This document shows, one piece after another, positions 1 to 64,000 of a DNA stretch of 64,000 nucleotides. Every line of letters starts with the position of its first letter. Positions within the stretch are counted from its first letter, which is position 1. The stretch is from Nitrospinaceae bacterium. GTDB taxonomy: Bacteria; Nitrospinota; Nitrospinia; Nitrospinales; VA-1. Below the pieces are notes generated by a model. The model was not told the origin of the DNA. It did no database searches and was given only the letters and a program-made list of their open reading frames with translations. The position numbers and the translations under genes are program-made. Where the stretch lies: positions 18,157 through 82,156 of the forward strand of contig JAJDAZ010000062.1 in NCBI GenBank assembly GCA_029261595.1, read 5' to 3'.

Positions 1-1000
1 ATGAACAGGTACCTGAACACCTCGTCGAACTTTCCCTGATGCCTGAATCCCGCGTGATAAAACACTGCGAGGAACCCCAGGACCTGAAAAATTTTACTGG
101 CTATCAGGACCCAACCCCAGACAATGCCTTCGGTGTAGGACGCTCCCAACCCTTCTTTCACCCTCAAAAATACCAACTCTCCGGAGTGGACAATGAAGGG
201 AAGGTAAACGATCAATAGTGGAAATAATATGAAGCCTGCGGTTGTTAATTTTCCCTTCCACCCCCTGGCCAAAAGAAATGGCAGGGGCAACAGCACGACG
301 GAAAACAATTTAAAGGGAACGCTCAGGGCAAAACAAAACCCCATCCATTTGGCATCCGCTTTGGTTTTGTAAAGGAAGACTCCAAAAAAAATCAGTGTGA
401 TGGGAACGATGCCGCATTGCCCGAACACGTACTGGGAGTATAAAATCACCACCGATCCCGCCCACCAGGAAACATAGGATTCCTGTTTTTTATCCCCCGG
501 GATGATTTTTAAAATCAAAAACAAAATCAAAAAATCGCATATCAAATACAGCGCTTTCCACAGGAACAGGACTTCAAACCGGGCCTCGGCCCCCTGAAAG
601 GAAAAAGCTGCCTCGCTGTCTCGCAATATGGCGGGAAACTGATCGATGACCTCGCGCATCCAGACGCTGTATTCCGGAGCGGCAAAAAACTGGGTGACGC
701 CCGACCACAGGCCAAAAAAGAAATAATGCAGGGGTTGATAGGAGTACAGGGCGGCGGAAGGATCGGAAAAATATTCCCCAAGATGCTGATAAATATCAAA
801 AACGTTATCGTTTAAAAAGTGAAAGGGGGTTCCAAAGATGTAGAACAAATCCGGGTGAGCGGAATAGGGAATCACCAGAAGGCGAATAAAAAGCCCAAAC
901 CATATCCACTTTTTGCAGGTATCCGTCAGTGATGGTAGCAGATGGCCAAAGCGCAGGCGATCGGTAAATTTCTGAAAAGGCGCGTTGATGAATAAGCTCT
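1..1000 (-). CDS. Partial multi-spanning membrane protein, glycosyltransferase family 87/mannosyltransferase-like; 3' end lies beyond window start; start codon unclear
   Basis: Manual reverse-strand translation gives a long open frame (..FGLFIRLLVIPYSAHPDLFYIFGTPFHFLNDNVFDIYQHLGEYFSDPSAALYSYQPLHYFFFGLW..) with many hydrophobic segments, directly downstream of the neuB-like stop; no ATG/GTG/TTG found near the expected 5' end. Confidence 0.55.
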
Positions 1001-1025
1001 TAAATAGGTTAACGATTCTTACCTG

Positions 1026-2081
1026 TCACAAACAAACCATATCCCAGTCAATCAATTGTTCGGCAAATATTTTCGACTTTGCTTTTTTTCCAATGAGTCT
1101 TGCCAAACTCTCCGGCGGGATTCCTGTGCCTGGCCGCTTAACCGCGAGCATCCCGGAAGACAACACGGTTCCCGGTTCGATGTCCACACGAGCGACCAGA
1201 CTTCTGCGGGCGGATTTCTTGACCGGTTCCTCCGAGGGTTGAATTATGCGTTTGCCGTCTCCCAGAGTTTTTCCGGCATTCACAGTGGCTTGCTTCAACT
1301 CCTTGAGCTCATGCGGTTCCATCGACATGGCATTGTCTGCCCCTGGAAGTTTTCTCTCCAGGGTGAAGTGCTTTTCGATCATCACTGCCCCCAGAGCGGT
1401 TGCGACCAGGGCCGACAGATTATCGGTCGTGTGGTCCGAAAGCCCGACGGGAAGCTTAAAACGGTTTTGCAGTTCCCTCATACAATGGAGATTCATCTCT
1501 TCATACCGGGCCGGGTAGCTGGAAACGCAGTGCAAAAGAACGATACGGTCATTCCCTTCGCCGCGAACCGCGTCCACCGCTCCGGTAATTTCCTCGAAAT
1601 TCCCCATCCCCGTGGACAACACCACCGGAAGGTTTTTTCGCGCCGCAAGTTTGATGAGACCCGTATGAGTCAAATCAGGCGATGCTATTTTAATGGCCGG
1701 CGCGCCAAACTCCGCCAGCATATCCAGAGAGCCTTCGTCAAACGGGGTCGAGAACAGGGGAATACCCAGAGTCCTGGCATATTCAAACAGTTCTTTGTAG
1801 TCAGAAGGTATCAATTCGGAACGTTTGAAAAACTCGTACAGCGGGATTTGTTTCTGCGGGTCCGCCGGATCATTGGCGATGAAGCGTTTGGAGTACAATT
1901 CCTCGGCCACGAAGGTCTGGAGCTTGACCGCATCGGCGCCGTTTTCCGCTGCGGCCTGAATCATCTGGCGGCACAGACCGACGTCGCCGTTGTGATTGAA
2001 GCCGACCTCGGCCACGATGAAGGGAGGATGTTCTCCGCCCAAGGGTTTGCCGCAAAATTTAAAATTGGCCAGTGGATTCAT
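1026..2081 (-). CDS. neuB: N-acetylneuraminate synthase family protein (NeuB/PseI-like, C-terminal SAF domain)
   Basis: FIVAEVGFNHNGDVGLCRQMIQAAAENGADAVKLQTF, IKIASPDLTHTGLI, VVLSTGMGNFEEI, GLSDHT and the SAF-like C-terminus are typical of sialic/nonulosonic acid synthases. Confidence 0.9.
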   Translation of the reverse strand: MNPLANFKFCGKPLGGEHPPFIVAEVGFNHNGDVGLCRQMIQAAAENGADAVKLQTFVAEELYSKRFIANDPADPQKQIPLYEFFKRSELIPSDYKELFEYARTLGIPLFSTPFDEGSLDMLAEFGAPAIKIASPDLTHTGLIKLAARKNLPVVLSTGMGNFEEITGAVDAVRGEGNDRIVLLHCVSSYPARYEEMNLHCMRELQNRFKLPVGLSDHTTDNLSALVATALGAVMIEKHFTLERKLPGADNAMSMEPHELKELKQATVNAGKTLGDGKRIIQPSEEPVKKSARRSLVARVDIEPGTVLSSGMLAVKRPGTGIPPESLARLIGKKAKSKIFAEQLIDWDMVCL

Positions 2082-2115
2082 GGTCTCTAAATTTCTTTTA
2101 TGCTTCGAGGCGATC

Positions 2116-3105
2116 TTAAATTTTCCTCAGATAAAACGCCGCCTGATCTCCCAGGGACTCCCGGTTCAACCGCCTGGCCTTTTTCTGGAAAGCGGTGATA
2201 TCGTCGGCAGAAAAAATAGAACCGGCAGGGTTCACGCCGTAGGAGCGGTCCGACATCAATGGAATATCTTTAAGATACTGCTCGCTCCCCCAAAACTGCA
2301 GGTCGCTGGAATCGTACACGACTTTCTCCAAATTGAGGTTTTCCTTTTCCGCCAACAGGCCAATGCTTTTAGGGGAATGAAGGTGAAAATGCCGGGGCGC
2401 ATCCAGTTGCACCCAGTTGGCCCCGTAGTGTTTCCATGCGTGGCTGGAAACCACCGGAATCCGGAGCAAACACCACCCGCCCGGAGCGAGAGCCTTCTGG
2501 ACCCTGTGCAGGGTCTCTCCAGGGTCTGCGACATGCTCAAATGAATGATGAAACATGATCAAGTCCCATTCACCCTCCACCTCCCCAACGCCGCGCTTTT
2601 GAATCGTCAACCCGTTTTCATATTCGATGTCCCTCTCGATATAGGGATCGATGCCTCTGACATTTTTAAACCCGGCTTCCTTTAAAAAATAAAGCAGAAA
2701 ACCTGTCCCGCACCCTGCATCCAGGATTCTGGATTGCTTTGTCAGTGGAATCGCAGACAAACTTTTAAGATCGGCTTCCGCAGGATAAAAATAGTCTATG
2801 CATTTCCCCAGCAGCCCTTTATTAAAAACCGCATAACGATCGCGCCATCTGCGAACCATTTTCTTCAGCGGATGGTCATACAACTTTGATGGATCTGAAG
2901 AAAAACTATAATAATCCGCGCGGTAATATTTCGACATGTCCTGAGGGATCTTTGCAATTTGCAGGCAATCGCAGTGGGGGCAAAAAAAATAGGGAAACTC
3001 TTCTTTCAACCCGAACATCATTTCCCGCGCCACCACCGTCCGGTGATTGCCTGAATGTTTGCAGATCCTGCAGGTCAATGCTTTCTCGACCATGGGAGAA
3101 TTCAT
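2116..3105 (-). CDS. Class I SAM-dependent methyltransferase with N-terminal Cys-rich (Zn-ribbon-like) segment
   Basis: CRICKHSG..CPHCDC N-terminus; ILDAGCGTGFLLYFLKEAGFKNVRGIDPY motif I; FHHSFEHVADPGETLHRVQKALAPGG. Confidence 0.85.
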   Translation of the reverse strand: MNSPMVEKALTCRICKHSGNHRTVVAREMMFGLKEEFPYFFCPHCDCLQIAKIPQDMSKYYRADYYSFSSDPSKLYDHPLKKMVRRWRDRYAVFNKGLLGKCIDYFYPAEADLKSLSAIPLTKQSRILDAGCGTGFLLYFLKEAGFKNVRGIDPYIERDIEYENGLTIQKRGVGEVEGEWDLIMFHHSFEHVADPGETLHRVQKALAPGGWCLLRIPVVSSHAWKHYGANWVQLDAPRHFHLHSPKSIGLLAEKENLNLEKVVYDSSDLQFWGSEQYLKDIPLMSDRSYGVNPAGSIFSADDITAFQKKARRLNRESLGDQAAFYLRKI

Positions 3106-3144
3106 ATTTCTTTTTCAATACTCAAAGACATGCTGTAAAAATTT

Positions 3145-4641
3145 TCACCGGACAAACCCCCGAATCCACGGGTCCAGGCGCGGATAAATTTCCTGAACGA
3201 ATCGGCGGTGATCCTCGGTAAAGGGTTTCCTCCAGATCAAAAGAAAGAAAAAGGAAATCATATACACGACGCCGTTTAAGATCAACTGTTCGCCGAAAAA
3301 CCTGGAAAGGAGCCACGGCGAAATCATCGCCGCCATTGAAAAAAGAAAACATCCACCGATGACGGAAAACACAGGGCGAATGTCGATGGATTTTTGAATC
3401 GCCAATAGCTGGCGCACCGCCATATACACCATGACCGACCCCGTCGCTCCCAGCGCCCCCGACACACCGTACAGGGGGATGAAGATCAGGTTCAGTCCCA
3501 CATTCAGAACGCTGCCTTCCACCGTCGATCGTATGGCCGTGTTTCTTTGGTGCAGAACAAAAAGCGTGGACACGGTGTAATACGTTCCAAGCCCCACGCT
3601 CAATCCCAGAAAGACAATATAAATGGCAAGCAGGGGAGCGGCAGGCAGATACTGTTGGCCGAAAACAAAAACGATCAGCGCCTTGGCGTGGAAAAAGATG
3701 AACACATAAATGGGAACCGTCAAAAAAGCGGAAAACCCCACGACCTGCCGCCACGAACGCGCCAGCCCGCTATGCGCTTCGCTCGCGTAGACTTCTGAAA
3801 AGATGGATAACGCCAAAGGGCCCACGCCCGTCAGCACAAAACCCGCCATGGCGCCCAGGCTGGTGACCAGATGATAATAACCAATGCTCGCGGGATCGAC
3901 ATGAAAATAATTCATGAGCAGGATGTCGCTTTGCGTCATCAGCCCGAAGCTCAACAGACTGATGCCATACGACGCCCAGGCGAGATGCTTCATTTCATTT
4001 AAATCCGGTGCCGTGCCCGGACCGTTAAGGTCTTTTAGAGACAGAATCGAATAGACCAAAATATTCAAACAAACTGAAAGGATATAGGCGGTCAACACGC
4101 CCGCGATGCCGTGCCCCGAATAAATAAATACCACCAGCAAAACTAAATTGAGCAACGCGCTCGCGGTTTCGACGGTCGACACGATTTTGTACCGAAGGCG
4201 CGTCATGAACAGCGTGCTGAGCAGGGATTCCACGGTGATGACCATGAAATACAATATCAGCGCGGTCCGGTAATCGAGTAATTCGGGAAAGTGGATGAAG
4301 GCAAAATAATGCGGAAGAAAAGTATAGAGCAACCCGCAAAAAACCAGAGAAGTGATCAGGCGAACCATCAACAGCCGCCGTACCAGATACCGCCCCTGGT
4401 TGCCGCTTGGGTCCTCTACATTTAGTTCAGGCAGTTTTTTGTTGATCAACGTTTCCAGCCCGAGTTGGTTGAGCAACCGGACAAACGCGGGAATGACCAG
4501 AAGCGTGGCGTAAATCCCCAGCCGTTCTTTCCCGAGCGAACGGGTGATGACGATGGAAATCGCGAACAGAGTGATCTGAACGCAGGCCTTGCCCATAACG
4601 GTCCAGATAATATTAGTGATGAATCGATGCAAGGAGGACAA
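3145..4641 (-). CDS. Oligosaccharide flippase family protein (Wzx-like)
   Basis: ~498 aa polytopic protein with MATE/Wzx-style N-terminus (KACVQITLFAISIVITRSLGKERLGIYATLLVIPAFVRLLNQLGLETLI), in a glycan locus. Confidence 0.85.
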   Translation of the reverse strand: MSSLHRFITNIIWTVMGKACVQITLFAISIVITRSLGKERLGIYATLLVIPAFVRLLNQLGLETLINKKLPELNVEDPSGNQGRYLVRRLLMVRLITSLVFCGLLYTFLPHYFAFIHFPELLDYRTALILYFMVITVESLLSTLFMTRLRYKIVSTVETASALLNLVLLVVFIYSGHGIAGVLTAYILSVCLNILVYSILSLKDLNGPGTAPDLNEMKHLAWASYGISLLSFGLMTQSDILLMNYFHVDPASIGYYHLVTSLGAMAGFVLTGVGPLALSIFSEVYASEAHSGLARSWRQVVGFSAFLTVPIYVFIFFHAKALIVFVFGQQYLPAAPLLAIYIVFLGLSVGLGTYYTVSTLFVLHQRNTAIRSTVEGSVLNVGLNLIFIPLYGVSGALGATGSVMVYMAVRQLLAIQKSIDIRPVFSVIGGCFLFSMAAMISPWLLSRFFGEQLILNGVVYMISFFFLLIWRKPFTEDHRRFVQEIYPRLDPWIRGFVR

Positions 4642-4683
4642 GAGAAACCACGAATCGCTAAAATTGGAAGGAACCCGCGTCCC

Positions 4684-4716
4684 GCTGGAGGAGACATCAA
4701 CGCGCTATGGGTTTAT
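4684..4716 (-). repeat. Dispersed 33-bp intergenic repeat, copy 1 (reverse orientation)
   Basis: Reverse complement ATAAACCCATAGCGCGTTGATGTCTCCTCCAGC; 25/33 by hand to 16000-16032. Confidence 0.5.
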
Positions 4717-4950
4717 AACCGACTGAACCCTGCTTCGTACAGAAATTTTCATCCTGCTTGAGCGGGCGCGACGCGGGACTCCATGTTGGCATTCAGGAAT
4801 TCCTTATACAGAACGGCAAAGAAACCCTTATCGGAACCCTAAAAGAGAAAAAGAAAACCACGGCCTGCAGGTTTTCATTTTTCAGCGTGTATTATACACT
4901 AAAGCCGTTTTTTCCACCTATCCATACTTTTAGAAAGGAAGTTTACCGAA

Positions 4951-5232
4951 ATGCCTGTTTACAATGTCTTACTCGTGGCCGAATTCCACGACATTCAGGA
5001 AGGGGATCAGAAAGATGTTTTGTTGCGCATGGAGGAACACGGATTCGAAAAAATTCCCACCGTCGCCAACGCCTGGGAAATGAAATGCGAAGGCGAGGAT
5101 GAAACCGACGCCAAAGATAAAGCCATCCAGAGCATGGTCAATATCTGCCGCACCCATCCTTTTGAACTGAAAATGGTGGCCCATGCGGGACAGTCCCAGA
5201 TACTCCGAAGAAAGAAAAAGTTTGAAGCCTGA
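4951..5232 (+). CDS. Conserved hypothetical small protein
   Basis: 93 aa ORF preceded by a purine-rich RBS-like sequence (agaaaggaag); no family recognised. Confidence 0.6.
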   Translation: MPVYNVLLVAEFHDIQEGDQKDVLLRMEEHGFEKIPTVANAWEMKCEGEDETDAKDKAIQSMVNICRTHPFELKMVAHAGQSQILRRKKKFEA

Positions 5233-5426
5233 GCAGATAAAATAACCCTCCCCGGCCCCAGGTGGTATGATAGTAGTACAATTCTTATATTTGGCAGGAA
5301 TAATCCTGATTTGATGTACTATCTGCTGATTAACGCCATTTTATGCGAGGTTTTTAGTGGCTCGTGATCGGGGCGAGCGTCAGCCCACTTTTCCTCCCGC
5401 GTAGCGGGCGCTTGAGAGGGCAACCC

Positions 5427-6545
5427 ATGAATATCATTCTAAACAGTTATTGCAATTTAACGTGCAATTACTGCTTTGCCGACGAATACATGGAAGAAAC
5501 GGTGAAAACGCCGGGCAAGTCCATGGAATTCGATTTTTTTCACGACCAGCTCCTGCCGAAAATAAGGTCGCATCCCGTCATCAATTTCATGGGCGGGGAA
5601 CCCACCTTGCACCCCAAATTCAATGAGATTTTCGGCCAGACCCTGTCCGCTGTCAACGAATACACGTCGCTCAACGTCTTCACCAACGGATTGATGCCAG
5701 ACAAGGTTCTCGACCTGATGGTGAAAACAGCCGGCATCGAAGGGTCGGTCACGCGCAATATTTATTTCTCCATTCTGTTGAACTGGCAGACCATGGAAAA
5801 TATTTCCGAAAAAAACCATCAACGGTGCAAAGAAGTCGCTGAACGGCTTCTAAAAACCAACGGCTACAGCGTGACCTTCAGCATCAATCTCTATTCCAAG
5901 ACCCAGGACCTGTTCACGCAATGCGCCGAGATCGACGCCATTTATCAGAAGGTGGGATTGCCTAAAGATCAAAATTACAAAATCCGCGTCAGCCCGGCCT
6001 TTCCCATTGTGGGGGAAGCCAACAACATCTACCTGCCGATTCGGGATTTCCCGAAAGTGGGACAAAGCATGTTGAAAATTCTCAAGCAATTTCCGCAATT
6101 ATGCTTTCGTTTCGATTGCTCGTTCCCGCCGTGTTTCTTGGACGAAATCGAAGAGGCGGAATACCCCTTGATGGAGAGGATTTATTTCCATGGCAACAAA
6201 CAACTCCCTGAAATGACCGAGTGGAAAGGTCAAGATCTTTATTTCGGCTGTGCGGACGGAAGCCCGATGGACATTGACGCGAAAGGCGACTGTTTCAACT
6301 GTTTTCCCTTTCACAATCTCAAACTGGCAAACATCGAAAACTTCAAAGAAGTCAACTCAATCGCCCTGGCCAAAATGGGCTCAAAGTTCCTGACCACGGT
6401 TTTTGAAGCCACCGAAGTGAAGGAACCCTGCCGATCCTGTCCGCATTACATGGTTCGGTGCTCCAGCGGCTGTTTCGCCTATAATTTTGTGGACGAGGAA
6501 AACGGCAGTGCCCAGATGGCAGGGGACCTTAAAGGAACGGCCTAG
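5427..6545 (+). CDS. Radical SAM protein with SPASM-like C-terminal Cys cluster
   Basis: MNIILNSYCNLTCNYCFADEY (CxxxCxxC), GGEPTLHP, C-terminal CRSCPHYMVRCSSGC; ORF track starts at 5364 but ATG at 5427 is the more natural start. Confidence 0.85.
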   Translation: MNIILNSYCNLTCNYCFADEYMEETVKTPGKSMEFDFFHDQLLPKIRSHPVINFMGGEPTLHPKFNEIFGQTLSAVNEYTSLNVFTNGLMPDKVLDLMVKTAGIEGSVTRNIYFSILLNWQTMENISEKNHQRCKEVAERLLKTNGYSVTFSINLYSKTQDLFTQCAEIDAIYQKVGLPKDQNYKIRVSPAFPIVGEANNIYLPIRDFPKVGQSMLKILKQFPQLCFRFDCSFPPCFLDEIEEAEYPLMERIYFHGNKQLPEMTEWKGQDLYFGCADGSPMDIDAKGDCFNCFPFHNLKLANIENFKEVNSIALAKMGSKFLTTVFEATEVKEPCRSCPHYMVRCSSGCFAYNFVDEENGSAQMAGDLKGTA

Positions 6546-6934
6546 AGAATCCGATTAGTGCTGAATTCGTTCGCTACCATAACCAGGTGATAACCTTCGT
6601 GGGTTTTTACGGGACCAAAAGCGATTTTACTGATCAGAGTTTTTTTATCCAAACCTTCGCTGATACTATTGTAGAGTTCTTCGTTTTTCAGCTTTTTGAA
6701 TCCACCTCGAGGCACCCGGGGATCGGCAATATTCCACCCCATTTCCAGCCATCCTAAACTCCCACCATCTTCCTTCGAGGAACATTTGCTGTATTTCTCG
6801 GCCATTTTCATCAACAACTTCACCCGCTCGGTTCCCGACTTCGGGGTATTGATGGTTTCCTTTAAAAGTTTGGCCACTTCTTCATCCTCCACTAGGATAT
6901 GTCTTATCTGAACCTGAAACGATGCGCCTGCCAT
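6542..6934 (-). CDS. Parvulin-type (PpiC) peptidyl-prolyl cis-trans isomerase domain protein, no signal peptide
   Basis: QIRHILVEDEEVAKLLKE..AEKYSKCSSKEDGGSLGWLEMG..KIAFGPVKTHEGYHLVMV. Confidence 0.8.
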   Translation of the reverse strand: MAGASFQVQIRHILVEDEEVAKLLKETINTPKSGTERVKLLMKMAEKYSKCSSKEDGGSLGWLEMGWNIADPRVPRGGFKKLKNEELYNSISEGLDKKTLISKIAFGPVKTHEGYHLVMVANEFSTNRIL

Positions 6935-7144
6935 ATCAATTTTTCCTCAGTGATTCAAAATAAAAATCAATGCCCTGAACAACCCCAGGACAATTTCCAG
7001 CTTAATTTAATCATTGGACAATCCAGCATCTTAATTTATATTCAAACAAATTTCCACGTTGGAAACCATTCTGACGCAAAAATATGCTGGGCCAAATGAA
7101 AAATGTGACCCCCAACCATTAACCCCCAACCATCTCATTAAAAG

Positions 7145-7738
7145 ATGACGACACCGAACAACCCGGTCATTCTTGCTTCCCGTTCGCCGCGCCGAATGGA
7201 GCTTTTAAAAGAAGTGGTCGCCCATTTTGAGGTCATCCCAAGTTCGGCAAAAGAAATTTTTCAGCCCGAACTCAGCCCCAGGGATAATGCCGTCGCCGTT
7301 GCGCTGGCAAAGGCGCTGGATGTTTCCAAGAATTATCCCGAACATTTCGTCATCGGCGCGGACACCATCGTCGTCCTGGAGGACGAGATTATCGGCAAGC
7401 CAAAGGACGCTGAAGACGCCCGTAATATTCTCAAACGCTTGAGCGGAAAAAAACACCAGGTCATCACCGGCGTCGTGATCGTCAACTCAGAACCGGTGAA
7501 AAACGCCGGCGTTTCCGAAGTCAATATCCGTCGGCTGAACGATGACGAGATCACCCGCTATGTCGAAACGGGGGAACCTATGGATAAAGCAGGGGCATAC
7601 GCCATTCAAGGAAAAGGCGCAGGCCTGGTCGATTCTTATTCCGGGTCTTATTCAAATATCGTCGGGTTGCCATTGGACACGGTGAAAACTCTGCTCAAGC
7701 AGGCAGGATATCGAATCGACCAACCAGGGACCCGCTGA
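7145..7738 (+). CDS. maf: Maf family nucleotide pyrophosphatase
   Basis: PVILASRSPRRMELLKE, FVIGADTIVVLEDEIIGKPKDAEDARNILKRLSGKKHQVITGV, AYAIQGKGAGLVDSYSGSYSNIVGLPL. Confidence 0.95.
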   Translation: MTTPNNPVILASRSPRRMELLKEVVAHFEVIPSSAKEIFQPELSPRDNAVAVALAKALDVSKNYPEHFVIGADTIVVLEDEIIGKPKDAEDARNILKRLSGKKHQVITGVVIVNSEPVKNAGVSEVNIRRLNDDEITRYVETGEPMDKAGAYAIQGKGAGLVDSYSGSYSNIVGLPLDTVKTLLKQAGYRIDQPGTR

Positions 7739-7963
7739 AAGTTCAGTTGTCAGAAAACAACGGAAAAACTAATCTAAAAAAATGCCCGCCCTTCCATAAA
7801 AAATTTTCTTGACTTTTCCGCCTGCCCGGAAAAACAAAAATTCACAGCAATAGAAAAACTCCTTGCGATTCATTGAGTTATCAGCCTAAAATTCCAAATA
7901 CGTTTTGCACCCGTGACGGCGGGTATTTTGTGATGAAATAATAAACGAAAGAATTTTTTTTAA

Positions 7964-8170
7964 ATGGTTGAAATTCGAGGATACTGCCACAAATGCCAGG
8001 GACCGATTTTTCTGAATCGGACCATGGACGTCTATGGCAATTCCGTCATCACCCTCAATTGCTGGAACGGTCATTACAAGTGGATCGATTTTGAAAATAT
8101 CGAAAAAGACCTTCCTGTTGAAACCAGGGAAGACCTGGTCACCCACGTTGGTTTTTTCACTGTCCCATGA
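7964..8170 (+). CDS. Small hypothetical protein with CxxC motif
   Basis: 68 aa, CHKCQG..; stop overlaps the ATG of the next gene (ATGA at 8167-8170). Confidence 0.55.
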   Translation: MVEIRGYCHKCQGPIFLNRTMDVYGNSVITLNCWNGHYKWIDFENIEKDLPVETREDLVTHVGFFTVP

Positions 8171-8976
8171 ACGGACCTGACGGTAAACATTCCCTTCTCA
8201 AACGTCATTGGTTTTTCATTTTTATATTCATCCCTTTTGTCTTATCTGCATCCCCGAAATCACCACTCCCAAAAGCGCCGCAGGGCATGGTTTATATTCC
8301 TGAGGGATATTTTCAAATGGGAACATCCTCCGGCAGAGAGGACGAAAAACCCATGCACTTCGTATTCACGCCCGCCTACTTCATCGACAAATATGAGGTG
8401 AGCAACGCGCAATACCTGGAGTTCGTCCGCGCCACCGGCCACGCAATGCCTCTGCACATGGATGATGCAAATTTCAGCAAACCCGATTTTCCCGTCGTGG
8501 GCATCAGCTGGAATGACGCCATGGCCTATTCCAAATGGAAAGGCGGACGCCTGCCCACGGAAGCCGAATGGGAAAAAGCCGCCCGCGGCAACGACGACCG
8601 TCTCTGGCCCTGGGGAAATGTCTGGGACCGGGGGTTTTTCTTTTATTTCGTGAATATATTCGGCGATCAGGACAACTACCCCACCACGGCTCCCGTCAAT
8701 TATTACCAGTCCGGAATCAGCCCATTCGGACTATTCAACACCGCCGGCAATGTCTGGGAATGGTGTCTCGACTGGTACGACAAAGACTATTACCGCGTCA
8801 GTCCGGAAATCAACCCCGAGGGCCCTGAAAAAACCCCTTTCAACCAGATGAAAGTTTTGCGCGGCGGTTCCTGGATCAACGATATAGATGGCGTGCAGGT
8901 CGTGCACCGTGCCCGCAATTATCCCCATATCAAGAATAAAATCTACGGGTTCCGTACCGTCCGTCCTATTCCGTGA
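8167..8976 (+). CDS. SUMF1/FGE-fold (formylglycine-generating enzyme-like) secreted protein
   Basis: MVYIPEGYFQMGTSSGREDEKPMHFVFTPAYFIDKYEVSNAQYLEFVRATGH, GGRLPTEAEWEKAARG, GNVWEWCLDWYDKDYY, VLRGGSWINDIDGVQVVHRARNYP, YGFRTVRP; hydrophobic N-terminus. Confidence 0.9.
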   Translation: MNGPDGKHSLLKRHWFFIFIFIPFVLSASPKSPLPKAPQGMVYIPEGYFQMGTSSGREDEKPMHFVFTPAYFIDKYEVSNAQYLEFVRATGHAMPLHMDDANFSKPDFPVVGISWNDAMAYSKWKGGRLPTEAEWEKAARGNDDRLWPWGNVWDRGFFFYFVNIFGDQDNYPTTAPVNYYQSGISPFGLFNTAGNVWEWCLDWYDKDYYRVSPEINPEGPEKTPFNQMKVLRGGSWINDIDGVQVVHRARNYPHIKNKIYGFRTVRPIP

Positions 8977-10220
8977 GCCTGCCTGGCGAAAACAAGCCGG
9001 CCCCCCCACCCGACAAACGCGCCATCATTTCCTGGGCGTTCTACGATTTTGCCAATACCATTTTCTCGATGAATGTCATCTCCCTATACTTCGCCCTCTG
9101 GGTGACGGTGGACCATAAGGGGGCGGACATTCTTTACAGCGCGGCCTTGTCAGGGTCCATGCTGGCGGTGGCGCTCAGCGTGCCCGTATTCGGCGCGATC
9201 TCGGATCAAACCGGACGACGGCGCATCCCTTTAATGCTATTGACCCTCCTTGCGGTTTCCGCGACTGCCCTGATCGGTCAAACCGATCAATTACTGCCGG
9301 GCATTTTCTTTTTTATCATCGCCAATTACTGCTACCAGTCGGGAATGGTGTTTTATAACGGAATGCTTCCTCAGGTAGCGAAAGGCTCCCACATAGGCCT
9401 GGTATCGGGCTATGGCGTGGCTTTGGGGTATCTGGGCTCCATCGTCGGTTTGATTACGGTCAAACCTTTTGTGGAAGCGGGAGGTCGGTCTGCGGCTTTT
9501 CTCCCCACTGCGGCCCTGTTTCTCATTTTCTCGATTCCCTGCTTCCTTTACGTGAGAGATCCTGTGGCCACCCGGTCCCTTAAAAAACTGCATCTGGGTC
9601 AGGCCTTCCAAACGCTCAGGCAGACCCTGGCCAATGCCAGCCAATACAAATCCCTGCTCAAATTTATCCTCATTCATTTCATGATTCTGGATGTGGTCAA
9701 TACCGTGATCGCCTTCATGTCCGTATACGCCAACAAGGTGATGGATTTTTCCGACGCGCAAATCACCACTTTTCTCATCACCTCCACATCAGCGGCCATG
9801 ATCGGCTCTTACCTCATCGGCTGGCTGGTCAGGCATAAAGGCACCGGATGGTCCTACTCTTTGGTCATATGGTTGTGGATTTCAGCGCTGTCGATCGCGA
9901 TACTGAGCCAAAGCCAGGCCATGTTCTGGATGGTGGGCCCGCTTGCAGGCATGGGCATGGGGGGCGTGTGGGTGGTGAGCCGCGCATATATCGTGGAGCT
10001 TTCGCCGTCCGAAAAACTCGGCGAATTTTTTGGCCTTTACGGATTGGCCGGAAAGGCCGCTTCCATCCTGGGGCCACTTTTGTGGGGGTCCGTGGTCTGG
10101 GTGTTTCAGGACACTTTAACCTTCAAATACCGCGCCGCCTTAACCGCATTGCTGTTGATCGCGATTGTCACCCTGTTTTTATTTCGCTCGCTTCGTCGCC
10201 AGATCGAAAAAGAAGGGTGA
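8973..10220 (+). CDS. MFS transporter, UMF1/Atg22-like family
   Basis: AIISWAFYDFANTIFSMNVISLYFALWVTVDHKG; PVFGAISDQTGRRR; ~12 TM segments. GTG start overlaps the upstream stop. Confidence 0.85.
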   Translation: MSLPGENKPAPPPDKRAIISWAFYDFANTIFSMNVISLYFALWVTVDHKGADILYSAALSGSMLAVALSVPVFGAISDQTGRRRIPLMLLTLLAVSATALIGQTDQLLPGIFFFIIANYCYQSGMVFYNGMLPQVAKGSHIGLVSGYGVALGYLGSIVGLITVKPFVEAGGRSAAFLPTAALFLIFSIPCFLYVRDPVATRSLKKLHLGQAFQTLRQTLANASQYKSLLKFILIHFMILDVVNTVIAFMSVYANKVMDFSDAQITTFLITSTSAAMIGSYLIGWLVRHKGTGWSYSLVIWLWISALSIAILSQSQAMFWMVGPLAGMGMGGVWVVSRAYIVELSPSEKLGEFFGLYGLAGKAASILGPLLWGSVVWVFQDTLTFKYRAALTALLLIAIVTLFLFRSLRRQIEKEG

Positions 10221-10335
10221 ATCGGCCCCCTGACCCAAAACAAAATCGGTTGACAAGCGTGGCGCGAATGTTTAGCCTTTAATTATCCCTTAATCAAGTC
10301 TTTTCCAACGCTTTCACTCATGAGAAGAGGTCAAT

Positions 10336-11349
10336 ATGTTTCGGATTGGTAATTTCAAACGCATCGCGATCCCTGTTTTGGTATCGCTTTTAATAGGCAT
10401 GACCGGGACGGAAATTTTCGCCCATTCGGGACACAAGCATGATGACAAACCGCCCATCGCCCTGCCGGAGGTGGTCGCCAGGGTCAACGGCCAGGATATC
10501 CAACGCAAGGTCATTTACCGGGAATTAAATAAAGCCATCCAGAGTTACAAGGCCAAAGGCATGAGTTTGAGCCCCGATCAGTTGAAAACGGCGGCTAAAA
10601 AACTGACCGACGATGAAATAAGCCGAACCCTGTTGTTGCAACGCGGAAAAGAAATCGGCGTAGCGGCCACGCCAAAAATGGTCGAAGCAAAATTAAACCA
10701 GGTCAAGGCGTCTTTTAAATCCGACTCGGTGTTCGAGCATAAATTGAAAAACCGGGGCATGACGCTGGACCAATACCAGGAAGAGTTGCGCACCGACATG
10801 GTCATGGATCAAGTCATCAAAAAAGAGGTGGAATCCAAAATCCAGATCAGCCAAGCGGATCTGAAAAAATATTACGAGAAAAATATCGGCAAGTTCAAGA
10901 CGCAGGATAAAGTCCGGGCGAGTGTCATCCTGATCAAATCACCGCCAAACAGCAATCCGGAAAGAGAACGTAAGGTCAGGAAAAAAATGGAGTCGATTTT
11001 AGCGCAGATTAACGCGGGGACGGAATTTGACGGATTGGCGAAAAAATTCTCCCAGGACAGCCTCTCGTCCAAGGGCGGCGACCTTGGGTTCTTTGAGAAA
11101 AATAAGATGTTCCGAGCCTTCAGTGAAAGGGCCTTCAGCATGAAGGTCGGTGAGGTGAGCGAGATATTCAAAACCAAGCACGGGTTTCATATCCTCAAGG
11201 TGACCGATAAAAAACCCGGCGTCAGCAGGTCCTTGGAAAATGAAAAGGAAAACATCCGTAAAACGCTGGTGGAAAAAAAGAGCGCCCAGGCAACCCGCAC
11301 ATACGTTGAAACCCTCAAAAAACAGGCGGACTTGAAAACCTACTTCTAA
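10336..11349 (+). CDS. Exported SurA/PrsA-like peptidyl-prolyl isomerase (parvulin)
   Basis: Signal-like N-terminus; RASVILIKSPPNSNPERERKVRKKMESILAQINAGTEFDGLAKKFSQDSLSSKGGDLGFFEKNKM.. VGEVSEIFKTKHGFHILKVTDKKPG. Confidence 0.9.
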   Translation: MFRIGNFKRIAIPVLVSLLIGMTGTEIFAHSGHKHDDKPPIALPEVVARVNGQDIQRKVIYRELNKAIQSYKAKGMSLSPDQLKTAAKKLTDDEISRTLLLQRGKEIGVAATPKMVEAKLNQVKASFKSDSVFEHKLKNRGMTLDQYQEELRTDMVMDQVIKKEVESKIQISQADLKKYYEKNIGKFKTQDKVRASVILIKSPPNSNPERERKVRKKMESILAQINAGTEFDGLAKKFSQDSLSSKGGDLGFFEKNKMFRAFSERAFSMKVGEVSEIFKTKHGFHILKVTDKKPGVSRSLENEKENIRKTLVEKKSAQATRTYVETLKKQADLKTYF

Positions 11350-11392
11350 CCGGGAAGAACAGGAAGGATTTTCCAGAGGGGAAATTACTGAT

Positions 11393-11917
11393 TCAATGCG
11401 GTTTAGTCTCTGAAGCAATTCGATCCATCCAGGCAAACAAGACGCCGCTCAGGACAAAGGCCATGTGAAGGGCAACTTTCCAAAGGTACATGTCCGTATT
11501 TCCATCGGTCGGTTCCGCCGGAATCTCCACAAACGTTTTCAAGAGGTCGATTGCGGATATGGCGACGATGGCTCCAATGACCTTTAATTTGAGCCCACTA
11601 AAGTCGACCTTGCCCATCCATTCAGGCCGATCCGTATGGTCGGCAACATCTATTTTTGAAACAAAAATTTCATAACCCGAAAAGATGATCATCAGCAGTA
11701 GAGAACCGACCAGGGCCATATCGACCAGGGTCAGGATGCCGATGATCACGTCCGATTCAGTCGCTGACAGGACATGAGTCGATAAATGAATCAGTTCCTG
11801 AATGAATTTGATCAAGAGCAGGACAATGCCGACAATCAACCCCAGAAAGAATGGGGCCAATAACCACCGGCTCCGAAATATGCCCATCTCTAAAGAATGT
11901 TCGATTTTTCCCGGCAT
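11393..11917 (-). CDS. YqhA/UPF0114 family membrane protein
   Basis: SRWLLAPFFLGLIVGIVLLLIKFIQELIHL..DVIIGILTLVDMALVGSLLLMIIFSGYEIFVSKID pattern typical of the family. Confidence 0.8.
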   Translation of the reverse strand: MPGKIEHSLEMGIFRSRWLLAPFFLGLIVGIVLLLIKFIQELIHLSTHVLSATESDVIIGILTLVDMALVGSLLLMIIFSGYEIFVSKIDVADHTDRPEWMGKVDFSGLKLKVIGAIVAISAIDLLKTFVEIPAEPTDGNTDMYLWKVALHMAFVLSGVLFAWMDRIASETKPH

Positions 11918-11942
11918 AATTTTTTAAACTCTCCTGAAACAC

Positions 11943-11976
11943 AAAAAAATCCATTCCTCCCTTCACCGAAGGGAGG
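11943..11976 (-). terminator. Putative Rho-independent terminator (perfect 9-bp stem CCTCCCTTC-ACC-GAAGGGAGG; T-run on minus strand)
   Basis: Inverted repeat at 11956-11976 followed on the minus strand by aatggattttttt, just downstream of the 11988-12182 minus-strand gene. Confidence 0.6.
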
Positions 11977-11987
11977 ATCATTCAAAA

Positions 11988-12182
11988 TTACTTTTTATCC
12001 GATTTTGCCTTTTTCTTGCCCGCTTTTCCTTTATCGATCTCGCTCAGTTTTCGTTTCACAATTTTTCCCTTGTCGTGGTCGAAATCCATCTTCAGATGCA
12101 CCGTGTTGGGAAATAATTTATGCACCACGCCTTCTTTTTTCTTACCCGCAAAATCTATTTTAACCGTATCGCCTACTTTCAT
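11988..12182 (-). CDS. Small basic hypothetical protein, possible KOW/SH3-like
   Basis: MKVGDTVKIDFAGKKKEGVVHKLFPNTVHLKMDFDHDKGKIVKRKLSEID, Lys-rich tail. Confidence 0.5.
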   Translation of the reverse strand: MKVGDTVKIDFAGKKKEGVVHKLFPNTVHLKMDFDHDKGKIVKRKLSEIDKGKAGKKKAKSDKK

Positions 12183-12325
12183 TTTCTTTTATCCTCCCGC
12201 ACCATAAAGGGTGAAACTCGTGATATTCATTAGCCTGTTGGAAAGAGAAAAGACTAGAGGAAATCATTTTACGAGTCAATCATTTCTTTCCCCACCCGCT
12301 ACGCGGGAGGAAGATAGGGTCAACC

Positions 12326-12358
12326 ATAAATCGATCGTGCGTTAATATTAGGTACAGC
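12326..12358 (+). repeat. Dispersed 33-bp intergenic repeat, copy 2
   Basis: ATAAATCGATCGTGCGTTAATATTAGGTACAGC; 26/33 by hand alignment to copy at 16000-16032. Confidence 0.55.
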
Positions 12359-12406
12359 GGTGCGCTGTCTGGTAAACTTCGGGCCGAACCTTTCATTTTT
12401 TTCGAT

Positions 12407-14917
12407 ATGACGACCACCACCATTGAATCGCCACACCCACGACAAAAATCAGAAGATAAGCCTGTCTTCGCGGAGGTCGTATTGAACCTGCCGTTAAAGG
12501 GTTCATTCACCTATGCCGTCCCCCCCGAATTTCAACCCATTGTTCAACCAGGCTTTCGCGTGTTCGTTCCCTTTGGCAAACGTAAACTCACGGGTTATGT
12601 GGTCGCGTTATCCGATAGCCGCGATGCAACTTTTAAAATTAAAGACATCGAAGATGTCCTCGACACCGGTCCGGTTTTGTCTCCGGAAATCATGTCTTTG
12701 ACCCGATGGATTGCGGACTACTACCGGTCTTCCTGGGGAGAAGCAGTCAAAGCCGCCCTGCCAGCCGGGTTGGAGGATGAAAGCCGGGAAATTCTGACTC
12801 TATCTCCAGAAGGCCTTCAGGCTCTTCATTCAGAAGACTTGAATGAATCCCTCTCTTTGATCCTGAAATCGGTTGCCCAACGTGGCCAGGTCACGCCCGC
12901 CCAAATGCGGCGTTTGCTGAAAAATAAATTCAGCGCCTACGCCCTGGCACGTTTGAAACAATCCGGCTGGTTGCAATCACAATTACATATCAAACGAAGC
13001 GCCATTGGCTACCAATACGAAAAACTGGCGCGCGCCGTTTCCCCGCTCCCCGATCCTGAGGCAACAGAAAAACTCCTTCGTCGCAGTCCCAAGCAACAAG
13101 CGGTTTATGCTTTGCTCCTGGAAGGTGACAAAACCTTGAAAACGCTTGCCGAACAAATTCCGACTTATGCGGCTCCGTTTAAAAAGTTGCGGGAAAAAGG
13201 CCTGGCGGAAATCACCACCCAAAAAAACCTCCGCGAATCAGAAGCGGTTAAGCCGGACGCTTCCTGGTCACCGGAGGCGCAATTGCCTTTCACGCCCGAC
13301 CAGGAACGGACCTATAAAGAATTGCATCACTCGCTCACTCAGGGAGAATTCAAAACCTATCTTCTGCATGGCGTCACCGGCAGTGGCAAAACCGAGCTTT
13401 ATATCCGGTGCATTCAAAAAGCGCTGGAGTTGAAAAAAACAGCGATCATGATGGTCCCCGAAATATCACTGACCCCGCAGACCGTAGCAAGATTTCACGC
13501 CCGGTTCGGCACGAACGTGGCCATCCTGCACAGTGGCCTGTCGCAAAAGGAGCGCTTTCTGGAATGGAAAAAGATCCAGGAAAAACAAGTCTCCATTGTG
13601 GTCGGGGCGCGTTCTGCCATTTTTGCGCCTTTCAAAAACCTGGGCGTGATCGTCATCGACGAAGAGCACGACACCTCCTACAAACAGGATTCAAGCCCGC
13701 GTTATCACGCAAGAGACACCGCCATCATCCGCGCCCGCTCCGAAAATACCGTGGTGATCCTGGGTTCCGCGACGCCGTCGCTCGAGTCCCTGTCGAATAC
13801 AGAATCCGGCAAGTACCGCTATCTGTCGCTGGACAAGCGGGTGCAAGGCCGTCTGCTTCCCGTGGTGGAAATCGTGGACATGCAAAAAGAAAAGGATGAA
13901 AAGAAAAACTTCACCATCCTGTCCGGCAGGCTCAAAGCCGCCATCCGCCACCGCCTCGACCGCAAGGAGCAGGTGTTCCTCTTCCTCAACCGGAGGGGGA
14001 CGTCGAACTATATTTTCTGCAAGGAATGCGGGTTCGTGTTCGACTGCCATCACTGTAGCGTGACGCTCACGTATCACGGCCGGGAAGATTTGATCCGCTG
14101 TCACTACTGCAATTACACGGCGCGGGTTCCAAAAACCTGCGCCGATTGCCAGGGAGAGGTGATACATTTCAGTGGATTCGGAACGCAAAGGCTGGAAGAC
14201 GAGATTAAGCGGCTGTTTCCAGAGGCGCGGACGATACGCCTGGACCGGGACACCACCCGGGGCCGGTCGGCATTTGAATCCATGCACAAGTTGATGAACG
14301 CGGGAGAAATCGATATTCTCATCGGCACCCAGATGATCACCAAGGGACACGATTTTCCCAACGTCACTCTGGTGGGGGTGGTGCATGCGGACATTTCCCT
14401 GAACATCCCCGATTTTCGTTCTGCGGAGCGTTCCTTTCAACTCCTGACCCAGGTGGCCGGGCGGGCGGGCCGGGGCCGCGTTCCCGGACAGGTCGTCATT
14501 CAGACCCACGAACCCGAGCATTTTGTGTTCAAATTTGTGCGCGACCATGATTTTAAAAATTTTTATGAAAAAGAAATTGGGAATAGAAAGAAATTAAATT
14601 ATCCTCCTTTCACGCGCCTGGCGGCTCTTGTCATGGAATGCGAATCGGAATCGATCGGAGAAAAAGCGACGCGGGATTTGGCGGAGGCTATGAAAAAATT
14701 CATCGCCTGCACCAAGGGTATCGAGATGATAGGCCCCTCTCCCGCCGCGCTTTACCAGATCAAAAAAAAATACCGCTGGCATATCATTCTCAGGTCCATG
14801 GGGTCCGGAACGCTGAAAACCGCGCTCGACCGGGTGGCGACTTTGAAGGAATTCAAATCTCCTTTTAAGGGCAAGGTCAGGATATCCATCGATGTGGACC
14901 CGATAAATATCTTATAA
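12407..14917 (+). CDS. priA: Primosomal protein N' (PriA replication restart helicase)
   Basis: HGVTGSGKTELYIRCI (Walker A), VIDEEHDTSYKQDSSPRYHARDTAI, CHHCSVTLTYH..CHYC Zn motifs, GTQMITKGHDFPNVTLVGV, QVAGRAGRG. Confidence 0.97.
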   Translation: MTTTTIESPHPRQKSEDKPVFAEVVLNLPLKGSFTYAVPPEFQPIVQPGFRVFVPFGKRKLTGYVVALSDSRDATFKIKDIEDVLDTGPVLSPEIMSLTRWIADYYRSSWGEAVKAALPAGLEDESREILTLSPEGLQALHSEDLNESLSLILKSVAQRGQVTPAQMRRLLKNKFSAYALARLKQSGWLQSQLHIKRSAIGYQYEKLARAVSPLPDPEATEKLLRRSPKQQAVYALLLEGDKTLKTLAEQIPTYAAPFKKLREKGLAEITTQKNLRESEAVKPDASWSPEAQLPFTPDQERTYKELHHSLTQGEFKTYLLHGVTGSGKTELYIRCIQKALELKKTAIMMVPEISLTPQTVARFHARFGTNVAILHSGLSQKERFLEWKKIQEKQVSIVVGARSAIFAPFKNLGVIVIDEEHDTSYKQDSSPRYHARDTAIIRARSENTVVILGSATPSLESLSNTESGKYRYLSLDKRVQGRLLPVVEIVDMQKEKDEKKNFTILSGRLKAAIRHRLDRKEQVFLFLNRRGTSNYIFCKECGFVFDCHHCSVTLTYHGREDLIRCHYCNYTARVPKTCADCQGEVIHFSGFGTQRLEDEIKRLFPEARTIRLDRDTTRGRSAFESMHKLMNAGEIDILIGTQMITKGHDFPNVTLVGVVHADISLNIPDFRSAERSFQLLTQVAGRAGRGRVPGQVVIQTHEPEHFVFKFVRDHDFKNFYEKEIGNRKKLNYPPFTRLAALVMECESESIGEKATRDLAEAMKKFIACTKGIEMIGPSPAALYQIKKKYRWHIILRSMGSGTLKTALDRVATLKEFKSPFKGKVRISIDVDPINIL

Positions 14918-14954
14918 ACTTCAGCAACTACAATCTTATTTTAGAAAGCCTGAC

Positions 14955-15542
14955 ATGAAACTTTTTCGATCGCTGTATGACTGGGTCCTGCACTGGGCCG
15001 GCACCCCCTATGCCCTTCCCGCGCTGGTCATCATTTCGTTTGCAGAATCTTCCGTATTTCCGGTTCCGCCGGATATCCTGCTCATTGCGATGACCGTGGC
15101 CGTGCCCGCACTGTGGTTTCGCTATGCGCTCTTTTGTACGGCCGCTTCGGTGCTCGGCGGAATGTTCGGTTATCTTATTGGATTGAAATTCATGGATGTC
15201 ATTGGCAACCGGGTTCTGGAAATTTATCATCTGCATGAGAAATTTGACAAAATCGGCGACCTGTACCGCGAGCACGAAGCCTGGGCCGTCGCGGGATCGG
15301 GCTTCACGCCGATTCCCTATAAATTATTCACCCTCGCCGCAGGAGCGTTTAAAATCGATTTTCCCACCTTCGTGTTTGCCTCGACGGTGGGACGCGCGGC
15401 CCGGTTTTTTCTGGTCGCCGCGCTGATTTATAAATTTGGACCGGCTATAAAACAGTGGATCGAAAAATATTTCGGCTGGTTCACCACCCTCTTTTTCGTT
15501 TTATTATTTCTGGGATTTTACCTGTTAAAATTTGTGCTTTGA
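14955..15542 (+). CDS. YqaA/DedA-like (SNARE-associated Golgi protein family) membrane protein
   Basis: FAESSVFPVPPDILLIAMTVA..GGMFGYLIGLKF..GSGFTPIPYKLFTLAAGAFKI. Confidence 0.85.
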   Translation: MKLFRSLYDWVLHWAGTPYALPALVIISFAESSVFPVPPDILLIAMTVAVPALWFRYALFCTAASVLGGMFGYLIGLKFMDVIGNRVLEIYHLHEKFDKIGDLYREHEAWAVAGSGFTPIPYKLFTLAAGAFKIDFPTFVFASTVGRAARFFLVAALIYKFGPAIKQWIEKYFGWFTTLFFVLLFLGFYLLKFVL

Positions 15543-15563
15543 ATAAGGCGAAAGGGCAAGCCG

Positions 15564-15896
15564 ATGGAATCAGAACATATCGTTGTCTACGTCACAGCGG
15601 GGTCTCAAGAAGAAGCGGACAAGCTCAGTCGTGGACTGGTCGAAGAAAAGCTGGCGTTTTGTGTGAACGCGCTCCCGGCTATCCAGTCCACTTATTACTG
15701 GGAAGGCAAGCTATGCAAGGATGAGGAAATCCTGCTCATCATCAAAACCCGTTCCAGCAGATTTGACGCGCTGGAAACCTGGGTGCGTAAAAATCATAGT
15801 TACGATGTTCCAGAGGTCATCGCGCTCCCCATCGTGAAGGGGTCGCAACCTTACCTGAAAAGCATCGATGACTGGGTCCCCCCACTACCTGGGTAG
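15564..15896 (+). CDS. cutA: Divalent-cation tolerance protein CutA
   Basis: LAFCVNALPAIQSTYYWEGKLCKDEEILLIIKTRSSRFDALETWVRKNHSYDVPEVIALPI. Confidence 0.95.
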   Translation: MESEHIVVYVTAGSQEEADKLSRGLVEEKLAFCVNALPAIQSTYYWEGKLCKDEEILLIIKTRSSRFDALETWVRKNHSYDVPEVIALPIVKGSQPYLKSIDDWVPPLPG

Positions 15897-15999
15897 GACC
15901 CGCTACGCAGGCGGAAAAATTTAAGGCTCTGTTCGCCTTACCCTTGGAGGGCATGAAGGCAACGGTGAAATATCACACGCTCACGAGCCCCGAAAAGCC

Positions 16000-16032
16000 A
16001 TAAACCCATAGCCCGTTAATACTAGGTCCAGC
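16000..16032 (+). repeat. Dispersed 33-bp intergenic repeat, copy 3
   Basis: ATAAACCCATAGCCCGTTAATACTAGGTCCAGC; see copies at 12326 and 4684 (reverse). Confidence 0.55.
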
Positions 16033-16183
16033 CCTCAGGCTGGTGCTTCACTCATCAGCCCCAAAATCTCTGGATTAGGAAGAAACAATTGACCTATAAT
16101 AAACCCATTGAACATTAAAATTGCCCCCACGGCGAGTGGTTCACGACGTGAGCAAACTCCCCCTCGCGGGAGCGAGTTGAGCT

Positions 16184-17143
16184 ATGAGCCATATAAAGAT
16201 TTCAAAAGACTGGGAAATATCCGGTAACCTCGCGACCCCCGAATCGGTTTTCATGAGCCGCCGAAAGTTTCTGCAAGGCACGGCGCTCACCGCGGTGGCA
16301 ACCACCGCCCTGCTCACCGGATGCACGTCCCCGCCTCACGACCCTGAGGTCGCGCTCAGTGAAACCGAAAAGAAAATCTATCCCGCCAAACGCAATGAAA
16401 ATTTTCAGTTGGACCGACCTGTCACTTCCGAACAAATCGCGGCGTCCTACAACAATTTTTACGAGTTCACCCAAGTCAAGGAGGACGTGATCGTGCACGC
16501 GCAGGCGTTGCCAAAACGTCCGTGGACGGTTGAAGTCAGCGGGCTGGTTCGGCATCCGAAAATATTCGATGTCGATGACCTGTTAAGAACAATGCCGATC
16601 CAAGAACGCCTGTACCGTCACCGTTGTGTCGAAGCCTGGGCGATGGCGGTTCCGTGGACCGGCTTCCCATTGAAAGCCCTGCTCAAACAGGTAGAACCCA
16701 CATACAAGGCGACCTACGTTCGCATGACCACGTTTTACAAACCGTTCACCGCGCAAGGCCAACTGGCCTTCTGGGAACCCTGGCCCTATATGGAAGGGCT
16801 GACCGTTCAGGAAGCCATGAACGATCTGGCCTTCATGGCTGTCGGTATCTACGGACACCCGCTACCGAAACAGCACGGCGCGCCCCTTCGCCTCGCGGTG
16901 CCGTGGAAGTACGGATTCAAAAGCATCAAATCCGTGGTCAAGATCGAACTGATCGATTATCGGCCAGCCACGTTCTGGAATACCCTGCAAGGGCTGGAAT
17001 ACGATTTCACCGCCAACGTCAATCCGAAAATTCCACATCCTCGCTGGTCGCAGGCCAAAGAAAAAATGATCGGCACCGGGGAAATCCGCCCCACCCTGCC
17101 GTTTAACGGATATGGCAAGCAGGTCGCCAAACTTTACGCTTGA
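16184..17143 (+). CDS. msrP: Protein-methionine-sulfoxide reductase catalytic subunit MsrP (YedY-type Mo enzyme), Tat signal
   Basis: MSRRKFLQGTALTAVATTALLTGC (Tat motif), HAQALPKRPWTVEVSGLV, RHRCVEAWAMAVPWTGFPL, WPYMEGLTVQEAMNDLAFMAVGIYGHPLPKQHGAPLRLAVPWKYGFKSIKSVVKI. Confidence 0.95.
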   Translation: MSHIKISKDWEISGNLATPESVFMSRRKFLQGTALTAVATTALLTGCTSPPHDPEVALSETEKKIYPAKRNENFQLDRPVTSEQIAASYNNFYEFTQVKEDVIVHAQALPKRPWTVEVSGLVRHPKIFDVDDLLRTMPIQERLYRHRCVEAWAMAVPWTGFPLKALLKQVEPTYKATYVRMTTFYKPFTAQGQLAFWEPWPYMEGLTVQEAMNDLAFMAVGIYGHPLPKQHGAPLRLAVPWKYGFKSIKSVVKIELIDYRPATFWNTLQGLEYDFTANVNPKIPHPRWSQAKEKMIGTGEIRPTLPFNGYGKQVAKLYA

Positions 17144-17239
17144 AAAATCTATTGGGCATGGGATATTTCCTTAATGCTTTGCTTTTTTTAAATAAGTCTA
17201 ATAACATAAATTTTCAATTCATTGACGGAGCCAAGCATC

Positions 17240-17707
17240 ATGAAAAAAGCCACTTTCGGGGCAGGTTGTTTCTGGGGCGTGGAGCTTACCTTCAGCCAGA
17301 ATTTTGGAGTCACGTCCACAGCCGTAGGATACTGCGGCGGTAGCTTGCCTGATCCGACTTATGAAATGGTGTGCACCGGACAGTCCGGTCATGCCGAAGT
17401 CGTCGAGGTGGAATACGATCCTTCCCAGTTAGGCTACGAAGCTTTACTTGAACTGTTCTGGTCCATTCACGACCCGACCACCTTGAACCGACAGGGGCCG
17501 GACATCGGCACGCAATACCGTTCGGCCATTTACTTTCACGATGCCGAGCAGGAAACAGCCGCCCGGACATCTATGGAAAAACTTCAGCAGTCCAGCAGGT
17601 TTCCGAGTCCCATCGTGACCGAGATCACCGCCGCCCCTAAGTTTTACCGGGCCGAGGAATATCATCAGAAATATTTGGAAAAACGCGGCATGAAAAATTG
17701 CCACTGA
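17240..17707 (+). CDS. msrA: Peptide-methionine (S)-S-oxide reductase MsrA
   Basis: ATFGAGCFWGVELTF, GYCGGSLPDPTYEMVCTGQSGHAEVVEVEYDP, DIGTQYRSAIYF. Confidence 0.96.
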   Translation: MKKATFGAGCFWGVELTFSQNFGVTSTAVGYCGGSLPDPTYEMVCTGQSGHAEVVEVEYDPSQLGYEALLELFWSIHDPTTLNRQGPDIGTQYRSAIYFHDAEQETAARTSMEKLQQSSRFPSPIVTEITAAPKFYRAEEYHQKYLEKRGMKNCH

Positions 17708-17732
17708 TCCTTAACTTCAAAGAATCCTGAAA

Positions 17733-18416
17733 ATGCGACGCGCTCACAAAACGCTGAAAATCAAATACGGGGCCACGTTTGCGGAAGTCAAACAGGCTTA
17801 CAAAAAGCAGGCGATGGAATGGCATCCCGACCGGTTTCCAGCCGACGATGAAAACCTGCAAAAACAGGCCACCCAGAATTTCCATAAAATCACCGAAGCC
17901 TTCAAGCGGCTGGAAACCTGGCACAACGACAAAGAGCAGGGCAAATTCGACCCGAACCAGCCCGACTACGACGCACCAGATGGTGACCGGGCCGCATCCG
18001 AAGAGGGTTGGGAAGATAATCCCCGGCCTGATCTGCCGCAGTTCATCACCCGCACCTGGCGCAACGGCGACAAATACGAAGGCATGGCCGTGGGCGACCA
18101 AATGCAAGGACAAGGCATCTTCACCTACGCCAACGGCAGTGTCTACACCGGGCAATTCCGATACGGCAACATGGAAGGCCAGGGAAAGTTCACCTTTTCC
18201 AACGGCGATGTTTACACCGGCGGATTTCGTGAAAACCAGTTCTACGGTCAGGGCAAAATGCTGTTTGCCAGCGGCGACCGATACATGGGCAGTTTTGCTA
18301 AGGACCAGTACCACGGCGAGGGGATTTTCGTCACCTCCCAGGGCAAGGTGCACGCCGGGCAGTGGGACTACGGATCGCTCAGGTCCGAACCCGAACCGCC
18401 TTTCGAGCGGTATTGA
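17733..18416 (+). CDS. J-domain (DnaJ-like) protein with C-terminal MORN repeats
   Basis: AEVKQAYKKQAMEWHPDRFP (HPD motif) followed by repeated YxGxFxxGxxxGxGxxxxxxGxxY units (YTGQFRYGNMEGQGKFTFSNGDVYTGGFRENQFYGQGKML..). Confidence 0.85.
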   Translation: MRRAHKTLKIKYGATFAEVKQAYKKQAMEWHPDRFPADDENLQKQATQNFHKITEAFKRLETWHNDKEQGKFDPNQPDYDAPDGDRAASEEGWEDNPRPDLPQFITRTWRNGDKYEGMAVGDQMQGQGIFTYANGSVYTGQFRYGNMEGQGKFTFSNGDVYTGGFRENQFYGQGKMLFASGDRYMGSFAKDQYHGEGIFVTSQGKVHAGQWDYGSLRSEPEPPFERY

Positions 18417-18433
18417 TTGAAACCACTGTTGAG

Positions 18434-18459
18434 GTCACACTGAGCCTGTCGAAGTGTGG
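18434..18459. repeat. Extragenic repeat arm GTCACACTGAGCCTGTCGAAGTGTGG
   Basis: Shares CTGAGCCTGTCGAAGTGTG with the inverted-repeat element at 35510-35583. Confidence 0.7.
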
Positions 18460-18530
18460 CCAAAAAAACAAAACCCCCTTTTCATCGCAGAGGGCGCAAA
18501 GAGCGCAGAGAAAACATTGACAAAAAAATC

Positions 18531-18565
18531 CCTCTCCCTCATGGGAGAGGTTAGGTGAGGGTGGG
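18531..18565. repeat. Palindromic extragenic repeat CCTCTCCC..GGGAGAGGTTAGGTGAGGGTGGG
   Basis: Inverted repeat CCTCTCCC-TCAT-GGGAGAGG plus TTAGGTGAGG tail, shared with 36488-36524. Confidence 0.65.
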
Positions 18566-18631
18566 TAAGAAGATTTTCCGGTCTGCGGTCTCCCTTTAAC
18601 ACCCCAACCCACTCCAACCCCAGGCATTTAT

Positions 18632-18892
18632 ATGTCCGAATGGACACTCTATATGATCCGCACCAAAAATGGCGCGCTCTATACCGGGATCACCCAGGAT
18701 GTAAAACGGCGCTTCGCCGAACACGCCGCCGGAGGAAAGAAAGCCTCGAAATATCTCAAAGGCCGTGGACCGTTGAAACTGGTGTTCCAGAAAAAAATTG
18801 GTAGTCGGTCGCAGGCGTTAAAAGCCGAGGCCACCATCAAGAATTTGTCGAAGGCGGAAAAGGAAAGGATGACTTTCCCTCGGAATAGCTAA
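18632..18892 (+). CDS. GIY-YIG nuclease family protein (UPF0213/YhbQ-like)
   Basis: WTLYMIRTKNGALYTGITQDVKRRFAEHAAGGKKASKYLKGRGPLKLVF. Confidence 0.93.
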   Translation: MSEWTLYMIRTKNGALYTGITQDVKRRFAEHAAGGKKASKYLKGRGPLKLVFQKKIGSRSQALKAEATIKNLSKAEKERMTFPRNS

Positions 18893-18902
18893 CGGAATAA
18901 CC

Positions 18903-19640
18903 TCAGATGGTCAATAATTTAGCTATACGTTGGGTTCTATACTTCAATAGTTTCTCTATGTCCTCTTTCCACCCTTTTGGCAAAGGTGGTTCATTCCAGA
19001 TTAGTTCTTCATACCAGTCCGGGACCATAGATTGATTAAAACCTCTTCTCCCATTTAATGGCGATTCTCCATAAAGATCCATGTAACGCATATAAAATGC
19101 GGCCTTAATCGATTTAGAATTATCAGTGGGCCTTACTGTTCCTTTAGGCAACAACACCACATTACATGCACAAGTAAAATCTCCGTGTGGATTTAACTGA
19201 ATATCGACATGATCAAAAAATCGTTTTTCGAAATCAATTTCCGTTTCTTTATGAGTAAAAATATGGGCCAACTCGAATTGGTTCAGTCCTGTTTTTTTCC
19301 AATTAGGGCCACTGTACATACAACCATTAGCGAGAACACACCAGATATGACGGGGAAACGTATTGTCATCGATTATTGCCCGATATTTCACATTGTAGCT
19401 TTTTTTCTTACCCTTCCCACTTATATATCTTCTTACACCAGGAAAAACGCATGCAGACCCGTCAAAAAGGTAACAATCGATGTCGATTTTTTCACTAAAT
19501 AAGCTTGAAAAATAGTCGTAATCTTTCCTGTTTCTGTCCTGAATAACATTAATAACGTCAGGATGAATGTGATAGCTTAATTGAGATAGAACCTTGCATA
19601 TATCTTTCTCATATTTAGAAATCTTATTCTCGATGAACAT
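18903..19640 (-). CDS. Hypothetical protein, AT-rich; possibly nuclease-like (weak)
   Basis: 245 aa ORF, no confident family; FELAHIFTHKE..CACNVVLLPKGTVRPTD loosely recalls HNH-type His/Asn spacing. Confidence 0.6.
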   Translation of the reverse strand: MFIENKISKYEKDICKVLSQLSYHIHPDVINVIQDRNRKDYDYFSSLFSEKIDIDCYLFDGSACVFPGVRRYISGKGKKKSYNVKYRAIIDDNTFPRHIWCVLANGCMYSGPNWKKTGLNQFELAHIFTHKETEIDFEKRFFDHVDIQLNPHGDFTCACNVVLLPKGTVRPTDNSKSIKAAFYMRYMDLYGESPLNGRRGFNQSMVPDWYEELIWNEPPLPKGWKEDIEKLLKYRTQRIAKLLTI

Positions 19641-19706
19641 TCTCTACCGTTAATTTAAGATTAGATTAATTACACACCCAAAAAACTAAAGGGACCGAAT
19701 GGTGTT

Positions 19707-20168
19707 CTATTTAGAAAACTCCCTAATATAAGCCACGATCTGCCACACCTCTTTATCCTTGAGGGTTTTGTACCCCTTCATTTCAGTGCCTTCCGATCCA
19801 TTCTTGATGACCCAATACAGTTGCCCGTCCGGGATATTTTTCATCATGGCCTTGCAGGTAAAGTTCCTCGGTTTCAGCATCATTTTAAGCGCCGTCATGC
19901 CTTTTCCATTGCCGTTGATGCCGTGGCAGGGGTAACAGCCGAAGGGCTTGGCGCCGCCCATATAAAGCTTTCTACCGGCGGACAGGTTTTTTGGGGTGGC
20001 TTTTAGAGGATTGGCTTTTTCATAAATTTCGGGAGGCGCGGGTTGGGTCGCCCTGTTTTGAACGCAGTCGTTTTCTCCGGCCTGCGCTGTAGGCATCATG
20101 AAGAGTAAGAATAAAACAGCGGCCCCTGCAGAAAAATAAACACCCCGGTTGAATGAATTCACAGGCAC
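19707..20168 (-). CDS. Mono-heme c-type cytochrome, secreted
   Basis: Signal peptide; KPFGCYPCHGINGNGKG (CxxCH); downstream GTEMKGY Met ligand; VWQIVAYIREF. Confidence 0.88.
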   Translation of the reverse strand: MPVNSFNRGVYFSAGAAVLFLLFMMPTAQAGENDCVQNRATQPAPPEIYEKANPLKATPKNLSAGRKLYMGGAKPFGCYPCHGINGNGKGMTALKMMLKPRNFTCKAMMKNIPDGQLYWVIKNGSEGTEMKGYKTLKDKEVWQIVAYIREFSK

Positions 20169-20199
20169 GTCTCCTCAACAAATCGTTCTGTATTGATTT

Positions 20200-20532
20200 T
20201 TATTTCTTCCTCACAAACATTTCAATCACGTTGCCGATGAAACCGCCCATGGCCCCGCCAGTTCCGGCGGCCATGACCAGAATATCGTGATCGCCCGCCT
20301 GGGACCCAAGATACGCACCCGTGAGAACGCCGAAGCAGATGACGAGCAGATACAGCCTGCCGCCCAGCCAGCCGACAAACCCGCCGATGATGGCTCCCAG
20401 GGCTCCGGCACCCGCCATCAATAGGGGGCTGTGAACCACCCAGCCGATGGACAGACCGGTGACCCCCATCAACAAAATTCCGAACACCAGATCATTTTTA
20501 TCTTTTGTTTTCATCCGTAAATTCCAACACAC
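20200..20532 (-). CDS. Small glycine-rich membrane protein, hypothetical
   Basis: Hydrophobic Gly-rich segments (GVTGLSIGWVVHSPLLMAGAGALGAIIGGFVGWLGG). Confidence 0.6.
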   Translation of the reverse strand: MCWNLRMKTKDKNDLVFGILLMGVTGLSIGWVVHSPLLMAGAGALGAIIGGFVGWLGGRLYLLVICFGVLTGAYLGSQAGDHDILVMAAGTGGAMGGFIGNVIEMFVRKK

Positions 20533-20571
20533 CCCATCTCTTATAAAAAGAAAGGGCGGATTTTTTTAAAT

Positions 20572-21333
20572 TTATTCCCTGATAATCAAACTCAGGCAGG
20601 TGACGCCGCCATCGGCTTTTTCAAACTCGCTCATTTCCAGTTCGATGACCTGGAATCCGTGACTGCGGATTTTATCGGCCACTCTTGAAAAACCGGCGGG
20701 TAGTAAAACGAAATCGCCAAGGGTCAGGCAGTTGGCCGCGTAGCGTTCGCTCTCATCCACTTTGATCCATTCAAATTTTTTAAATGAAGACGTCTCCACG
20801 CTTGTGGGATCGATGACCAGAATGCCGTTGCCTAAAAAACTGACGGCGCTTTTTAAGTGCAGTCCGCGAAGGACCGGGACGGGGGTACAGGGCTTTTCGG
20901 AATGGTCGGCAAGGGCCTGAACGGCTTCTTTATTGGTGCGGGTGGACTGGCCGACATAAACCGCATCGTCCGTCATCAGGACATCGCCGCCATCCAGGGT
21001 GACGGGGGGCTGTAAATCAATGATTTTTCGATGGTTGCCCACTTCCCCGGCAACGGATTCCACTTCCCCGCGCCGGCTTTCGGCTTTCATACTGCAGAGC
21101 AAGGCCTTATCGCCAAAAATGACGGCGGTGTCTTCGATGAAAACACTGTCCGGGAACCCTTGCAGAGGCTCCAGCGTCACAACGCGCGCGCCTGCCTGCT
21201 GTAACGCACGGACATAGCTACTGTGCTGTTCAAGAGCGAGTTTAAAGTCTATCCGGGTTTTTTGTGGATGGCCCGAAAGGGCGTCAATGAAATCAGGACC
21301 GGGTTTTCTGACCAGAGCGACGGATGAAAGCAT
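20572..21333 (-). CDS. Dimethylarginine dimethylaminohydrolase/amidinotransferase-family protein
   Basis: FPDSVFIEDTAVIFGDKALL, VTLDGGDVLMTDDAVYVGQSTRTNKEAVQAL, LHLKSAVSFLGNGILVID, ADGGVTCLSLII. Confidence 0.88.
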   Translation of the reverse strand: MLSSVALVRKPGPDFIDALSGHPQKTRIDFKLALEQHSSYVRALQQAGARVVTLEPLQGFPDSVFIEDTAVIFGDKALLCSMKAESRRGEVESVAGEVGNHRKIIDLQPPVTLDGGDVLMTDDAVYVGQSTRTNKEAVQALADHSEKPCTPVPVLRGLHLKSAVSFLGNGILVIDPTSVETSSFKKFEWIKVDESERYAANCLTLGDFVLLPAGFSRVADKIRSHGFQVIELEMSEFEKADGGVTCLSLIIRE

Positions 21334-21414
21334 CTAAAGAATATAGCATTCAGAATATTAAATTCCATCCCTGAAATAAATGGACTCTATATTCCTTATT
21401 TTATCTTCTTGTTT

Positions 21415-21888
21415 TCAGTCGATGGTTTTATTGCCCATGAGCCGGGAAAAATACAACATGGGCAATTCTTTTTTGGCTTTTCTAAGAATTTTCATCGTCG
21501 CTTTATCCGGTTTGAGATTGAACTGGATTTTTTCAGGACGCGCCATGTAAAGGAAACCGTTCACCATAGTGAAATCGTGCTTGTTAAACCGCAGGATTCT
21601 GCGTTGATATTCGTGAGGCGCCTGATGAACCTCATCCAATCTTGACAGGTACTTGTGATCCATTTCGTACATGACACCAACGGTCATCCCCGCGTTGTCT
21701 GGGGTGGGCTCGATATTGGACAAACCCAGCCCTTCCGGGGCATTTTCGTCCGAAGGGACTTTATTGAACACCACCCTGTGGGCCGAGAGGGTAACCGCCA
21801 ATTTGGCGACATAGTCCAGGCCCTGCTCCTTGAAATAGTCTTCGTTCATCAACTCCCCGTAAGCGAAAAAATTTATTATCTCTGCCAT
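21415..21888 (-). CDS. Gamma-glutamylcyclotransferase-like protein
   Basis: FFAYGELMNEDYF, NIEPTPDNAGMTVGVMYEMDHKYLSRLDEVHQAPHEYQRR. Confidence 0.75.
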   Translation of the reverse strand: MAEIINFFAYGELMNEDYFKEQGLDYVAKLAVTLSAHRVVFNKVPSDENAPEGLGLSNIEPTPDNAGMTVGVMYEMDHKYLSRLDEVHQAPHEYQRRILRFNKHDFTMVNGFLYMARPEKIQFNLKPDKATMKILRKAKKELPMLYFSRLMGNKTID

Positions 21889-21939
21889 TTAAGACTCCAT
21901 CGTGATATTTTCTTATTACAAATGCCAGTGGCATTAAAT

Positions 21940-21969
21940 TTGGTGACAAAAGGAAGACTATGTTATAAT
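21940..21969 (+). promoter_or_regulatory. Candidate sigma70-type promoter upstream of trxA (TTGGTG - 18 nt - TATAAT)
   Basis: Perfect TATAAT at 21964-21969 with a -35-like TTGGTG 18 nt upstream. Confidence 0.45.
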
Positions 21970-22139
21970 TCAACCCGTCATCCACTTCAACATTATTGGG
22001 TCTGGTTCAAAAAATTAAAGCACTTGGCGGTGGTTTGCCAGGGAAATTGCTTTTGTCCTGATTGACTTCAATCAACTCGTCTCGTTTTGAGCGGGTGAAA
22101 ATAATCGGAATTTCAATTAATAACAAATAGGAGACTTAT

Positions 22140-22481
22140 ATGCCAGCCGGTAAAGTTGTTACAGTATCTGACGCTGAATTTGAAGCATCGGTTGTTCAAA
22201 ATGGGAAACCCGTCATTGTGGATTTCTGGGCCGAGTGGTGCCAGCCCTGCAAAATGCTCGCTCCCACAGTAGAAGAAATTGCCAATGAATACGATGATAA
22301 AATTCTAGTGACGAAATTAAACGTCGATGACAACCCCGCAACCGCCACAAAATTCGGCATTCGCGGTATCCCTACCTTATTGTTTTTCAAAGACGGCCAG
22401 GTGGTTCAGCAAATTGTGGGCGTCAAAACAAAGGCGGAAATCAAGAAAATCATCGATGAAAACCTGTTTGCTGCTTCCTGA
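22140..22481 (+). CDS. trxA: Thioredoxin
   Basis: PVIVDFWAEWCQPCKMLAPTVEEIA, GIRGIPTLLFFKDGQ; note WCQPC rather than WCGPC. Confidence 0.95.
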   Translation: MPAGKVVTVSDAEFEASVVQNGKPVIVDFWAEWCQPCKMLAPTVEEIANEYDDKILVTKLNVDDNPATATKFGIRGIPTLLFFKDGQVVQQIVGVKTKAEIKKIIDENLFAAS

Positions 22482-22509
22482 GCGCTCTGAAAATTTCCTG
22501 CCTGCATAA

Positions 22510-22543
22510 ATTTAAAGGCTCGACCGATTAATCCGGCGAGCCT
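22510..22543 (-). terminator. Putative terminator between convergent trxA and bioB
   Basis: Inverted repeat AGGCTCG(22516-22522)/CGAGCCT(22537-22543), T-rich on the minus-strand downstream side (tttaaattta). Confidence 0.5.
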
Positions 22544-22590
22544 GATGCTCTCAAAAGTATTTTTCAGCCCACCCACTGGATGGGAAAAAA

Positions 22591-23592
22591 CTATACCGAT
22601 TCGTAAACCGGGCGAAGACCCAACCCTTCGATCATATCGATGTCTTTTTTGGGGTCCTGGCCTTTGGTGGTGAGGTAATTGCCGCCCAGAATTCCGTTGG
22701 CGCCCGCCGCAAACAGTTTTTTCTGCTGATCGCTGAACACTTCCTCACGCCCGCCGCAGACAAACAAATCCATTTTGGGTAGCACCAGCCGCAATAACGC
22801 GATGACCCGGAGCGCTTCATAAAGATCCATGACGCCCAGATGCTCAAGGCCCGTGCCTTCGATCGGTTTCAAAAAATTGATCGGCAACGATTGCGTTCCG
22901 AGCGCCTTGATGTCCAATGCGAGCTCCACTCTTTGGGCATACGTTTCACCCATGCCAAACACCCCGCCAACGCAAACCTGAAGCCCGGCTTCCTTGGCGT
23001 TTTCCACAGCCCTCACTTCATCCTCGTAAGTGTGCGTGGTGACGATGTTTTTGAAATGGCTGGCGGCGGTTTCCAGATTGTGATGACAACGATCCAGACC
23101 GGCTGATTTCAATTCCTTCAAATTCTCCAGGCTCATGAGCCCCATCGAACAACAGGTTTCCAAACTTGTTTCCGCTTTAATGCGTTTGACCGCTTCGATG
23201 ATTCGATCCAATTCCTTGCGGTCGTCCATTGCCGTTCCGGAGGTGACGATGGAAAATTCGTTGGACCCAAACGCCTCAGCTTCCTTGGCGGCGGCCACGA
23301 TCTCGTCCACGTCCATCAATTCATATTCCGGCGAGTCCGTTTCAAACTGGCTCGATTGGGCGCAGAAGGAACAATCCTCCACGCAACGGCCCGATTTCGC
23401 ATTGACGATGGAACAGATTTTTACATCCGGGCCTTTGAACCGGTCGCGGACTTTATCCGTGCCTATGAACAGGTAATCCAGTTCTTCATGGGTCAGCGTT
23501 TCCAACTGCAACGCATCGGCACGCGAGACACTCTCCCCTTGAAGAGCGTTGTCGATCAGTCGATCCATAAATTCTTTTTGCATGGCAATCAA
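22591..23592 (-). CDS. bioB: Biotin synthase
   Basis: SIVNAKSGRCVEDCSFCAQSS (radical SAM CxxxCxxC), CCSMGLMSLENLKELKSAGLDRCHHNLET, LPINFLKPIEGTGL, GANGILGGNYLTTKGQ. Confidence 0.96.
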   Translation of the reverse strand: MIAMQKEFMDRLIDNALQGESVSRADALQLETLTHEELDYLFIGTDKVRDRFKGPDVKICSIVNAKSGRCVEDCSFCAQSSQFETDSPEYELMDVDEIVAAAKEAEAFGSNEFSIVTSGTAMDDRKELDRIIEAVKRIKAETSLETCCSMGLMSLENLKELKSAGLDRCHHNLETAASHFKNIVTTHTYEDEVRAVENAKEAGLQVCVGGVFGMGETYAQRVELALDIKALGTQSLPINFLKPIEGTGLEHLGVMDLYEALRVIALLRLVLPKMDLFVCGGREEVFSDQQKKLFAAGANGILGGNYLTTKGQDPKKDIDMIEGLGLRPVYESV

Positions 23593-23628
23593 TTCTTTAA
23601 TTTGGAGTTGTGGAATTCTACCACAAAT

Positions 23629-25710
23629 TTATTCGTAATTTAGCAGTTTGACCAGATCCGCCCCTGAAGTGACCGGAGCCAGACAAGTTCCCTGACGGCA
23701 GACATAAGCCGTGGTCTTGCCATCCACCACCTTGCGCCCGGTAAGAAGCGGGACTTCCTTGGCCGCCTGTTCCACCTCATCCGCCCAGGCGAAGGCAAAA
23801 ACGGCGTTGGGGAAAAAGCCTCGGCGAATGGTTTTCAGCATCTCATCGGTGGACGAATGGTTTCGTGGAGCCACAATGGCAACTTCTTTCAACCCGCCCA
23901 GATAAAGATGCATCGCCTGCATCATGAACGCCGAGTTCAACCCGTATTCCATGATGTCTTCATGAAACGCCATGAAGATTTTCTCTGCGTGGGCACTGAG
24001 CGCGGGATCGGCCATATAAGCGGACAATCTCAGAAACGCCATCGCCGCGTTGCTGTTGCCGGAAGGCTCGACTCCGTCGTATCCGGAGATTTGCCGGACG
24101 ATCAGGTTTTCCGCATCGTCGGCGGTTTCGTAATAAGCGCCGTCCGAGGAAAATTTTTCCTCTACCAGGGCCATCAAATCTCCGGCATGGCCAATATACT
24201 CTCCCTTATAGGTTGCCTCGTAAAGGTCCAGACAGGCGACCGCAATCGAGGAGTAATCGAACAGATAACCGTCGTAACGCGCTTCGCCCTCCCGGTAGCG
24301 GCGCAACAACTTGCCGTCCGGTTGATGCAACGTCGTGAGAATAAAGTTCATCGCCGTTTCGGCTTTTTCGATGCGCTTGGAATCGTCCAAAACCCTTCCG
24401 GTTTTTGCCATGGCGGAGATCATCAATCCGTTCCATGAGGTGAGGACCTTATCGTCCAGCAAGGGGCGGATGCGCTTGTTACGAGTTTCCAGGAGCAATT
24501 GCCGCGCCCGTCCCAGTTCTTCTATAACTGTGGGTTCATCCACCCTCAACTCTTTGGATAATTCCGCCACCGATTGCGTGACATTGAGATTATTCTTGCC
24601 CTCGAAATTTCCGCCTGACGTGACGTTGTAGTAGGGCATGGCGATGCTGGCTGTTTTATGCCCCAGAACCTGTTCGATCTCCTCCTTGGTCCACACATAA
24701 AACTTGCCTTCCACGCCTTCACTGTCTGCGTCTTCCGCGCTGTGAAATGCTCCTTCAGCCGAAGTCATGTCGCGGTCGATGTATTGCAACACGTCGTTGG
24801 CGTGGTCCGCAAACTCCTGTTGGCCGTTGACCTGATAGGTCTCGATCAACGCCGTGACAAACAGCGAGTTGTCGTACAGCATCTTTTCAAAATGCGGGAT
24901 CAGCCATTTGTAGTCGGTGCTATAACGGCTGAGACCACCGCCAATCTGGTCGTAGATGCCGCCGTTCTTCATGGCCTTCAAGGTGTTCTCGGCCATCGCC
25001 AGACTGTGTGCTTCACCGGTCCGGCGGTGATGCCGCAACAATAAAGACAGCCCCATCGAAGGAGGAAATTTGTTTTGCTGTTGAAAGGCAAACCCGTGAT
25101 TCAAGGAATCGTAATGCCGCCCGAACAGCTCCGCCGCCTTGTCTTCGCCGTCAAAATCCAACGTGTCGAGCGACCCGCTTTTCGTTTCCCTGGCCGAAGA
25201 ATTACGAATGGCCTGAATCAAAGCCGCGCCCTGTTTCTCGACTTTTTCGTGTTCGTTCTGCCAGGTGTTGTTGAGGAATATCAAAACATCCTCGAACGAA
25301 GGCAGGTTGTGCCGTCTTTCCGGAGGAAAATAGGTGCCGCCATAAAAGGGAATCCCCTCTGGCGTGATAAATACGTTCAACGGCCACCCGCCCTGCTGAC
25401 CCAGGTTCTGCACTGCCTGCATGTAAATGCTGTCCACATCCGGGCGTTCTTCGCGGTCCACCTTGATGCTGATGAAATGGCTGTTGAGTAATTTCGCCAG
25501 TTCCGGGTCTTCAAACGATTCCCGCTCCATCACGTGACACCAGTGACAGGTGGCGTAGCCGATGCTGACCAGCAGGGGCATGTTTTTTTCTTTGGCAATT
25601 TTAAACGGCTCATCCCCCCAGGCGTACCAGTTCACTGGATTGTGCGCGTGCTGAAGCAGGTAGGGGCTCTTCTCGTGTACGAGTTGATTGGTGAAGGGAA
25701 AATCGTTCAT
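23629..25710 (-). CDS. Thioredoxin-domain/N-acylglucosamine epimerase-like protein (YyaL/DUF255, spermatogenesis-associated 20 family)
   Basis: [90 protein letters not shown]; start reassigned to internal Met (MNDFPF). Confidence 0.93.
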
Positions 25711-25739
25711 GAAAGATTCGAGGGAAATGCCGATTAATT

Positions 25740-26999
25740 TTATAGTTTTCCAAAGCGATCGAAAAAATCGGGAAACGATTTTTCCACGCACTTGGGATTT
25801 TTAATTTTAACGCCGGGGATTTTTAACCCGGCCAGCGCAAAGCTCATGGCCATGCGGTGATCGTCGTAAGTTTCAATCTCAGCCCCCGAATATTGTTCCG
25901 CCGGGCGGATGGTCAGATAATCTTCACCGCTATCCACCTCAGTTCCCAGCCGGGAAAGTTCCATTGCCAATGCCTCGATACGGTCGGTTTCCTTGATCCT
26001 TAAATTACCGATCCCCGTGATGGATGTTTTCCCTTCGGCGAACAGAGCAACCACCGCCAGCGTCTGCACCACATCCGGCATGTTATTCATATTGATGGTG
26101 ATTCCCTTTAAAGGGTTCCCTTTTACGCGGATTTTTTCCGAAGACTTCTCGATTTCACAGCCCATTTGCGCGAGCACATCAACAAATTGCGCGTCCCCCT
26201 GAACGCTGTCCGGGTTCAAACCGGTGAGGGAAATCTCCCCGCCCGCCACCGCCGCCGCCCCCAGGAAATAGGACGCGCTCGACCAGTCGCCCTCGACCCG
26301 GTAGTCCCTAGCCCGGTAGTGCTCACCGGCAAAAACTTTAAAGCGTTGGTAATTCTCATTTTCTACACGGACTCCGAAGGCCCCCATGATGTCCAAAGTG
26401 ATGTCGGCATAGGTTTTGGAGGTGAGGTCCCCCTGAATGCGGATCGTGGTGTCGTTGGCAAAATAGGGCGCGGACAGGAGAATCGAGGTCAGGTATTGAC
26501 TGCTTTTGTTCCCCGCCAGACGCACCTCCCCGCCCGGAACCTGTCCGCCGTGAATCTCCAAAGGTGGGCATTGATTGCCCCTGACCGACACCGCCTCAAC
26601 CTGCATTTGCTTGAGACAATCCAGCAAATCGCCGATGGGCCGCTCCTGCATGCGTTTATCGCCGTTTAAACGCGTCACCCCGTTTGCCAGGGTGGAAAAC
26701 GTGGTCAGAAAACGCATGGTGGTGCCGGCGTTGCCGACGAATATTTCCTCGGCCGGGGCGGTTATTTTCCCGCCCGTACCGGAAACGATAAAGGCTTTCC
26801 CGTCCTCCCGCCTAACCGGAATACCGAAGCGAATCAACGCCTCGCTCATATAATGCGTGTCGTCGCTGAACAGGGGGTTCTCGACCCGGCACTCGCCGTC
26901 AGCCAGAGCGGCGATCAACAACGCCCGGTTCGTGTAGCTCTTCGATGCGGGAATATCCACGGTGGCGGACAGGTGTTCGACAGGCTGGATTTCGATCAA
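25740..26999 (-). CDS. aroA: 3-phosphoshikimate 1-carboxyvinyltransferase
   Basis: [91 protein letters not shown]. Confidence 0.96.
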
Positions 27000-27172
27000 G
27001 GAAACTCCCCTTACAGTTTTGTTTATAACTGGTTAAGTAGATAAACGAAGTAATATAACATACCGCAAAAAGTGATCTTTAATTATATTCAGGAATTTTA
27101 TATACTGAACGCTTGAAAAACTTCTACCCGCAGGAATTGCGGGGCCATTTTTCTTGAAAGGAAGCAACCCTC

Positions 27173-27823
27173 ATGGCCGACAAATGGATGATTCGCGGGT
27201 CTCAATTCGCTAACTGCAATTGCGACTTTGGATGCCCCTGCCAGTTCTATTCAAAAACAACCCACGGCTTTTGCGAGGCCAGCAACAGCGTGCTCATTGA
27301 AGAAGGGTATTTCAACGACACCCCCTTGGACGGCCTGTCCTTCGTCCTGCTGGTAAAATGGCCGGGAGAAGTTGCTGAAGGTAACGGAAGCCAGCAGGTC
27401 ATTATTGACGAGCGCGCCAACCCAGAACAGCGCGAAGCCATTCGCAAGATCGCTCATGGCGAATCCACCGCACCTGGCTCCACGCATTTTTTTATTTTCA
27501 ACAGTACCATGTCCGAAGTGCATGACCCGCTCTTCGCGCCCATAGAAATGAGTATTGATGTCGATGAACGACGCGCTCATACAAAAATTAAAGGACTGGT
27601 CGAATCCACAGGCTCGCCGTTAAAAAACCCGTTCAACGGCGAGGAAATGAAAAAAGGAATTCATCTGCCCAAGGGTTTTGAGTACACCTATGCCGAGGTG
27701 GGGTCGGGCAATTCCAAAGTAACTTCTGATATCGAACTGGATCTCAACGAAAGCCACGGCCATTTCAATATCCTGCACATGAATCAGGACGGCGTGATTC
27801 ATCACGAATTGTCCGGCGCGTAA
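27173..27823 (+). CDS. DUF1326 domain-containing protein
   Basis: MIRGSQFANCNCDFGCPCQFYSKTTHGFCEA.. Cys cluster; immediately followed by DUF2182-like gene. Confidence 0.8.
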   Translation: MADKWMIRGSQFANCNCDFGCPCQFYSKTTHGFCEASNSVLIEEGYFNDTPLDGLSFVLLVKWPGEVAEGNGSQQVIIDERANPEQREAIRKIAHGESTAPGSTHFFIFNSTMSEVHDPLFAPIEMSIDVDERRAHTKIKGLVESTGSPLKNPFNGEEMKKGIHLPKGFEYTYAEVGSGNSKVTSDIELDLNESHGHFNILHMNQDGVIHHELSGA

Positions 27824-27827
27824 TCGG

Positions 27828-28595
27828 ATGCCGCCAGCCCCGCATTTGCCAAGGCGGGATTTCTGGGCCGTCATCTTATCCCTCACCGGCGTCACCCTCT
27901 TGTCCTGGGCTTATCTGTTTTCCCTGGCGGGCGACATGTCCATGCCCCAGGGCATGGACGCCATGCAGATGGCTTCCTGGACCCCTCGATATTTCCTGAT
28001 GATGTTTCTCATGTGGGCCATCATGATGGTCGGCATGATGTTGCCTTCCGTCACTCCCACTGTCTTGATCTACGCCGCCGTCGCCCGAAAATCAGCCCGG
28101 CAGGGAACCCCCGTCGCCCCCACAAGCGTGTTTGTCTCCGGCTACCTCGCGGTCTGGATAGTCTTCAGCGTGTTTGCGACCCTCCTGCAAATGGGGTTGG
28201 AACGGGCCGGGCTCTTGTCCCCCATGATGGTTTCTAAAAGCTCCATTTTGGGAGCCGCGTTGCTCATCCTCGCTGGCGTTTATCAATGGTTGCCCTTGAA
28301 AGACAAATGTCTGGATCATTGCCGCTCGCCGGTGGATTTTATTTCTCATCATTGGCAGAGCGGCACACTCGGCGCGTTTAAAATGGGTCTGTCCCACGGA
28401 GGGTATTGCCTCGGTTGCTGCTGGGCGTTGATGGCTCTGCTGTTCGTGGGCGGGGTGATGAACCTGCTCTGGATCGCCCTGATCGCGTTATTTGTGCTAC
28501 TGGAAAAGATCCTGCCGCTGGGAGACAGGGGCGGACGCGTATCGGGAATTTTGATGATTATCACCGGTCTGGCGATCGGGTTTATGGGAACGTGA
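27828..28595 (+). CDS. DUF2182 domain-containing integral membrane protein
   Basis: YFLMMFLMWAIMMVGMMLPSVTPTVLIYA, GVYQWLPLKDKCLDHCRSPVDFI, GLSHGGYCLGCCWALM. Confidence 0.85.
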   Translation: MPPAPHLPRRDFWAVILSLTGVTLLSWAYLFSLAGDMSMPQGMDAMQMASWTPRYFLMMFLMWAIMMVGMMLPSVTPTVLIYAAVARKSARQGTPVAPTSVFVSGYLAVWIVFSVFATLLQMGLERAGLLSPMMVSKSSILGAALLILAGVYQWLPLKDKCLDHCRSPVDFISHHWQSGTLGAFKMGLSHGGYCLGCCWALMALLFVGGVMNLLWIALIALFVLLEKILPLGDRGGRVSGILMIITGLAIGFMGT

Positions 28596-28725
28596 ATCGG
28601 TCCTGTTCCCCGGCATCCCCACGCTTGTTTCCCTTCCCAGATTTTGCTAACATGCGCTCTCACTGAGAGAGTTGTTTAATATTGCTTTATCCTGATGATT
28701 GAAAAAGCTCATCGGGACCCGGGTC

Positions 28726-29016
28726 ATGAGTGAAAAAAAAGAGACCTTATGGTATCGGCTGTGGGATCATAAGTCCGAAAAGGAAAAAAAACGCCTGCGG
28801 TCGCTGATTCCGTGGATTCTTTACGGAGGCTTGATCATGTACGGAATCATTTACCTGTCGATTCTCAATACGGTGCACCGGTATAATCCCGGTCCGGCGG
28901 TCAAATCCTGGTTCGGCGGAGACAGCCCGGAAATTCTCAAGGCCCGGAACAAGGAAAAAGCCCAGCAGGAAGCGAGCTACAAGGGCTTGCGCAAGCGCGT
29001 CGCCGGCGGCCGCTAG
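28726..29016 (+). CDS. Small single-TM hypothetical protein
   Basis: MSEKKETLWYRLWDHKSEKEKKRLRSLIPWILYGGLIMYGIIYLSI; internal ATG 28726 preferred over 28699. Confidence 0.55.
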   Translation: MSEKKETLWYRLWDHKSEKEKKRLRSLIPWILYGGLIMYGIIYLSILNTVHRYNPGPAVKSWFGGDSPEILKARNKEKAQQEASYKGLRKRVAGGR

Positions 29017-29123
29017 CGGGCAACGCCCGCAGGAAAAGTTGACGGGCGATGGGTTTTTGATCGGCCCAAGCTGGATTGTTGAATCATATTGTTTGAATTA
29101 AAAATTTCCCTGGGAGGCATTCC

Positions 29124-29666
29124 CTGAAACGTCTGGTTTACATTTTCAATATGTTTTACCTTTTTTCGCTGTCTTTGTGGGTGGCGGGAATGTTTCTTCT
29201 GGGCATCCTGGTCGAGATCATAGTTCGCATCACCCTCAAGGAACAGCCTTTGGTGGGGAGCGCCATCATGAACAAGATCATGGACGCGTACAATGTCCAG
29301 ATCATCTACACCTGTATTGGGTTGATGCTGGCGGCAGAAGTGATCAAGTATCTGGTGACTAAATACAGCCAGGCTGGGCTAAAACGTATCGTGGTCACCA
29401 AGCGGGCCTACACGAAGGAAGTGGTTTTCGCGATCATGATCGTCCTGGCGATTTATATGGGAAGCATTCTGAGGCCGGAAATGCACCGGGTGGATCAACT
29501 CAAAAAAGCCAATCCCGCAGATGTGAAGCTCCAGATACAATTCGACAGGTTTCATTCCAAATTCACCTGGATCTATACCGTCAACATGATTCTCGGATTG
29601 TCCCTATTCTATATTCACGGCAAGGAGATGGTCCGGTTCAGGGAGGACCCGCCCGGCGGGTCATAG
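29124..29666 (+). CDS. Four-TM membrane protein, DUF4149-like (ORF track ATG at 29151; possible upstream non-ATG start 29124)
   Basis: Hydrophobic helices and EIIVRITLKEQPLVGSAIMNKIMDAYN..ILRPEMHRVDQLKKA..FHSKFTWIYTVNMILGL; GGAGG at 29113-29117 positioned for CTG 29124 in frame. Confidence 0.65.
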   Translation: MKRLVYIFNMFYLFSLSLWVAGMFLLGILVEIIVRITLKEQPLVGSAIMNKIMDAYNVQIIYTCIGLMLAAEVIKYLVTKYSQAGLKRIVVTKRAYTKEVVFAIMIVLAIYMGSILRPEMHRVDQLKKANPADVKLQIQFDRFHSKFTWIYTVNMILGLSLFYIHGKEMVRFREDPPGGS

Positions 29667-29711
29667 TTTCATTCCGTCCGTTCTTTCCGGAGCCTTTTAA
29701 AAACCGATTAG

Positions 29712-30626
29712 ATGTCAATTCGTTTTCCTGCCTTTTTTTTCATTGCACTGCTTTGCTTGCTGGGGGTGTTCACGGCTCTGCCTGAAACGCGTGCCGATAA
29801 CAAAGAGGCGTCCCGCAAAAACGATTACTCGTTCATGGCCAGAATCAAGGACGGACTTTTTAAAAGAGGGTCCACCTTTGATGAAACAAAAGAGTATCTC
29901 AAGGAATGCAAGAAGAAGGACAGAACCTGTCAGCTCTGGTGGTTTGAGGACGAGCTCCCGCAGAAACTGATCGAACTGGACAGCTTCTGGATCGATATTT
30001 ATGAAGTCACCAACGCCCGCTATCTCGAATTTGTTAAGGCCACCGGGCATCGTCCGGCTCTGGACGACTCCTGCCAGACCGCAAAATGCCGGGAAGGAAA
30101 TTTATGGAACGGAAATTCCTTCCCGCCGGAGATCGCCGACCAGCCGGTCACGCAGGTCAATTGGTATGACGCGGACGCCTATTGCGCCTGGATGGGCAAA
30201 CGCCTGCCGTCGGAGGCGGAATGGGAAAAAGCCGCCCGTGGACCCAAGGGAAATGTTTATCCCTGGGGAACGGGTTCCCCAAAAGGAAAGGCCACTTTTA
30301 AAAGAAAATGGCAGGGCGCGTTGACCATGACCGATGTCGGCTCCTACCCTAAAGGCGAATCTATTTACGGGGTGTTCGACATGGCTGGAAACGTCTGGGA
30401 ATGGGTGGACGACTGGTACCACTTCAAATATTACAGCCTGGGGCGAAAGAAGAACCCAAGGGGACCCGCCAACGGAGATTTCAAGATGGTTCGCGGAGGT
30501 TCCTGGGTCAACTACGAAAACGCCCTCAGGAGTGCCTTCAGACGATGGAGCCGACCTGAAGTCCGCTTCAACGACACGGGATTCCGTTGCGCCAGGGATG
30601 ACATGGATGGGGTCTCTAAAAAATGA
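29712..30626 (+). CDS. SUMF1/FGE-fold secreted protein
   Basis: SFWIDIYEVTNARYLEFVKATGHRPALDDSCQTAKC, GKRLPSEAEWEKAARGPKGNVYPWG, GNVWEWVDDWYHFKYY, MVRGGSWVNYENALRSAFRRWSRPEVRFNDTGFRCARD. Confidence 0.9.
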   Translation: MSIRFPAFFFIALLCLLGVFTALPETRADNKEASRKNDYSFMARIKDGLFKRGSTFDETKEYLKECKKKDRTCQLWWFEDELPQKLIELDSFWIDIYEVTNARYLEFVKATGHRPALDDSCQTAKCREGNLWNGNSFPPEIADQPVTQVNWYDADAYCAWMGKRLPSEAEWEKAARGPKGNVYPWGTGSPKGKATFKRKWQGALTMTDVGSYPKGESIYGVFDMAGNVWEWVDDWYHFKYYSLGRKKNPRGPANGDFKMVRGGSWVNYENALRSAFRRWSRPEVRFNDTGFRCARDDMDGVSKK

Positions 30627-32287
30627 AACCAAAAAGAACTGACGAACTGACCGATCGCGAAAAAGAGATCCTCACTCCTTATGTCTCTGATGTGGACGCC
30701 AACGTCTTCGCGCTGAAAAATCTCAACCCCGAAGTGATCGGCGCCGCATTGGCCCGTTACAGCCGCGCACCTACCGGGCTAAAGGAAACCATCGCGCGCG
30801 AGTTTCTCAACCCCGATGGCACTCCTAATGAAATCAAGGGCAGTGCCCTGATCGACCGGGTGGTGAATAAATTCGGCGATGAGTCGGTCGCTGAGCTCGC
30901 GGTCGCACCGCTTTGCATGGAAGACGTTTCCAACCTGATGACCAAGATCATCGAAGACTGTCGAATCGGCGGCTCGCCCATTGAAGAATCGACGCGCTAC
31001 GTTTTATACGATCAGAAAAAAAACGGCGAGTGGCGTTATGTCCGGCCTCCAAACATCCTGCAATCCGGGCTGGGCAATAAGTTCACCGAAACGATGGAGT
31101 TCCTTTTTAATACCTACGCGGGTCTGGTCGAACCCATGCAGGAGCTGTTCCGCAAGCGCCTGCCCAAAGAAAAATTTCAAATCGAAGTGGACCGTGATGG
31201 GAAACCCGTAAAAGCTGGTTTAGATAAGTTGGAAAACGACGGCGAGCGCAAGGCGCACTCCATCGCCTACGGCTTCACCATCCGAAGCGCGGCCTGTGAC
31301 GTGATCCGCTGCATCCTGCCCGCCTGTACCAAGGCCAATATGGGCTTAGTTGGCAACGGCCGGTTTTATTCCGGATTGATTTCCAAACTCCTCACCCAGG
31401 ACCTTAAGGAAGGGCACACCCTGGCAGGCGGCATCCAGAAGGCGCTCAACACGCAGATCCCCACCTTCATCAAGCGGGCGGCGAAAAATAATTATCAGGC
31501 GGACAACCACCGCAACATGCGAAAACTGTGCGCCGAGTTGCTTGCGGGCATCCCGATAGAAAAATCCGCCGAAGTGGTCCTGCTCGACGACCCCCCTGGG
31601 GAACAGCAGACCCACCTTTTAGCCAGCATGATCTTTCCCCACGTTCAGCACTCGACCGAACAAATAAGAAACGTCGTTCGTTCCCTGGGCGAAGACAAGC
31701 GTAAAGAAATTTTCGCCGCTTATATCGGCGAACGAAAAACCAAAAGGGACCGTCCGGGCCGGGCTCTGGAGAACGGGTATCCCATCAATTTCGATATCGT
31801 GGCCGGGTTTGCCGAATACCGCGACCTTCAGCGCCACCGAATGCTGACTCAGCAAAGACAGGACCTGGGAGTCCTGTTGGGGTATTCAGTCCCGCAGGAG
31901 ATCGCCGAAATTGATAGAAAAGACATCGTCCGGGAATGTTTTGAGCGGAGTGAAGACCTTAACGGCGACCTCAAAAAAGCCGGGATGGAGGAAGAAGCCC
32001 AATATGTCACTTTATTCAATCATTACATCCGCTGGAACGTGGGCATGAACTTAAGGGAACTTGGGCATCTTGCGGAACTGCGGACGCAAAAAGCCGGCCA
32101 TCCGAAATACCGCCGCACCGTGCAATTGATGACGAAACTTTTTCTAAAACGGTCGCCGGAAATGGAACCAATCCTTCAATTCGTGGACCATAATGACTAC
32201 GACGGCGGCATCACCCGCGCCGATCAAGAGGCCCGTACTGCCCGTAAAAGCCTCGCATCTAACCTCTTCGACGACCAGGATGACTGA
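30623..32287 (+). CDS. FAD-dependent thymidylate synthase (ThyX)-like protein, two ThyX-like halves
   Basis: First half GDESVAELAVAPLCMEDVSNLMTKIIEDCRIGGSPIEESTRYV; second half AEYRDLQRHRMLTQQRQDLGVLLGYSVP; ATG overlaps upstream stop. Confidence 0.8.
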   Translation: MKPKRTDELTDREKEILTPYVSDVDANVFALKNLNPEVIGAALARYSRAPTGLKETIAREFLNPDGTPNEIKGSALIDRVVNKFGDESVAELAVAPLCMEDVSNLMTKIIEDCRIGGSPIEESTRYVLYDQKKNGEWRYVRPPNILQSGLGNKFTETMEFLFNTYAGLVEPMQELFRKRLPKEKFQIEVDRDGKPVKAGLDKLENDGERKAHSIAYGFTIRSAACDVIRCILPACTKANMGLVGNGRFYSGLISKLLTQDLKEGHTLAGGIQKALNTQIPTFIKRAAKNNYQADNHRNMRKLCAELLAGIPIEKSAEVVLLDDPPGEQQTHLLASMIFPHVQHSTEQIRNVVRSLGEDKRKEIFAAYIGERKTKRDRPGRALENGYPINFDIVAGFAEYRDLQRHRMLTQQRQDLGVLLGYSVPQEIAEIDRKDIVRECFERSEDLNGDLKKAGMEEEAQYVTLFNHYIRWNVGMNLRELGHLAELRTQKAGHPKYRRTVQLMTKLFLKRSPEMEPILQFVDHNDYDGGITRADQEARTARKSLASNLFDDQDD

Positions 32288-32424
32288 CCGGCCCAAGGCC
32301 GGTGACTCTCCCCCATGCTGAATCCTGCCAACAGCGATGCTCCCGACTCAACCAGCGATTGCCCCGTTTCCTTCCCTGGAAGTGTGGCCGTAATAAGATT
32401 TCTCGGCTGAGTGGGTTCTCTACC

Positions 32425-32458
32425 ATCCCCCTCCATCCCTGGGGGATACAATTTTTTT
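32425..32458 (+). terminator. Rho-independent terminator (or leader attenuator) before pntA
   Basis: ATCCCCC (32425-32431) - 9 nt - GGGGGAT (32441-32447) followed by ACAATTTTTTT. Confidence 0.7.
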
Positions 32459-32541
32459 GAGATTTTGAGAAAAATCGACAATTTTATGGTAGTCTTATGC
32501 GCTTTGATATCCCCTAACCCTTTCTTTACTGTGAGAGAAAA

Positions 32542-34080
32542 GTGATGAAGATAGGTATTCCTAAAGAAGTCCATGCTGGCGAAAAACGGGTGGCGACCAC
32601 CCCCGAGGTCGCAAAACAGCTGATCAAACTTGGTTTTGAAGTCGCCATTGAGGCGGGCGCTGGTTCTGCGGCCCATTATTCCGATGCTTCTTTTGTTGAA
32701 GCGGGCGTCACGGTTATAAAAAATACCAAGGATCTCTGGAGCGACAGCGACATCATTTTAAAAGTTCGTGGCCCCGAAGCAAACGAGGTGAAATTGCTTA
32801 AAGAGGGACAAATTTATATTTCGTTCCTTTGGCCGGCGCAAAATCCCGAACTGCTCAAAAAATTAGCCGACAAAAAAGTCACTGCCCTGGCAATGGACAT
32901 GGTGCCACGTATTTCCCGTGCTCAAAAAATGGACGCGCTCAGCTCCATGGCGAATATAGCCGGATACCGGGCCATTGTGGAAGCCGCCCAGCATTTCGGA
33001 CGATTTTTTACCGGGCAGATCACAGCGGCGGGAAAAGTTCCTCCGGCAAAAGTCATGGTGATTGGTGCTGGGGTTGCGGGATTGGCTGCTATTGGCGCCG
33101 CTAAAAGTATGGGCGCCATTGTACGGGCTTTCGATACCCGGCCGGAAGTGAAAGAGCAGATCGAGAGCATGGACGCAGAATTCCTGGAACTTGATTTTGA
33201 AGAAGAGGGTTCCGGCACCGGCGGATATGCGAAGGTGATGAGTAAAGAATTTATCGAAGCAGAAATGGCCCTCTTTAGGGAGCAGGCCAAGGAAGTGGAT
33301 ATCATCATCACGACCGCGTTGATTCCCGGCAAGCCGGCTCCAGAACTGATTATGGAAGATATGGTTGAATCCATGAAAGACGGTAGCGTGATTGTTGACT
33401 TAGCCGCTGAACAGGGGGGCAACTGCAAGCTGTCTGAAGCGGGAAAAGTGGTCAAGGTGCATGGAGTTTCCATTATCGGATACACCGATTTACCGAGTCG
33501 TCTGGCGGCAACGTCGAGCCAGTTATATGGAACGAATTTACGCCACTTGCTCACCGACATGTGCAAGGAAAAAGACGGGATCGCAAAAATAGATTTTGAT
33601 GACGAAGTGGTCAGAGGTGCTACCGCTGTCAAGGAGGGTGAGATCACCTTCCCACCGCCTGCGCCAAAACTTTCAGCGGCGCCGGCCAAACCGGCTGAAC
33701 CCGCTAAACCACCGGAAGCGCCCAAAGAAGAAAAACCATCCTGGGTGGGTCCTGCGGTCACTTTCGGGGTTGGGGCATTGGCCTTGTTAGGATTGGGTGC
33801 CGTTGCGCCTGCATCCTTTATGGCCCACTTTACGGTATTTGTTCTGGCCTGCTTTGTCGGCTATATGGTCATCTGGAACGTGACTGCGGCTTTGCACACT
33901 CCGTTAATGAGTGTGACCAACGCCATCAGCAGTATCATTATTGTGGGGGCTATTTTGCAGATCAGTTCGGGAGAAAATCTTTTGATGGGAGTGGCGGCGT
34001 TCGCAACGTTTATCACTGCAATTAATATAGTGGGCGGGTTTGCGGTAACACGCCGCATGCTTAACATGTTTCAAAAATAG
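32542..34080 (+). CDS. pntA: NAD(P) transhydrogenase subunit alpha (single polypeptide with C-terminal TM part)
   Basis: [125 protein letters not shown]. Confidence 0.97.
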
Positions 34081-34091
34081 GAGGCGATTAG

Positions 34092-35486
34092 ATGAGCGCA
34101 GGTATTATAACCGCCTCTTATGTTGGGGCAACCATTCTCTTTATTCTTGCGTTGGGCGGATTGAGTAATCCGGCAACTTCCCGGCGTGGAAACCTGTATG
34201 GCATGCTGGGCATGGCCATTGCCCTTGTAGCCACCATCTCAGGGGTCACAGCCAATATAGAGATTTTGATCGGAGCATTATTGATAGGCGGTAGTATTGG
34301 CCTGGTTCTGGCGCGTCGCGTGCAAATGACGGAAATGCCCGAACTGGTCGCCATTCTGCATAGTTTGGTAGGGCTGGCCGCAGTTCTGGTTGGTTTTGCC
34401 AAATTCATGGATCCCAATGTGCATTTTATCGGGGTGGAACTCACCATCCATGATATCGAAACCTACCTGGGAATTCTTATTGGGGCGGTCACGTTTTCAG
34501 GTTCCATCATTGCATTTGGAAAGCTCAGCGGAAAAATCACCGGGAAAGCCATGTTATTGCCGGCTCGACATTGGCTCAATCTAGGCTTGCTACTGGGTTC
34601 CATTTATTTGTGTAGCCTATTTGTCGATCAGTCTGCCGCGGGCGGTGGAATGATGCCTCTGTTGATAATGACAGGAATCGCCTTGTTGTTCGGGATTCAT
34701 ATGGTCATGGCGATCGGCGGGGCAGATATGCCTGTAGTGGTTTCCATGCTCAACAGCTATTCCGGCTGGGCTGCCGCGGCAACGGGTTTCATGCTCAATA
34801 ACGACTTGCTCATTGTGACGGGCGCATTGGTCGGTAGTAGCGGTGCAATCCTCAGTTACATCATGTGTCGAGCCATGAACCGTAAGTTCTTGTCCGTTAT
34901 TGCCGGAGGCTTTGGCGCAACCACAGGCGGAGGCGCTTCTTCGGCCTCGGCTGAAGATCAGGGCGAAGTGGTTGCGATGCAAGCCGCCGAGGTTGCAAGC
35001 CTGCTGAATGAATCAAAGGAAGTCATGATCATTCCGGGATACGGCATGGCCGTCGCCCAGGCCCAGCACATCGTATGCGAAATCACCAAAGCACTACGCG
35101 CCAAGAAAGTGAATGTGCGGTTTGGCATTCATCCCGTTGCCGGGCGTATGCCGGGACATATGAATGTTTTGCTGGCAGAAGCCAAGGTTCCCTACGACAT
35201 CGTTTTTGAAATGGATGAAATCAACGACGATTTCCCGGATATTGATGTTTCGATCGTCATTGGAGCCAACGACATTGTCAACCCCTCAGCGCAGACGGAC
35301 CCGGACAGTCCCATTGCGGGAATGCCGGTATTGGAATGCTGGAAGAGTGGCACCACCATTGTGCTGAAACGCGGTATGGCCACAGGTTACGCGGGAGTGC
35401 AGAATCCGTTGTTCTTCAAAGAGAACACCCGCATGTTGTTCGGCGACGCCCGGACCAGTCTGGACGAGGTTTTCAAAAACCTTTAA
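34092..35486 (+). CDS. pntB: NAD(P) transhydrogenase subunit beta
   Basis: [115 protein letters not shown]. Confidence 0.98.
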
Positions 35487-35509
35487 ACGTGTGGATTTTC
35501 ACAATTATT

Positions 35510-35583
35510 GTCATGCTGAGCTTGTCGAAGTATGACCTAAATAATAAAGGCTGTTTTCACACTTCGACAGGCTCAGTGTGACA
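35510..35583. repeat. Extragenic inverted-repeat element (CTGAGCcTGTCGAAGTgTGAC arms)
   Basis: Left arm gtcatgctgagcttgtcgaagtatgac and right arm cacacttcgacaggctcagtgtgac are near-perfect inverted repeats downstream of pntB. Confidence 0.8.
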
Positions 35584-35615
35584 GTTGTGGGGAACAAAAA
35601 TGGATTTTTTCCCAG

Positions 35616-36467
35616 TCAGTCAGCCGAAAAAGTAAATACAATGCCGCCGTCCAAGGACGGGACGAGCACCTGGTTGTTCCTGGCATCAAATGATATTCCC
35701 GTCGGCGTGATCATGTTTTTTCGTAATACCTCAAGGGCAGAATATTTTTTGATCCGGTAGATTTCCCCCGCCTTGGAACTGGAAACAATCATGTTTCCCT
35801 CGTGATCGAGATCGATCCCGTCCAGACTTTTAAACGCCCCCTGAAAAACTGTCAGGATATTTCCCTGCATGTCCATCGCGATTATTTTCCCACTCCCCGT
35901 GGTTACTAGTAACCTATTGTGCGGCCTTTCGTAAACCATCCCCTTGGGAAGGCCAAGACCCGGTCCCCTGGCCAGAATCGTGACTTGATATACTTTTGAC
36001 GGATCGATTTTAAAAATCGTATTGCCCCTCGTATCCAACACAAACAAATGACCATCGGGTCCCAAAGCGAGGCCGTTTAAGTCTCTTGCGCCTAAAAGCG
36101 CCAGATCCACCGTCCCCAACAACTTGCCGGAATTTTTGTCGAAGCGGCGAACCGTGTCGATATCGGCCACATAAAGATTAGAGCCCGAAATGGCCAATCC
36201 CTTAGGCGCGTTCAAGGTCACGCCGTTCTTGCCGCTGGTGATAAAATGCTTGTCGATGAGTTTTCCTTTAGCGCCAAGTTTTACGATGTATGCAATACCG
36301 TCTTTTGCTCGGGGAGAACCCACCACGTTGGAAACGTAGTACATCCCGGTGGCGGGATCGACGATGAAACTATCCGGTTTGTCCATGCCGCGCAGTTGAA
36401 ACGCTTGGGCTGGAGAGAAAAACAGAGTGAGAAACAGAAGGGTTAGAGGTAAAGTTAAGGGGCGCAT
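35616..36467 (-). CDS. Secreted beta-propeller protein (NHL/SMP-30-like)
   Basis: Signal peptide; repeats such as GMDKPDSFIVDPATGMYYVSNV, LNAPKGLAISGSNLYVADIDTVRRFD, LDGIDLDHEGNMIVSS. Confidence 0.8.
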   Translation of the reverse strand: MRPLTLPLTLLFLTLFFSPAQAFQLRGMDKPDSFIVDPATGMYYVSNVVGSPRAKDGIAYIVKLGAKGKLIDKHFITSGKNGVTLNAPKGLAISGSNLYVADIDTVRRFDKNSGKLLGTVDLALLGARDLNGLALGPDGHLFVLDTRGNTIFKIDPSKVYQVTILARGPGLGLPKGMVYERPHNRLLVTTGSGKIIAMDMQGNILTVFQGAFKSLDGIDLDHEGNMIVSSSKAGEIYRIKKYSALEVLRKNMITPTGISFDARNNQVLVPSLDGGIVFTFSAD

Positions 36468-36487
36468 GATATGGGTGCTAAATTTGT

Positions 36488-36526
36488 CCTCTCCCCCTTG
36501 GGGGAGAGGATTTAGGTGAGGGGGGA
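36488..36526. repeat. Palindromic extragenic repeat CCTCTCCCCC-TT-GGGGGAGAGG + ATTTAGGTGAGGGGGGA
   Basis: Perfect 10-bp stem; same core and tail as 18531-18565. Confidence 0.7.
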
Positions 36527-36663
36527 TGTTGAGTTTTTTCCATGTTTTGAGGACGAGATAATTTTTTAGGACTAGTAATACCGCATTTTAATGCCAATAT
36601 GGGAATTATGGACCAATCAAGCAATAGTATCCGAAAAAGGAAGTTCTAACTCTAATTAAAAAG

Positions 36664-38373
36664 GTGAGTCGTATGTCTTTAGACATTATTAAATCTCAAA
36701 TTGAAAAGTTCCTGATTTCCAAGACTCCTGAGGTAATGGCTATTAGAGGCGATTGGGGGGTAGGTAAAACATACAGTTGGAAAAAGTTTCTGAAGGAAGC
36801 TAAAAATGAAAATAAGATAACACTCAAACGATACTCTTATGTATCCCTTTTTGGTCTCAATTCATTGGAGTCGCTTAAGTATGCCATTTTTGAGAATGTA
36901 ATTAACAGGGAACTTATTGGCACCGAAGCTAGCGTTGAAACTTTCAAGGAGAATAGGCTAGCTTTATTAGAGTCTTTAAGTAGAAAAACTCTTAATCCTT
37001 TGAAAAAATTTCTTTCTTTAGGGAGTCTTACACTTCCCCTTGAATCACTTTCATTTTTATCCCTCAATGAAACGTTGATTTGTGTTGATGATTTAGAAAG
37101 GCGTGGTCATGGCCTGGACCCAAAAGATGTTCTTGGATTGATTTCATTTTTGAAGGAACAAAAGCGATGCAAAATTGTTCTGCTTCTCAATGATGAGAAA
37201 ATGGGTTCAGATGAATATTTTGACCACAGAGAGAAAGTGTTTGATATTCAGTTAAAGTTTGATCCAACTGCTGAAGAATCCGCATCAATAGCATTTGAAA
37301 AAAAGAATAGCGAATTTGCTATTTTAAAAGAACTTACTCAAAAATTGGAAATTAATAATATTCGTGTTTTGAAGAAAATTGAATATTTTGTTGAACAAGT
37401 AATTCCACTTTTGAAGGGTTATGAGGAAGAGGTTACTTATGGAGCCATTCATTCTCTGACCCTATTTACGTGGTGTTATTACTGCTCTAAGGATGGAGCT
37501 CCCACCTTAGAATTTGTTACTAATTCTACCTATAGTAGTTACCTTGGACTTGAAAAGGATAAAGAAGAAAATGAGGAGGAAAGTGACTGGAGGGCAATTT
37601 TAAGAAAATATAATTATACGTCTTTTGATAATATCGATCGTGTTTTAGCTGAATCTGTTCAAACAGGTTTTCTTAATAAAAAAGATTTTATCAAAGAAGC
37701 ATCTGCAAAGAATGATGAGATAATTGGCTCAAAAGGTAGGGATTCCTTTTTTGCCTCTTGGAAGGCATATCATAATAGCTTTAACAATAATGAGGATGAG
37801 GTGATTAATGAGATTTACGAAAGCTTAAAAACAAATATACTCTTTATTTCCCGATTAGACTTGAATGGCGCGGTAAACCTATTCAGGAAACTTAGTCAGG
37901 ACCAAAAGGCATCGGAAATGATAGACTTTTATATGGAAAATAGAAGTGATGAAAGCCAAATTTTCAATTTAAATGAAGGATTGTTTCCGGGCGATAAAAT
38001 CGACGACGAAATCGTTCAAAAATTTAATTCCGTTTATGAGGATTCAGTGCTCGAAGAAAATGCATCTCAAGTTCTAGGGCGTATCGCAGGTACAAATTCC
38101 TGGAATCCTAGTGATGTGGTTGTTCTGGCAAATACATCTGTTGAAGAATATTTTCAGTTATTTAAGTCAGAAGCTGGGGAGCATCTTTCTTCATATGTTA
38201 AAAGGTGCTTGGAGTTTGGTGGGTATGGTGATTCTAATAAGGAATATACGAAAATAGCGCAAAATGCACGTGAAGCACTAATTAGGATTGGGGACGAGAA
38301 TGATATTAATAAACTCAGAGTGAGAAAATTTGGGATTGAAATCCCAGAAGAAACACATAGGGAGAGGGATTGA
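36664..38373 (+). CDS. KAP-like P-loop NTPase
   Basis: AIRGDWGVGKTYSWKKF (Walker A), LICVDDLERRGHGLDPKDVLGLISFLKEQKRCKIVLLLND (Walker B/sensor); AT-rich relative to neighbours. ATG at 36673 is an alternative start. Confidence 0.75.
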   Translation: MSRMSLDIIKSQIEKFLISKTPEVMAIRGDWGVGKTYSWKKFLKEAKNENKITLKRYSYVSLFGLNSLESLKYAIFENVINRELIGTEASVETFKENRLALLESLSRKTLNPLKKFLSLGSLTLPLESLSFLSLNETLICVDDLERRGHGLDPKDVLGLISFLKEQKRCKIVLLLNDEKMGSDEYFDHREKVFDIQLKFDPTAEESASIAFEKKNSEFAILKELTQKLEINNIRVLKKIEYFVEQVIPLLKGYEEEVTYGAIHSLTLFTWCYYCSKDGAPTLEFVTNSTYSSYLGLEKDKEENEEESDWRAILRKYNYTSFDNIDRVLAESVQTGFLNKKDFIKEASAKNDEIIGSKGRDSFFASWKAYHNSFNNNEDEVINEIYESLKTNILFISRLDLNGAVNLFRKLSQDQKASEMIDFYMENRSDESQIFNLNEGLFPGDKIDDEIVQKFNSVYEDSVLEENASQVLGRIAGTNSWNPSDVVVLANTSVEEYFQLFKSEAGEHLSSYVKRCLEFGGYGDSNKEYTKIAQNAREALIRIGDENDINKLRVRKFGIEIPEETHRERD

Positions 38374-38473
38374 GCCAAATCCCCCCGGTCCTTGTGGTAT
38401 TTAACATTAGCCTTCATGCCCGGCACGGGTACTACGTAGAAGGGGGGAGCAAATCAAAATCCATCCCCTCATC

Positions 38474-39613
38474 CTATTCAGGAAGGTCTTGCTTGAGAGG
38501 CTTGCCGTAGCCGACCAGTTCCACATAGCCTTTGCCCTGGACCGGGCGGCCCTCAAAAGTTCCTTCGATGGAGACACTGCCCTCCCAATACGACCCGGAT
38601 ATGGAGCGCAAATGGGAAAGCTCCTGATCGGCCAGGTCGGGTTGGATGTTCAGCCGCGTGCCAAAATCCGCCAAAGTGATGACCCATCCTGCGGGATAGA
38701 TGATGTTCGTTTTCTTGCTGGTCCAGTCGCCCGTGACTTCGACGGAAAATTCGTCTTTGACCAGATGACGGGATTTGCTGTCGGGGGATACCAGCGTTCC
38801 GCTGGAAAAAGGGTCCACCCCACCGTCTTTCTGGCGCAATTGATACAGCATGATCTCGGTGTTGTTATCGAGTTTCAGCGAAAACCAGTCCCACCCCACC
38901 AGTTTGGGGTTCAATTGGTCGCTGGAGAATTCCCGGTCCATCCAACTGGTTCCTGTAACCTCATAGGCCTTCCCCTTGATGAAAACTTTTCCTGTGGTCT
39001 GCATTCGGGTGTAGGAAAAATAATGCGAGGCGTTGCCTTCCTGATCGCCTTTGCGGCTGATGCCACCCTTGCCGTGAAACACCATGTCTTTGACCGGAAT
39101 GAGTTTTAAATCCACCCCGGTTCCCGATTCGATGGCTTTCAGCCGATGCGCCCCGCCCCTCTCAGTAAGAACCCAATCCTCGTTCCACACCAGAAACCGG
39201 TCCGACCGGGCTCCGGCGTTGATCAGCCCTTTCCGGTTGATGCGTTCAAAGAAATGAAATTTTTTGCCGGCGATATCGGTCACCGTCAGGTGCGCGAAAT
39301 AAATCTGATCTATTTTCCATTTCGATGGGTTGGCGATTTTTTTGGTCCCCTCCAGAGCGACCCGGAAAAAAGTCATCTGGTACCCGAAGCGTTCCCCCTC
39401 TTTAGATTCAAGGTTGCCGGTGTAATACCACCACTCGATGCGGAAATCGTCGTGGGAAAAATGATCGCGCGGAAATTTGTATTGATACCCCGGCAGGGCC
39501 GGGCGGAAAGAAGACGTTTCTTCTGGTTGTGCAAAAGAATTTCCTGTCGATGCCAAAAAAAACAACAGCACCAAAAAAAAATTGGTATTATTTAGAAAAA
39601 CTGCATAAAACAT
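38474..39613 (-). CDS. Lipocalin-like AttH/CrtC-type secreted hydrolase-family protein
   Basis: Signal peptide MFYAVFLNNTNFFLVLLFFLASTGNSFAQ; FPRDHFSHDDFRIEWWYYTGNLESKEGERFGYQMTFFR; VTGTSWMDREFSSDQLNPKLVGWDWFSLKLDNNTEIMLYQLRQKDGG. Confidence 0.88.
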   Translation of the reverse strand: MFYAVFLNNTNFFLVLLFFLASTGNSFAQPEETSSFRPALPGYQYKFPRDHFSHDDFRIEWWYYTGNLESKEGERFGYQMTFFRVALEGTKKIANPSKWKIDQIYFAHLTVTDIAGKKFHFFERINRKGLINAGARSDRFLVWNEDWVLTERGGAHRLKAIESGTGVDLKLIPVKDMVFHGKGGISRKGDQEGNASHYFSYTRMQTTGKVFIKGKAYEVTGTSWMDREFSSDQLNPKLVGWDWFSLKLDNNTEIMLYQLRQKDGGVDPFSSGTLVSPDSKSRHLVKDEFSVEVTGDWTSKKTNIIYPAGWVITLADFGTRLNIQPDLADQELSHLRSISGSYWEGSVSIEGTFEGRPVQGKGYVELVGYGKPLKQDLPE

Positions 39614-39722
39614 CTCAAGGTCAATCCCAAAAATGCCGTCAATGATTAAGATAGGGTGTGAAAAAAATAACAGAGCTTGCAAGAGATTGCAAACGCTCGA
39701 ATTGACGTAAGGGAAAACGACT

Positions 39723-40679
39723 ATGAGAGTTTTAGTGACGGGTGCCGCAGGATTGTATGGAATCCATCTGGTCGACAACCTGGTTCAACGGCCGGACGTT
39801 TCGCACATCATAGGGGTCGACGACTTTTCGCGCAAATACTTCAAAAAAGACCCATTTATTAAATCCTCCCGGTTTGAGGAAAAGTTCACGCTCATCCGTA
39901 AGAAATTCTACGACCTGACCATTGAGGAACTGGATAAAATGAATGTGGACGTGGTCGTGCATCTTGCGGCCCATATTTCCATCCCGGAATCCATGGAACA
40001 GGCCAACGAATACTTCAAAAACAACGAATGGGGCACTTTCCGCCTCATGCAAACTCTTGTACGCACCGAAAACTGGCCGCTGATGGTTTACGCTTCTTCT
40101 CCGGAGGTGTACGGCAACCCCATCTACACGCCAATGGACACCAACCACCCCATGTTGCCCAGGAGCATTTACGCGGTCACCAAACTGGCGGCGGAAAAGC
40201 ATTGCAAGGCGATGCACGAATGGTATAAATATCCCGTTGTGGTGATCCGCAATTTCAACACCTTCGGCGAGAACCAGGACATTTCAGATCATTCCGGCGT
40301 CATCTCTAAGTTTATCCTGGATGCTCTTCGAAACGACCCCATGATCATTCATGACAACGGCGAGCAGACACGGGACTTCCAATATGTCGAGGACGCAGTC
40401 CGGGCCTATTCGCTGGTCATCACCAAAGATAAGCGGTTTTCCGGCAAAGTGTTCAATATCGGCACCAATAAACAGACTTCGATCAAACACCTGGCGCATC
40501 TGATAAAAGACCTGGCAGGGTCCCGATCCCCCATCATGAACCGGCCGGGCCGCTCGGCGGATCTGATGTCCCTGGAAGCCGATTATTCTTTAATCCGTGA
40601 ACAAACCGGATGGGAGCCCAAGGTCGGCCTGGAAGCGGGTTTGAAACGCACCATCCATTGGTACAGCCAACTGATATGA
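39723..40679 (+). CDS. NAD-dependent epimerase/dehydratase family protein (extended SDR)
   Basis: VLVTGAAGLYGIHLVDNLV, VVHLAAHISIPESMEQANEYFKNNEWGT, YASSPEVYG, YAVTKLAAEKHC. Confidence 0.92.
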   Translation: MRVLVTGAAGLYGIHLVDNLVQRPDVSHIIGVDDFSRKYFKKDPFIKSSRFEEKFTLIRKKFYDLTIEELDKMNVDVVVHLAAHISIPESMEQANEYFKNNEWGTFRLMQTLVRTENWPLMVYASSPEVYGNPIYTPMDTNHPMLPRSIYAVTKLAAEKHCKAMHEWYKYPVVVIRNFNTFGENQDISDHSGVISKFILDALRNDPMIIHDNGEQTRDFQYVEDAVRAYSLVITKDKRFSGKVFNIGTNKQTSIKHLAHLIKDLAGSRSPIMNRPGRSADLMSLEADYSLIREQTGWEPKVGLEAGLKRTIHWYSQLI

Positions 40680-41617
40680 AAGCTCTCGTCACCGGAGGCG
40701 CCGGGTTCATCGGGCGCTGGCTGGTCAAAAAACTGCTGGAAGAAAATTTCGAAGTCTGGGTCCTCGACAACCTGGAAAACGGACTTGAAAGCAATCTTGA
40801 GGAATTTCACAACCACCCTTTGCTCAAAGGAGTGGTTTACGATGATGTTCTGAACCCGAAAGCCCTCCATTCGATCTTTGAGTTCAAACCCGACATCGTT
40901 TACCATCTGGCGGCGCAAATCAACGTTCACGAAAGCCTTGAAATCCCCAATAAGGCGTTCGAAAGCAACATCAAGGGAACCTACAATATTCTGGAAGAAT
41001 GCCGGGCTTTGGGAACCAAGGTCATGCTCATGGGGACCTGCATGGTCTACGATATGGCGGAAAGTCACAAACCGATCAACGAAGACCATCCCCTCAAACC
41101 GACGTCCCCCTATGCGGCGTCCAAACTTTCGGCGGAAATCCTTGCGGAATCCTATCACCACAGCTACGGCCTGCCGGTCGTGACCTGCCGCCCGTTCAAT
41201 ACTTACGGGCCGTATCAGAAATACAATCTTGAAGGCGGCGTGGTATCGATTTTTGTCCGCAGGGTCATGGATGGAGGAATTCTGGAAATCTTCGGGGACG
41301 GAACCCAGACCCGGGATCTTTTGTACGTGGAGGACTGTGTGGGTTTTATTTATGCCGCTTCCCGTTCGGAAAAGGCCGTGGGACAGGTGATCAACGCCGG
41401 CTCCGGAACCGACATCGCCATCATGGATCTGGCCCGGATGATCTGCCCGGATGAAAACAAAATACGGCTGGTCAAGCACCATCATCCCCAGTCCGAGATT
41501 CCCAAGCTGGTTTGCGATTATTCCAAAGCCCGTTCCCTGCTCGGTTGGGAACCGAAAGTGGACCTTAAGACAGGGATCGAAAAGCTGAAAGAACAACTGC
41601 AGGAAGTATGCGTATAG
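40676..41617 (+). CDS. NAD-dependent epimerase/dehydratase family protein (extended SDR)
   Basis: MKALVTGGAGFIGRWLVKKLLEE, YHLAAQINVHESLEIPNKAFESNIKGTYNILEE, YAASKLSAEILAESY; ATG 40676 overlaps upstream TGA. Confidence 0.93.
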   Translation: MKALVTGGAGFIGRWLVKKLLEENFEVWVLDNLENGLESNLEEFHNHPLLKGVVYDDVLNPKALHSIFEFKPDIVYHLAAQINVHESLEIPNKAFESNIKGTYNILEECRALGTKVMLMGTCMVYDMAESHKPINEDHPLKPTSPYAASKLSAEILAESYHHSYGLPVVTCRPFNTYGPYQKYNLEGGVVSIFVRRVMDGGILEIFGDGTQTRDLLYVEDCVGFIYAASRSEKAVGQVINAGSGTDIAIMDLARMICPDENKIRLVKHHHPQSEIPKLVCDYSKARSLLGWEPKVDLKTGIEKLKEQLQEVCV

Positions 41618-42462
41618 GAGTGACCGGAGCCTCCGGATTCATCGGCGGCCATTTACTGAAAGCTCTAAAACAACTCCCCGGCGTCACCGTTTCCCCCCTC
41701 GTCCGCAAACGCAAAAACTCTCCCCCGACTCTTCCGGAGCTGAAAAATTTTGTCCAGGGCCAACACCTGATTTATCATCTGGCAGGGGTCAACCGGGGCC
41801 CCGATGAAGAAATTCTAAGCGCAAATATTCTGGGAACGCTAAGGCTTCTGGTCGCTGTCAAAACCTATGGGTCGCAGAAGACGCAAATTGTATTTGCCTC
41901 CTCATCGCAAGTGTATAAACAGAGGGAAAATCCGCTCAAAGAAACCCATGCAACCGAACCCGAATCGTTGTATGGTGTCAGCAAGAAAGCGGCGGAGGAT
42001 TTGATCCGGCTTTCCGGTTTAAAGCACATCGTATTGCGGCTCTCCAACGTCTATGGGCCCGGCTGCCGGCCCGATTATAATTCCGTCATCGCAACCTTTT
42101 GTGACCGAGCGGTACGGCGTCTTCCCCTGACGGTCGATGGCAACGGCAGACAACAGCGCGATTTTATTTATATCGACGATGTGGTTCGGGCGTTGATCGA
42201 AGCGGGAATGAAACGGCAAGACTCCAGGCGGGCGGTGTACAACATCAGCTCTGGAAAGGCGGCATCACTCAGGCAAGTGATCGGGAACATCAAACGCGCC
42301 GGGATGGGGGTGGATGTGCAATACATGAACGGACAGGGCGGCCAGTCCTATGGATGCGACCCCTCGCGTTTCTGCAAAGTCTATGCTTGGAAACCGAAAA
42401 CCTCGCTGGCAACGGGAATCAAACACACCTTGCGCGGGTTTGAAGAAGGATCAGGTTCATGA
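41608..42462 (+). CDS. NAD-dependent epimerase/reductase (CapF N-terminal-like)
   Basis: MRIGVTGASGFIGGHLLKALKQ, IYHLAGVNRGPDEEILSANILGTLRLL, SSSQVYKQ, YGVSKKAAEDLI; overlaps both neighbours. Confidence 0.88.
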   Translation: MRIGVTGASGFIGGHLLKALKQLPGVTVSPLVRKRKNSPPTLPELKNFVQGQHLIYHLAGVNRGPDEEILSANILGTLRLLVAVKTYGSQKTQIVFASSSQVYKQRENPLKETHATEPESLYGVSKKAAEDLIRLSGLKHIVLRLSNVYGPGCRPDYNSVIATFCDRAVRRLPLTVDGNGRQQRDFIYIDDVVRALIEAGMKRQDSRRAVYNISSGKAASLRQVIGNIKRAGMGVDVQYMNGQGGQSYGCDPSRFCKVYAWKPKTSLATGIKHTLRGFEEGSGS

Positions 42463-42863
42463 AAGGCATCAAAGTCCGGGACCTCGATAAAAAATCCGAT
42501 GACAGAGGCTGGCTCATTGAGATGCTCGGTGATGAGTTGCATGAAGAAAAAAAATCGTTCGGGCAAATCCACGTTTCCGTAGCTTATCCCGGCAAGGTCC
42601 GGGGCAACCATTACCATAAGCGAAAAACCGAATGGTTTTCCGTTCCCACCGGGAACGGACTGCTCTTGCTCAGGGATCTGGCAACCGGAGAAGAGGAAAC
42701 CATCCGCATGGGAGATAACGCGCTAAAAACCGTAAAGATCACCCCCGGCGTCCTCCACGCCATTAAAAACACCGGCACCAGTGACATGGCGCTCATCGTG
42801 TACACCGATGAGACCTTCGACCCCGCCGACCCCGACACCTATTACCAGAAAATTCTGGAATAG
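42459..42863 (+). CDS. Cupin protein, CapF/WbjC C-terminal-like (polysaccharide biosynthesis cupin)
   Basis: DDRGWLIEML..FGQIHVSVAYPGKVRGNHYHKRKTEWFSVPTGNGLLLLRDLATGEEETIRMG..VKITPGVLHAIKNTG. Confidence 0.85.
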   Translation: MKGIKVRDLDKKSDDRGWLIEMLGDELHEEKKSFGQIHVSVAYPGKVRGNHYHKRKTEWFSVPTGNGLLLLRDLATGEEETIRMGDNALKTVKITPGVLHAIKNTGTSDMALIVYTDETFDPADPDTYYQKILE

Positions 42864-42956
42864 CCCCCTGGCGGTCATGGTATCCTGACCCTCGACTTTC
42901 CCAAAATTCCGGTCCGCCTTTTCGATTGATGCCAACATGAACCCCGCTTTGAACTC

Positions 42957-44021
42957 ATGAAAATCACCTTCCTCCTCCCACACGTTCGGCTGAGCGGCGG
43001 CGTCAAGGCTCTTCTGGAGTACGCCAACCGGATTTCCCGGATGGGTCATGAGGTAAGCATTGTGGTTCCTGCTGAATCTCACCCGTGGTACCGGCTTGAT
43101 AAACAATTAAGCACCCTGGGGAAAAAACCGGAGCGAATGAGCGCGGAATCCGTCGACTGGTTTGACAATAAAGTTCCGATCACTCTTTTATCCAGTAACA
43201 ACACCGCTTTTATTCCCCCGGCCGATGTCCTGATCGCCACCGCGTGGCAAACGGCCCAGTTCGCCGCAAAGCTTCCCAGGGAAACGGGGGAAAAATTTTA
43301 CTTCATACAGCACTACGAGAGTTTGTGGACCAGGGATAAAGAACGCGCTGAACAAACCTACCGCCTGTCGTTTCAAAAAATCGTTATTTCCAGCTGGTTG
43401 AAGCAAATCATGGCGGACAACCATCAACAGGACGCGACCGTTCTGGTCACGCCAGTGGATAAAACCCTTTTCTCGTGTGAAGAAAAATCGTGGAACACGC
43501 CTCCCAGGGTCTGCCTGCTTCATCACGATTATGACTGGAAAGGGTACAAAGATGGAATCGCCGCCATCAAAATGGTGCGGTCGCAAAACCGGAAGGTCGA
43601 TTTGGTTGTTTTCGGGGAGAAGGTTAAAGACCCAAAGCCGCTGTATGAGGAAGCCGGGTTCGAGTTTGAATACCATTACCGCCCGACGGGGGACCGGGTG
43701 GCGAAGATCTTTGCCTCCTGCGATATATACCTTTGCCCAAGCTGGCATGAAGGATTAGGGATGCCGGCCATGGAAGCCATGGCCTGCCGGTGCGCCTTGG
43801 TCACGACAGATACCGGCGGTTCCCGTGATTATGCAATCGACAACCAAACGGCGCTCGTATCCGCCCCCAAAGATGTTGCAGGACTGACAGAGCATTTGAC
43901 CGCAGTCATTGACGATGAACAACTGATGATCCGGCTATCGGAAAACGGTCAAAAGAAAATAATGGAATTTGACTGGGAAAAAAACTGCCGGCGGTTGATC
44001 GACCTGTTCAAGAATCAATAA
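42957..44021 (+). CDS. Glycosyltransferase family 4 protein
   Basis: ITFLLPHVRLSGGVKALLEYANRISRMGHEVSIV; CPSWHEGLGMPAMEAMACRCALVTTDTGGSRDYA. Confidence 0.92.
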   Translation: MKITFLLPHVRLSGGVKALLEYANRISRMGHEVSIVVPAESHPWYRLDKQLSTLGKKPERMSAESVDWFDNKVPITLLSSNNTAFIPPADVLIATAWQTAQFAAKLPRETGEKFYFIQHYESLWTRDKERAEQTYRLSFQKIVISSWLKQIMADNHQQDATVLVTPVDKTLFSCEEKSWNTPPRVCLLHHDYDWKGYKDGIAAIKMVRSQNRKVDLVVFGEKVKDPKPLYEEAGFEFEYHYRPTGDRVAKIFASCDIYLCPSWHEGLGMPAMEAMACRCALVTTDTGGSRDYAIDNQTALVSAPKDVAGLTEHLTAVIDDEQLMIRLSENGQKKIMEFDWEKNCRRLIDLFKNQ

Positions 44022-44048
44022 AACCTTCCTGAAAATTTATAAACGGAT

Positions 44049-45065
44049 ATGAAAAAAGTTTCCGCCATCATCGTCAATTGGAATGGAAAGAATGAAACGG
44101 CAGACTGCGTACAGTCCCTTCTGGATCAGGATCACCCGGATATAGAAATCATCGTCAGTGACAACGGATCGACCGACGGCTCGATTGAATTTTTACGGGA
44201 GCGCTTTTCCACCGCCATCCAGCTGATGCTAAACGGTGAAAATCTCGGTTTTGGCACGGCGGTCAACCGCGGTTTTAAGGCGGCTGAAGGGGACTATCTC
44301 CTGTTTTTAAATAATGACCTGACCCTCGAGACGGGCTGCGTCCGCGAGCTCATCGCGCTTTTAGAATCGGATGACAGGACCGGGGCGGCGGTTCCAAAAA
44401 TTCTTTATTACGAAAAACGTGATGTTCTAAACTCCTTCGGAGTGAATATCCATTACAGCGGAATCGCCTGCCCCAACAAAATTGACGAGACCGATGACGC
44501 GGACCTGGATATCATCGAAACCGCCTGTGGCGGCATCTTCATGTTGCCAAGAAAGGTATACGAAACCGTCGGCGGATTCGATGAAGGTCTTTTTTTATAC
44601 CACGAGGATCACGATCTATCCTGGCGAATCCGGCTGGCAGGCTGGAAACTCATAGCGACTCCGAAGGCACTTCTTTATCATCATTACAAGTTTAATAAAG
44701 GCGTTAGAAAATTTTATTTTTCAGAAAAAAACCGTCTGCATATTCTGATAAAAAATCTGGAATGGAAAACCCTCGTCCTGATTTTTCCGACCCTGCTGGT
44801 GGTCGAGTGCGCGCAATGGGTCCATGCGGCCTTGAACGGATGGTTCCGGTTAAAACTTAAAAGCTATTATGAGTTGGCGATGCTTTTGCCCAGCATCCTG
44901 AAAAAAAGAAGTGCGTTACAAACGAGTCGAAAAATTCCTGATGGAGAAATCGTCCGGCTTTACCAGGGAAAGCTGGCGGTGGCGGGAATGAATCATCCGC
45001 TGATGAAAAATGTTTTGAGCCCCTTGCTCAACGCCTACTGGCGGTTGATTCGCAGTTGGATATGA
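44049..45065 (+). CDS. Glycosyltransferase family 2 protein (rhamnosyltransferase-like)
   Basis: VSAIIVNWNGKNETADCVQSLLDQDHPDIEIIVSDNGSTDGSIEFLRERF, NLGFGTAVNRGFKAAEGDYLLFLNNDLTLE, LFLYHEDHDLSWRIRLAGWKL. Confidence 0.95.
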   Translation: MKKVSAIIVNWNGKNETADCVQSLLDQDHPDIEIIVSDNGSTDGSIEFLRERFSTAIQLMLNGENLGFGTAVNRGFKAAEGDYLLFLNNDLTLETGCVRELIALLESDDRTGAAVPKILYYEKRDVLNSFGVNIHYSGIACPNKIDETDDADLDIIETACGGIFMLPRKVYETVGGFDEGLFLYHEDHDLSWRIRLAGWKLIATPKALLYHHYKFNKGVRKFYFSEKNRLHILIKNLEWKTLVLIFPTLLVVECAQWVHAALNGWFRLKLKSYYELAMLLPSILKKRSALQTSRKIPDGEIVRLYQGKLAVAGMNHPLMKNVLSPLLNAYWRLIRSWI

Positions 45066-45170
45066 AAAAATACCAGGGTTTTTGGGTCGCTCCCCATTTC
45101 GATTGACATATGACAAAATATTTGCAATTTTTGATGACGAATTAACAACATCCAATAGCAAGGAGAACTG

Positions 45171-45401
45171 ATGGCTTACGAGAATTCACCCCATTTTGTA
45201 GATGAAACTCCCGGAATCAAATATTATTGCACCTGCGGCGAATCCGCGAACAAACCCTACTGCGACGGCTCGCACGAAACCAAGGGAACCGAGAAATCCC
45301 CAAAAGAGCATGTCATGGAAGAAGCCAAACGAGTGGTGATCTGCGACTGCGGCCACACCGGGAATTCGCCTTTTTGCGACGGGGCCCACTCGAAATTGTA
45401 A
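45171..45401 (+). CDS. CDGSH iron-sulfur domain protein (two CDGSH-type motifs)
   Basis: YYCTCGESANKPYCDGSHETKG and VICDCGHTGNSPFCDGAHSKL. Confidence 0.95.
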   Translation: MAYENSPHFVDETPGIKYYCTCGESANKPYCDGSHETKGTEKSPKEHVMEEAKRVVICDCGHTGNSPFCDGAHSKL

Positions 45402-45491
45402 ATCATCATCTACAATAAAATCGGCTCTATACCTTTGCCACACAGTCGAGCTTGAAGATGGCCTCTATCTATATACATGTATGAGACGGGA

Positions 45492-46526
45492 TTAAGAAAA
45501 AAATGACTTGTAGTGTCCATATTGATTTTGTAAGTGCTCGTTCTCTCGTTTTTTTCTTTTTTCTCTCAGCTTTCTATTTAACTTTAGAAACACATGAAAG
45601 GGAGGAAAATATTTGCTAATTAAAGCCAATGAGGAAATGTAAAAGTATTTTCCCCATTCCTTATAGCTGTCCTTAAAGACATTTGCGGAAAAATGCGCTT
45701 CTTTAAATTTTTTGCTTAAAATAGCCGTTTTAGCTTGATGAATTAACATCCGCCGAAATTGTCTTCTTAAAGACCTTTCAATGGATTTTTGTATTTCAGG
45801 CGGATAGATAGGATTGCTCTCAATTTTTCGTATGACCTTTTCCCATTGCGGCCATCTAAATATCGCTTCATTTTGTATGGACGCATTGTCACTATGACGA
45901 ATGAACAAAACCCCGGGGTTTTGGGTCACTACAAAAGGATAACGATAAGCAATTCGGAACATATAATCCCAATCAGAAATCAAATCTACCTCATCGTCGT
46001 AGGTTCCTACTTTTTCAAGAAGCTCTTTCCTGAAAACGACTCCGGCCAAGACATTGGGATCTTTTAAGAGAGTAAGTATTCCTTCGGGAGGCGGGTAAAA
46101 CCTGGATTTGAAGTTTTTTCGAAGACTGACGTTGTGGATATCGCCCTTATCTGTAATAAATACAATTTGTGCCGCGGAAAACATAGCTTCCGGATGATTG
46201 CTGAATCCATCAACGGTGCTCTCAATAAATTCCGGCAGAAGAATATCGTCATCAGCATGAAGCATGAAAAAGGGTGAATCGACTTTACTGAATCCGGTCT
46301 GAACATTCCCGACCACGCCGAGGTTTTTTTTCTGACAATAATAAAAAATTCTGGAATCATTTTTTCGCAGGTTTTCGACAACGGACGCGGTATCATCCCC
46401 GGACGAATCATCGTAAACACATACTTTAATGTTTTTGTATGTTTGGTTTAATGCGCTTAATATAGCCCTTTTAAGCAGTTTTGGTCGCTTATAAGTGGGA
46501 ATAATTATAGTTACGACTGGATCCAT
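45492..46526 (-). CDS. Glycosyltransferase family 2 protein
   Basis: VVTIIIPTYKRPKLLKRAILSALNQTYKNIKVCVYDDSSGDDTASVV, FMLHADDDILLPEFIES. Confidence 0.92.
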   Translation of the reverse strand: MDPVVTIIIPTYKRPKLLKRAILSALNQTYKNIKVCVYDDSSGDDTASVVENLRKNDSRIFYYCQKKNLGVVGNVQTGFSKVDSPFFMLHADDDILLPEFIESTVDGFSNHPEAMFSAAQIVFITDKGDIHNVSLRKNFKSRFYPPPEGILTLLKDPNVLAGVVFRKELLEKVGTYDDEVDLISDWDYMFRIAYRYPFVVTQNPGVLFIRHSDNASIQNEAIFRWPQWEKVIRKIESNPIYPPEIQKSIERSLRRQFRRMLIHQAKTAILSKKFKEAHFSANVFKDSYKEWGKYFYISSLALISKYFPPFHVFLKLNRKLREKRKKRENEHLQNQYGHYKSFFS

Positions 46527-46700
46527 TGTTTAATGAAAATCAAAGGTGTTTTTTTTTGGATAGATATCTGCAACTTGGCCTACGGGTGAAAATGGTATCG
46601 CATTTTTCCACCGAGTTTTTTGGCTCTTCCCCAACCGTCATTTTATGAGATTATGCTTTCTGAAGTTAATACTGTTCCCTCTCAGAATTCCGGCGAGACT

Positions 46701-47321
46701 TCAACTCTCTTTGGATTTCAATTGGTGCATCAGATAGGAAGTGATGATATGGTCTAAAATCAGGTGGGCATCTTCAACCGGTCCATATTCCCCTTTAGGG
46801 GTTTGTAAGAGGATGGTATGATCAGCAAGCTTCCCCAGTTCACCGCCGTCGAACCCAGTCAGGGCAACCGCGACTCCTCCTCTTTTTTGTGCCAGTTTCG
46901 CCGCGTTAATAACGTTTGGGCTGTTTCCACTGGCAGAGATCGTAACCAGCACATCGCCTTCATTAAAAAGAAATTCCATCTGTCTTGTAAAAATGGACTC
47001 ATACCCATAATCGTTCCCCACTGCAGTAATATGGGACACATTATCCGTCAGACTTAAAACCCGAAACCCTTCACATTTCACCTTGTTACCGAGTTGGGCA
47101 AGGTCCTGGGAAAAGTGAGACGCCGTTGCCGCACTACCGCCGTTGCCGACAAAATAAATCGTCTTGGCATTTTTTCTGGCTTCCAAAAATACATTGACAA
47201 CTTGTTCGACCGATTTTCCGTCTATCCGGCTCAGCAATTTATGCAGATAGTCTACATAGGATTGATAGAAATCGGTCAAACCTTCTGATTGCTCCAAAAT
47301 TTTTTGTAAATGCGTGTCCAT
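46701..47321 (-). CDS. SIS-domain isomerase (GmhA/phosphoheptose isomerase-like)
   Basis: TIYFVGNGGSAATASHFSQDLAQLG, DVLVTISASGNSPNVINAAKLAQKRGGVAVALTGFDGGELGKLADHTILL, EDAHLILDHIITSYLM. Confidence 0.88.
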   Translation of the reverse strand: MDTHLQKILEQSEGLTDFYQSYVDYLHKLLSRIDGKSVEQVVNVFLEARKNAKTIYFVGNGGSAATASHFSQDLAQLGNKVKCEGFRVLSLTDNVSHITAVGNDYGYESIFTRQMEFLFNEGDVLVTISASGNSPNVINAAKLAQKRGGVAVALTGFDGGELGKLADHTILLQTPKGEYGPVEDAHLILDHIITSYLMHQLKSKES

Positions 47322-47752
47322 ATTACGTTTTCTTATCCCGGGAAATTGGGAATAAGGTGTATAAATAACTAAATAGTAACGACTTTTACGTCAAAGGAAA
47401 TCTTCGCTCTGCGTTAGCCTACAGGTTTTAACATTTTTAAGTTTGGGTTTCTACTGCAGATCTTCAGTCAGAAGAATATATTCTTGACTAATGACTGAAC
47501 AATCCATAAAATTTTTCAAAAAAATGTATTCATCCAGCGATCTCATCCTAAAATAAAACCTTAATCGATTGCATCACGGGTTCAGGTAATTCCAGTCTTC
47601 AAGAAGCGTTGATGGGAGAAAGGCCCTCCTGGAATATTTTTTTTCGATTCCACCTGGCCGACACATTAACGGGTCATAGGAATTAACTTCGGCTTTTTAT
47701 CTGGGGATTTTCACTTCAATCCCTTCTGTCACCAACTTTTGGCACTTTGGCG

Positions 47753-48718
47753 ATGATTCCATTATTTGACCGCAATTCCCTGGAAGTTCAATCTCTAAAT
47801 CAACGCGATCACGACCTGGATCATAGAGCGATCCGCCCTTTGGAAAAAAGTGAGTCCCCGGATCTCAAAAATAAAATGCGCTCGGTCGCTGAAAACATCG
47901 TCCGAGCCAGGAAACTCAACAGTTCCATTGTCCTGATGATGGGTGGCCACGTGATCCGTTCCGGGGTACAACACTATCTGATTGATTTAATGAAGCGGGG
48001 GTTCATCGGAGGCTTGGCGGTGAACGGTTCGGGGATCATCCACGACTATGAACTCGCCCTGATCGGAGCCACGACCGAAAGTGTCGCCCGGTATATTAAA
48101 AATGGACAATTCGGGTTGTGGAAAGAAACCGGACAATTGAACGATATTATCAACCGGGCCTATGCTGACGATCCGAGGACGGGGATGGGGGAAGCCATCG
48201 GTCGAGCCATCCACGAGGGAGACTACCCGCACAAAAACGTCAGTCTTTTTGCGACCGGATACCAGTTGAAAATCCCATTGACCGTTCATGTGGGGATCGG
48301 GTATGACATCATCCATGAGCATCCCAACTGCGACGGCGCCGCGACCGGAGCTCTTTCGTACAACGATTTTCTAAGATACACCTCCCTGATTCAAAACCTG
48401 GAAAACGGAGTCATGATGAATTTTGGAAGTGCCGTCATGGCTCCCGAAATTTTTTTAAAAGCCCTCAGCATGGCTAGAAACGTAGCCCGTCAAAAAGGGT
48501 CGACCATCCAACACTTTTCTACATTAGTGTGCGATCTTCACGATCTTCCAACTGACTTCTCAAAAGAGTCTTCGAAGGATAATCCGGGATATTATTACCG
48601 CCCCTGGAAAACCATGCTGGTCAGGACCGTGGCCGACGGAGGAAAAAGCTATTATATTCAAGCACAACATGCAGATTCCATTCCCGCGCTTTGGACTGCC
48701 ATTAACGAGGTAGAATAG
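47753..48718 (+). CDS. Deoxyhypusine-synthase-like protein (hypothetical)
   Basis: SIVLMMGGHVIRSGVQHYLIDLMKRGFIGGLAVNGSGIIHDYELALIGATTESVARYIKNGQFGLW; resembles the DHS fold by motif; ORF track start 47747 (TTG), ATG at 47753 preferred. Confidence 0.55.
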   Translation: MIPLFDRNSLEVQSLNQRDHDLDHRAIRPLEKSESPDLKNKMRSVAENIVRARKLNSSIVLMMGGHVIRSGVQHYLIDLMKRGFIGGLAVNGSGIIHDYELALIGATTESVARYIKNGQFGLWKETGQLNDIINRAYADDPRTGMGEAIGRAIHEGDYPHKNVSLFATGYQLKIPLTVHVGIGYDIIHEHPNCDGAATGALSYNDFLRYTSLIQNLENGVMMNFGSAVMAPEIFLKALSMARNVARQKGSTIQHFSTLVCDLHDLPTDFSKESSKDNPGYYYRPWKTMLVRTVADGGKSYYIQAQHADSIPALWTAINEVE

Positions 48719-48766
48719 AAACAGTGAAAAATCTGACATCCCAATCACCCCAAGCGATCAAGCCCT

Positions 48767-49240
48767 GTGAAGATTCTTAACCTGGATGACCTTGCCAGAA
48801 AATGCCAGTCCCTTAGAGAGGAAGGGAAAAAAATCGCGTATTGCCACGGTTGTTTCGACCTCATGCATCCCGGTCACATCAAATACTTTCAGGCCAGCAA
48901 AAAAATGGGGGATGCTCTGGTGGTCACGCTCACTCCCGATGAATTTGTAGATAAGGGGCCGGGACGCCCGGTCTTCAACCAAACACTGAGGGCGGAATCT
49001 ATCGCCGCCCTTGAATGTGTGGATTTTGTCGCCATTAACAAATTTCCAACGGCTGAAAAAACCCTGCGTCTTCTTCGTCCTCACTATTATGTCAAAGGCC
49101 AGGAGTTCGAACGGCTGGAGGATAAGACAGGAAAAATTCAAAAAGAATACGAGGTGGTGAAGGAAGTGGGGGCAAAGATGCGGTTCACTCAGGAAATTAC
49201 TTTTTCTTCCACCAAGCTTTTGAACGAATATTTTAAGTAA
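48767..49240 (+). CDS. Cytidylyltransferase-family nucleotidyltransferase (RfaE2/HldE C-domain-like)
   Basis: KKIAYCHGCFDLMHPGHIKYFQASKKMGDALVVTLTPDEFVDKGPGRPVFNQTLRAESIAALECVDFVAI (intact HPGH); GTG start. Confidence 0.87.
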   Translation: MKILNLDDLARKCQSLREEGKKIAYCHGCFDLMHPGHIKYFQASKKMGDALVVTLTPDEFVDKGPGRPVFNQTLRAESIAALECVDFVAINKFPTAEKTLRLLRPHYYVKGQEFERLEDKTGKIQKEYEVVKEVGAKMRFTQEITFSSTKLLNEYFK

Positions 49241-49246
49241 CCCATT

Positions 49247-50779
49247 ATGGATAATTCCGGTAAAGAAAAATCGTTTCATCTGGACAAATTGCTGGACAAA
49301 GTCCAGTCCCTGAAACAGGAAGGGAAAAAAATTGTCCAAAGCCATGGGGTTTACGATCTGATCCATCCCGGTATCATCCAGCACCTCAAATCCGCCAAAC
49401 AGCAGGGCGATATTCTACTGGTGACCGTGATCCGGGACAAGGATATCCGCCGGGGACCTGGCTGGCCCATTTTTAATGAACAATTGCGAATGGAAAATAT
49501 CGCGGCCCTGGACCTGGTCGACCTGGTCTGTCTGGTGGACGACGAGACCCCTTTCGAGTGCGTCAGGAGGATCAAGCCCGATGTGTTCGCCAAAGGTCAG
49601 GCATATAAAGATCGTGATCAGAAAATTCACGAAAGGCTCTTCGAGGAGGAAAGAGAGCTTTACTTCGGAAAAAGTAAACTTTTCGAGACCGATGGATTTT
49701 CTTTCAGTTCTTCGCAAATCATCAAACAACTGCTGGATTTTTATCCGGAAGGAACCAAAGAATTTTTAAAGTCCTTTTCCAAAAATTATAGCATCAACGA
49801 AATCGCCGAAAACCTGGAATCGCTGAAGAACCTCAAAGTTTTGGTCGTGGGAGACGGGATCATAGACGAATACCACTACTGCCAACCCATTGGAAAGTCG
49901 GCAAAAGCCAATCTGGTCGTGAATCAATATCTAGACCACGAGGTATTCGCGGGAGGAGCCTTTGCTATCGCCAATCACGTGGCGGGAATTTGCGATGAGG
50001 TCACCCTGGTCTCTCTTCTAGGAAAAGACGATTCCAGAGAGGATTTTATTGCGGCCAACATGAAGCCAAATGTCAAGACCCGGTTTTTCCTGAGAGACGA
50101 CGCTCCGACCATTGTCAAAAAACGGTATGTCCACCAATACCTGAACCAAAAGTTATTTGAGATCAATTATATTAACGACCGCTTCGTAGACGACGACCTG
50201 GAAACCGAAATCATTCAATATCTGGAGAACGCGATCTCCGAATTCGATGTCGTATTGATTTCGGATTTTGGTCATGGGTTCATCAGTAAAGGGATTTATG
50301 ACTGCATCGAGAGGGTTTCAAAGGTACTGGCGGTCAACACCCAGACCAACGCCGCAAATTTAGGTTATAATTTGATCACCAAATACCGGAATCCTCACTA
50401 CGTCTGTCTGGATGAGTCGGAAATCCGCCTCGCCGCCCAGGAAAAGTTCGAGGACATTGAATCCATTGCCCGGCGAATTCGGAAAAAGATCAACGCCAAC
50501 TATCTCATTGTAACGCAGGGGAAGAAAGGCTCCATCGGGGTCAACAGCGGCAATGCCATCAACCGAACCCCAATTTTCTCAACTAAGGTGATTGATACGG
50601 TCGGAGCTGGGGACGCGTTTTTCGCTTTCACGGCTCCCTGCTTTGCCCGGGGTCTTCCTCTCGACTTTGTCTCGTTCATCGGCAATGCGGTGGGGGCGCT
50701 GGCTGTACAGATTGTCTGCAACAAAAAATCCGTCGAAAAGGCCGATCTGCTTACCTTCATTCGTTCCCTTCTGAGGTAG
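49247..50779 (+). CDS. Bifunctional-type protein: N-terminal cytidylyltransferase-like domain + C-terminal PfkB kinase domain
   Basis: N-term KKIVQSHGVYDLIHPGIIQHLKSAKQQGDILLVTVIRDKDIRRGPGWPIFNEQLRMENIAAL; C-term LVVGDGIIDEYHYCQPIGKSAKANLVV..VFAGGAFAIANHVAG..VIDTVGAGDAFFAF. Confidence 0.9.
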   Translation: MDNSGKEKSFHLDKLLDKVQSLKQEGKKIVQSHGVYDLIHPGIIQHLKSAKQQGDILLVTVIRDKDIRRGPGWPIFNEQLRMENIAALDLVDLVCLVDDETPFECVRRIKPDVFAKGQAYKDRDQKIHERLFEEERELYFGKSKLFETDGFSFSSSQIIKQLLDFYPEGTKEFLKSFSKNYSINEIAENLESLKNLKVLVVGDGIIDEYHYCQPIGKSAKANLVVNQYLDHEVFAGGAFAIANHVAGICDEVTLVSLLGKDDSREDFIAANMKPNVKTRFFLRDDAPTIVKKRYVHQYLNQKLFEINYINDRFVDDDLETEIIQYLENAISEFDVVLISDFGHGFISKGIYDCIERVSKVLAVNTQTNAANLGYNLITKYRNPHYVCLDESEIRLAAQEKFEDIESIARRIRKKINANYLIVTQGKKGSIGVNSGNAINRTPIFSTKVIDTVGAGDAFFAFTAPCFARGLPLDFVSFIGNAVGALAVQIVCNKKSVEKADLLTFIRSLLR

Positions 50780-51211
50780 GTTCTCTTCTCAGAGCCCAAA
50801 ATAAGGAGAAATTCTCTGCTTCCCCGGGCAGTACTGTCTGTTTTTTTGTGTTGTATTGAGAATATAGAGGTCTTTTATCATAGCTTGGGATTTTCGGCCC
50901 TGTCATCTCCCTGATTTATTTTAAATGACATCCTGATCTCTAAATACTGGCAGACAGACCGTTGGTCCCTGATCCCCCAGAAAAAAACACTTTGGATATT
51001 TTTCCCTTTCCGGTTATTTTCAAACAGGGCTTTAAAATGCCGGTAAAATGCTTTAGAGTAAGCCAATTGCGGTCTTCACCCATAGCCCTTAGACGGCAGG
51101 AAACTAAATTTTATCTGGATTCAGAAAAATTTAACAACTGATATTTCAGGTATTTTCCAGCCCGATCCATTAACATTTCCATCACCCGAACCAGCCTGCC
51201 CCAATCGGAGA

Positions 51212-52291
51212 ATGAGCGTGGCCGATAAATTTGGCATAGACAATCATAAACTCAATTACCACCTTTCCAGAGTGAACGACTGGCTGGAACGGAAAGAAGT
51301 TTACCCGATTTATTTGGAGATTTCCCCGGCTGGTGCCTGCAACCATAGATGTGTTTTTTGTGCGGTCGATTACATTGGCTATCAAACGGTTTTCCTCGAC
51401 CCTGAGATATTAAAAAGCCGCCTGTCGGAAATGGGCCGTTTAGGAGTCAAAAGCGTCATGTACGCAGGAGAGGGAGAACCGCTTCTGCACAAAAGGTTGC
51501 CTGAAATCATTCACCACACCCGGGATTCCGGAATCGATGTTTCTATCACCACCAATGCCGTGCCTTTGACCTCCGCCTGGGCATTGGAAGCCATGGGTGC
51601 CATCACCTGGATTAAAACCAGTATCAATGCCGGGACGCCGGAAACCTATGCCCAAATTCATCAGACCAAACCCGAAGATTTTGGCAAAGTTGTGTCTAAC
51701 CTGGAAACCGCTGTAAAAATCCGTAATCAAAAAAACTGGGATTGTACCCTTGGGTCGCAAATGGTGTTGTTGCCGGAAAATGAAAAAGAAGCCCTGCTTC
51801 TGGCCAAAACCATGAAAAAAGTGGGCTGTGATTATTTGGTGATCAAACCCTATTCCCAGCACAATTCCAGTATCACCCGAACCTATGAAGGAGTCGACTA
51901 TTCGGACTCGACGTATCTTAAAGATGATCTGGCGACACTGAATGATGACAGTTTTTCCGTGGTCTTCCGTGAAAATACTTTGAACAAGCTCTTCGAAAAT
52001 GACCATTATTACGACAAATGCGGTGCCACCCCTTACTTCTGGGGATACATTATGGCGGACGGTTCTCTTTATGGATGTAGCGCCTATCTTCTGGATGAGC
52101 GATTCTGCTACGGAAATATCAATGACCATTCCTTTCAGGAAATTTGGGAAGGGGAGAAACGTCGGCGAAACATCGAATTTGTCGAGAACGAGCTCAACAT
52201 CAAGGACTGCCGCAAAAACTGCCGCATGGATTCTGTGAATCGGTATTTGTGGGATTTGAACCACCCTCCGGAGCATGTCAACTTTATATGA
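51212..52291 (+). CDS. Radical SAM/SPASM protein (paralog of 54383-55798)
   Basis: EISPAGACNHRCVFCAVDYIG (CxxxCxxC), MYAGEGEPLLHKRLPEII, C-terminal CGATPYFWGYIMADGSLYGCSAYL..CRKNCRMDSVNRYLWDLNHPPEHVNFI. Confidence 0.92.
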   Translation: MSVADKFGIDNHKLNYHLSRVNDWLERKEVYPIYLEISPAGACNHRCVFCAVDYIGYQTVFLDPEILKSRLSEMGRLGVKSVMYAGEGEPLLHKRLPEIIHHTRDSGIDVSITTNAVPLTSAWALEAMGAITWIKTSINAGTPETYAQIHQTKPEDFGKVVSNLETAVKIRNQKNWDCTLGSQMVLLPENEKEALLLAKTMKKVGCDYLVIKPYSQHNSSITRTYEGVDYSDSTYLKDDLATLNDDSFSVVFRENTLNKLFENDHYYDKCGATPYFWGYIMADGSLYGCSAYLLDERFCYGNINDHSFQEIWEGEKRRRNIEFVENELNIKDCRKNCRMDSVNRYLWDLNHPPEHVNFI

Positions 52292-53229
52292 TCGACCATC
52301 AATGGGCGGAAAAAGCTTATACCCTCCTGGTCACGATTCGTAAGACCGAGGAAGCGATCGCGTCTGAATACAAGAATCAGGAGATGCGTTGTCCTGTCCA
52401 TCTTTCCATTGGCCAGGAAGCGATTGCGGTCGGGGTGTCGATGTGCCTCGGAAATGAAGACATTGTTTTCAGCAACCACCGTTGCCATAGCCACTACCTG
52501 GCGAAAGGTGGAAATTTGAACGCGATGATCGCGGAGCTTTACGGTAAAAGCACAGGGTGCGTCAAAGGTTTAGGGGGTTCGATGCATCTCATGGATGATG
52601 AGGTCGGAATGTTGGGGGCCTCCTCAATCGTGGGAGGAAGCATCCCTTTGGCCGTTGGAGCGGGTCTCACTCTTAAAATGCGGGAAAAGCCCCATGTTGC
52701 GGTCACGTTTTTTGGTGACGGGGCCTCGGAAGAAGGAGTTTTCCATGAAAGCATGAACTTTGCCGCTTTAAAAAAACTTCCTGTGGTGTTTGTTTGTGAA
52801 AACAATTTTACGGCCACGTCTTCGCCCCTTTCCTCCCGCAGACCCATGGATAATATTTTCCGGCATGGAGAAGTCTTTGGAATTCCAGGGACCTCTGTGG
52901 ATGGCAATGATGTGGTCGCGGTTTATGAAGCCACCCGCGATGCGGTCCAACGCATAAGAAAGGGAGAGGGACCGAGCCTGATCGAGGGTAAGACTTTTCG
53001 CATGCTAAAGCATGTTGGGCCGGAAATAGACACCTCCTCTGGGGTCCGAACCCAGGAAGAATGGAATCGATGGCAAGAGAAATGTCCTGTGAAAAAATTT
53101 GAAGAACTGTGCCTGAATGAAGATTTACTTTCCGCGAGGGAAACGGAAAAAATTCAAAAAAGAATCGAGATGAAAATAGACCGGGCGTTTGAACTGGCAA
53201 AATCAGACCCTGTTGCCCAATGGATCTGA
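52288..53229 (+). CDS. TPP-dependent dehydrogenase E1 component, alpha subunit-like
   Basis: CPVHLSIGQEAIAVGVSMCLGNEDIVFSNHRCHSHYLAKGG, AELYGKSTGCVKGLGGSMHL, VTFFGDGASEEGVFHESMNFAALKKLPVVFVCENN (TPP motif); ATG overlaps upstream TGA. Confidence 0.94.
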   Translation: MIDHQWAEKAYTLLVTIRKTEEAIASEYKNQEMRCPVHLSIGQEAIAVGVSMCLGNEDIVFSNHRCHSHYLAKGGNLNAMIAELYGKSTGCVKGLGGSMHLMDDEVGMLGASSIVGGSIPLAVGAGLTLKMREKPHVAVTFFGDGASEEGVFHESMNFAALKKLPVVFVCENNFTATSSPLSSRRPMDNIFRHGEVFGIPGTSVDGNDVVAVYEATRDAVQRIRKGEGPSLIEGKTFRMLKHVGPEIDTSSGVRTQEEWNRWQEKCPVKKFEELCLNEDLLSARETEKIQKRIEMKIDRAFELAKSDPVAQWI

Positions 53230-53242
53230 AAATGGGGAAGCG

Positions 53243-54295
53243 ATGAATAAGAAACGCACTCTGACATATCGTGAAGCGATCAGTGAAGCCTTGGTTCAGG
53301 GGATGGAAGCCGATTCCAACGTATTTATCATGGGCTGTGGTGTGGATGACGAGGGAGGTATTTTTGGAACCACCCAAGACGCGTTTAAAAGATTTGGCGG
53401 CGCCCGGGTAATGGATGCGCCACTGGCAGAAAATGCGATCGCGGGCATCGGGGTTGGCGCCGCGGTCACCGGAATGAGACCTGTCATCGTTCACGCCCGA
53501 AATGATTTCCTGCTGCTGGCAATGGATCAAATCGTCAATCACGCTTCGAAATGGAACTTCATGAGCGGCGGAAAACTGGATTGCCCCCTGGTGATTCGAG
53601 CAATCGTCGGGCGGGGATGGGGCCAGGGAGCGCAACATTCGCAAAGCCTGCAAGCCCTTTTTTCCCACATTCCTGGAATCAAAGTCATGCTTCCCGCCAC
53701 CGCTTATGATGCCAAAGGTCTGCTGCTTTCAAGCCTCAGAGACAATCAAACCGTTATCTCCATAGAACACCGTCTGCTATACGAAACCAAGGACTCGGTT
53801 CCCGTTGAACCATATTTTGTGCCTTTTGGGAAAGGGACCCTTAAACGAAAAGGGGCCGACCTCACAATTGTGGCTTTTTCATTCATGGTGAAAGAAGCGA
53901 TGGACGCGGCGCACCGTCTGGCTGAAGAGGGAATCGAGGTGGAAATAATCGATCCTCGATGCTCGTCTCCGCTGGATATGGATCTGATTCTGGAATCCGT
54001 TCAAAAAACCTGCCGCTTGTTGGTCGCCGATACCGGCTGGTCCAGCTATGGCATTTCAGCAGAGGTTTGCACACGGGTATACGGGCAATTATTCGACCGG
54101 TTAAAAGCGCCTATCAGGAGGGTCGCCTTACCGGATGTGCCGACCCCCTGCGCCTCTAACTTGGAAAAAGAATATTATCCGGGAGTGGATGCTCTGGTGG
54201 ATGCGTGCCATATTCTCCTTGATAATGGCCGGGAGGGAAATACCACGGAAAAACTTTTGCCTGCAGAACACGCCCGGTTTCAGGGCCCGTTTTAA
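53243..54295 (+). CDS. TPP-dependent dehydrogenase E1 component, beta subunit-like (transketolase Pyr/C domains)
   Basis: TYREAISEALVQGMEADSNVFIMGCGVDDEGGIFGTTQDAFKRFGGARVMDAPLAENAIAGIGVGAAVTGMRPVIVHARNDFLLLAMDQIVNHASKWNFMSGG. Confidence 0.94.
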   Translation: MNKKRTLTYREAISEALVQGMEADSNVFIMGCGVDDEGGIFGTTQDAFKRFGGARVMDAPLAENAIAGIGVGAAVTGMRPVIVHARNDFLLLAMDQIVNHASKWNFMSGGKLDCPLVIRAIVGRGWGQGAQHSQSLQALFSHIPGIKVMLPATAYDAKGLLLSSLRDNQTVISIEHRLLYETKDSVPVEPYFVPFGKGTLKRKGADLTIVAFSFMVKEAMDAAHRLAEEGIEVEIIDPRCSSPLDMDLILESVQKTCRLLVADTGWSSYGISAEVCTRVYGQLFDRLKAPIRRVALPDVPTPCASNLEKEYYPGVDALVDACHILLDNGREGNTTEKLLPAEHARFQGPF

Positions 54296-54382
54296 TTTTT
54301 AGATAGCGTCTAGAGTAACCTCATATCAATTGCACGCAGGAGCGGATGACCTCTGCCAAACCTATAAACAGAAATTGTAACT

Positions 54383-55798
54383 ATGAATGAACCCACCAAC
54401 AAAAAAAACCGCTTTGGTAAAGATACCATCACCAATATCCCCGACGACGCCCCCATTGCCAAATCTCCCGGTCACAAGCTGAGGACGTCCAACGTTATTG
54501 TCGACCGCAAGGTTTTGGCGGATGAAGAAAAAAAGCTACTCGCAAACCGACCCGATTCCAAAAAACTGGACAAACTGGAAGACCAGGAACTCGAATACAT
54601 CAAATACGAAGACCAGGTGGGCTTGATAAGAAAACCTCCTGAACCCGGAGAAGAAGAGAAAAAAGTTGAAATCCCCAATCTGTTCACCGGTCCCAGTTTC
54701 CGCAACCCACCGTCACGCTTTCGGTTTGATGGTCATAAAATGATGCACCATCTGGACCGGATTGCCGCCTGGCAAGCCGGAGAAAAGTTCGCCCCCATTC
54801 ACATCGACATGGGACTCACAAAATTTTGCAATACCGCCTGTATTTACTGCTATGCCGTGGTCCAGAATATGACCAAGGGAACCATGATTGGGCGAGACGC
54901 CCTCCTCCGCTACATCGAAGACTGTGGAAGGCTGGGAGTGCGCTCCATCGGATTTATCGGTGACGGGGAGCCGACATTGAATCCGGCCATGTACGATGCA
55001 ACGGTGCTGGCAAAACAACTGGGCATCGACACCGCCATGGCCACCAACGGGATCATCCTGGACATGGACCGGGCCGATGAAATGTTGCGGGACATGACCT
55101 GGATTCGATTCAATCTGTCCGCCGGGGATCGCGAAGGGTTTAAGCGGGTACACCAGTCTACCGAAGAAAGTTTCGACTTGCTGGTGGAAAAAATTAAGGC
55201 ATTGGTCCGGACCAAGAAGGAAAACAACTACCAATGCACCTTGGGTTTACAGATGGTACTGATTCCTGAATGTTTTGATCAGGTGATCAAGGAAGCGGAA
55301 CTCGGGGCTGAACTCGGAGTCGATTATTTTGTGATCAAACACTGCTCCGATTCGGAATATAAGGAAATCGGCATCGATTACGATAATTACTTGAGCATCG
55401 AGGATCTTCTTAAAGATGCGGAGACTTATTCCAATGATGATTATGTCGTTCAAGTTAAATGGAATAAAATCATGGCGGCCGGAGAGTCGGATTTATACAA
55501 AAACGGTTACCGGAAATACGATGTCTGTTACGGAACCCCCTTCTTGCTGCAAATCTCCGGCAATGGGAAAATCTATCCCTGCGGTCCATTTTTTAATAAG
55601 GAAAGGTTCTATATTGGGGATCTTCACGAACAGTCGTTTTTTGATACCGTCATGGGTGATCGATACTGGGAAGTTCATCAAGACGTGGTGGAGTCCGTAG
55701 ACGTTCATAAAGACTGCGCCATCGGGTGCCGGCAGGATTATGTGAACAAGTTCCTATGGGATCTGAAAAACGGGCCAGAACACGTCAATTTCATATAG
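54383..55798 (+). CDS. Radical SAM/SPASM protein (paralog of 51212-52291) with ~110-aa N-terminal extension
   Basis: DMGLTKFCNTACIYCYAVVQNMTKGTMIG, IGFIGDGEPTLNPAMYD, CYGTPFLLQISGNGKIYPCGPFF..CAIGCRQDYVNKFLWDLKNGPEHVNFI. Confidence 0.92.
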   Translation: MNEPTNKKNRFGKDTITNIPDDAPIAKSPGHKLRTSNVIVDRKVLADEEKKLLANRPDSKKLDKLEDQELEYIKYEDQVGLIRKPPEPGEEEKKVEIPNLFTGPSFRNPPSRFRFDGHKMMHHLDRIAAWQAGEKFAPIHIDMGLTKFCNTACIYCYAVVQNMTKGTMIGRDALLRYIEDCGRLGVRSIGFIGDGEPTLNPAMYDATVLAKQLGIDTAMATNGIILDMDRADEMLRDMTWIRFNLSAGDREGFKRVHQSTEESFDLLVEKIKALVRTKKENNYQCTLGLQMVLIPECFDQVIKEAELGAELGVDYFVIKHCSDSEYKEIGIDYDNYLSIEDLLKDAETYSNDDYVVQVKWNKIMAAGESDLYKNGYRKYDVCYGTPFLLQISGNGKIYPCGPFFNKERFYIGDLHEQSFFDTVMGDRYWEVHQDVVESVDVHKDCAIGCRQDYVNKFLWDLKNGPEHVNFI

Positions 55799-55927
55799 CT
55801 CTAACAACCGAATTATGAGAACCCCCTGGATTAATGTTGTAAAAAATGACAAAATAGTAATGTATAATTTTTCCTTGCGCTGTCCTCAAATTAACTTATT
55901 AAATAACCATATCGTCTAGGAGGTTAG

Positions 55928-57742
55928 ATGCATATGAGATTGTTATTGGTCGTCCCCAGATATTACCCTGATTGGGAAAGCAACAAGACGTTTTACTTGT
56001 TGCCCTGGGGGTTAATGTATATTTCATCTTATTTGAAACAACAGGGTTTTGAAGTTCATGTTCTTAATCAAAACCATTATGGACCTGATAAATTAGCGGA
56101 AATCCTCTCCCAGAATTCTTTTGATGCCGTATTGACTGGCGGATTACAGGTTCATTTACAACCCGTCAAAAGGGTGGTTGACATAGTCAAGGATCACGAT
56201 CCTCGTATCCTGACCATCGTTGGAGGGCCCATGGCAACCTCACATGCTGAACTGGTCATAGAAAGCCTGGAGATAGATTATGCCGTTTTGGGCGAAGGCG
56301 AGGAAGTCGCGTTCAATCTTTTAACCGCTCTGCAGAGTGGGCAGGATGTTCAAGAGATATTGGGAATAGCCTATAGAGAAAACGGAAAATTTGTTAAAAC
56401 CCCCGAAGCCCCCCGCATTGCCGATCTCGATGCTTTGCCTTTTCCGGATTATGAGAGCTTTGAGTTTGATCATTATCTCGACAATTACGAATTTGAAAAC
56501 CAAATGGAAGTGGTAAACCCCGGCGTGCGAATGGCTTACATTGCGGGAAGCCGTGACTGCCCAGCCAAATGCACCTTTTGTTTTAGAACCATGGGCGGTG
56601 AATATGTGGTGCGATCCGTTGATAATGTTATGAAGGAAATCAAGTTCCTCATGGAGAGGTATAGGGTCAACCAGATCGAATTGAGCGATGAAATCTTCTC
56701 GGTGAATAAAAAACGGGTTTACGAATTCTGCGATCAAATAGAGAAACTTAACATCCCCTGGACCTGTCAAATCCGGGTGAATATGATTAACGAGGCCTTG
56801 ATTTTAAGAATGAAAGAGGCAGGCTGTATATTAATTAGCTATGGTCTTGAAAGTGCCAGCCCGGCCATTTTAAAGAGCATGCAGAAGGGCGTTAGAGTCG
56901 ATCAAATTGAAACAGCCCTTCAGGCTACCAGAAAAGCCAAAGTGACCATTCAAGGTAATTGGATTTTTGGAGATCCCGATGAATCGCCTCAAACCGTTCG
57001 GGAAACCCTGGATTTTAACCGGAAATACCGGGACTATTGTATTCATCTAGATGTTCTTCTCGCTTATCCGGGAACCCCCATGTACTTTGATGCACTCGAA
57101 AGAGGATTGGTGGCAGACCGGATTGAGTTTTTCGAAACCGGCCACAACGAGCATGGAGAACCTTTGAACGTCACCTCCATGAGCGAGGATGACTATTATG
57201 CTCTCAGAAAAAAGCTTTTACTTGAAGCGCGAGCGACCAGTATTTTCGGTAAAATTTTAAAAATCAAGGGGATTAAAGGAGGCAAATTTTTAGCTTCCGT
57301 CATTTGCCCCTACTGTGAGTTTTGCAACGAAGATATGATCGTTGTGAAACGCGCCTACGGAATGATTCCCTTCGCCTGCCGTTCCTGCTTCCAACGTTTT
57401 AAAATTGATGAAATGGGTTTGCCTAAGTATCAAAATTTATTTAAAAGAAACTTCAAGCTCCTAAAAAGAAAAATAGGCAATACAACTTTATTTTTATTGA
57501 GCCTGAAATTTGAACCCGATTTATTTAAAAATAAGCCGTTATGGTTTTTGTTGATGCCAGTTTATTACACAGTATCTGTCCTAAGAATTAATACCATTAT
57601 CGGCAAATGTCGGCGAATTCGTCGAAAAATAAAAAGCACGGTCCGTCAACAACCAGGGAAGGTCAATGATGAGTTATTGAAGACCGACACCAAAACCTGG
57701 ATGGTTGGGGAAGAGCATAAAGCGTTGTTGAAACGAGCCTAG
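55928..57742 (+). CDS. B12-binding-domain radical SAM protein with C-terminal Cys-rich region
   Basis: RLLLVVPRYYPDWESNKTFYLLPWGLMYISSYLKQQGFEVHVLNQ, AVLGEGEEVAFNLL, AGSRDCPAKCTFCFRTMGG (CxxxCxxC), C-terminal CPYCEFCNEDMIVVKRAYGMIPFACRSCFQRF. Confidence 0.93.
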   Translation: MHMRLLLVVPRYYPDWESNKTFYLLPWGLMYISSYLKQQGFEVHVLNQNHYGPDKLAEILSQNSFDAVLTGGLQVHLQPVKRVVDIVKDHDPRILTIVGGPMATSHAELVIESLEIDYAVLGEGEEVAFNLLTALQSGQDVQEILGIAYRENGKFVKTPEAPRIADLDALPFPDYESFEFDHYLDNYEFENQMEVVNPGVRMAYIAGSRDCPAKCTFCFRTMGGEYVVRSVDNVMKEIKFLMERYRVNQIELSDEIFSVNKKRVYEFCDQIEKLNIPWTCQIRVNMINEALILRMKEAGCILISYGLESASPAILKSMQKGVRVDQIETALQATRKAKVTIQGNWIFGDPDESPQTVRETLDFNRKYRDYCIHLDVLLAYPGTPMYFDALERGLVADRIEFFETGHNEHGEPLNVTSMSEDDYYALRKKLLLEARATSIFGKILKIKGIKGGKFLASVICPYCEFCNEDMIVVKRAYGMIPFACRSCFQRFKIDEMGLPKYQNLFKRNFKLLKRKIGNTTLFLLSLKFEPDLFKNKPLWFLLMPVYYTVSVLRINTIIGKCRRIRRKIKSTVRQQPGKVNDELLKTDTKTWMVGEEHKALLKRA

Positions 57743-58065
57743 GGCTTGCTCGGATAAATGACAAAGATGGTAACGACCTAGTTGTGATGAGTTCTTATTA
57801 TGATCTATTGAGGTTACGAGTAGGCCCGTAAGCTTTAAGACTGAAACCTTAAACTAATTTTTTAAAGACCTATCCAGAAAAGCAGATGCCCTGCCGTTCC
57901 TTTCCTCCTCTCATCCTGAAAGAAATACAACAACGAAACCCAACCACACAACTCATTGAAGAACCGAACTCCAAAGGTATTCCAAAAATCTGAGTCTGGT
58001 TAACCATGCAAAATTAGATTTTTGCATAAATCAGTGCGTGCTATAAATAGGAGCCATATAGCGAA

Positions 58066-59424
58066 ATGCCCATGGAAATTCTGAGTAAGTGCAAAGAAAA
58101 TTTTGAGTCTGTTGCTAACGCGCCATATCCTCAAAACTTTTCAGTTAGTTCGTGGTGGGAAAATATCCAGGAAAAAAGCTTCAAGCAAATAAGAAACTTT
58201 AAAAAACCTCAGGATGGAATAGATTATGCCCAGACCCATTCCTTAAGCGGATTCGACCATAGAAGCAAGGAAGCCATATGGACACTTGAAATCAAAATAA
58301 AAGCAATACGACGCGCCTTTCCTTCTTTTGACATTGCCAGTTGCCCAGAATTAAGAGAATCTTCATTCTCCGCCCCCTCAACAATTGCCAAAATCAATGA
58401 AATCCCCTACAGCAATATTTTCCTTTCTCACGTTCATTATTATTTGAGGAGCACTTCATATTGCGAAAATAAACAGGATATTAATACGGTTTTGGAAATA
58501 GGAGGGGGATATGGAGCTTTGGCGAGAATATTCAAATTAATGAAGCCTCAGGCTAGTTACACCATTGTAGATTTGCCTGAATCATTATTTTTTGCCGAGC
58601 TTTTTTTATCCTTGAATTTTCCTGAAGCCAAAATTTCCTACTCGAATAAAATTGAAAAGGCAAATACTGAAGGGGTGGATTTTCTTTTAGTACCCATTCA
58701 ATCTATTCAAAATATTTATGACAAAGAATTTGATCTTGTCATCAATACAGGCAGCCTTCAAGAAATGCCTGATGAAACAGTACGATATTTCATGGATTTC
58801 ATTCAATCAAAAATAAAAGTTAAACGCTTCTACAGTTTCAATTATTTTTTAAATAACAAAAGAAACTTTCAGGAAACAAGTGGTGAAAAATCCAATTTAA
58901 TTTGCCCCATATTGGACCCATATTGGGAAACAGTCTATTTCGAAATCAACCCCTTGACTTTGACGATTGACGCCAACCGCCGAAATTGGTTGGAGGTGCT
59001 TGTTGAGCGAAAATCTAAAGAAAACATCCAACAGAACATGCTGAAGGAAAATGGTTCCAAAAATTTTGAAATGGCCCAAAAGTTCCCTAAAGGAAGCAAC
59101 GCCTGGTTGGAGCATATATGGATGGCAGTTTGGCTGGACCCATGCGAAAAATATTTAAAAGAAATTCTGAAGGGAATTAAAATATTTAAATTGGGATTTG
59201 GTCAAAATAATTATCTTCCTTCCCAAAAGCCATTTGACTCTAACAACTTTGTTGAAGTCCTGGGCATAAATAAAAATTTCATTAAAAAATTTATTAAAAG
59301 ATGGGAACAGAAATTCAGGTTTTCGATCAGGAAAAAGGAATGGTATGATGCCGCCATATACAGTGAAGAGATATACTATCAAAATCTCTTGCATCTTTTA
59401 TCGCGGGATGATCATAAGCCATAA
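58066..59424 (+). CDS. Putative sugar O-methyltransferase
   Basis: NTVLEIGGGYGALARIFKLMKPQASYTIVDLPESLFFAELFLSLNFPEA, FDLVINTGSLQEMPDETVRYFMDFI; AT-rich gene in glycan locus. Confidence 0.78.
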   Translation: MPMEILSKCKENFESVANAPYPQNFSVSSWWENIQEKSFKQIRNFKKPQDGIDYAQTHSLSGFDHRSKEAIWTLEIKIKAIRRAFPSFDIASCPELRESSFSAPSTIAKINEIPYSNIFLSHVHYYLRSTSYCENKQDINTVLEIGGGYGALARIFKLMKPQASYTIVDLPESLFFAELFLSLNFPEAKISYSNKIEKANTEGVDFLLVPIQSIQNIYDKEFDLVINTGSLQEMPDETVRYFMDFIQSKIKVKRFYSFNYFLNNKRNFQETSGEKSNLICPILDPYWETVYFEINPLTLTIDANRRNWLEVLVERKSKENIQQNMLKENGSKNFEMAQKFPKGSNAWLEHIWMAVWLDPCEKYLKEILKGIKIFKLGFGQNNYLPSQKPFDSNNFVEVLGINKNFIKKFIKRWEQKFRFSIRKKEWYDAAIYSEEIYYQNLLHLLSRDDHKP

Positions 59425-59846
59425 CCCGCGGTCAGCTTAGATATTGTTCTTACAAATTTTGCATAAAAAAGTCTACTAATTTTAGTTTTGAAAGATATTT
59501 TCTGCGGACCTATCATTTTCCGAGATTTTTCTTCAAGAGTTTTTCCTCCTCCCAAAAAATTTCTGGATTCCTTGTATCCTTGCAATTATCAATAAAAAAC
59601 TACCCTGGGAATACCCCTACTTTAAAAACACCCCACTACCTCCTGATATACTCCAATCATCTATTTAAGGTTGCTCTCCTGGGCTAAATTCTCAGCAATA
59701 ATCACAGGGGATCTTAACCGTGGTACGCAAAAAAGTAAAACGGACAGGGAATAGAAAAACAAATGCTCTTTTTACACAGAGGACCTTTGACGACGAAGAT
59801 TTTCCTTATCCACACTTTTTAATGCGGCCTCTCTTAAAGGGTTACT

Positions 59847-60671
59847 TTATTCTTTATCCAAAATGTTCTTATACTCGGTTACAAGACCTTCAAGTTCATC
59901 TATAAGATGGAGGGATTTGAAATCAAATTCCCGAGTTATCCGATCAATTTTTATTAACGGCCATTTAGTGATTGAAGCTCCTTCCTCAACAGTTACCTGG
60001 CAGCCTGTCAAATCCTTTATCAAGCAGACAATTTTTTCATGTGAAATGTTATAACCGCTCGCTACATTATATAGGCGATCCTTTCCACATTCTGAAATGC
60101 GTCTTATTACGTTCACGGCACTTTCAATATCCACGTAATCTTTGGATGAAGCCAAGGCAGACCTAAGATGGATTTTTCCATCAACCAGTGCAGACTTTAT
60201 AAGTTCAGTTAGAAAATTTTTAGACAAAAAATCTTTCCCGAAAACATTTGATAATCGTACAATCCGAACTCTTTCATTATTTGTTGAATGGCACAACGCT
60301 TCGCCACCGAGCTTCGAAATATCGACAAAGTCTTCCATATCTAAAGGAGTAATTGTGAACTTGCTTTCTTCATTGGTTATCGATGAATGCCTATATAGAC
60401 GGGCAGAAGATAAATAAATAAATGTTGAGAATTGACAACTTTCCAGAACGCGAGCTAAAGTCGAGATATGCGCGTCAAAGGTAGCGAAAGGACGTGAGCG
60501 AAAGTCTGCAGTGACCCCCGCACAATAATAAACATTTCCCAGGTTCCCTTTTGGCAAAGGATCCTGTCGACCAACAATTTGATAGGAAAGACCATCTTTT
60601 TCAAAGCTTTGGCATAGGTGGGAGCCAATAAAGCCGTGACCACCAAAAATTGTATTTTGAATTGGTTTCAC
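59847..60671 (-). CDS. NAD-dependent epimerase/dehydratase family protein
   Basis: TIFGGHGFIGSHLCQSFEKDGLSYQIVGR, IYLSSARLYRHSSITNEES, DISKLGGEALCHSTNNERVRIVRLSNVFG. Confidence 0.87.
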   Translation of the reverse strand: MKPIQNTIFGGHGFIGSHLCQSFEKDGLSYQIVGRQDPLPKGNLGNVYYCAGVTADFRSRPFATFDAHISTLARVLESCQFSTFIYLSSARLYRHSSITNEESKFTITPLDMEDFVDISKLGGEALCHSTNNERVRIVRLSNVFGKDFLSKNFLTELIKSALVDGKIHLRSALASSKDYVDIESAVNVIRRISECGKDRLYNVASGYNISHEKIVCLIKDLTGCQVTVEEGASITKWPLIKIDRITREFDFKSLHLIDELEGLVTEYKNILDKE

Positions 60672-60704
60672 TCTCGTTTTGATTCGTGGTCTTTATAAAG
60701 CTGG

Positions 60705-62225
60705 CTAATAATCATCCAGCTCAGGTAAAAATTGGTCAAAATAACGTACCCGACACTCCTCCATCAGGCTCTCCCATTTAGCATCTCCCTCTTCGGTAAA
60801 ACTTTCTGCCATTTGAATTTCAGGCCAGCGGTCTTCCTCCAGAAGCACATAGGGCACAAAGCAACGCTTCAAACCGCCAATCTCTTTTGCTGAAAACTGC
60901 GGCATGTCTAAAACAGTGGGGGAGGAGAGAGATTTTACGATCAAATCTTTTGCTATTAGCCCCTGTTCAACAGCAATCTGCCTTAATGGTGTTCCATGAA
61001 ACGGAGTAAAGGTGTACATATTCCGGGTATCAGCATTAATACGCCGGTTGATACGGATGGTATCCATTGCCAATTCACGGGTTTCATTTGGAAAACCAAT
61101 TATATTATTAACCGAATATTTGACATCAAAATGATTTAAGATTTTTAAGTCTTCAACAATTTTGTTGCTGGAAACTTTTCTGTCGAGCATTTTTGCTCTA
61201 AACTCTTCATTACCATGTTCTAATCCAAGGCCCATGCGGTGAATGCCCATTTCCTTTAGCATGGAAACGCGCTGCTCTGTAAGAGTCTCCGGCCTGGTTT
61301 GACACCAAAATGGCAAATCAATATCTGATTTGTACATTTCCGCAAATTCTTCAAAATATTGATCTGACCAAGCCAAAAACGTATCGGCCCAAAAATAAAA
61401 ATATTCAGCTCCAAAATTTTCTTTGTAATGGAGCAATTCTCTTCTGACACCATCCACATCTTTCAATCTGAAATAAACTTCCCCCGCATCCTTATAAATT
61501 TTTTCTTTGGAGGGAGAGTTACAATACGCACATTTATAAGGGCATCCACGGTGGGTCTCAACGGGAAAAGTGCGATAGTTTTTGCCATCAAACGGTTTAT
61601 AAAACCGAGCTTCTTCAAAGAGTCCTACATCTGGAATTGGCACATCATTAATTGAGAAGGCGGTGTCCATTGGGTTTTTTGTTACAGAACCATTTTTTTT
61701 AACCCAAAGCCCTTGAACATGAGAATAATCCAGCCCCTTTTCAATTTTCTTACAGAGATTTATGAGGGCGTTTTCACCATCTCCTACGCAAAGAATATCA
61801 ATCTCGTCGAAACTGATCACTAACTCTGGCGCAAACGTTGCCACCATTCCTCCGATGATAACGGGGGGCCTGACTTTTTTGGGTATTTTACTTAACAACT
61901 TAATCCCGAGCGGGAACATGTCTTCGGTGGAGGATACTGCTATAAGCTGTGGGTCAAACGACTCGACTTCGTTAACGAATTCACTAAAAACATCGGTCGT
62001 TTTCAACGTCACATCGATCGGAGCTTTTTGATAAGGGCGAACGTGAAGGTTTTTTTCCTTGTATTCGTCATTATTCAACAGGCCTTCTTCAGGGATCTCC
62101 CAATAGGTGGTATCGAAAAGACGGCAATCGTGTCCTTCATTCTTTAGCAAAGAGGAGAAAATGGCGATGGCTGGCGGCAACATATTCATACCGCGCGCAT
62201 TTGGGTAAACAAAAAGGACTCGCAA
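60705..62225 (-). CDS. B12-binding-domain radical SAM protein
   Basis: MRVLFVYPNARGMNMLPPAIAIFSSLLKNEGHDCRLFDTTY, VIIGGMVATFAPELVI, VETHRGCPYKCAYCNSPSKEKIY (CxxxCxxC), MGIHRMGLGLEHGNEEFRAKMLDRK. Confidence 0.93.
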   Translation of the reverse strand: MRVLFVYPNARGMNMLPPAIAIFSSLLKNEGHDCRLFDTTYWEIPEEGLLNNDEYKEKNLHVRPYQKAPIDVTLKTTDVFSEFVNEVESFDPQLIAVSSTEDMFPLGIKLLSKIPKKVRPPVIIGGMVATFAPELVISFDEIDILCVGDGENALINLCKKIEKGLDYSHVQGLWVKKNGSVTKNPMDTAFSINDVPIPDVGLFEEARFYKPFDGKNYRTFPVETHRGCPYKCAYCNSPSKEKIYKDAGEVYFRLKDVDGVRRELLHYKENFGAEYFYFWADTFLAWSDQYFEEFAEMYKSDIDLPFWCQTRPETLTEQRVSMLKEMGIHRMGLGLEHGNEEFRAKMLDRKVSSNKIVEDLKILNHFDVKYSVNNIIGFPNETRELAMDTIRINRRINADTRNMYTFTPFHGTPLRQIAVEQGLIAKDLIVKSLSSPTVLDMPQFSAKEIGGLKRCFVPYVLLEEDRWPEIQMAESFTEEGDAKWESLMEECRVRYFDQFLPELDDY

Positions 62226-62274
62226 AGAATTCCTCGGATTCTAAGGGGAAAAAAGAAAAACCGTCAGCAACAAC

Positions 62275-63042
62275 TCAGTTCTTGCGGCGAATGTAAGCAC
62301 TTGGCCAATAGGTAACAAATTTCGTCACTTGGCCCTCATTAAATTGTGGCCCTGGTTCGCATATTTCAAAATCAGAATTTTGTTTGACAAAATCTCTGGC
62401 GGCGGCAGCAGAGTTGTTATGCCCCCAATCCGGTTGCGAACGGGGGGCACCCACCAAATCTTCCTGAATGCCATCCATCGCCAAAATATACGACCCTTTG
62501 GCAACTAAAGAACTGTAAAGTTCAAGCTCTCTTAGGACATGTTTTTGACTATGATTTCCATCGAGAAAAACCATGACAACTTCGCCCTCAGAAATCTGGC
62601 TTTTTACCTTATTAAAAGTAGCATCTGAAATAGAATCACCTTCTATCAGAGATATCCCGTCGAACATTGGATGCTCTTCAATTGCCTTCCGATTCTGTTT
62701 TCGGATGTCAACATCGACTCCAATGACACGCCCCTTATCCATAGCTCGCATAATGCTTGCGTAATAGATCAGGGACCCCCCATGAGCAACGCCAATTTCC
62801 ACAAGGACATCCGGTTTGACCTTATAAATCAATTCCTGGGCTCGGATCATATCATCCGGTAATTGTATAATGGGACGCCCCAACCAGGAAAAACTATAGA
62901 CATACTTGGTATCCCAACCCACTCGAAGGTAGGCCCGAGCAACCGCATCGAAAGCTTCGGCAGTTTCCATTGGAAAGTAGCTGGTTTGACCATTTTCCTC
63001 TACAATAACTTCCGATCTATCTGTATCAATAGTTGTTTTCAA
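62275..63042 (-). CDS. Cephalosporin hydroxylase (CmcI)-family methyltransferase-fold protein
   Basis: YSFSWLGRPIIQLPDDMIRAQELIYKVKPDVLVEIGVAHGGSLIYYASIMRAMDKGRVIGVDVDIRKQNRKAIEEHPMFDGISLIEGDS, VMVFLDGNHSQKHVLRELELYSSLVAKGSYIL. Confidence 0.9.
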   Translation of the reverse strand: MKTTIDTDRSEVIVEENGQTSYFPMETAEAFDAVARAYLRVGWDTKYVYSFSWLGRPIIQLPDDMIRAQELIYKVKPDVLVEIGVAHGGSLIYYASIMRAMDKGRVIGVDVDIRKQNRKAIEEHPMFDGISLIEGDSISDATFNKVKSQISEGEVVMVFLDGNHSQKHVLRELELYSSLVAKGSYILAMDGIQEDLVGAPRSQPDWGHNNSAAAARDFVKQNSDFEICEPGPQFNEGQVTKFVTYWPSAYIRRKN

Positions 63043-63241
63043 TATCCTGAATACCTCTTTTTATCTACAACTAGGGGAATCTCTACCTACCTTTCCAGAT
63101 TAGGAAAAAGCCTTTAAGCAAACCTATTTATCAAAAGGGCCATCCATACTATTGTACCTCTGGGAACTGCTCTTACAATTGGTCAAAATTGTAACATGCG
63201 ATCTCTTGCCGTTTAGATAAATTTTGGACTTTTGTTAAACT

Positions 63242-64000
63242 TCATTCATCACTTTCATGATTGATCCTTAAACCTGTCTGACTTGCAAATTTTGACCTGC
63301 AATCTTTCGAGCCATCTAAATTAGCGATCTGAATATGTGGAATTGCAGCCACGAATATCCCACCCCAATCATACACATTCGCATTTTGGGCAATTATCTC
63401 CTCTTTAATATTCCATGGCAGGATCAGCACAATGTCTGGTCGCCTCTCTTCAAGGACGGTAGGCGGAAGGATAGGAATATGGCTACCCGGCATAAACTTG
63501 CCCTGTTTCGAAGGTGCGGCATCACATATATACGAAACTAAGTCGGGTTTGATGCCTGCGTAGTTAAGTAAGGTATTTCCCTTTGCCGCGGCTCCATAAG
63601 CGGCAACAGATTTTCCTCTTTGTTTCTGCTCAACAAGGAAATTTAAAAGATCGGTTTTAACTTTATCAGCTCTAGCCTGAAATGACTGATAAGTTGATAG
63701 TTTTTGCAAACCATGACCATTTTCTTCAGATAACATTTTTTTTACTGCCAAAGAAATATTTCGCGAGCTATCGGAATGACAGCCAAAAATGCGTAGACTG
63801 CCTCCATGAGTGGGAAAATACTCCACATCCCAAACTTTCAATCCAGATTTTTCAAAAACTTTACAAACGGTTTGTAACGATAGATAGGAGAAATGTTCGT
63901 GATAGACCGTATCAAACTGATTTTCTTCGATAAGCCTCAAAAGGTGAGGAAACTCTAATGTAATAATCCCGTTAGGTTTTAGTATGGCTTTAAGCCCCTT
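63242..64000 (-). CDS. C-methyltransferase-family protein (sugar methyltransferase C-terminal region), 5' end beyond window
   Basis: Frame continues through 64000: LKAILKPNGIITLEFPHLLRLIEENQFDTVYHEHFSYLSLQTVCKVFEKSGLKVWDVEYFPTHGGSLRIFGCH..VAAYGAAAKGNTLLNYAGI. Confidence 0.88.
   Translation of the reverse strand, partial: KGLKAILKPNGIITLEFPHLLRLIEENQFDTVYHEHFSYLSLQTVCKVFEKSGLKVWDVEYFPTHGGSLRIFGCHSDSSRNISLAVKKMLSEENGHGLQKLSTYQSFQARADKVKTDLLNFLVEQKQRGKSVAAYGAAAKGNTLLNYAGIKPDLVSYICDAAPSKQGKFMPGSHIPILPPTVLEERRPDIVLILPWNIKEEIIAQNANVYDWGGIFVAAIPHIQIANLDGSKDCRSKFASQTGLRINHESDE

Follow-up and report, generated by a model that had tools for sequence, protein, structure and literature searches.

The window, a 64,000-nucleotide stretch of a Nitrospinaceae bacterium genome, carries a run of genes whose domains were assigned from Pfam and NCBIfam profile matches. 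The core of the cassette begins with rSAM-1 (51212..52291, plus strand), a twitch-like radical SAM/SPASM enzyme recognized by radical SAM and SPASM profile matches. It is followed on the same strand by an E1-alpha-like subunit of a TPP enzyme (52288..53229; PF00676 (E1_dh), 270 bits), an E1-beta-like subunit (53243..54295; PF02779 Transket_pyr and PF02780 Transketolase_C) and rSAM-2 (54383..55798), which is likewise a radical SAM/SPASM enzyme but is extended at its N-terminus by ∼110 residues. Upstream, also on the plus strand, are a GSU2086-family protein with a deoxyhypusine-synthase (DHS) fold, possibly NAD-using (47753..48718; NF052581, 381 bits), an RfaE-domain-II-like nucleotidyltransferase (NT; 48767..49240; PF01467) and an NT-PfkB fusion (49247..50779; PF01467 at residues 34-129, PF00294 at residues 197-488). 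A GmhA-like SIS-domain isomerase (46701..47321, minus strand; PF13580, 71 bits) precedes them, and a co-directional B12-binding radical SAM protein (55928..57742, plus strand; PF02310 and PF04055) closes the run. Every open reading frame of the original prediction was found at its coordinates and strand, the start codon of the DHS-like gene is the ATG at 47753, and the ATGA overlap of the rSAM-1 stop and the E1-alpha start is seen at 52288-52291.

rSAM-1 shows the radical SAM SPASM/twitch pattern: a CxxxCxxC motif at residues 43-50 (C43/C47/C50) is combined with the auxiliary-cluster cysteines C270, C289, C333 and C337, and all seven cysteines are invariant in 33 orthologs. The same cysteine pattern is present in rSAM-2, which is 34% identical to rSAM-1 and shares its C-terminal HVNFI motif. 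In a fold search with the AF2 model of rSAM-1 (pLDDT 94.3), DesII was the nearest fold (E 1.9e-17), with SuiB, SkfB and BlsE also close, and the closest sequence matches among solved structures (PDB) were DesII and BlsE. The protein scores below the cut-off of the DesII family (TIGR04426, 49 bits vs. 450).

The E1 pair scores 296 bits against the PDH E1 profile TIGR03182, below the cut-off of 393.85. Its TPP catalytic residues are intact, with E63 and H132 of E1-beta aligning with Glu59 and His128 of human PDH beta, while H84, R86, R124 and R177 of E1-beta are invariant, clade-specific and absent from PDH. The absence of a lipoyl E2, previously noted for the locus, extends to the whole assembly (91% complete), which gave 0 matches to PF00198, and no E2 was found in the cassette-bearing relatives G001, G006, G014, G032, G037 and G098. 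In the E1-alpha tree, a branch with 100/99 support separates 40 E2-less loci from 17 E2-type loci; the E2-less, E2-independent clade that contains this protein comes mostly from glycan loci and is separate from every sampled PDH and acetoin enzyme. This tree rules out acetoin dehydrogenase as the nearest relative, despite 43% identity by BLAST, and a housekeeping PDH E1 is ruled out by the separate clade together with the missing E2 in the genome and its relatives. These results place the pair outside the 2-oxoacid dehydrogenase complexes, in agreement with the earlier view that a complete complex was unlikely, and neither PDH nor acetoin dehydrogenase is its ortholog.

Conservation of the cassette was assessed in 39 loci from other genomes, each with a relative of rSAM-1 and at least 6 kb of downstream sequence. 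A TPP pair lies within 8 kb on the same strand in 31 of the 39, always downstream of rSAM-1, and a second SPASM enzyme is present in 25 of these 31. The co-occurrence of rSAM-1 and TPP genes is thus widespread and far above chance. The original prediction had an E1 pair in the TPP slot, and this picture can be extended: the slot is occupied by E1-alpha/beta in 18 loci and by a split transketolase in 13. The two are never found together (0/39 loci; hypergeometric p 2.5e-5), and at least nine swaps between them are seen on the rSAM-1 tree. No recognized TPP pair is present in 8 of the 39 loci. Cultured bacteria with a related locus include Azospirillum oryzae, where it lies on a plasmid (L117), and Methylomonas WSC-6 and WSC-7. 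Neighboring genes include SIS (19/39), PfkB (16/39) and SDR (19/39), and most loci are flanked by SIS, SDR, nucleotidyltransferase and glycosyltransferase genes. As a core member the B12-binding protein at 55928 is unsupported: its matches around other rSAM-1 loci reach only 22-37% and none is at a conserved position, which places it probably outside the conserved core. From the gene run that had been treated as one set, rSAM-1, the E1 pair and rSAM-2 emerge as conserved, the B12-binding protein probably drops out and the DHS-like, NT and NT-PfkB genes separate.

These last three genes make up a second module, one that some but not all rSAM/TPP loci carry, and the SIS gene at 46701, outside the originally predicted region, belongs with it. 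The "DHS-like" label of the 47753 protein is right by fold: Foldseek placed deoxyhypusine synthase 7cmc at the top for its AF2 model (pLDDT 80; E 6e-8, TM ∼0.55), followed by AgrE/ArgZ and LOR/SDH, and a paralog at L063:11091-12224 has a weak match to PF01916. The module resembles the ADP-heptose pathway (GmhA, HldE) in its SIS isomerase, PfkB kinase and RfaE-II-like nucleotidyltransferase, but it differs in the NT-PfkB fusion at 49247, whose domain order is reversed relative to HldE, in the extra nucleotidyltransferase and in the added DHS-fold protein. Its scores are also far under the ADP-heptose equivalog cut-offs (gmhA TIGR00441, 118 bits vs. 209; rfaE_dom_I, 128.5 vs. 345; rfaE_dom_II TIGR02199, 99.9 vs. 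181.5), and elsewhere in the genome (G000:C5:54008-55336) a distinct HldE-like protein is encoded whose kinase domain comes before the nucleotidyltransferase.

The cassette recurs across many phyla in loci for cell-surface sugars, and its TPP enzyme most likely adds a C2 branch to an activated sugar. The fuller proposal, in which the two linked modules cooperate to make a single unusual activated sugar destined for a surface glycan, is an even call. The SIS, NT-PfkB, NT and DHS-fold proteins would isomerize, 1-phosphorylate and nucleotide-activate a heptose-like sugar or polyol, alongside the regular HldE-like enzyme of the cell. rSAM-1 would then generate a radical on the activated sugar, which would end up as a ketone or deoxy-ketone. 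To this putative ketone the E1-alpha/beta heterodimer would add an acetyl carbanion obtained by decarboxylating pyruvate, so that the sugar gains a C2 branch and a tertiary alcohol. rSAM-2 may alter this product further by radical epimerization, deoxygenation or oxidation. In loci with a split transketolase in the E1 slot, hydroxyacetyl would be added instead of acetyl. The E2 searches, the separate E1-alpha clade, the intact TPP residues, the conserved linkage and the E1/transketolase exchange all speak for this reading. It is also favored because the ThDP enzymes published as adding C2 branches to keto-sugars likewise comprise E1-like pairs and, as a proposal, split transketolases, because SIS/PfkB/NT and SDR genes flank the cassette, and, for a sugar as the substrate of rSAM-1, because its DesII and BlsE matches act on nucleotide-linked sugars. 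Against it, the SDR found in 19/39 loci, rather than rSAM-1, could make the ketone; the 8 loci noted above lack a recognized TPP pair; and the peptide-modifying SuiB and SkfB are close to modeled rSAM-1 by fold. The three outcomes named beforehand as refuting the original prediction did not occur: the genes co-occur widely, no E2 was found in the genome, and the E1 pair is no ortholog of PDH or acetoin dehydrogenase. The predicted glycan-locus pathway, so far undescribed and with C2 transfer by a free-standing TPP enzyme, is supported; we infer its radical steps and glycan product, along with the substrates, the order of steps and the identity of the branch, from sequence.

Several other chemistries were weighed. 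The TPP enzyme might act first, forming a longer or 1-deoxy ketose in the style of DXP synthase or transketolase, with SIS, PfkB and NT following and the radical SAM enzymes working late on the nucleotide sugar. GmhA/HldE-like enzymes do act on ketose or aldose phosphates derived from transketolase products, a split transketolase can stand in for E1, and the SIS and PfkB frequencies fit this order. We nevertheless consider it doubtful, since the TPP gene directly follows rSAM-1 in many loci, neither SIS nor PfkB lies close by in several of the rSAM-1/TPP loci (e.g., L042, L043, L045, L058, L059, L066 and L067), and the known E1-like pairs of sugar loci branch keto-sugars (PMC12247030). It is less probable still that the acceptor is not a sugar, the TPP pair joining C2 to, for example, a lipid or amino-acid-derived glycan substituent that the radical SAM enzymes tailor: a Streptomyces member of the E1 clade (L137) does lie among PKS/NRPS-type rather than sugar genes, but the neighbors in most loci are those of sugar activation and transfer listed above. 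A coupled reaction, in which the C2 unit carried on TPP traps the sugar radical made by the radical SAM enzyme or trades an electron with it, so that the C-C bond forms at a non-ketone carbon (radical acylation), would explain both the constant position of rSAM-1 upstream of the TPP genes and the fact that the C2 carrier can be an E1 pair in one locus and a transketolase in another; we rate it as quite improbable. SPASM enzymes commonly modify peptides, and SuiB and SkfB have folds close to rSAM-1, yet maturation of a RiPP by the radical SAM pair, with the TPP and sugar genes as incidental neighbors, is very improbable given that the conserved partners are TPP and sugar-activation genes, that the closest fold is DesII, and that the 432-base gap before rSAM-1 showed no precursor-like ORF in common with the close relative G001 (two close genomes compared). 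A standard dehydrogenase E1 (pyruvate, branched-chain or acetoin), placed here by accident with its E2/E3 elsewhere, would fit the PDH E1 sequence family and the intact catalytic residues but is already refuted as far as sequence can do so by the missing E2 in this 91% complete assembly and the cassette-bearing relatives, by the distinct E1-alpha clade and by a linkage to rSAM-1 kept across phyla.

If the favored sugar-branching reading is true, a class of surface sugars over many bacterial phyla would combine radical SAM chemistry with TPP-dependent C2 transfer. The exchange of E1 and transketolase at one genomic position would be a natural experiment, making an acetyl or hydroxyacetyl branch predictable from the genome. 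It would also account for E1-alpha/beta genes in genomes without a detected E2, which are easily mis-annotated as pyruvate dehydrogenase. Nothing direct on a radical SAM plus transketolase/E1 sugar pathway was found in the literature searched, in which few subscription papers were covered; a region of Campylobacter fetus with several radical SAM proteins and two transketolase subunits is mentioned incidentally (PMC5013579). ThDP-dependent synthesis of branched sugars is already known; no description was found of the recurring combination of a radical SAM pair with a TPP enzyme.

The SIS/NT-PfkB/DHS-fold trio is the same as in Geobacter GSU2085-GSU2087 (hldE, GSU2086, gmhA), listed as a sugar biosynthesis operon, whose mutants are impaired in electrode growth (PMC5585712). 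DesII, BlsE and BtrN are radical SAM enzymes with sugars, nucleotide sugars or aminocyclitols as substrates; rSAM-1 is nearest to DesII in fold and to DesII and BlsE in sequence, with only 13-19% identity over the fold. Among the published ThDP enzymes that put C2 branches on keto-sugars are E1-like pairs (AviB1/B2, Pau11/12, the aldgamycin enzyme and KbDH) and, as proposed, split-gene transketolases (PMC12247030, PMC4425429, PMC4753412). The former, alpha-KADH2-type carboligases (KbDH as KbDH-alpha/beta), use pyruvate to place a C2 branch on a ketone (PMC12247030, PMC4425429). By analogy, the E1 pair described here may be a C2 transferase from pyruvate to a ketone: it too is an E1-like TPP enzyme of two subunits, keeps its catalytic residues, has no E2 partner in the assembly searched and lies in a sugar/glycan locus with SIS/PfkB/NT/SDR/glycosyltransferase neighbors. 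It differs in its occurrence in surface-glycan loci of many phyla, in the two SPASM enzymes that bracket E1 and in the linked GmhA/HldE-like activation genes. The split-gene transketolases of miharamycin and amipurimycin, for which hydroxyacetyl transfer to a keto-sugar is proposed, are reported from Streptomycetes only (PMC12247030); a split transketolase likewise occupies the slot in 13 loci here, but it alternates with E1-alpha/beta in one constant place downstream of rSAM-1. YerE, which adds a C2 branch to a CDP-4-keto sugar for yersiniose A of the Yersinia O-antigen, shares TPP-dependent C2 branching in an O-antigen pathway but belongs to the decarboxylase superfamily rather than to the E1 or transketolase families, and is described there without radical SAM partners (PMC12247030).

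The run of genes read in the original prediction was recovered in the window by open reading frame and domain checks. Just upstream and divergent to it lies a GmhA-like SIS gene (46701-47321). The run itself encodes a GSU2086-family protein (47753-48718), an RfaE-II-like nucleotidyltransferase (48767-49240) and a nucleotidyltransferase-PfkB fusion (49247-50779), followed after a gap of 432 bases by the radical SAM/SPASM enzyme rSAM-1 (51212-52291), E1-alpha (52288-53229), E1-beta (53243-54295), a second radical SAM/SPASM enzyme, rSAM-2 (54383-55798), and a B12-binding radical SAM protein (55928-57742). The ATGA overlap already noted between the end of rSAM-1 and the start of E1-alpha was seen again when gaps and overlaps were checked. 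The two SPASM enzymes share 34% identity, and each has HVNFI as its C-terminal end. A NanM-type sugar O-methyltransferase and another radical SAM-like protein (58066-59424 and 60705-62225) belong to the same glycan locus, outside the region first described. Elsewhere in the window, a protein of 554 aa (30623-32287) contains two ThyX (Thy1) stretches and is possibly a duplicated or fused thymidylate synthase.

A scan of one genome per species, with an alignment of nine rSAM-1 orthologs as query, yielded 50 loci from Omnitrophota, Nitrospirota, Myxococcota, Pseudomonadota, Campylobacterota, Planctomycetota, Elusimicrobiota and others. The co-occurrence of rSAM-1 and TPP genes, on which the prediction depended, extends to these genomes: of the 39 loci in which 6 kb or more follows rSAM-1, 31 carry a TPP enzyme pair on the same strand within 8 kb, against ~1% expected by chance (our estimate, given that a genome has between one and a few full-length E1 pairs). 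The pair is downstream of rSAM-1 in 31/31, and a second SPASM enzyme is present in 25 of the 31, after the TPP genes in 22 of these 25. Other neighbours among the 39 include SIS (19), SDR (19) and PfkB (16) proteins. Within the phylum of the window's organism, rSAM-1 occurs in only 8 of the 77 genomes examined; it is therefore patchily distributed there and probably mobile between lineages.

On the sequence evidence, the E1 pair does not belong to a dehydrogenase complex, as anticipated. No lipoyl E2 partner (PF00198) was found in the window's own genome (3.78 Mb, 91% complete), where E1-alpha is the sole strong E1_dh match, or in the cassette-bearing relatives G001, G006, G014, G032, G037 and G098. 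In a tree of 60 E1-alpha proteins, a 100/99 branch separates the window and other loci that lack an E2 partner (40 in all) from 17/17 E2-type rows, a class in which E2 is not adjacent in every row (about 7 of the 12 from one genome search lie within a few kb of E2, and none was found in the draft genome of G072). Among the E2-type rows are acetoin dehydrogenase, a plasmid PDH and a Sphingobium pair accompanied by a lipoyl protein; the tree thus contradicts orthology to acetoin or pyruvate dehydrogenase. The TPP site retains its catalytic residues, beta E63 and H132 aligning with Glu59 and His128 of the human beta subunit. Four basic residues (beta H84, R86, R124 and R177) are invariant in the E2-less clade and absent from PDH; the first three adjoin TPP-pocket segments in the alignment to human and would suit a charged sugar acceptor.

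The TPP slot is filled by E1-alpha/beta in 18 of the 39 loci, by a split transketolase (PF00456 plus PF02779/PF02780) in 13 and by both in none (hypergeometric p = 2.5e-5, in a test that ignores relatedness of loci). Parsimony on one rSAM-1 tree, restricted to loci that have a TPP pair, gives at least nine changes of state, and four-base ATGA-type overlaps with rSAM-1 recur in both versions (E1 in L048, L050 and L058; transketolase in L072). Together, these patterns argue that the rSAM-1 requirement is for a TPP C2-transfer enzyme, not for E1 specifically. A Campylobacter fetus recombination region (CFF8240_1582-1612), in which several radical SAM proteins are encoded along with two transketolase subunits, glycosyltransferases and a methyltransferase (PMC5013579), may be the transketolase version in a cultured species.

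The E2-less clade also holds a second conserved set in the window's relatives, mostly E1-alpha, E1-beta, SDR, nucleotidyltransferase, DegT and SDR, often with a B12-binding radical SAM gene in front (L119, L120, L123, L125-L132, L138); it is also found on a Solidesulfovibrio magneticus plasmid. Azospirillum oryzae shows the order SIS-SDR-E1a-E1b-DegT-DegT-rSAM. Within the clade, a pair on Streptomyces griseofuscus pSGRIFU1 (L137; E1-alpha 53% identical to the window's) adjoins PKS/NRPS-type and butyrolactone-regulator genes, and around two divergent pairs (L121, G014:C34; L122, G018:C57) no sugar or radical SAM neighbours were recognised.

The SIS, nucleotidyltransferase, nucleotidyltransferase-PfkB and GSU2086-family genes form a separate module that would supply the sugar, since GSU2086/DHS-like proteins occur in only 5 of the 39 loci and the module lies on the opposite strand in G006. 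The earlier DHS-like label holds, a structure model of the window protein and a fold search giving a deoxyhypusine-synthase fold. The same genome encodes a further HldE-like protein whose domains are in the usual order. A DHS-like paralog (L063:11091-12224; 33% to GSU2086, weak PF01916) lies between rSAM-1 and a split transketolase. The module's trio is that of Geobacter GSU2085-2087 (hldE, GSU2086, gmhA), whose mutants are impaired on electrodes (PMC5585712).

The rSAM-1 structure model (pLDDT 94.3) has DesII as its nearest fold, then SuiB, SkfB and BlsE, and by sequence its closest relatives with solved structures are DesII and BlsE. This likeness, together with known C2-branching TPP enzymes, suggests a sugar-branching pathway, for which we infer the substrates and order of steps. 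The SIS, PfkB and nucleotidyltransferase proteins would synthesize an activated sugar on which a ketone would be generated by rSAM-1 or an SDR; the TPP enzyme would add a branch there, and rSAM-2 would further modify the branched sugar. Two-subunit E1-like enzymes transfer C2 from pyruvate onto sugar ketones in avilamycin, paulomycin, aldgamycin and kibdelomycin, and split-gene transketolases are proposed to transfer hydroxyacetyl to keto-sugars in miharamycin and amipurimycin (PMC12247030, PMC4425429, PMC4753412); the two kinds of protein found in the TPP slot match these two.
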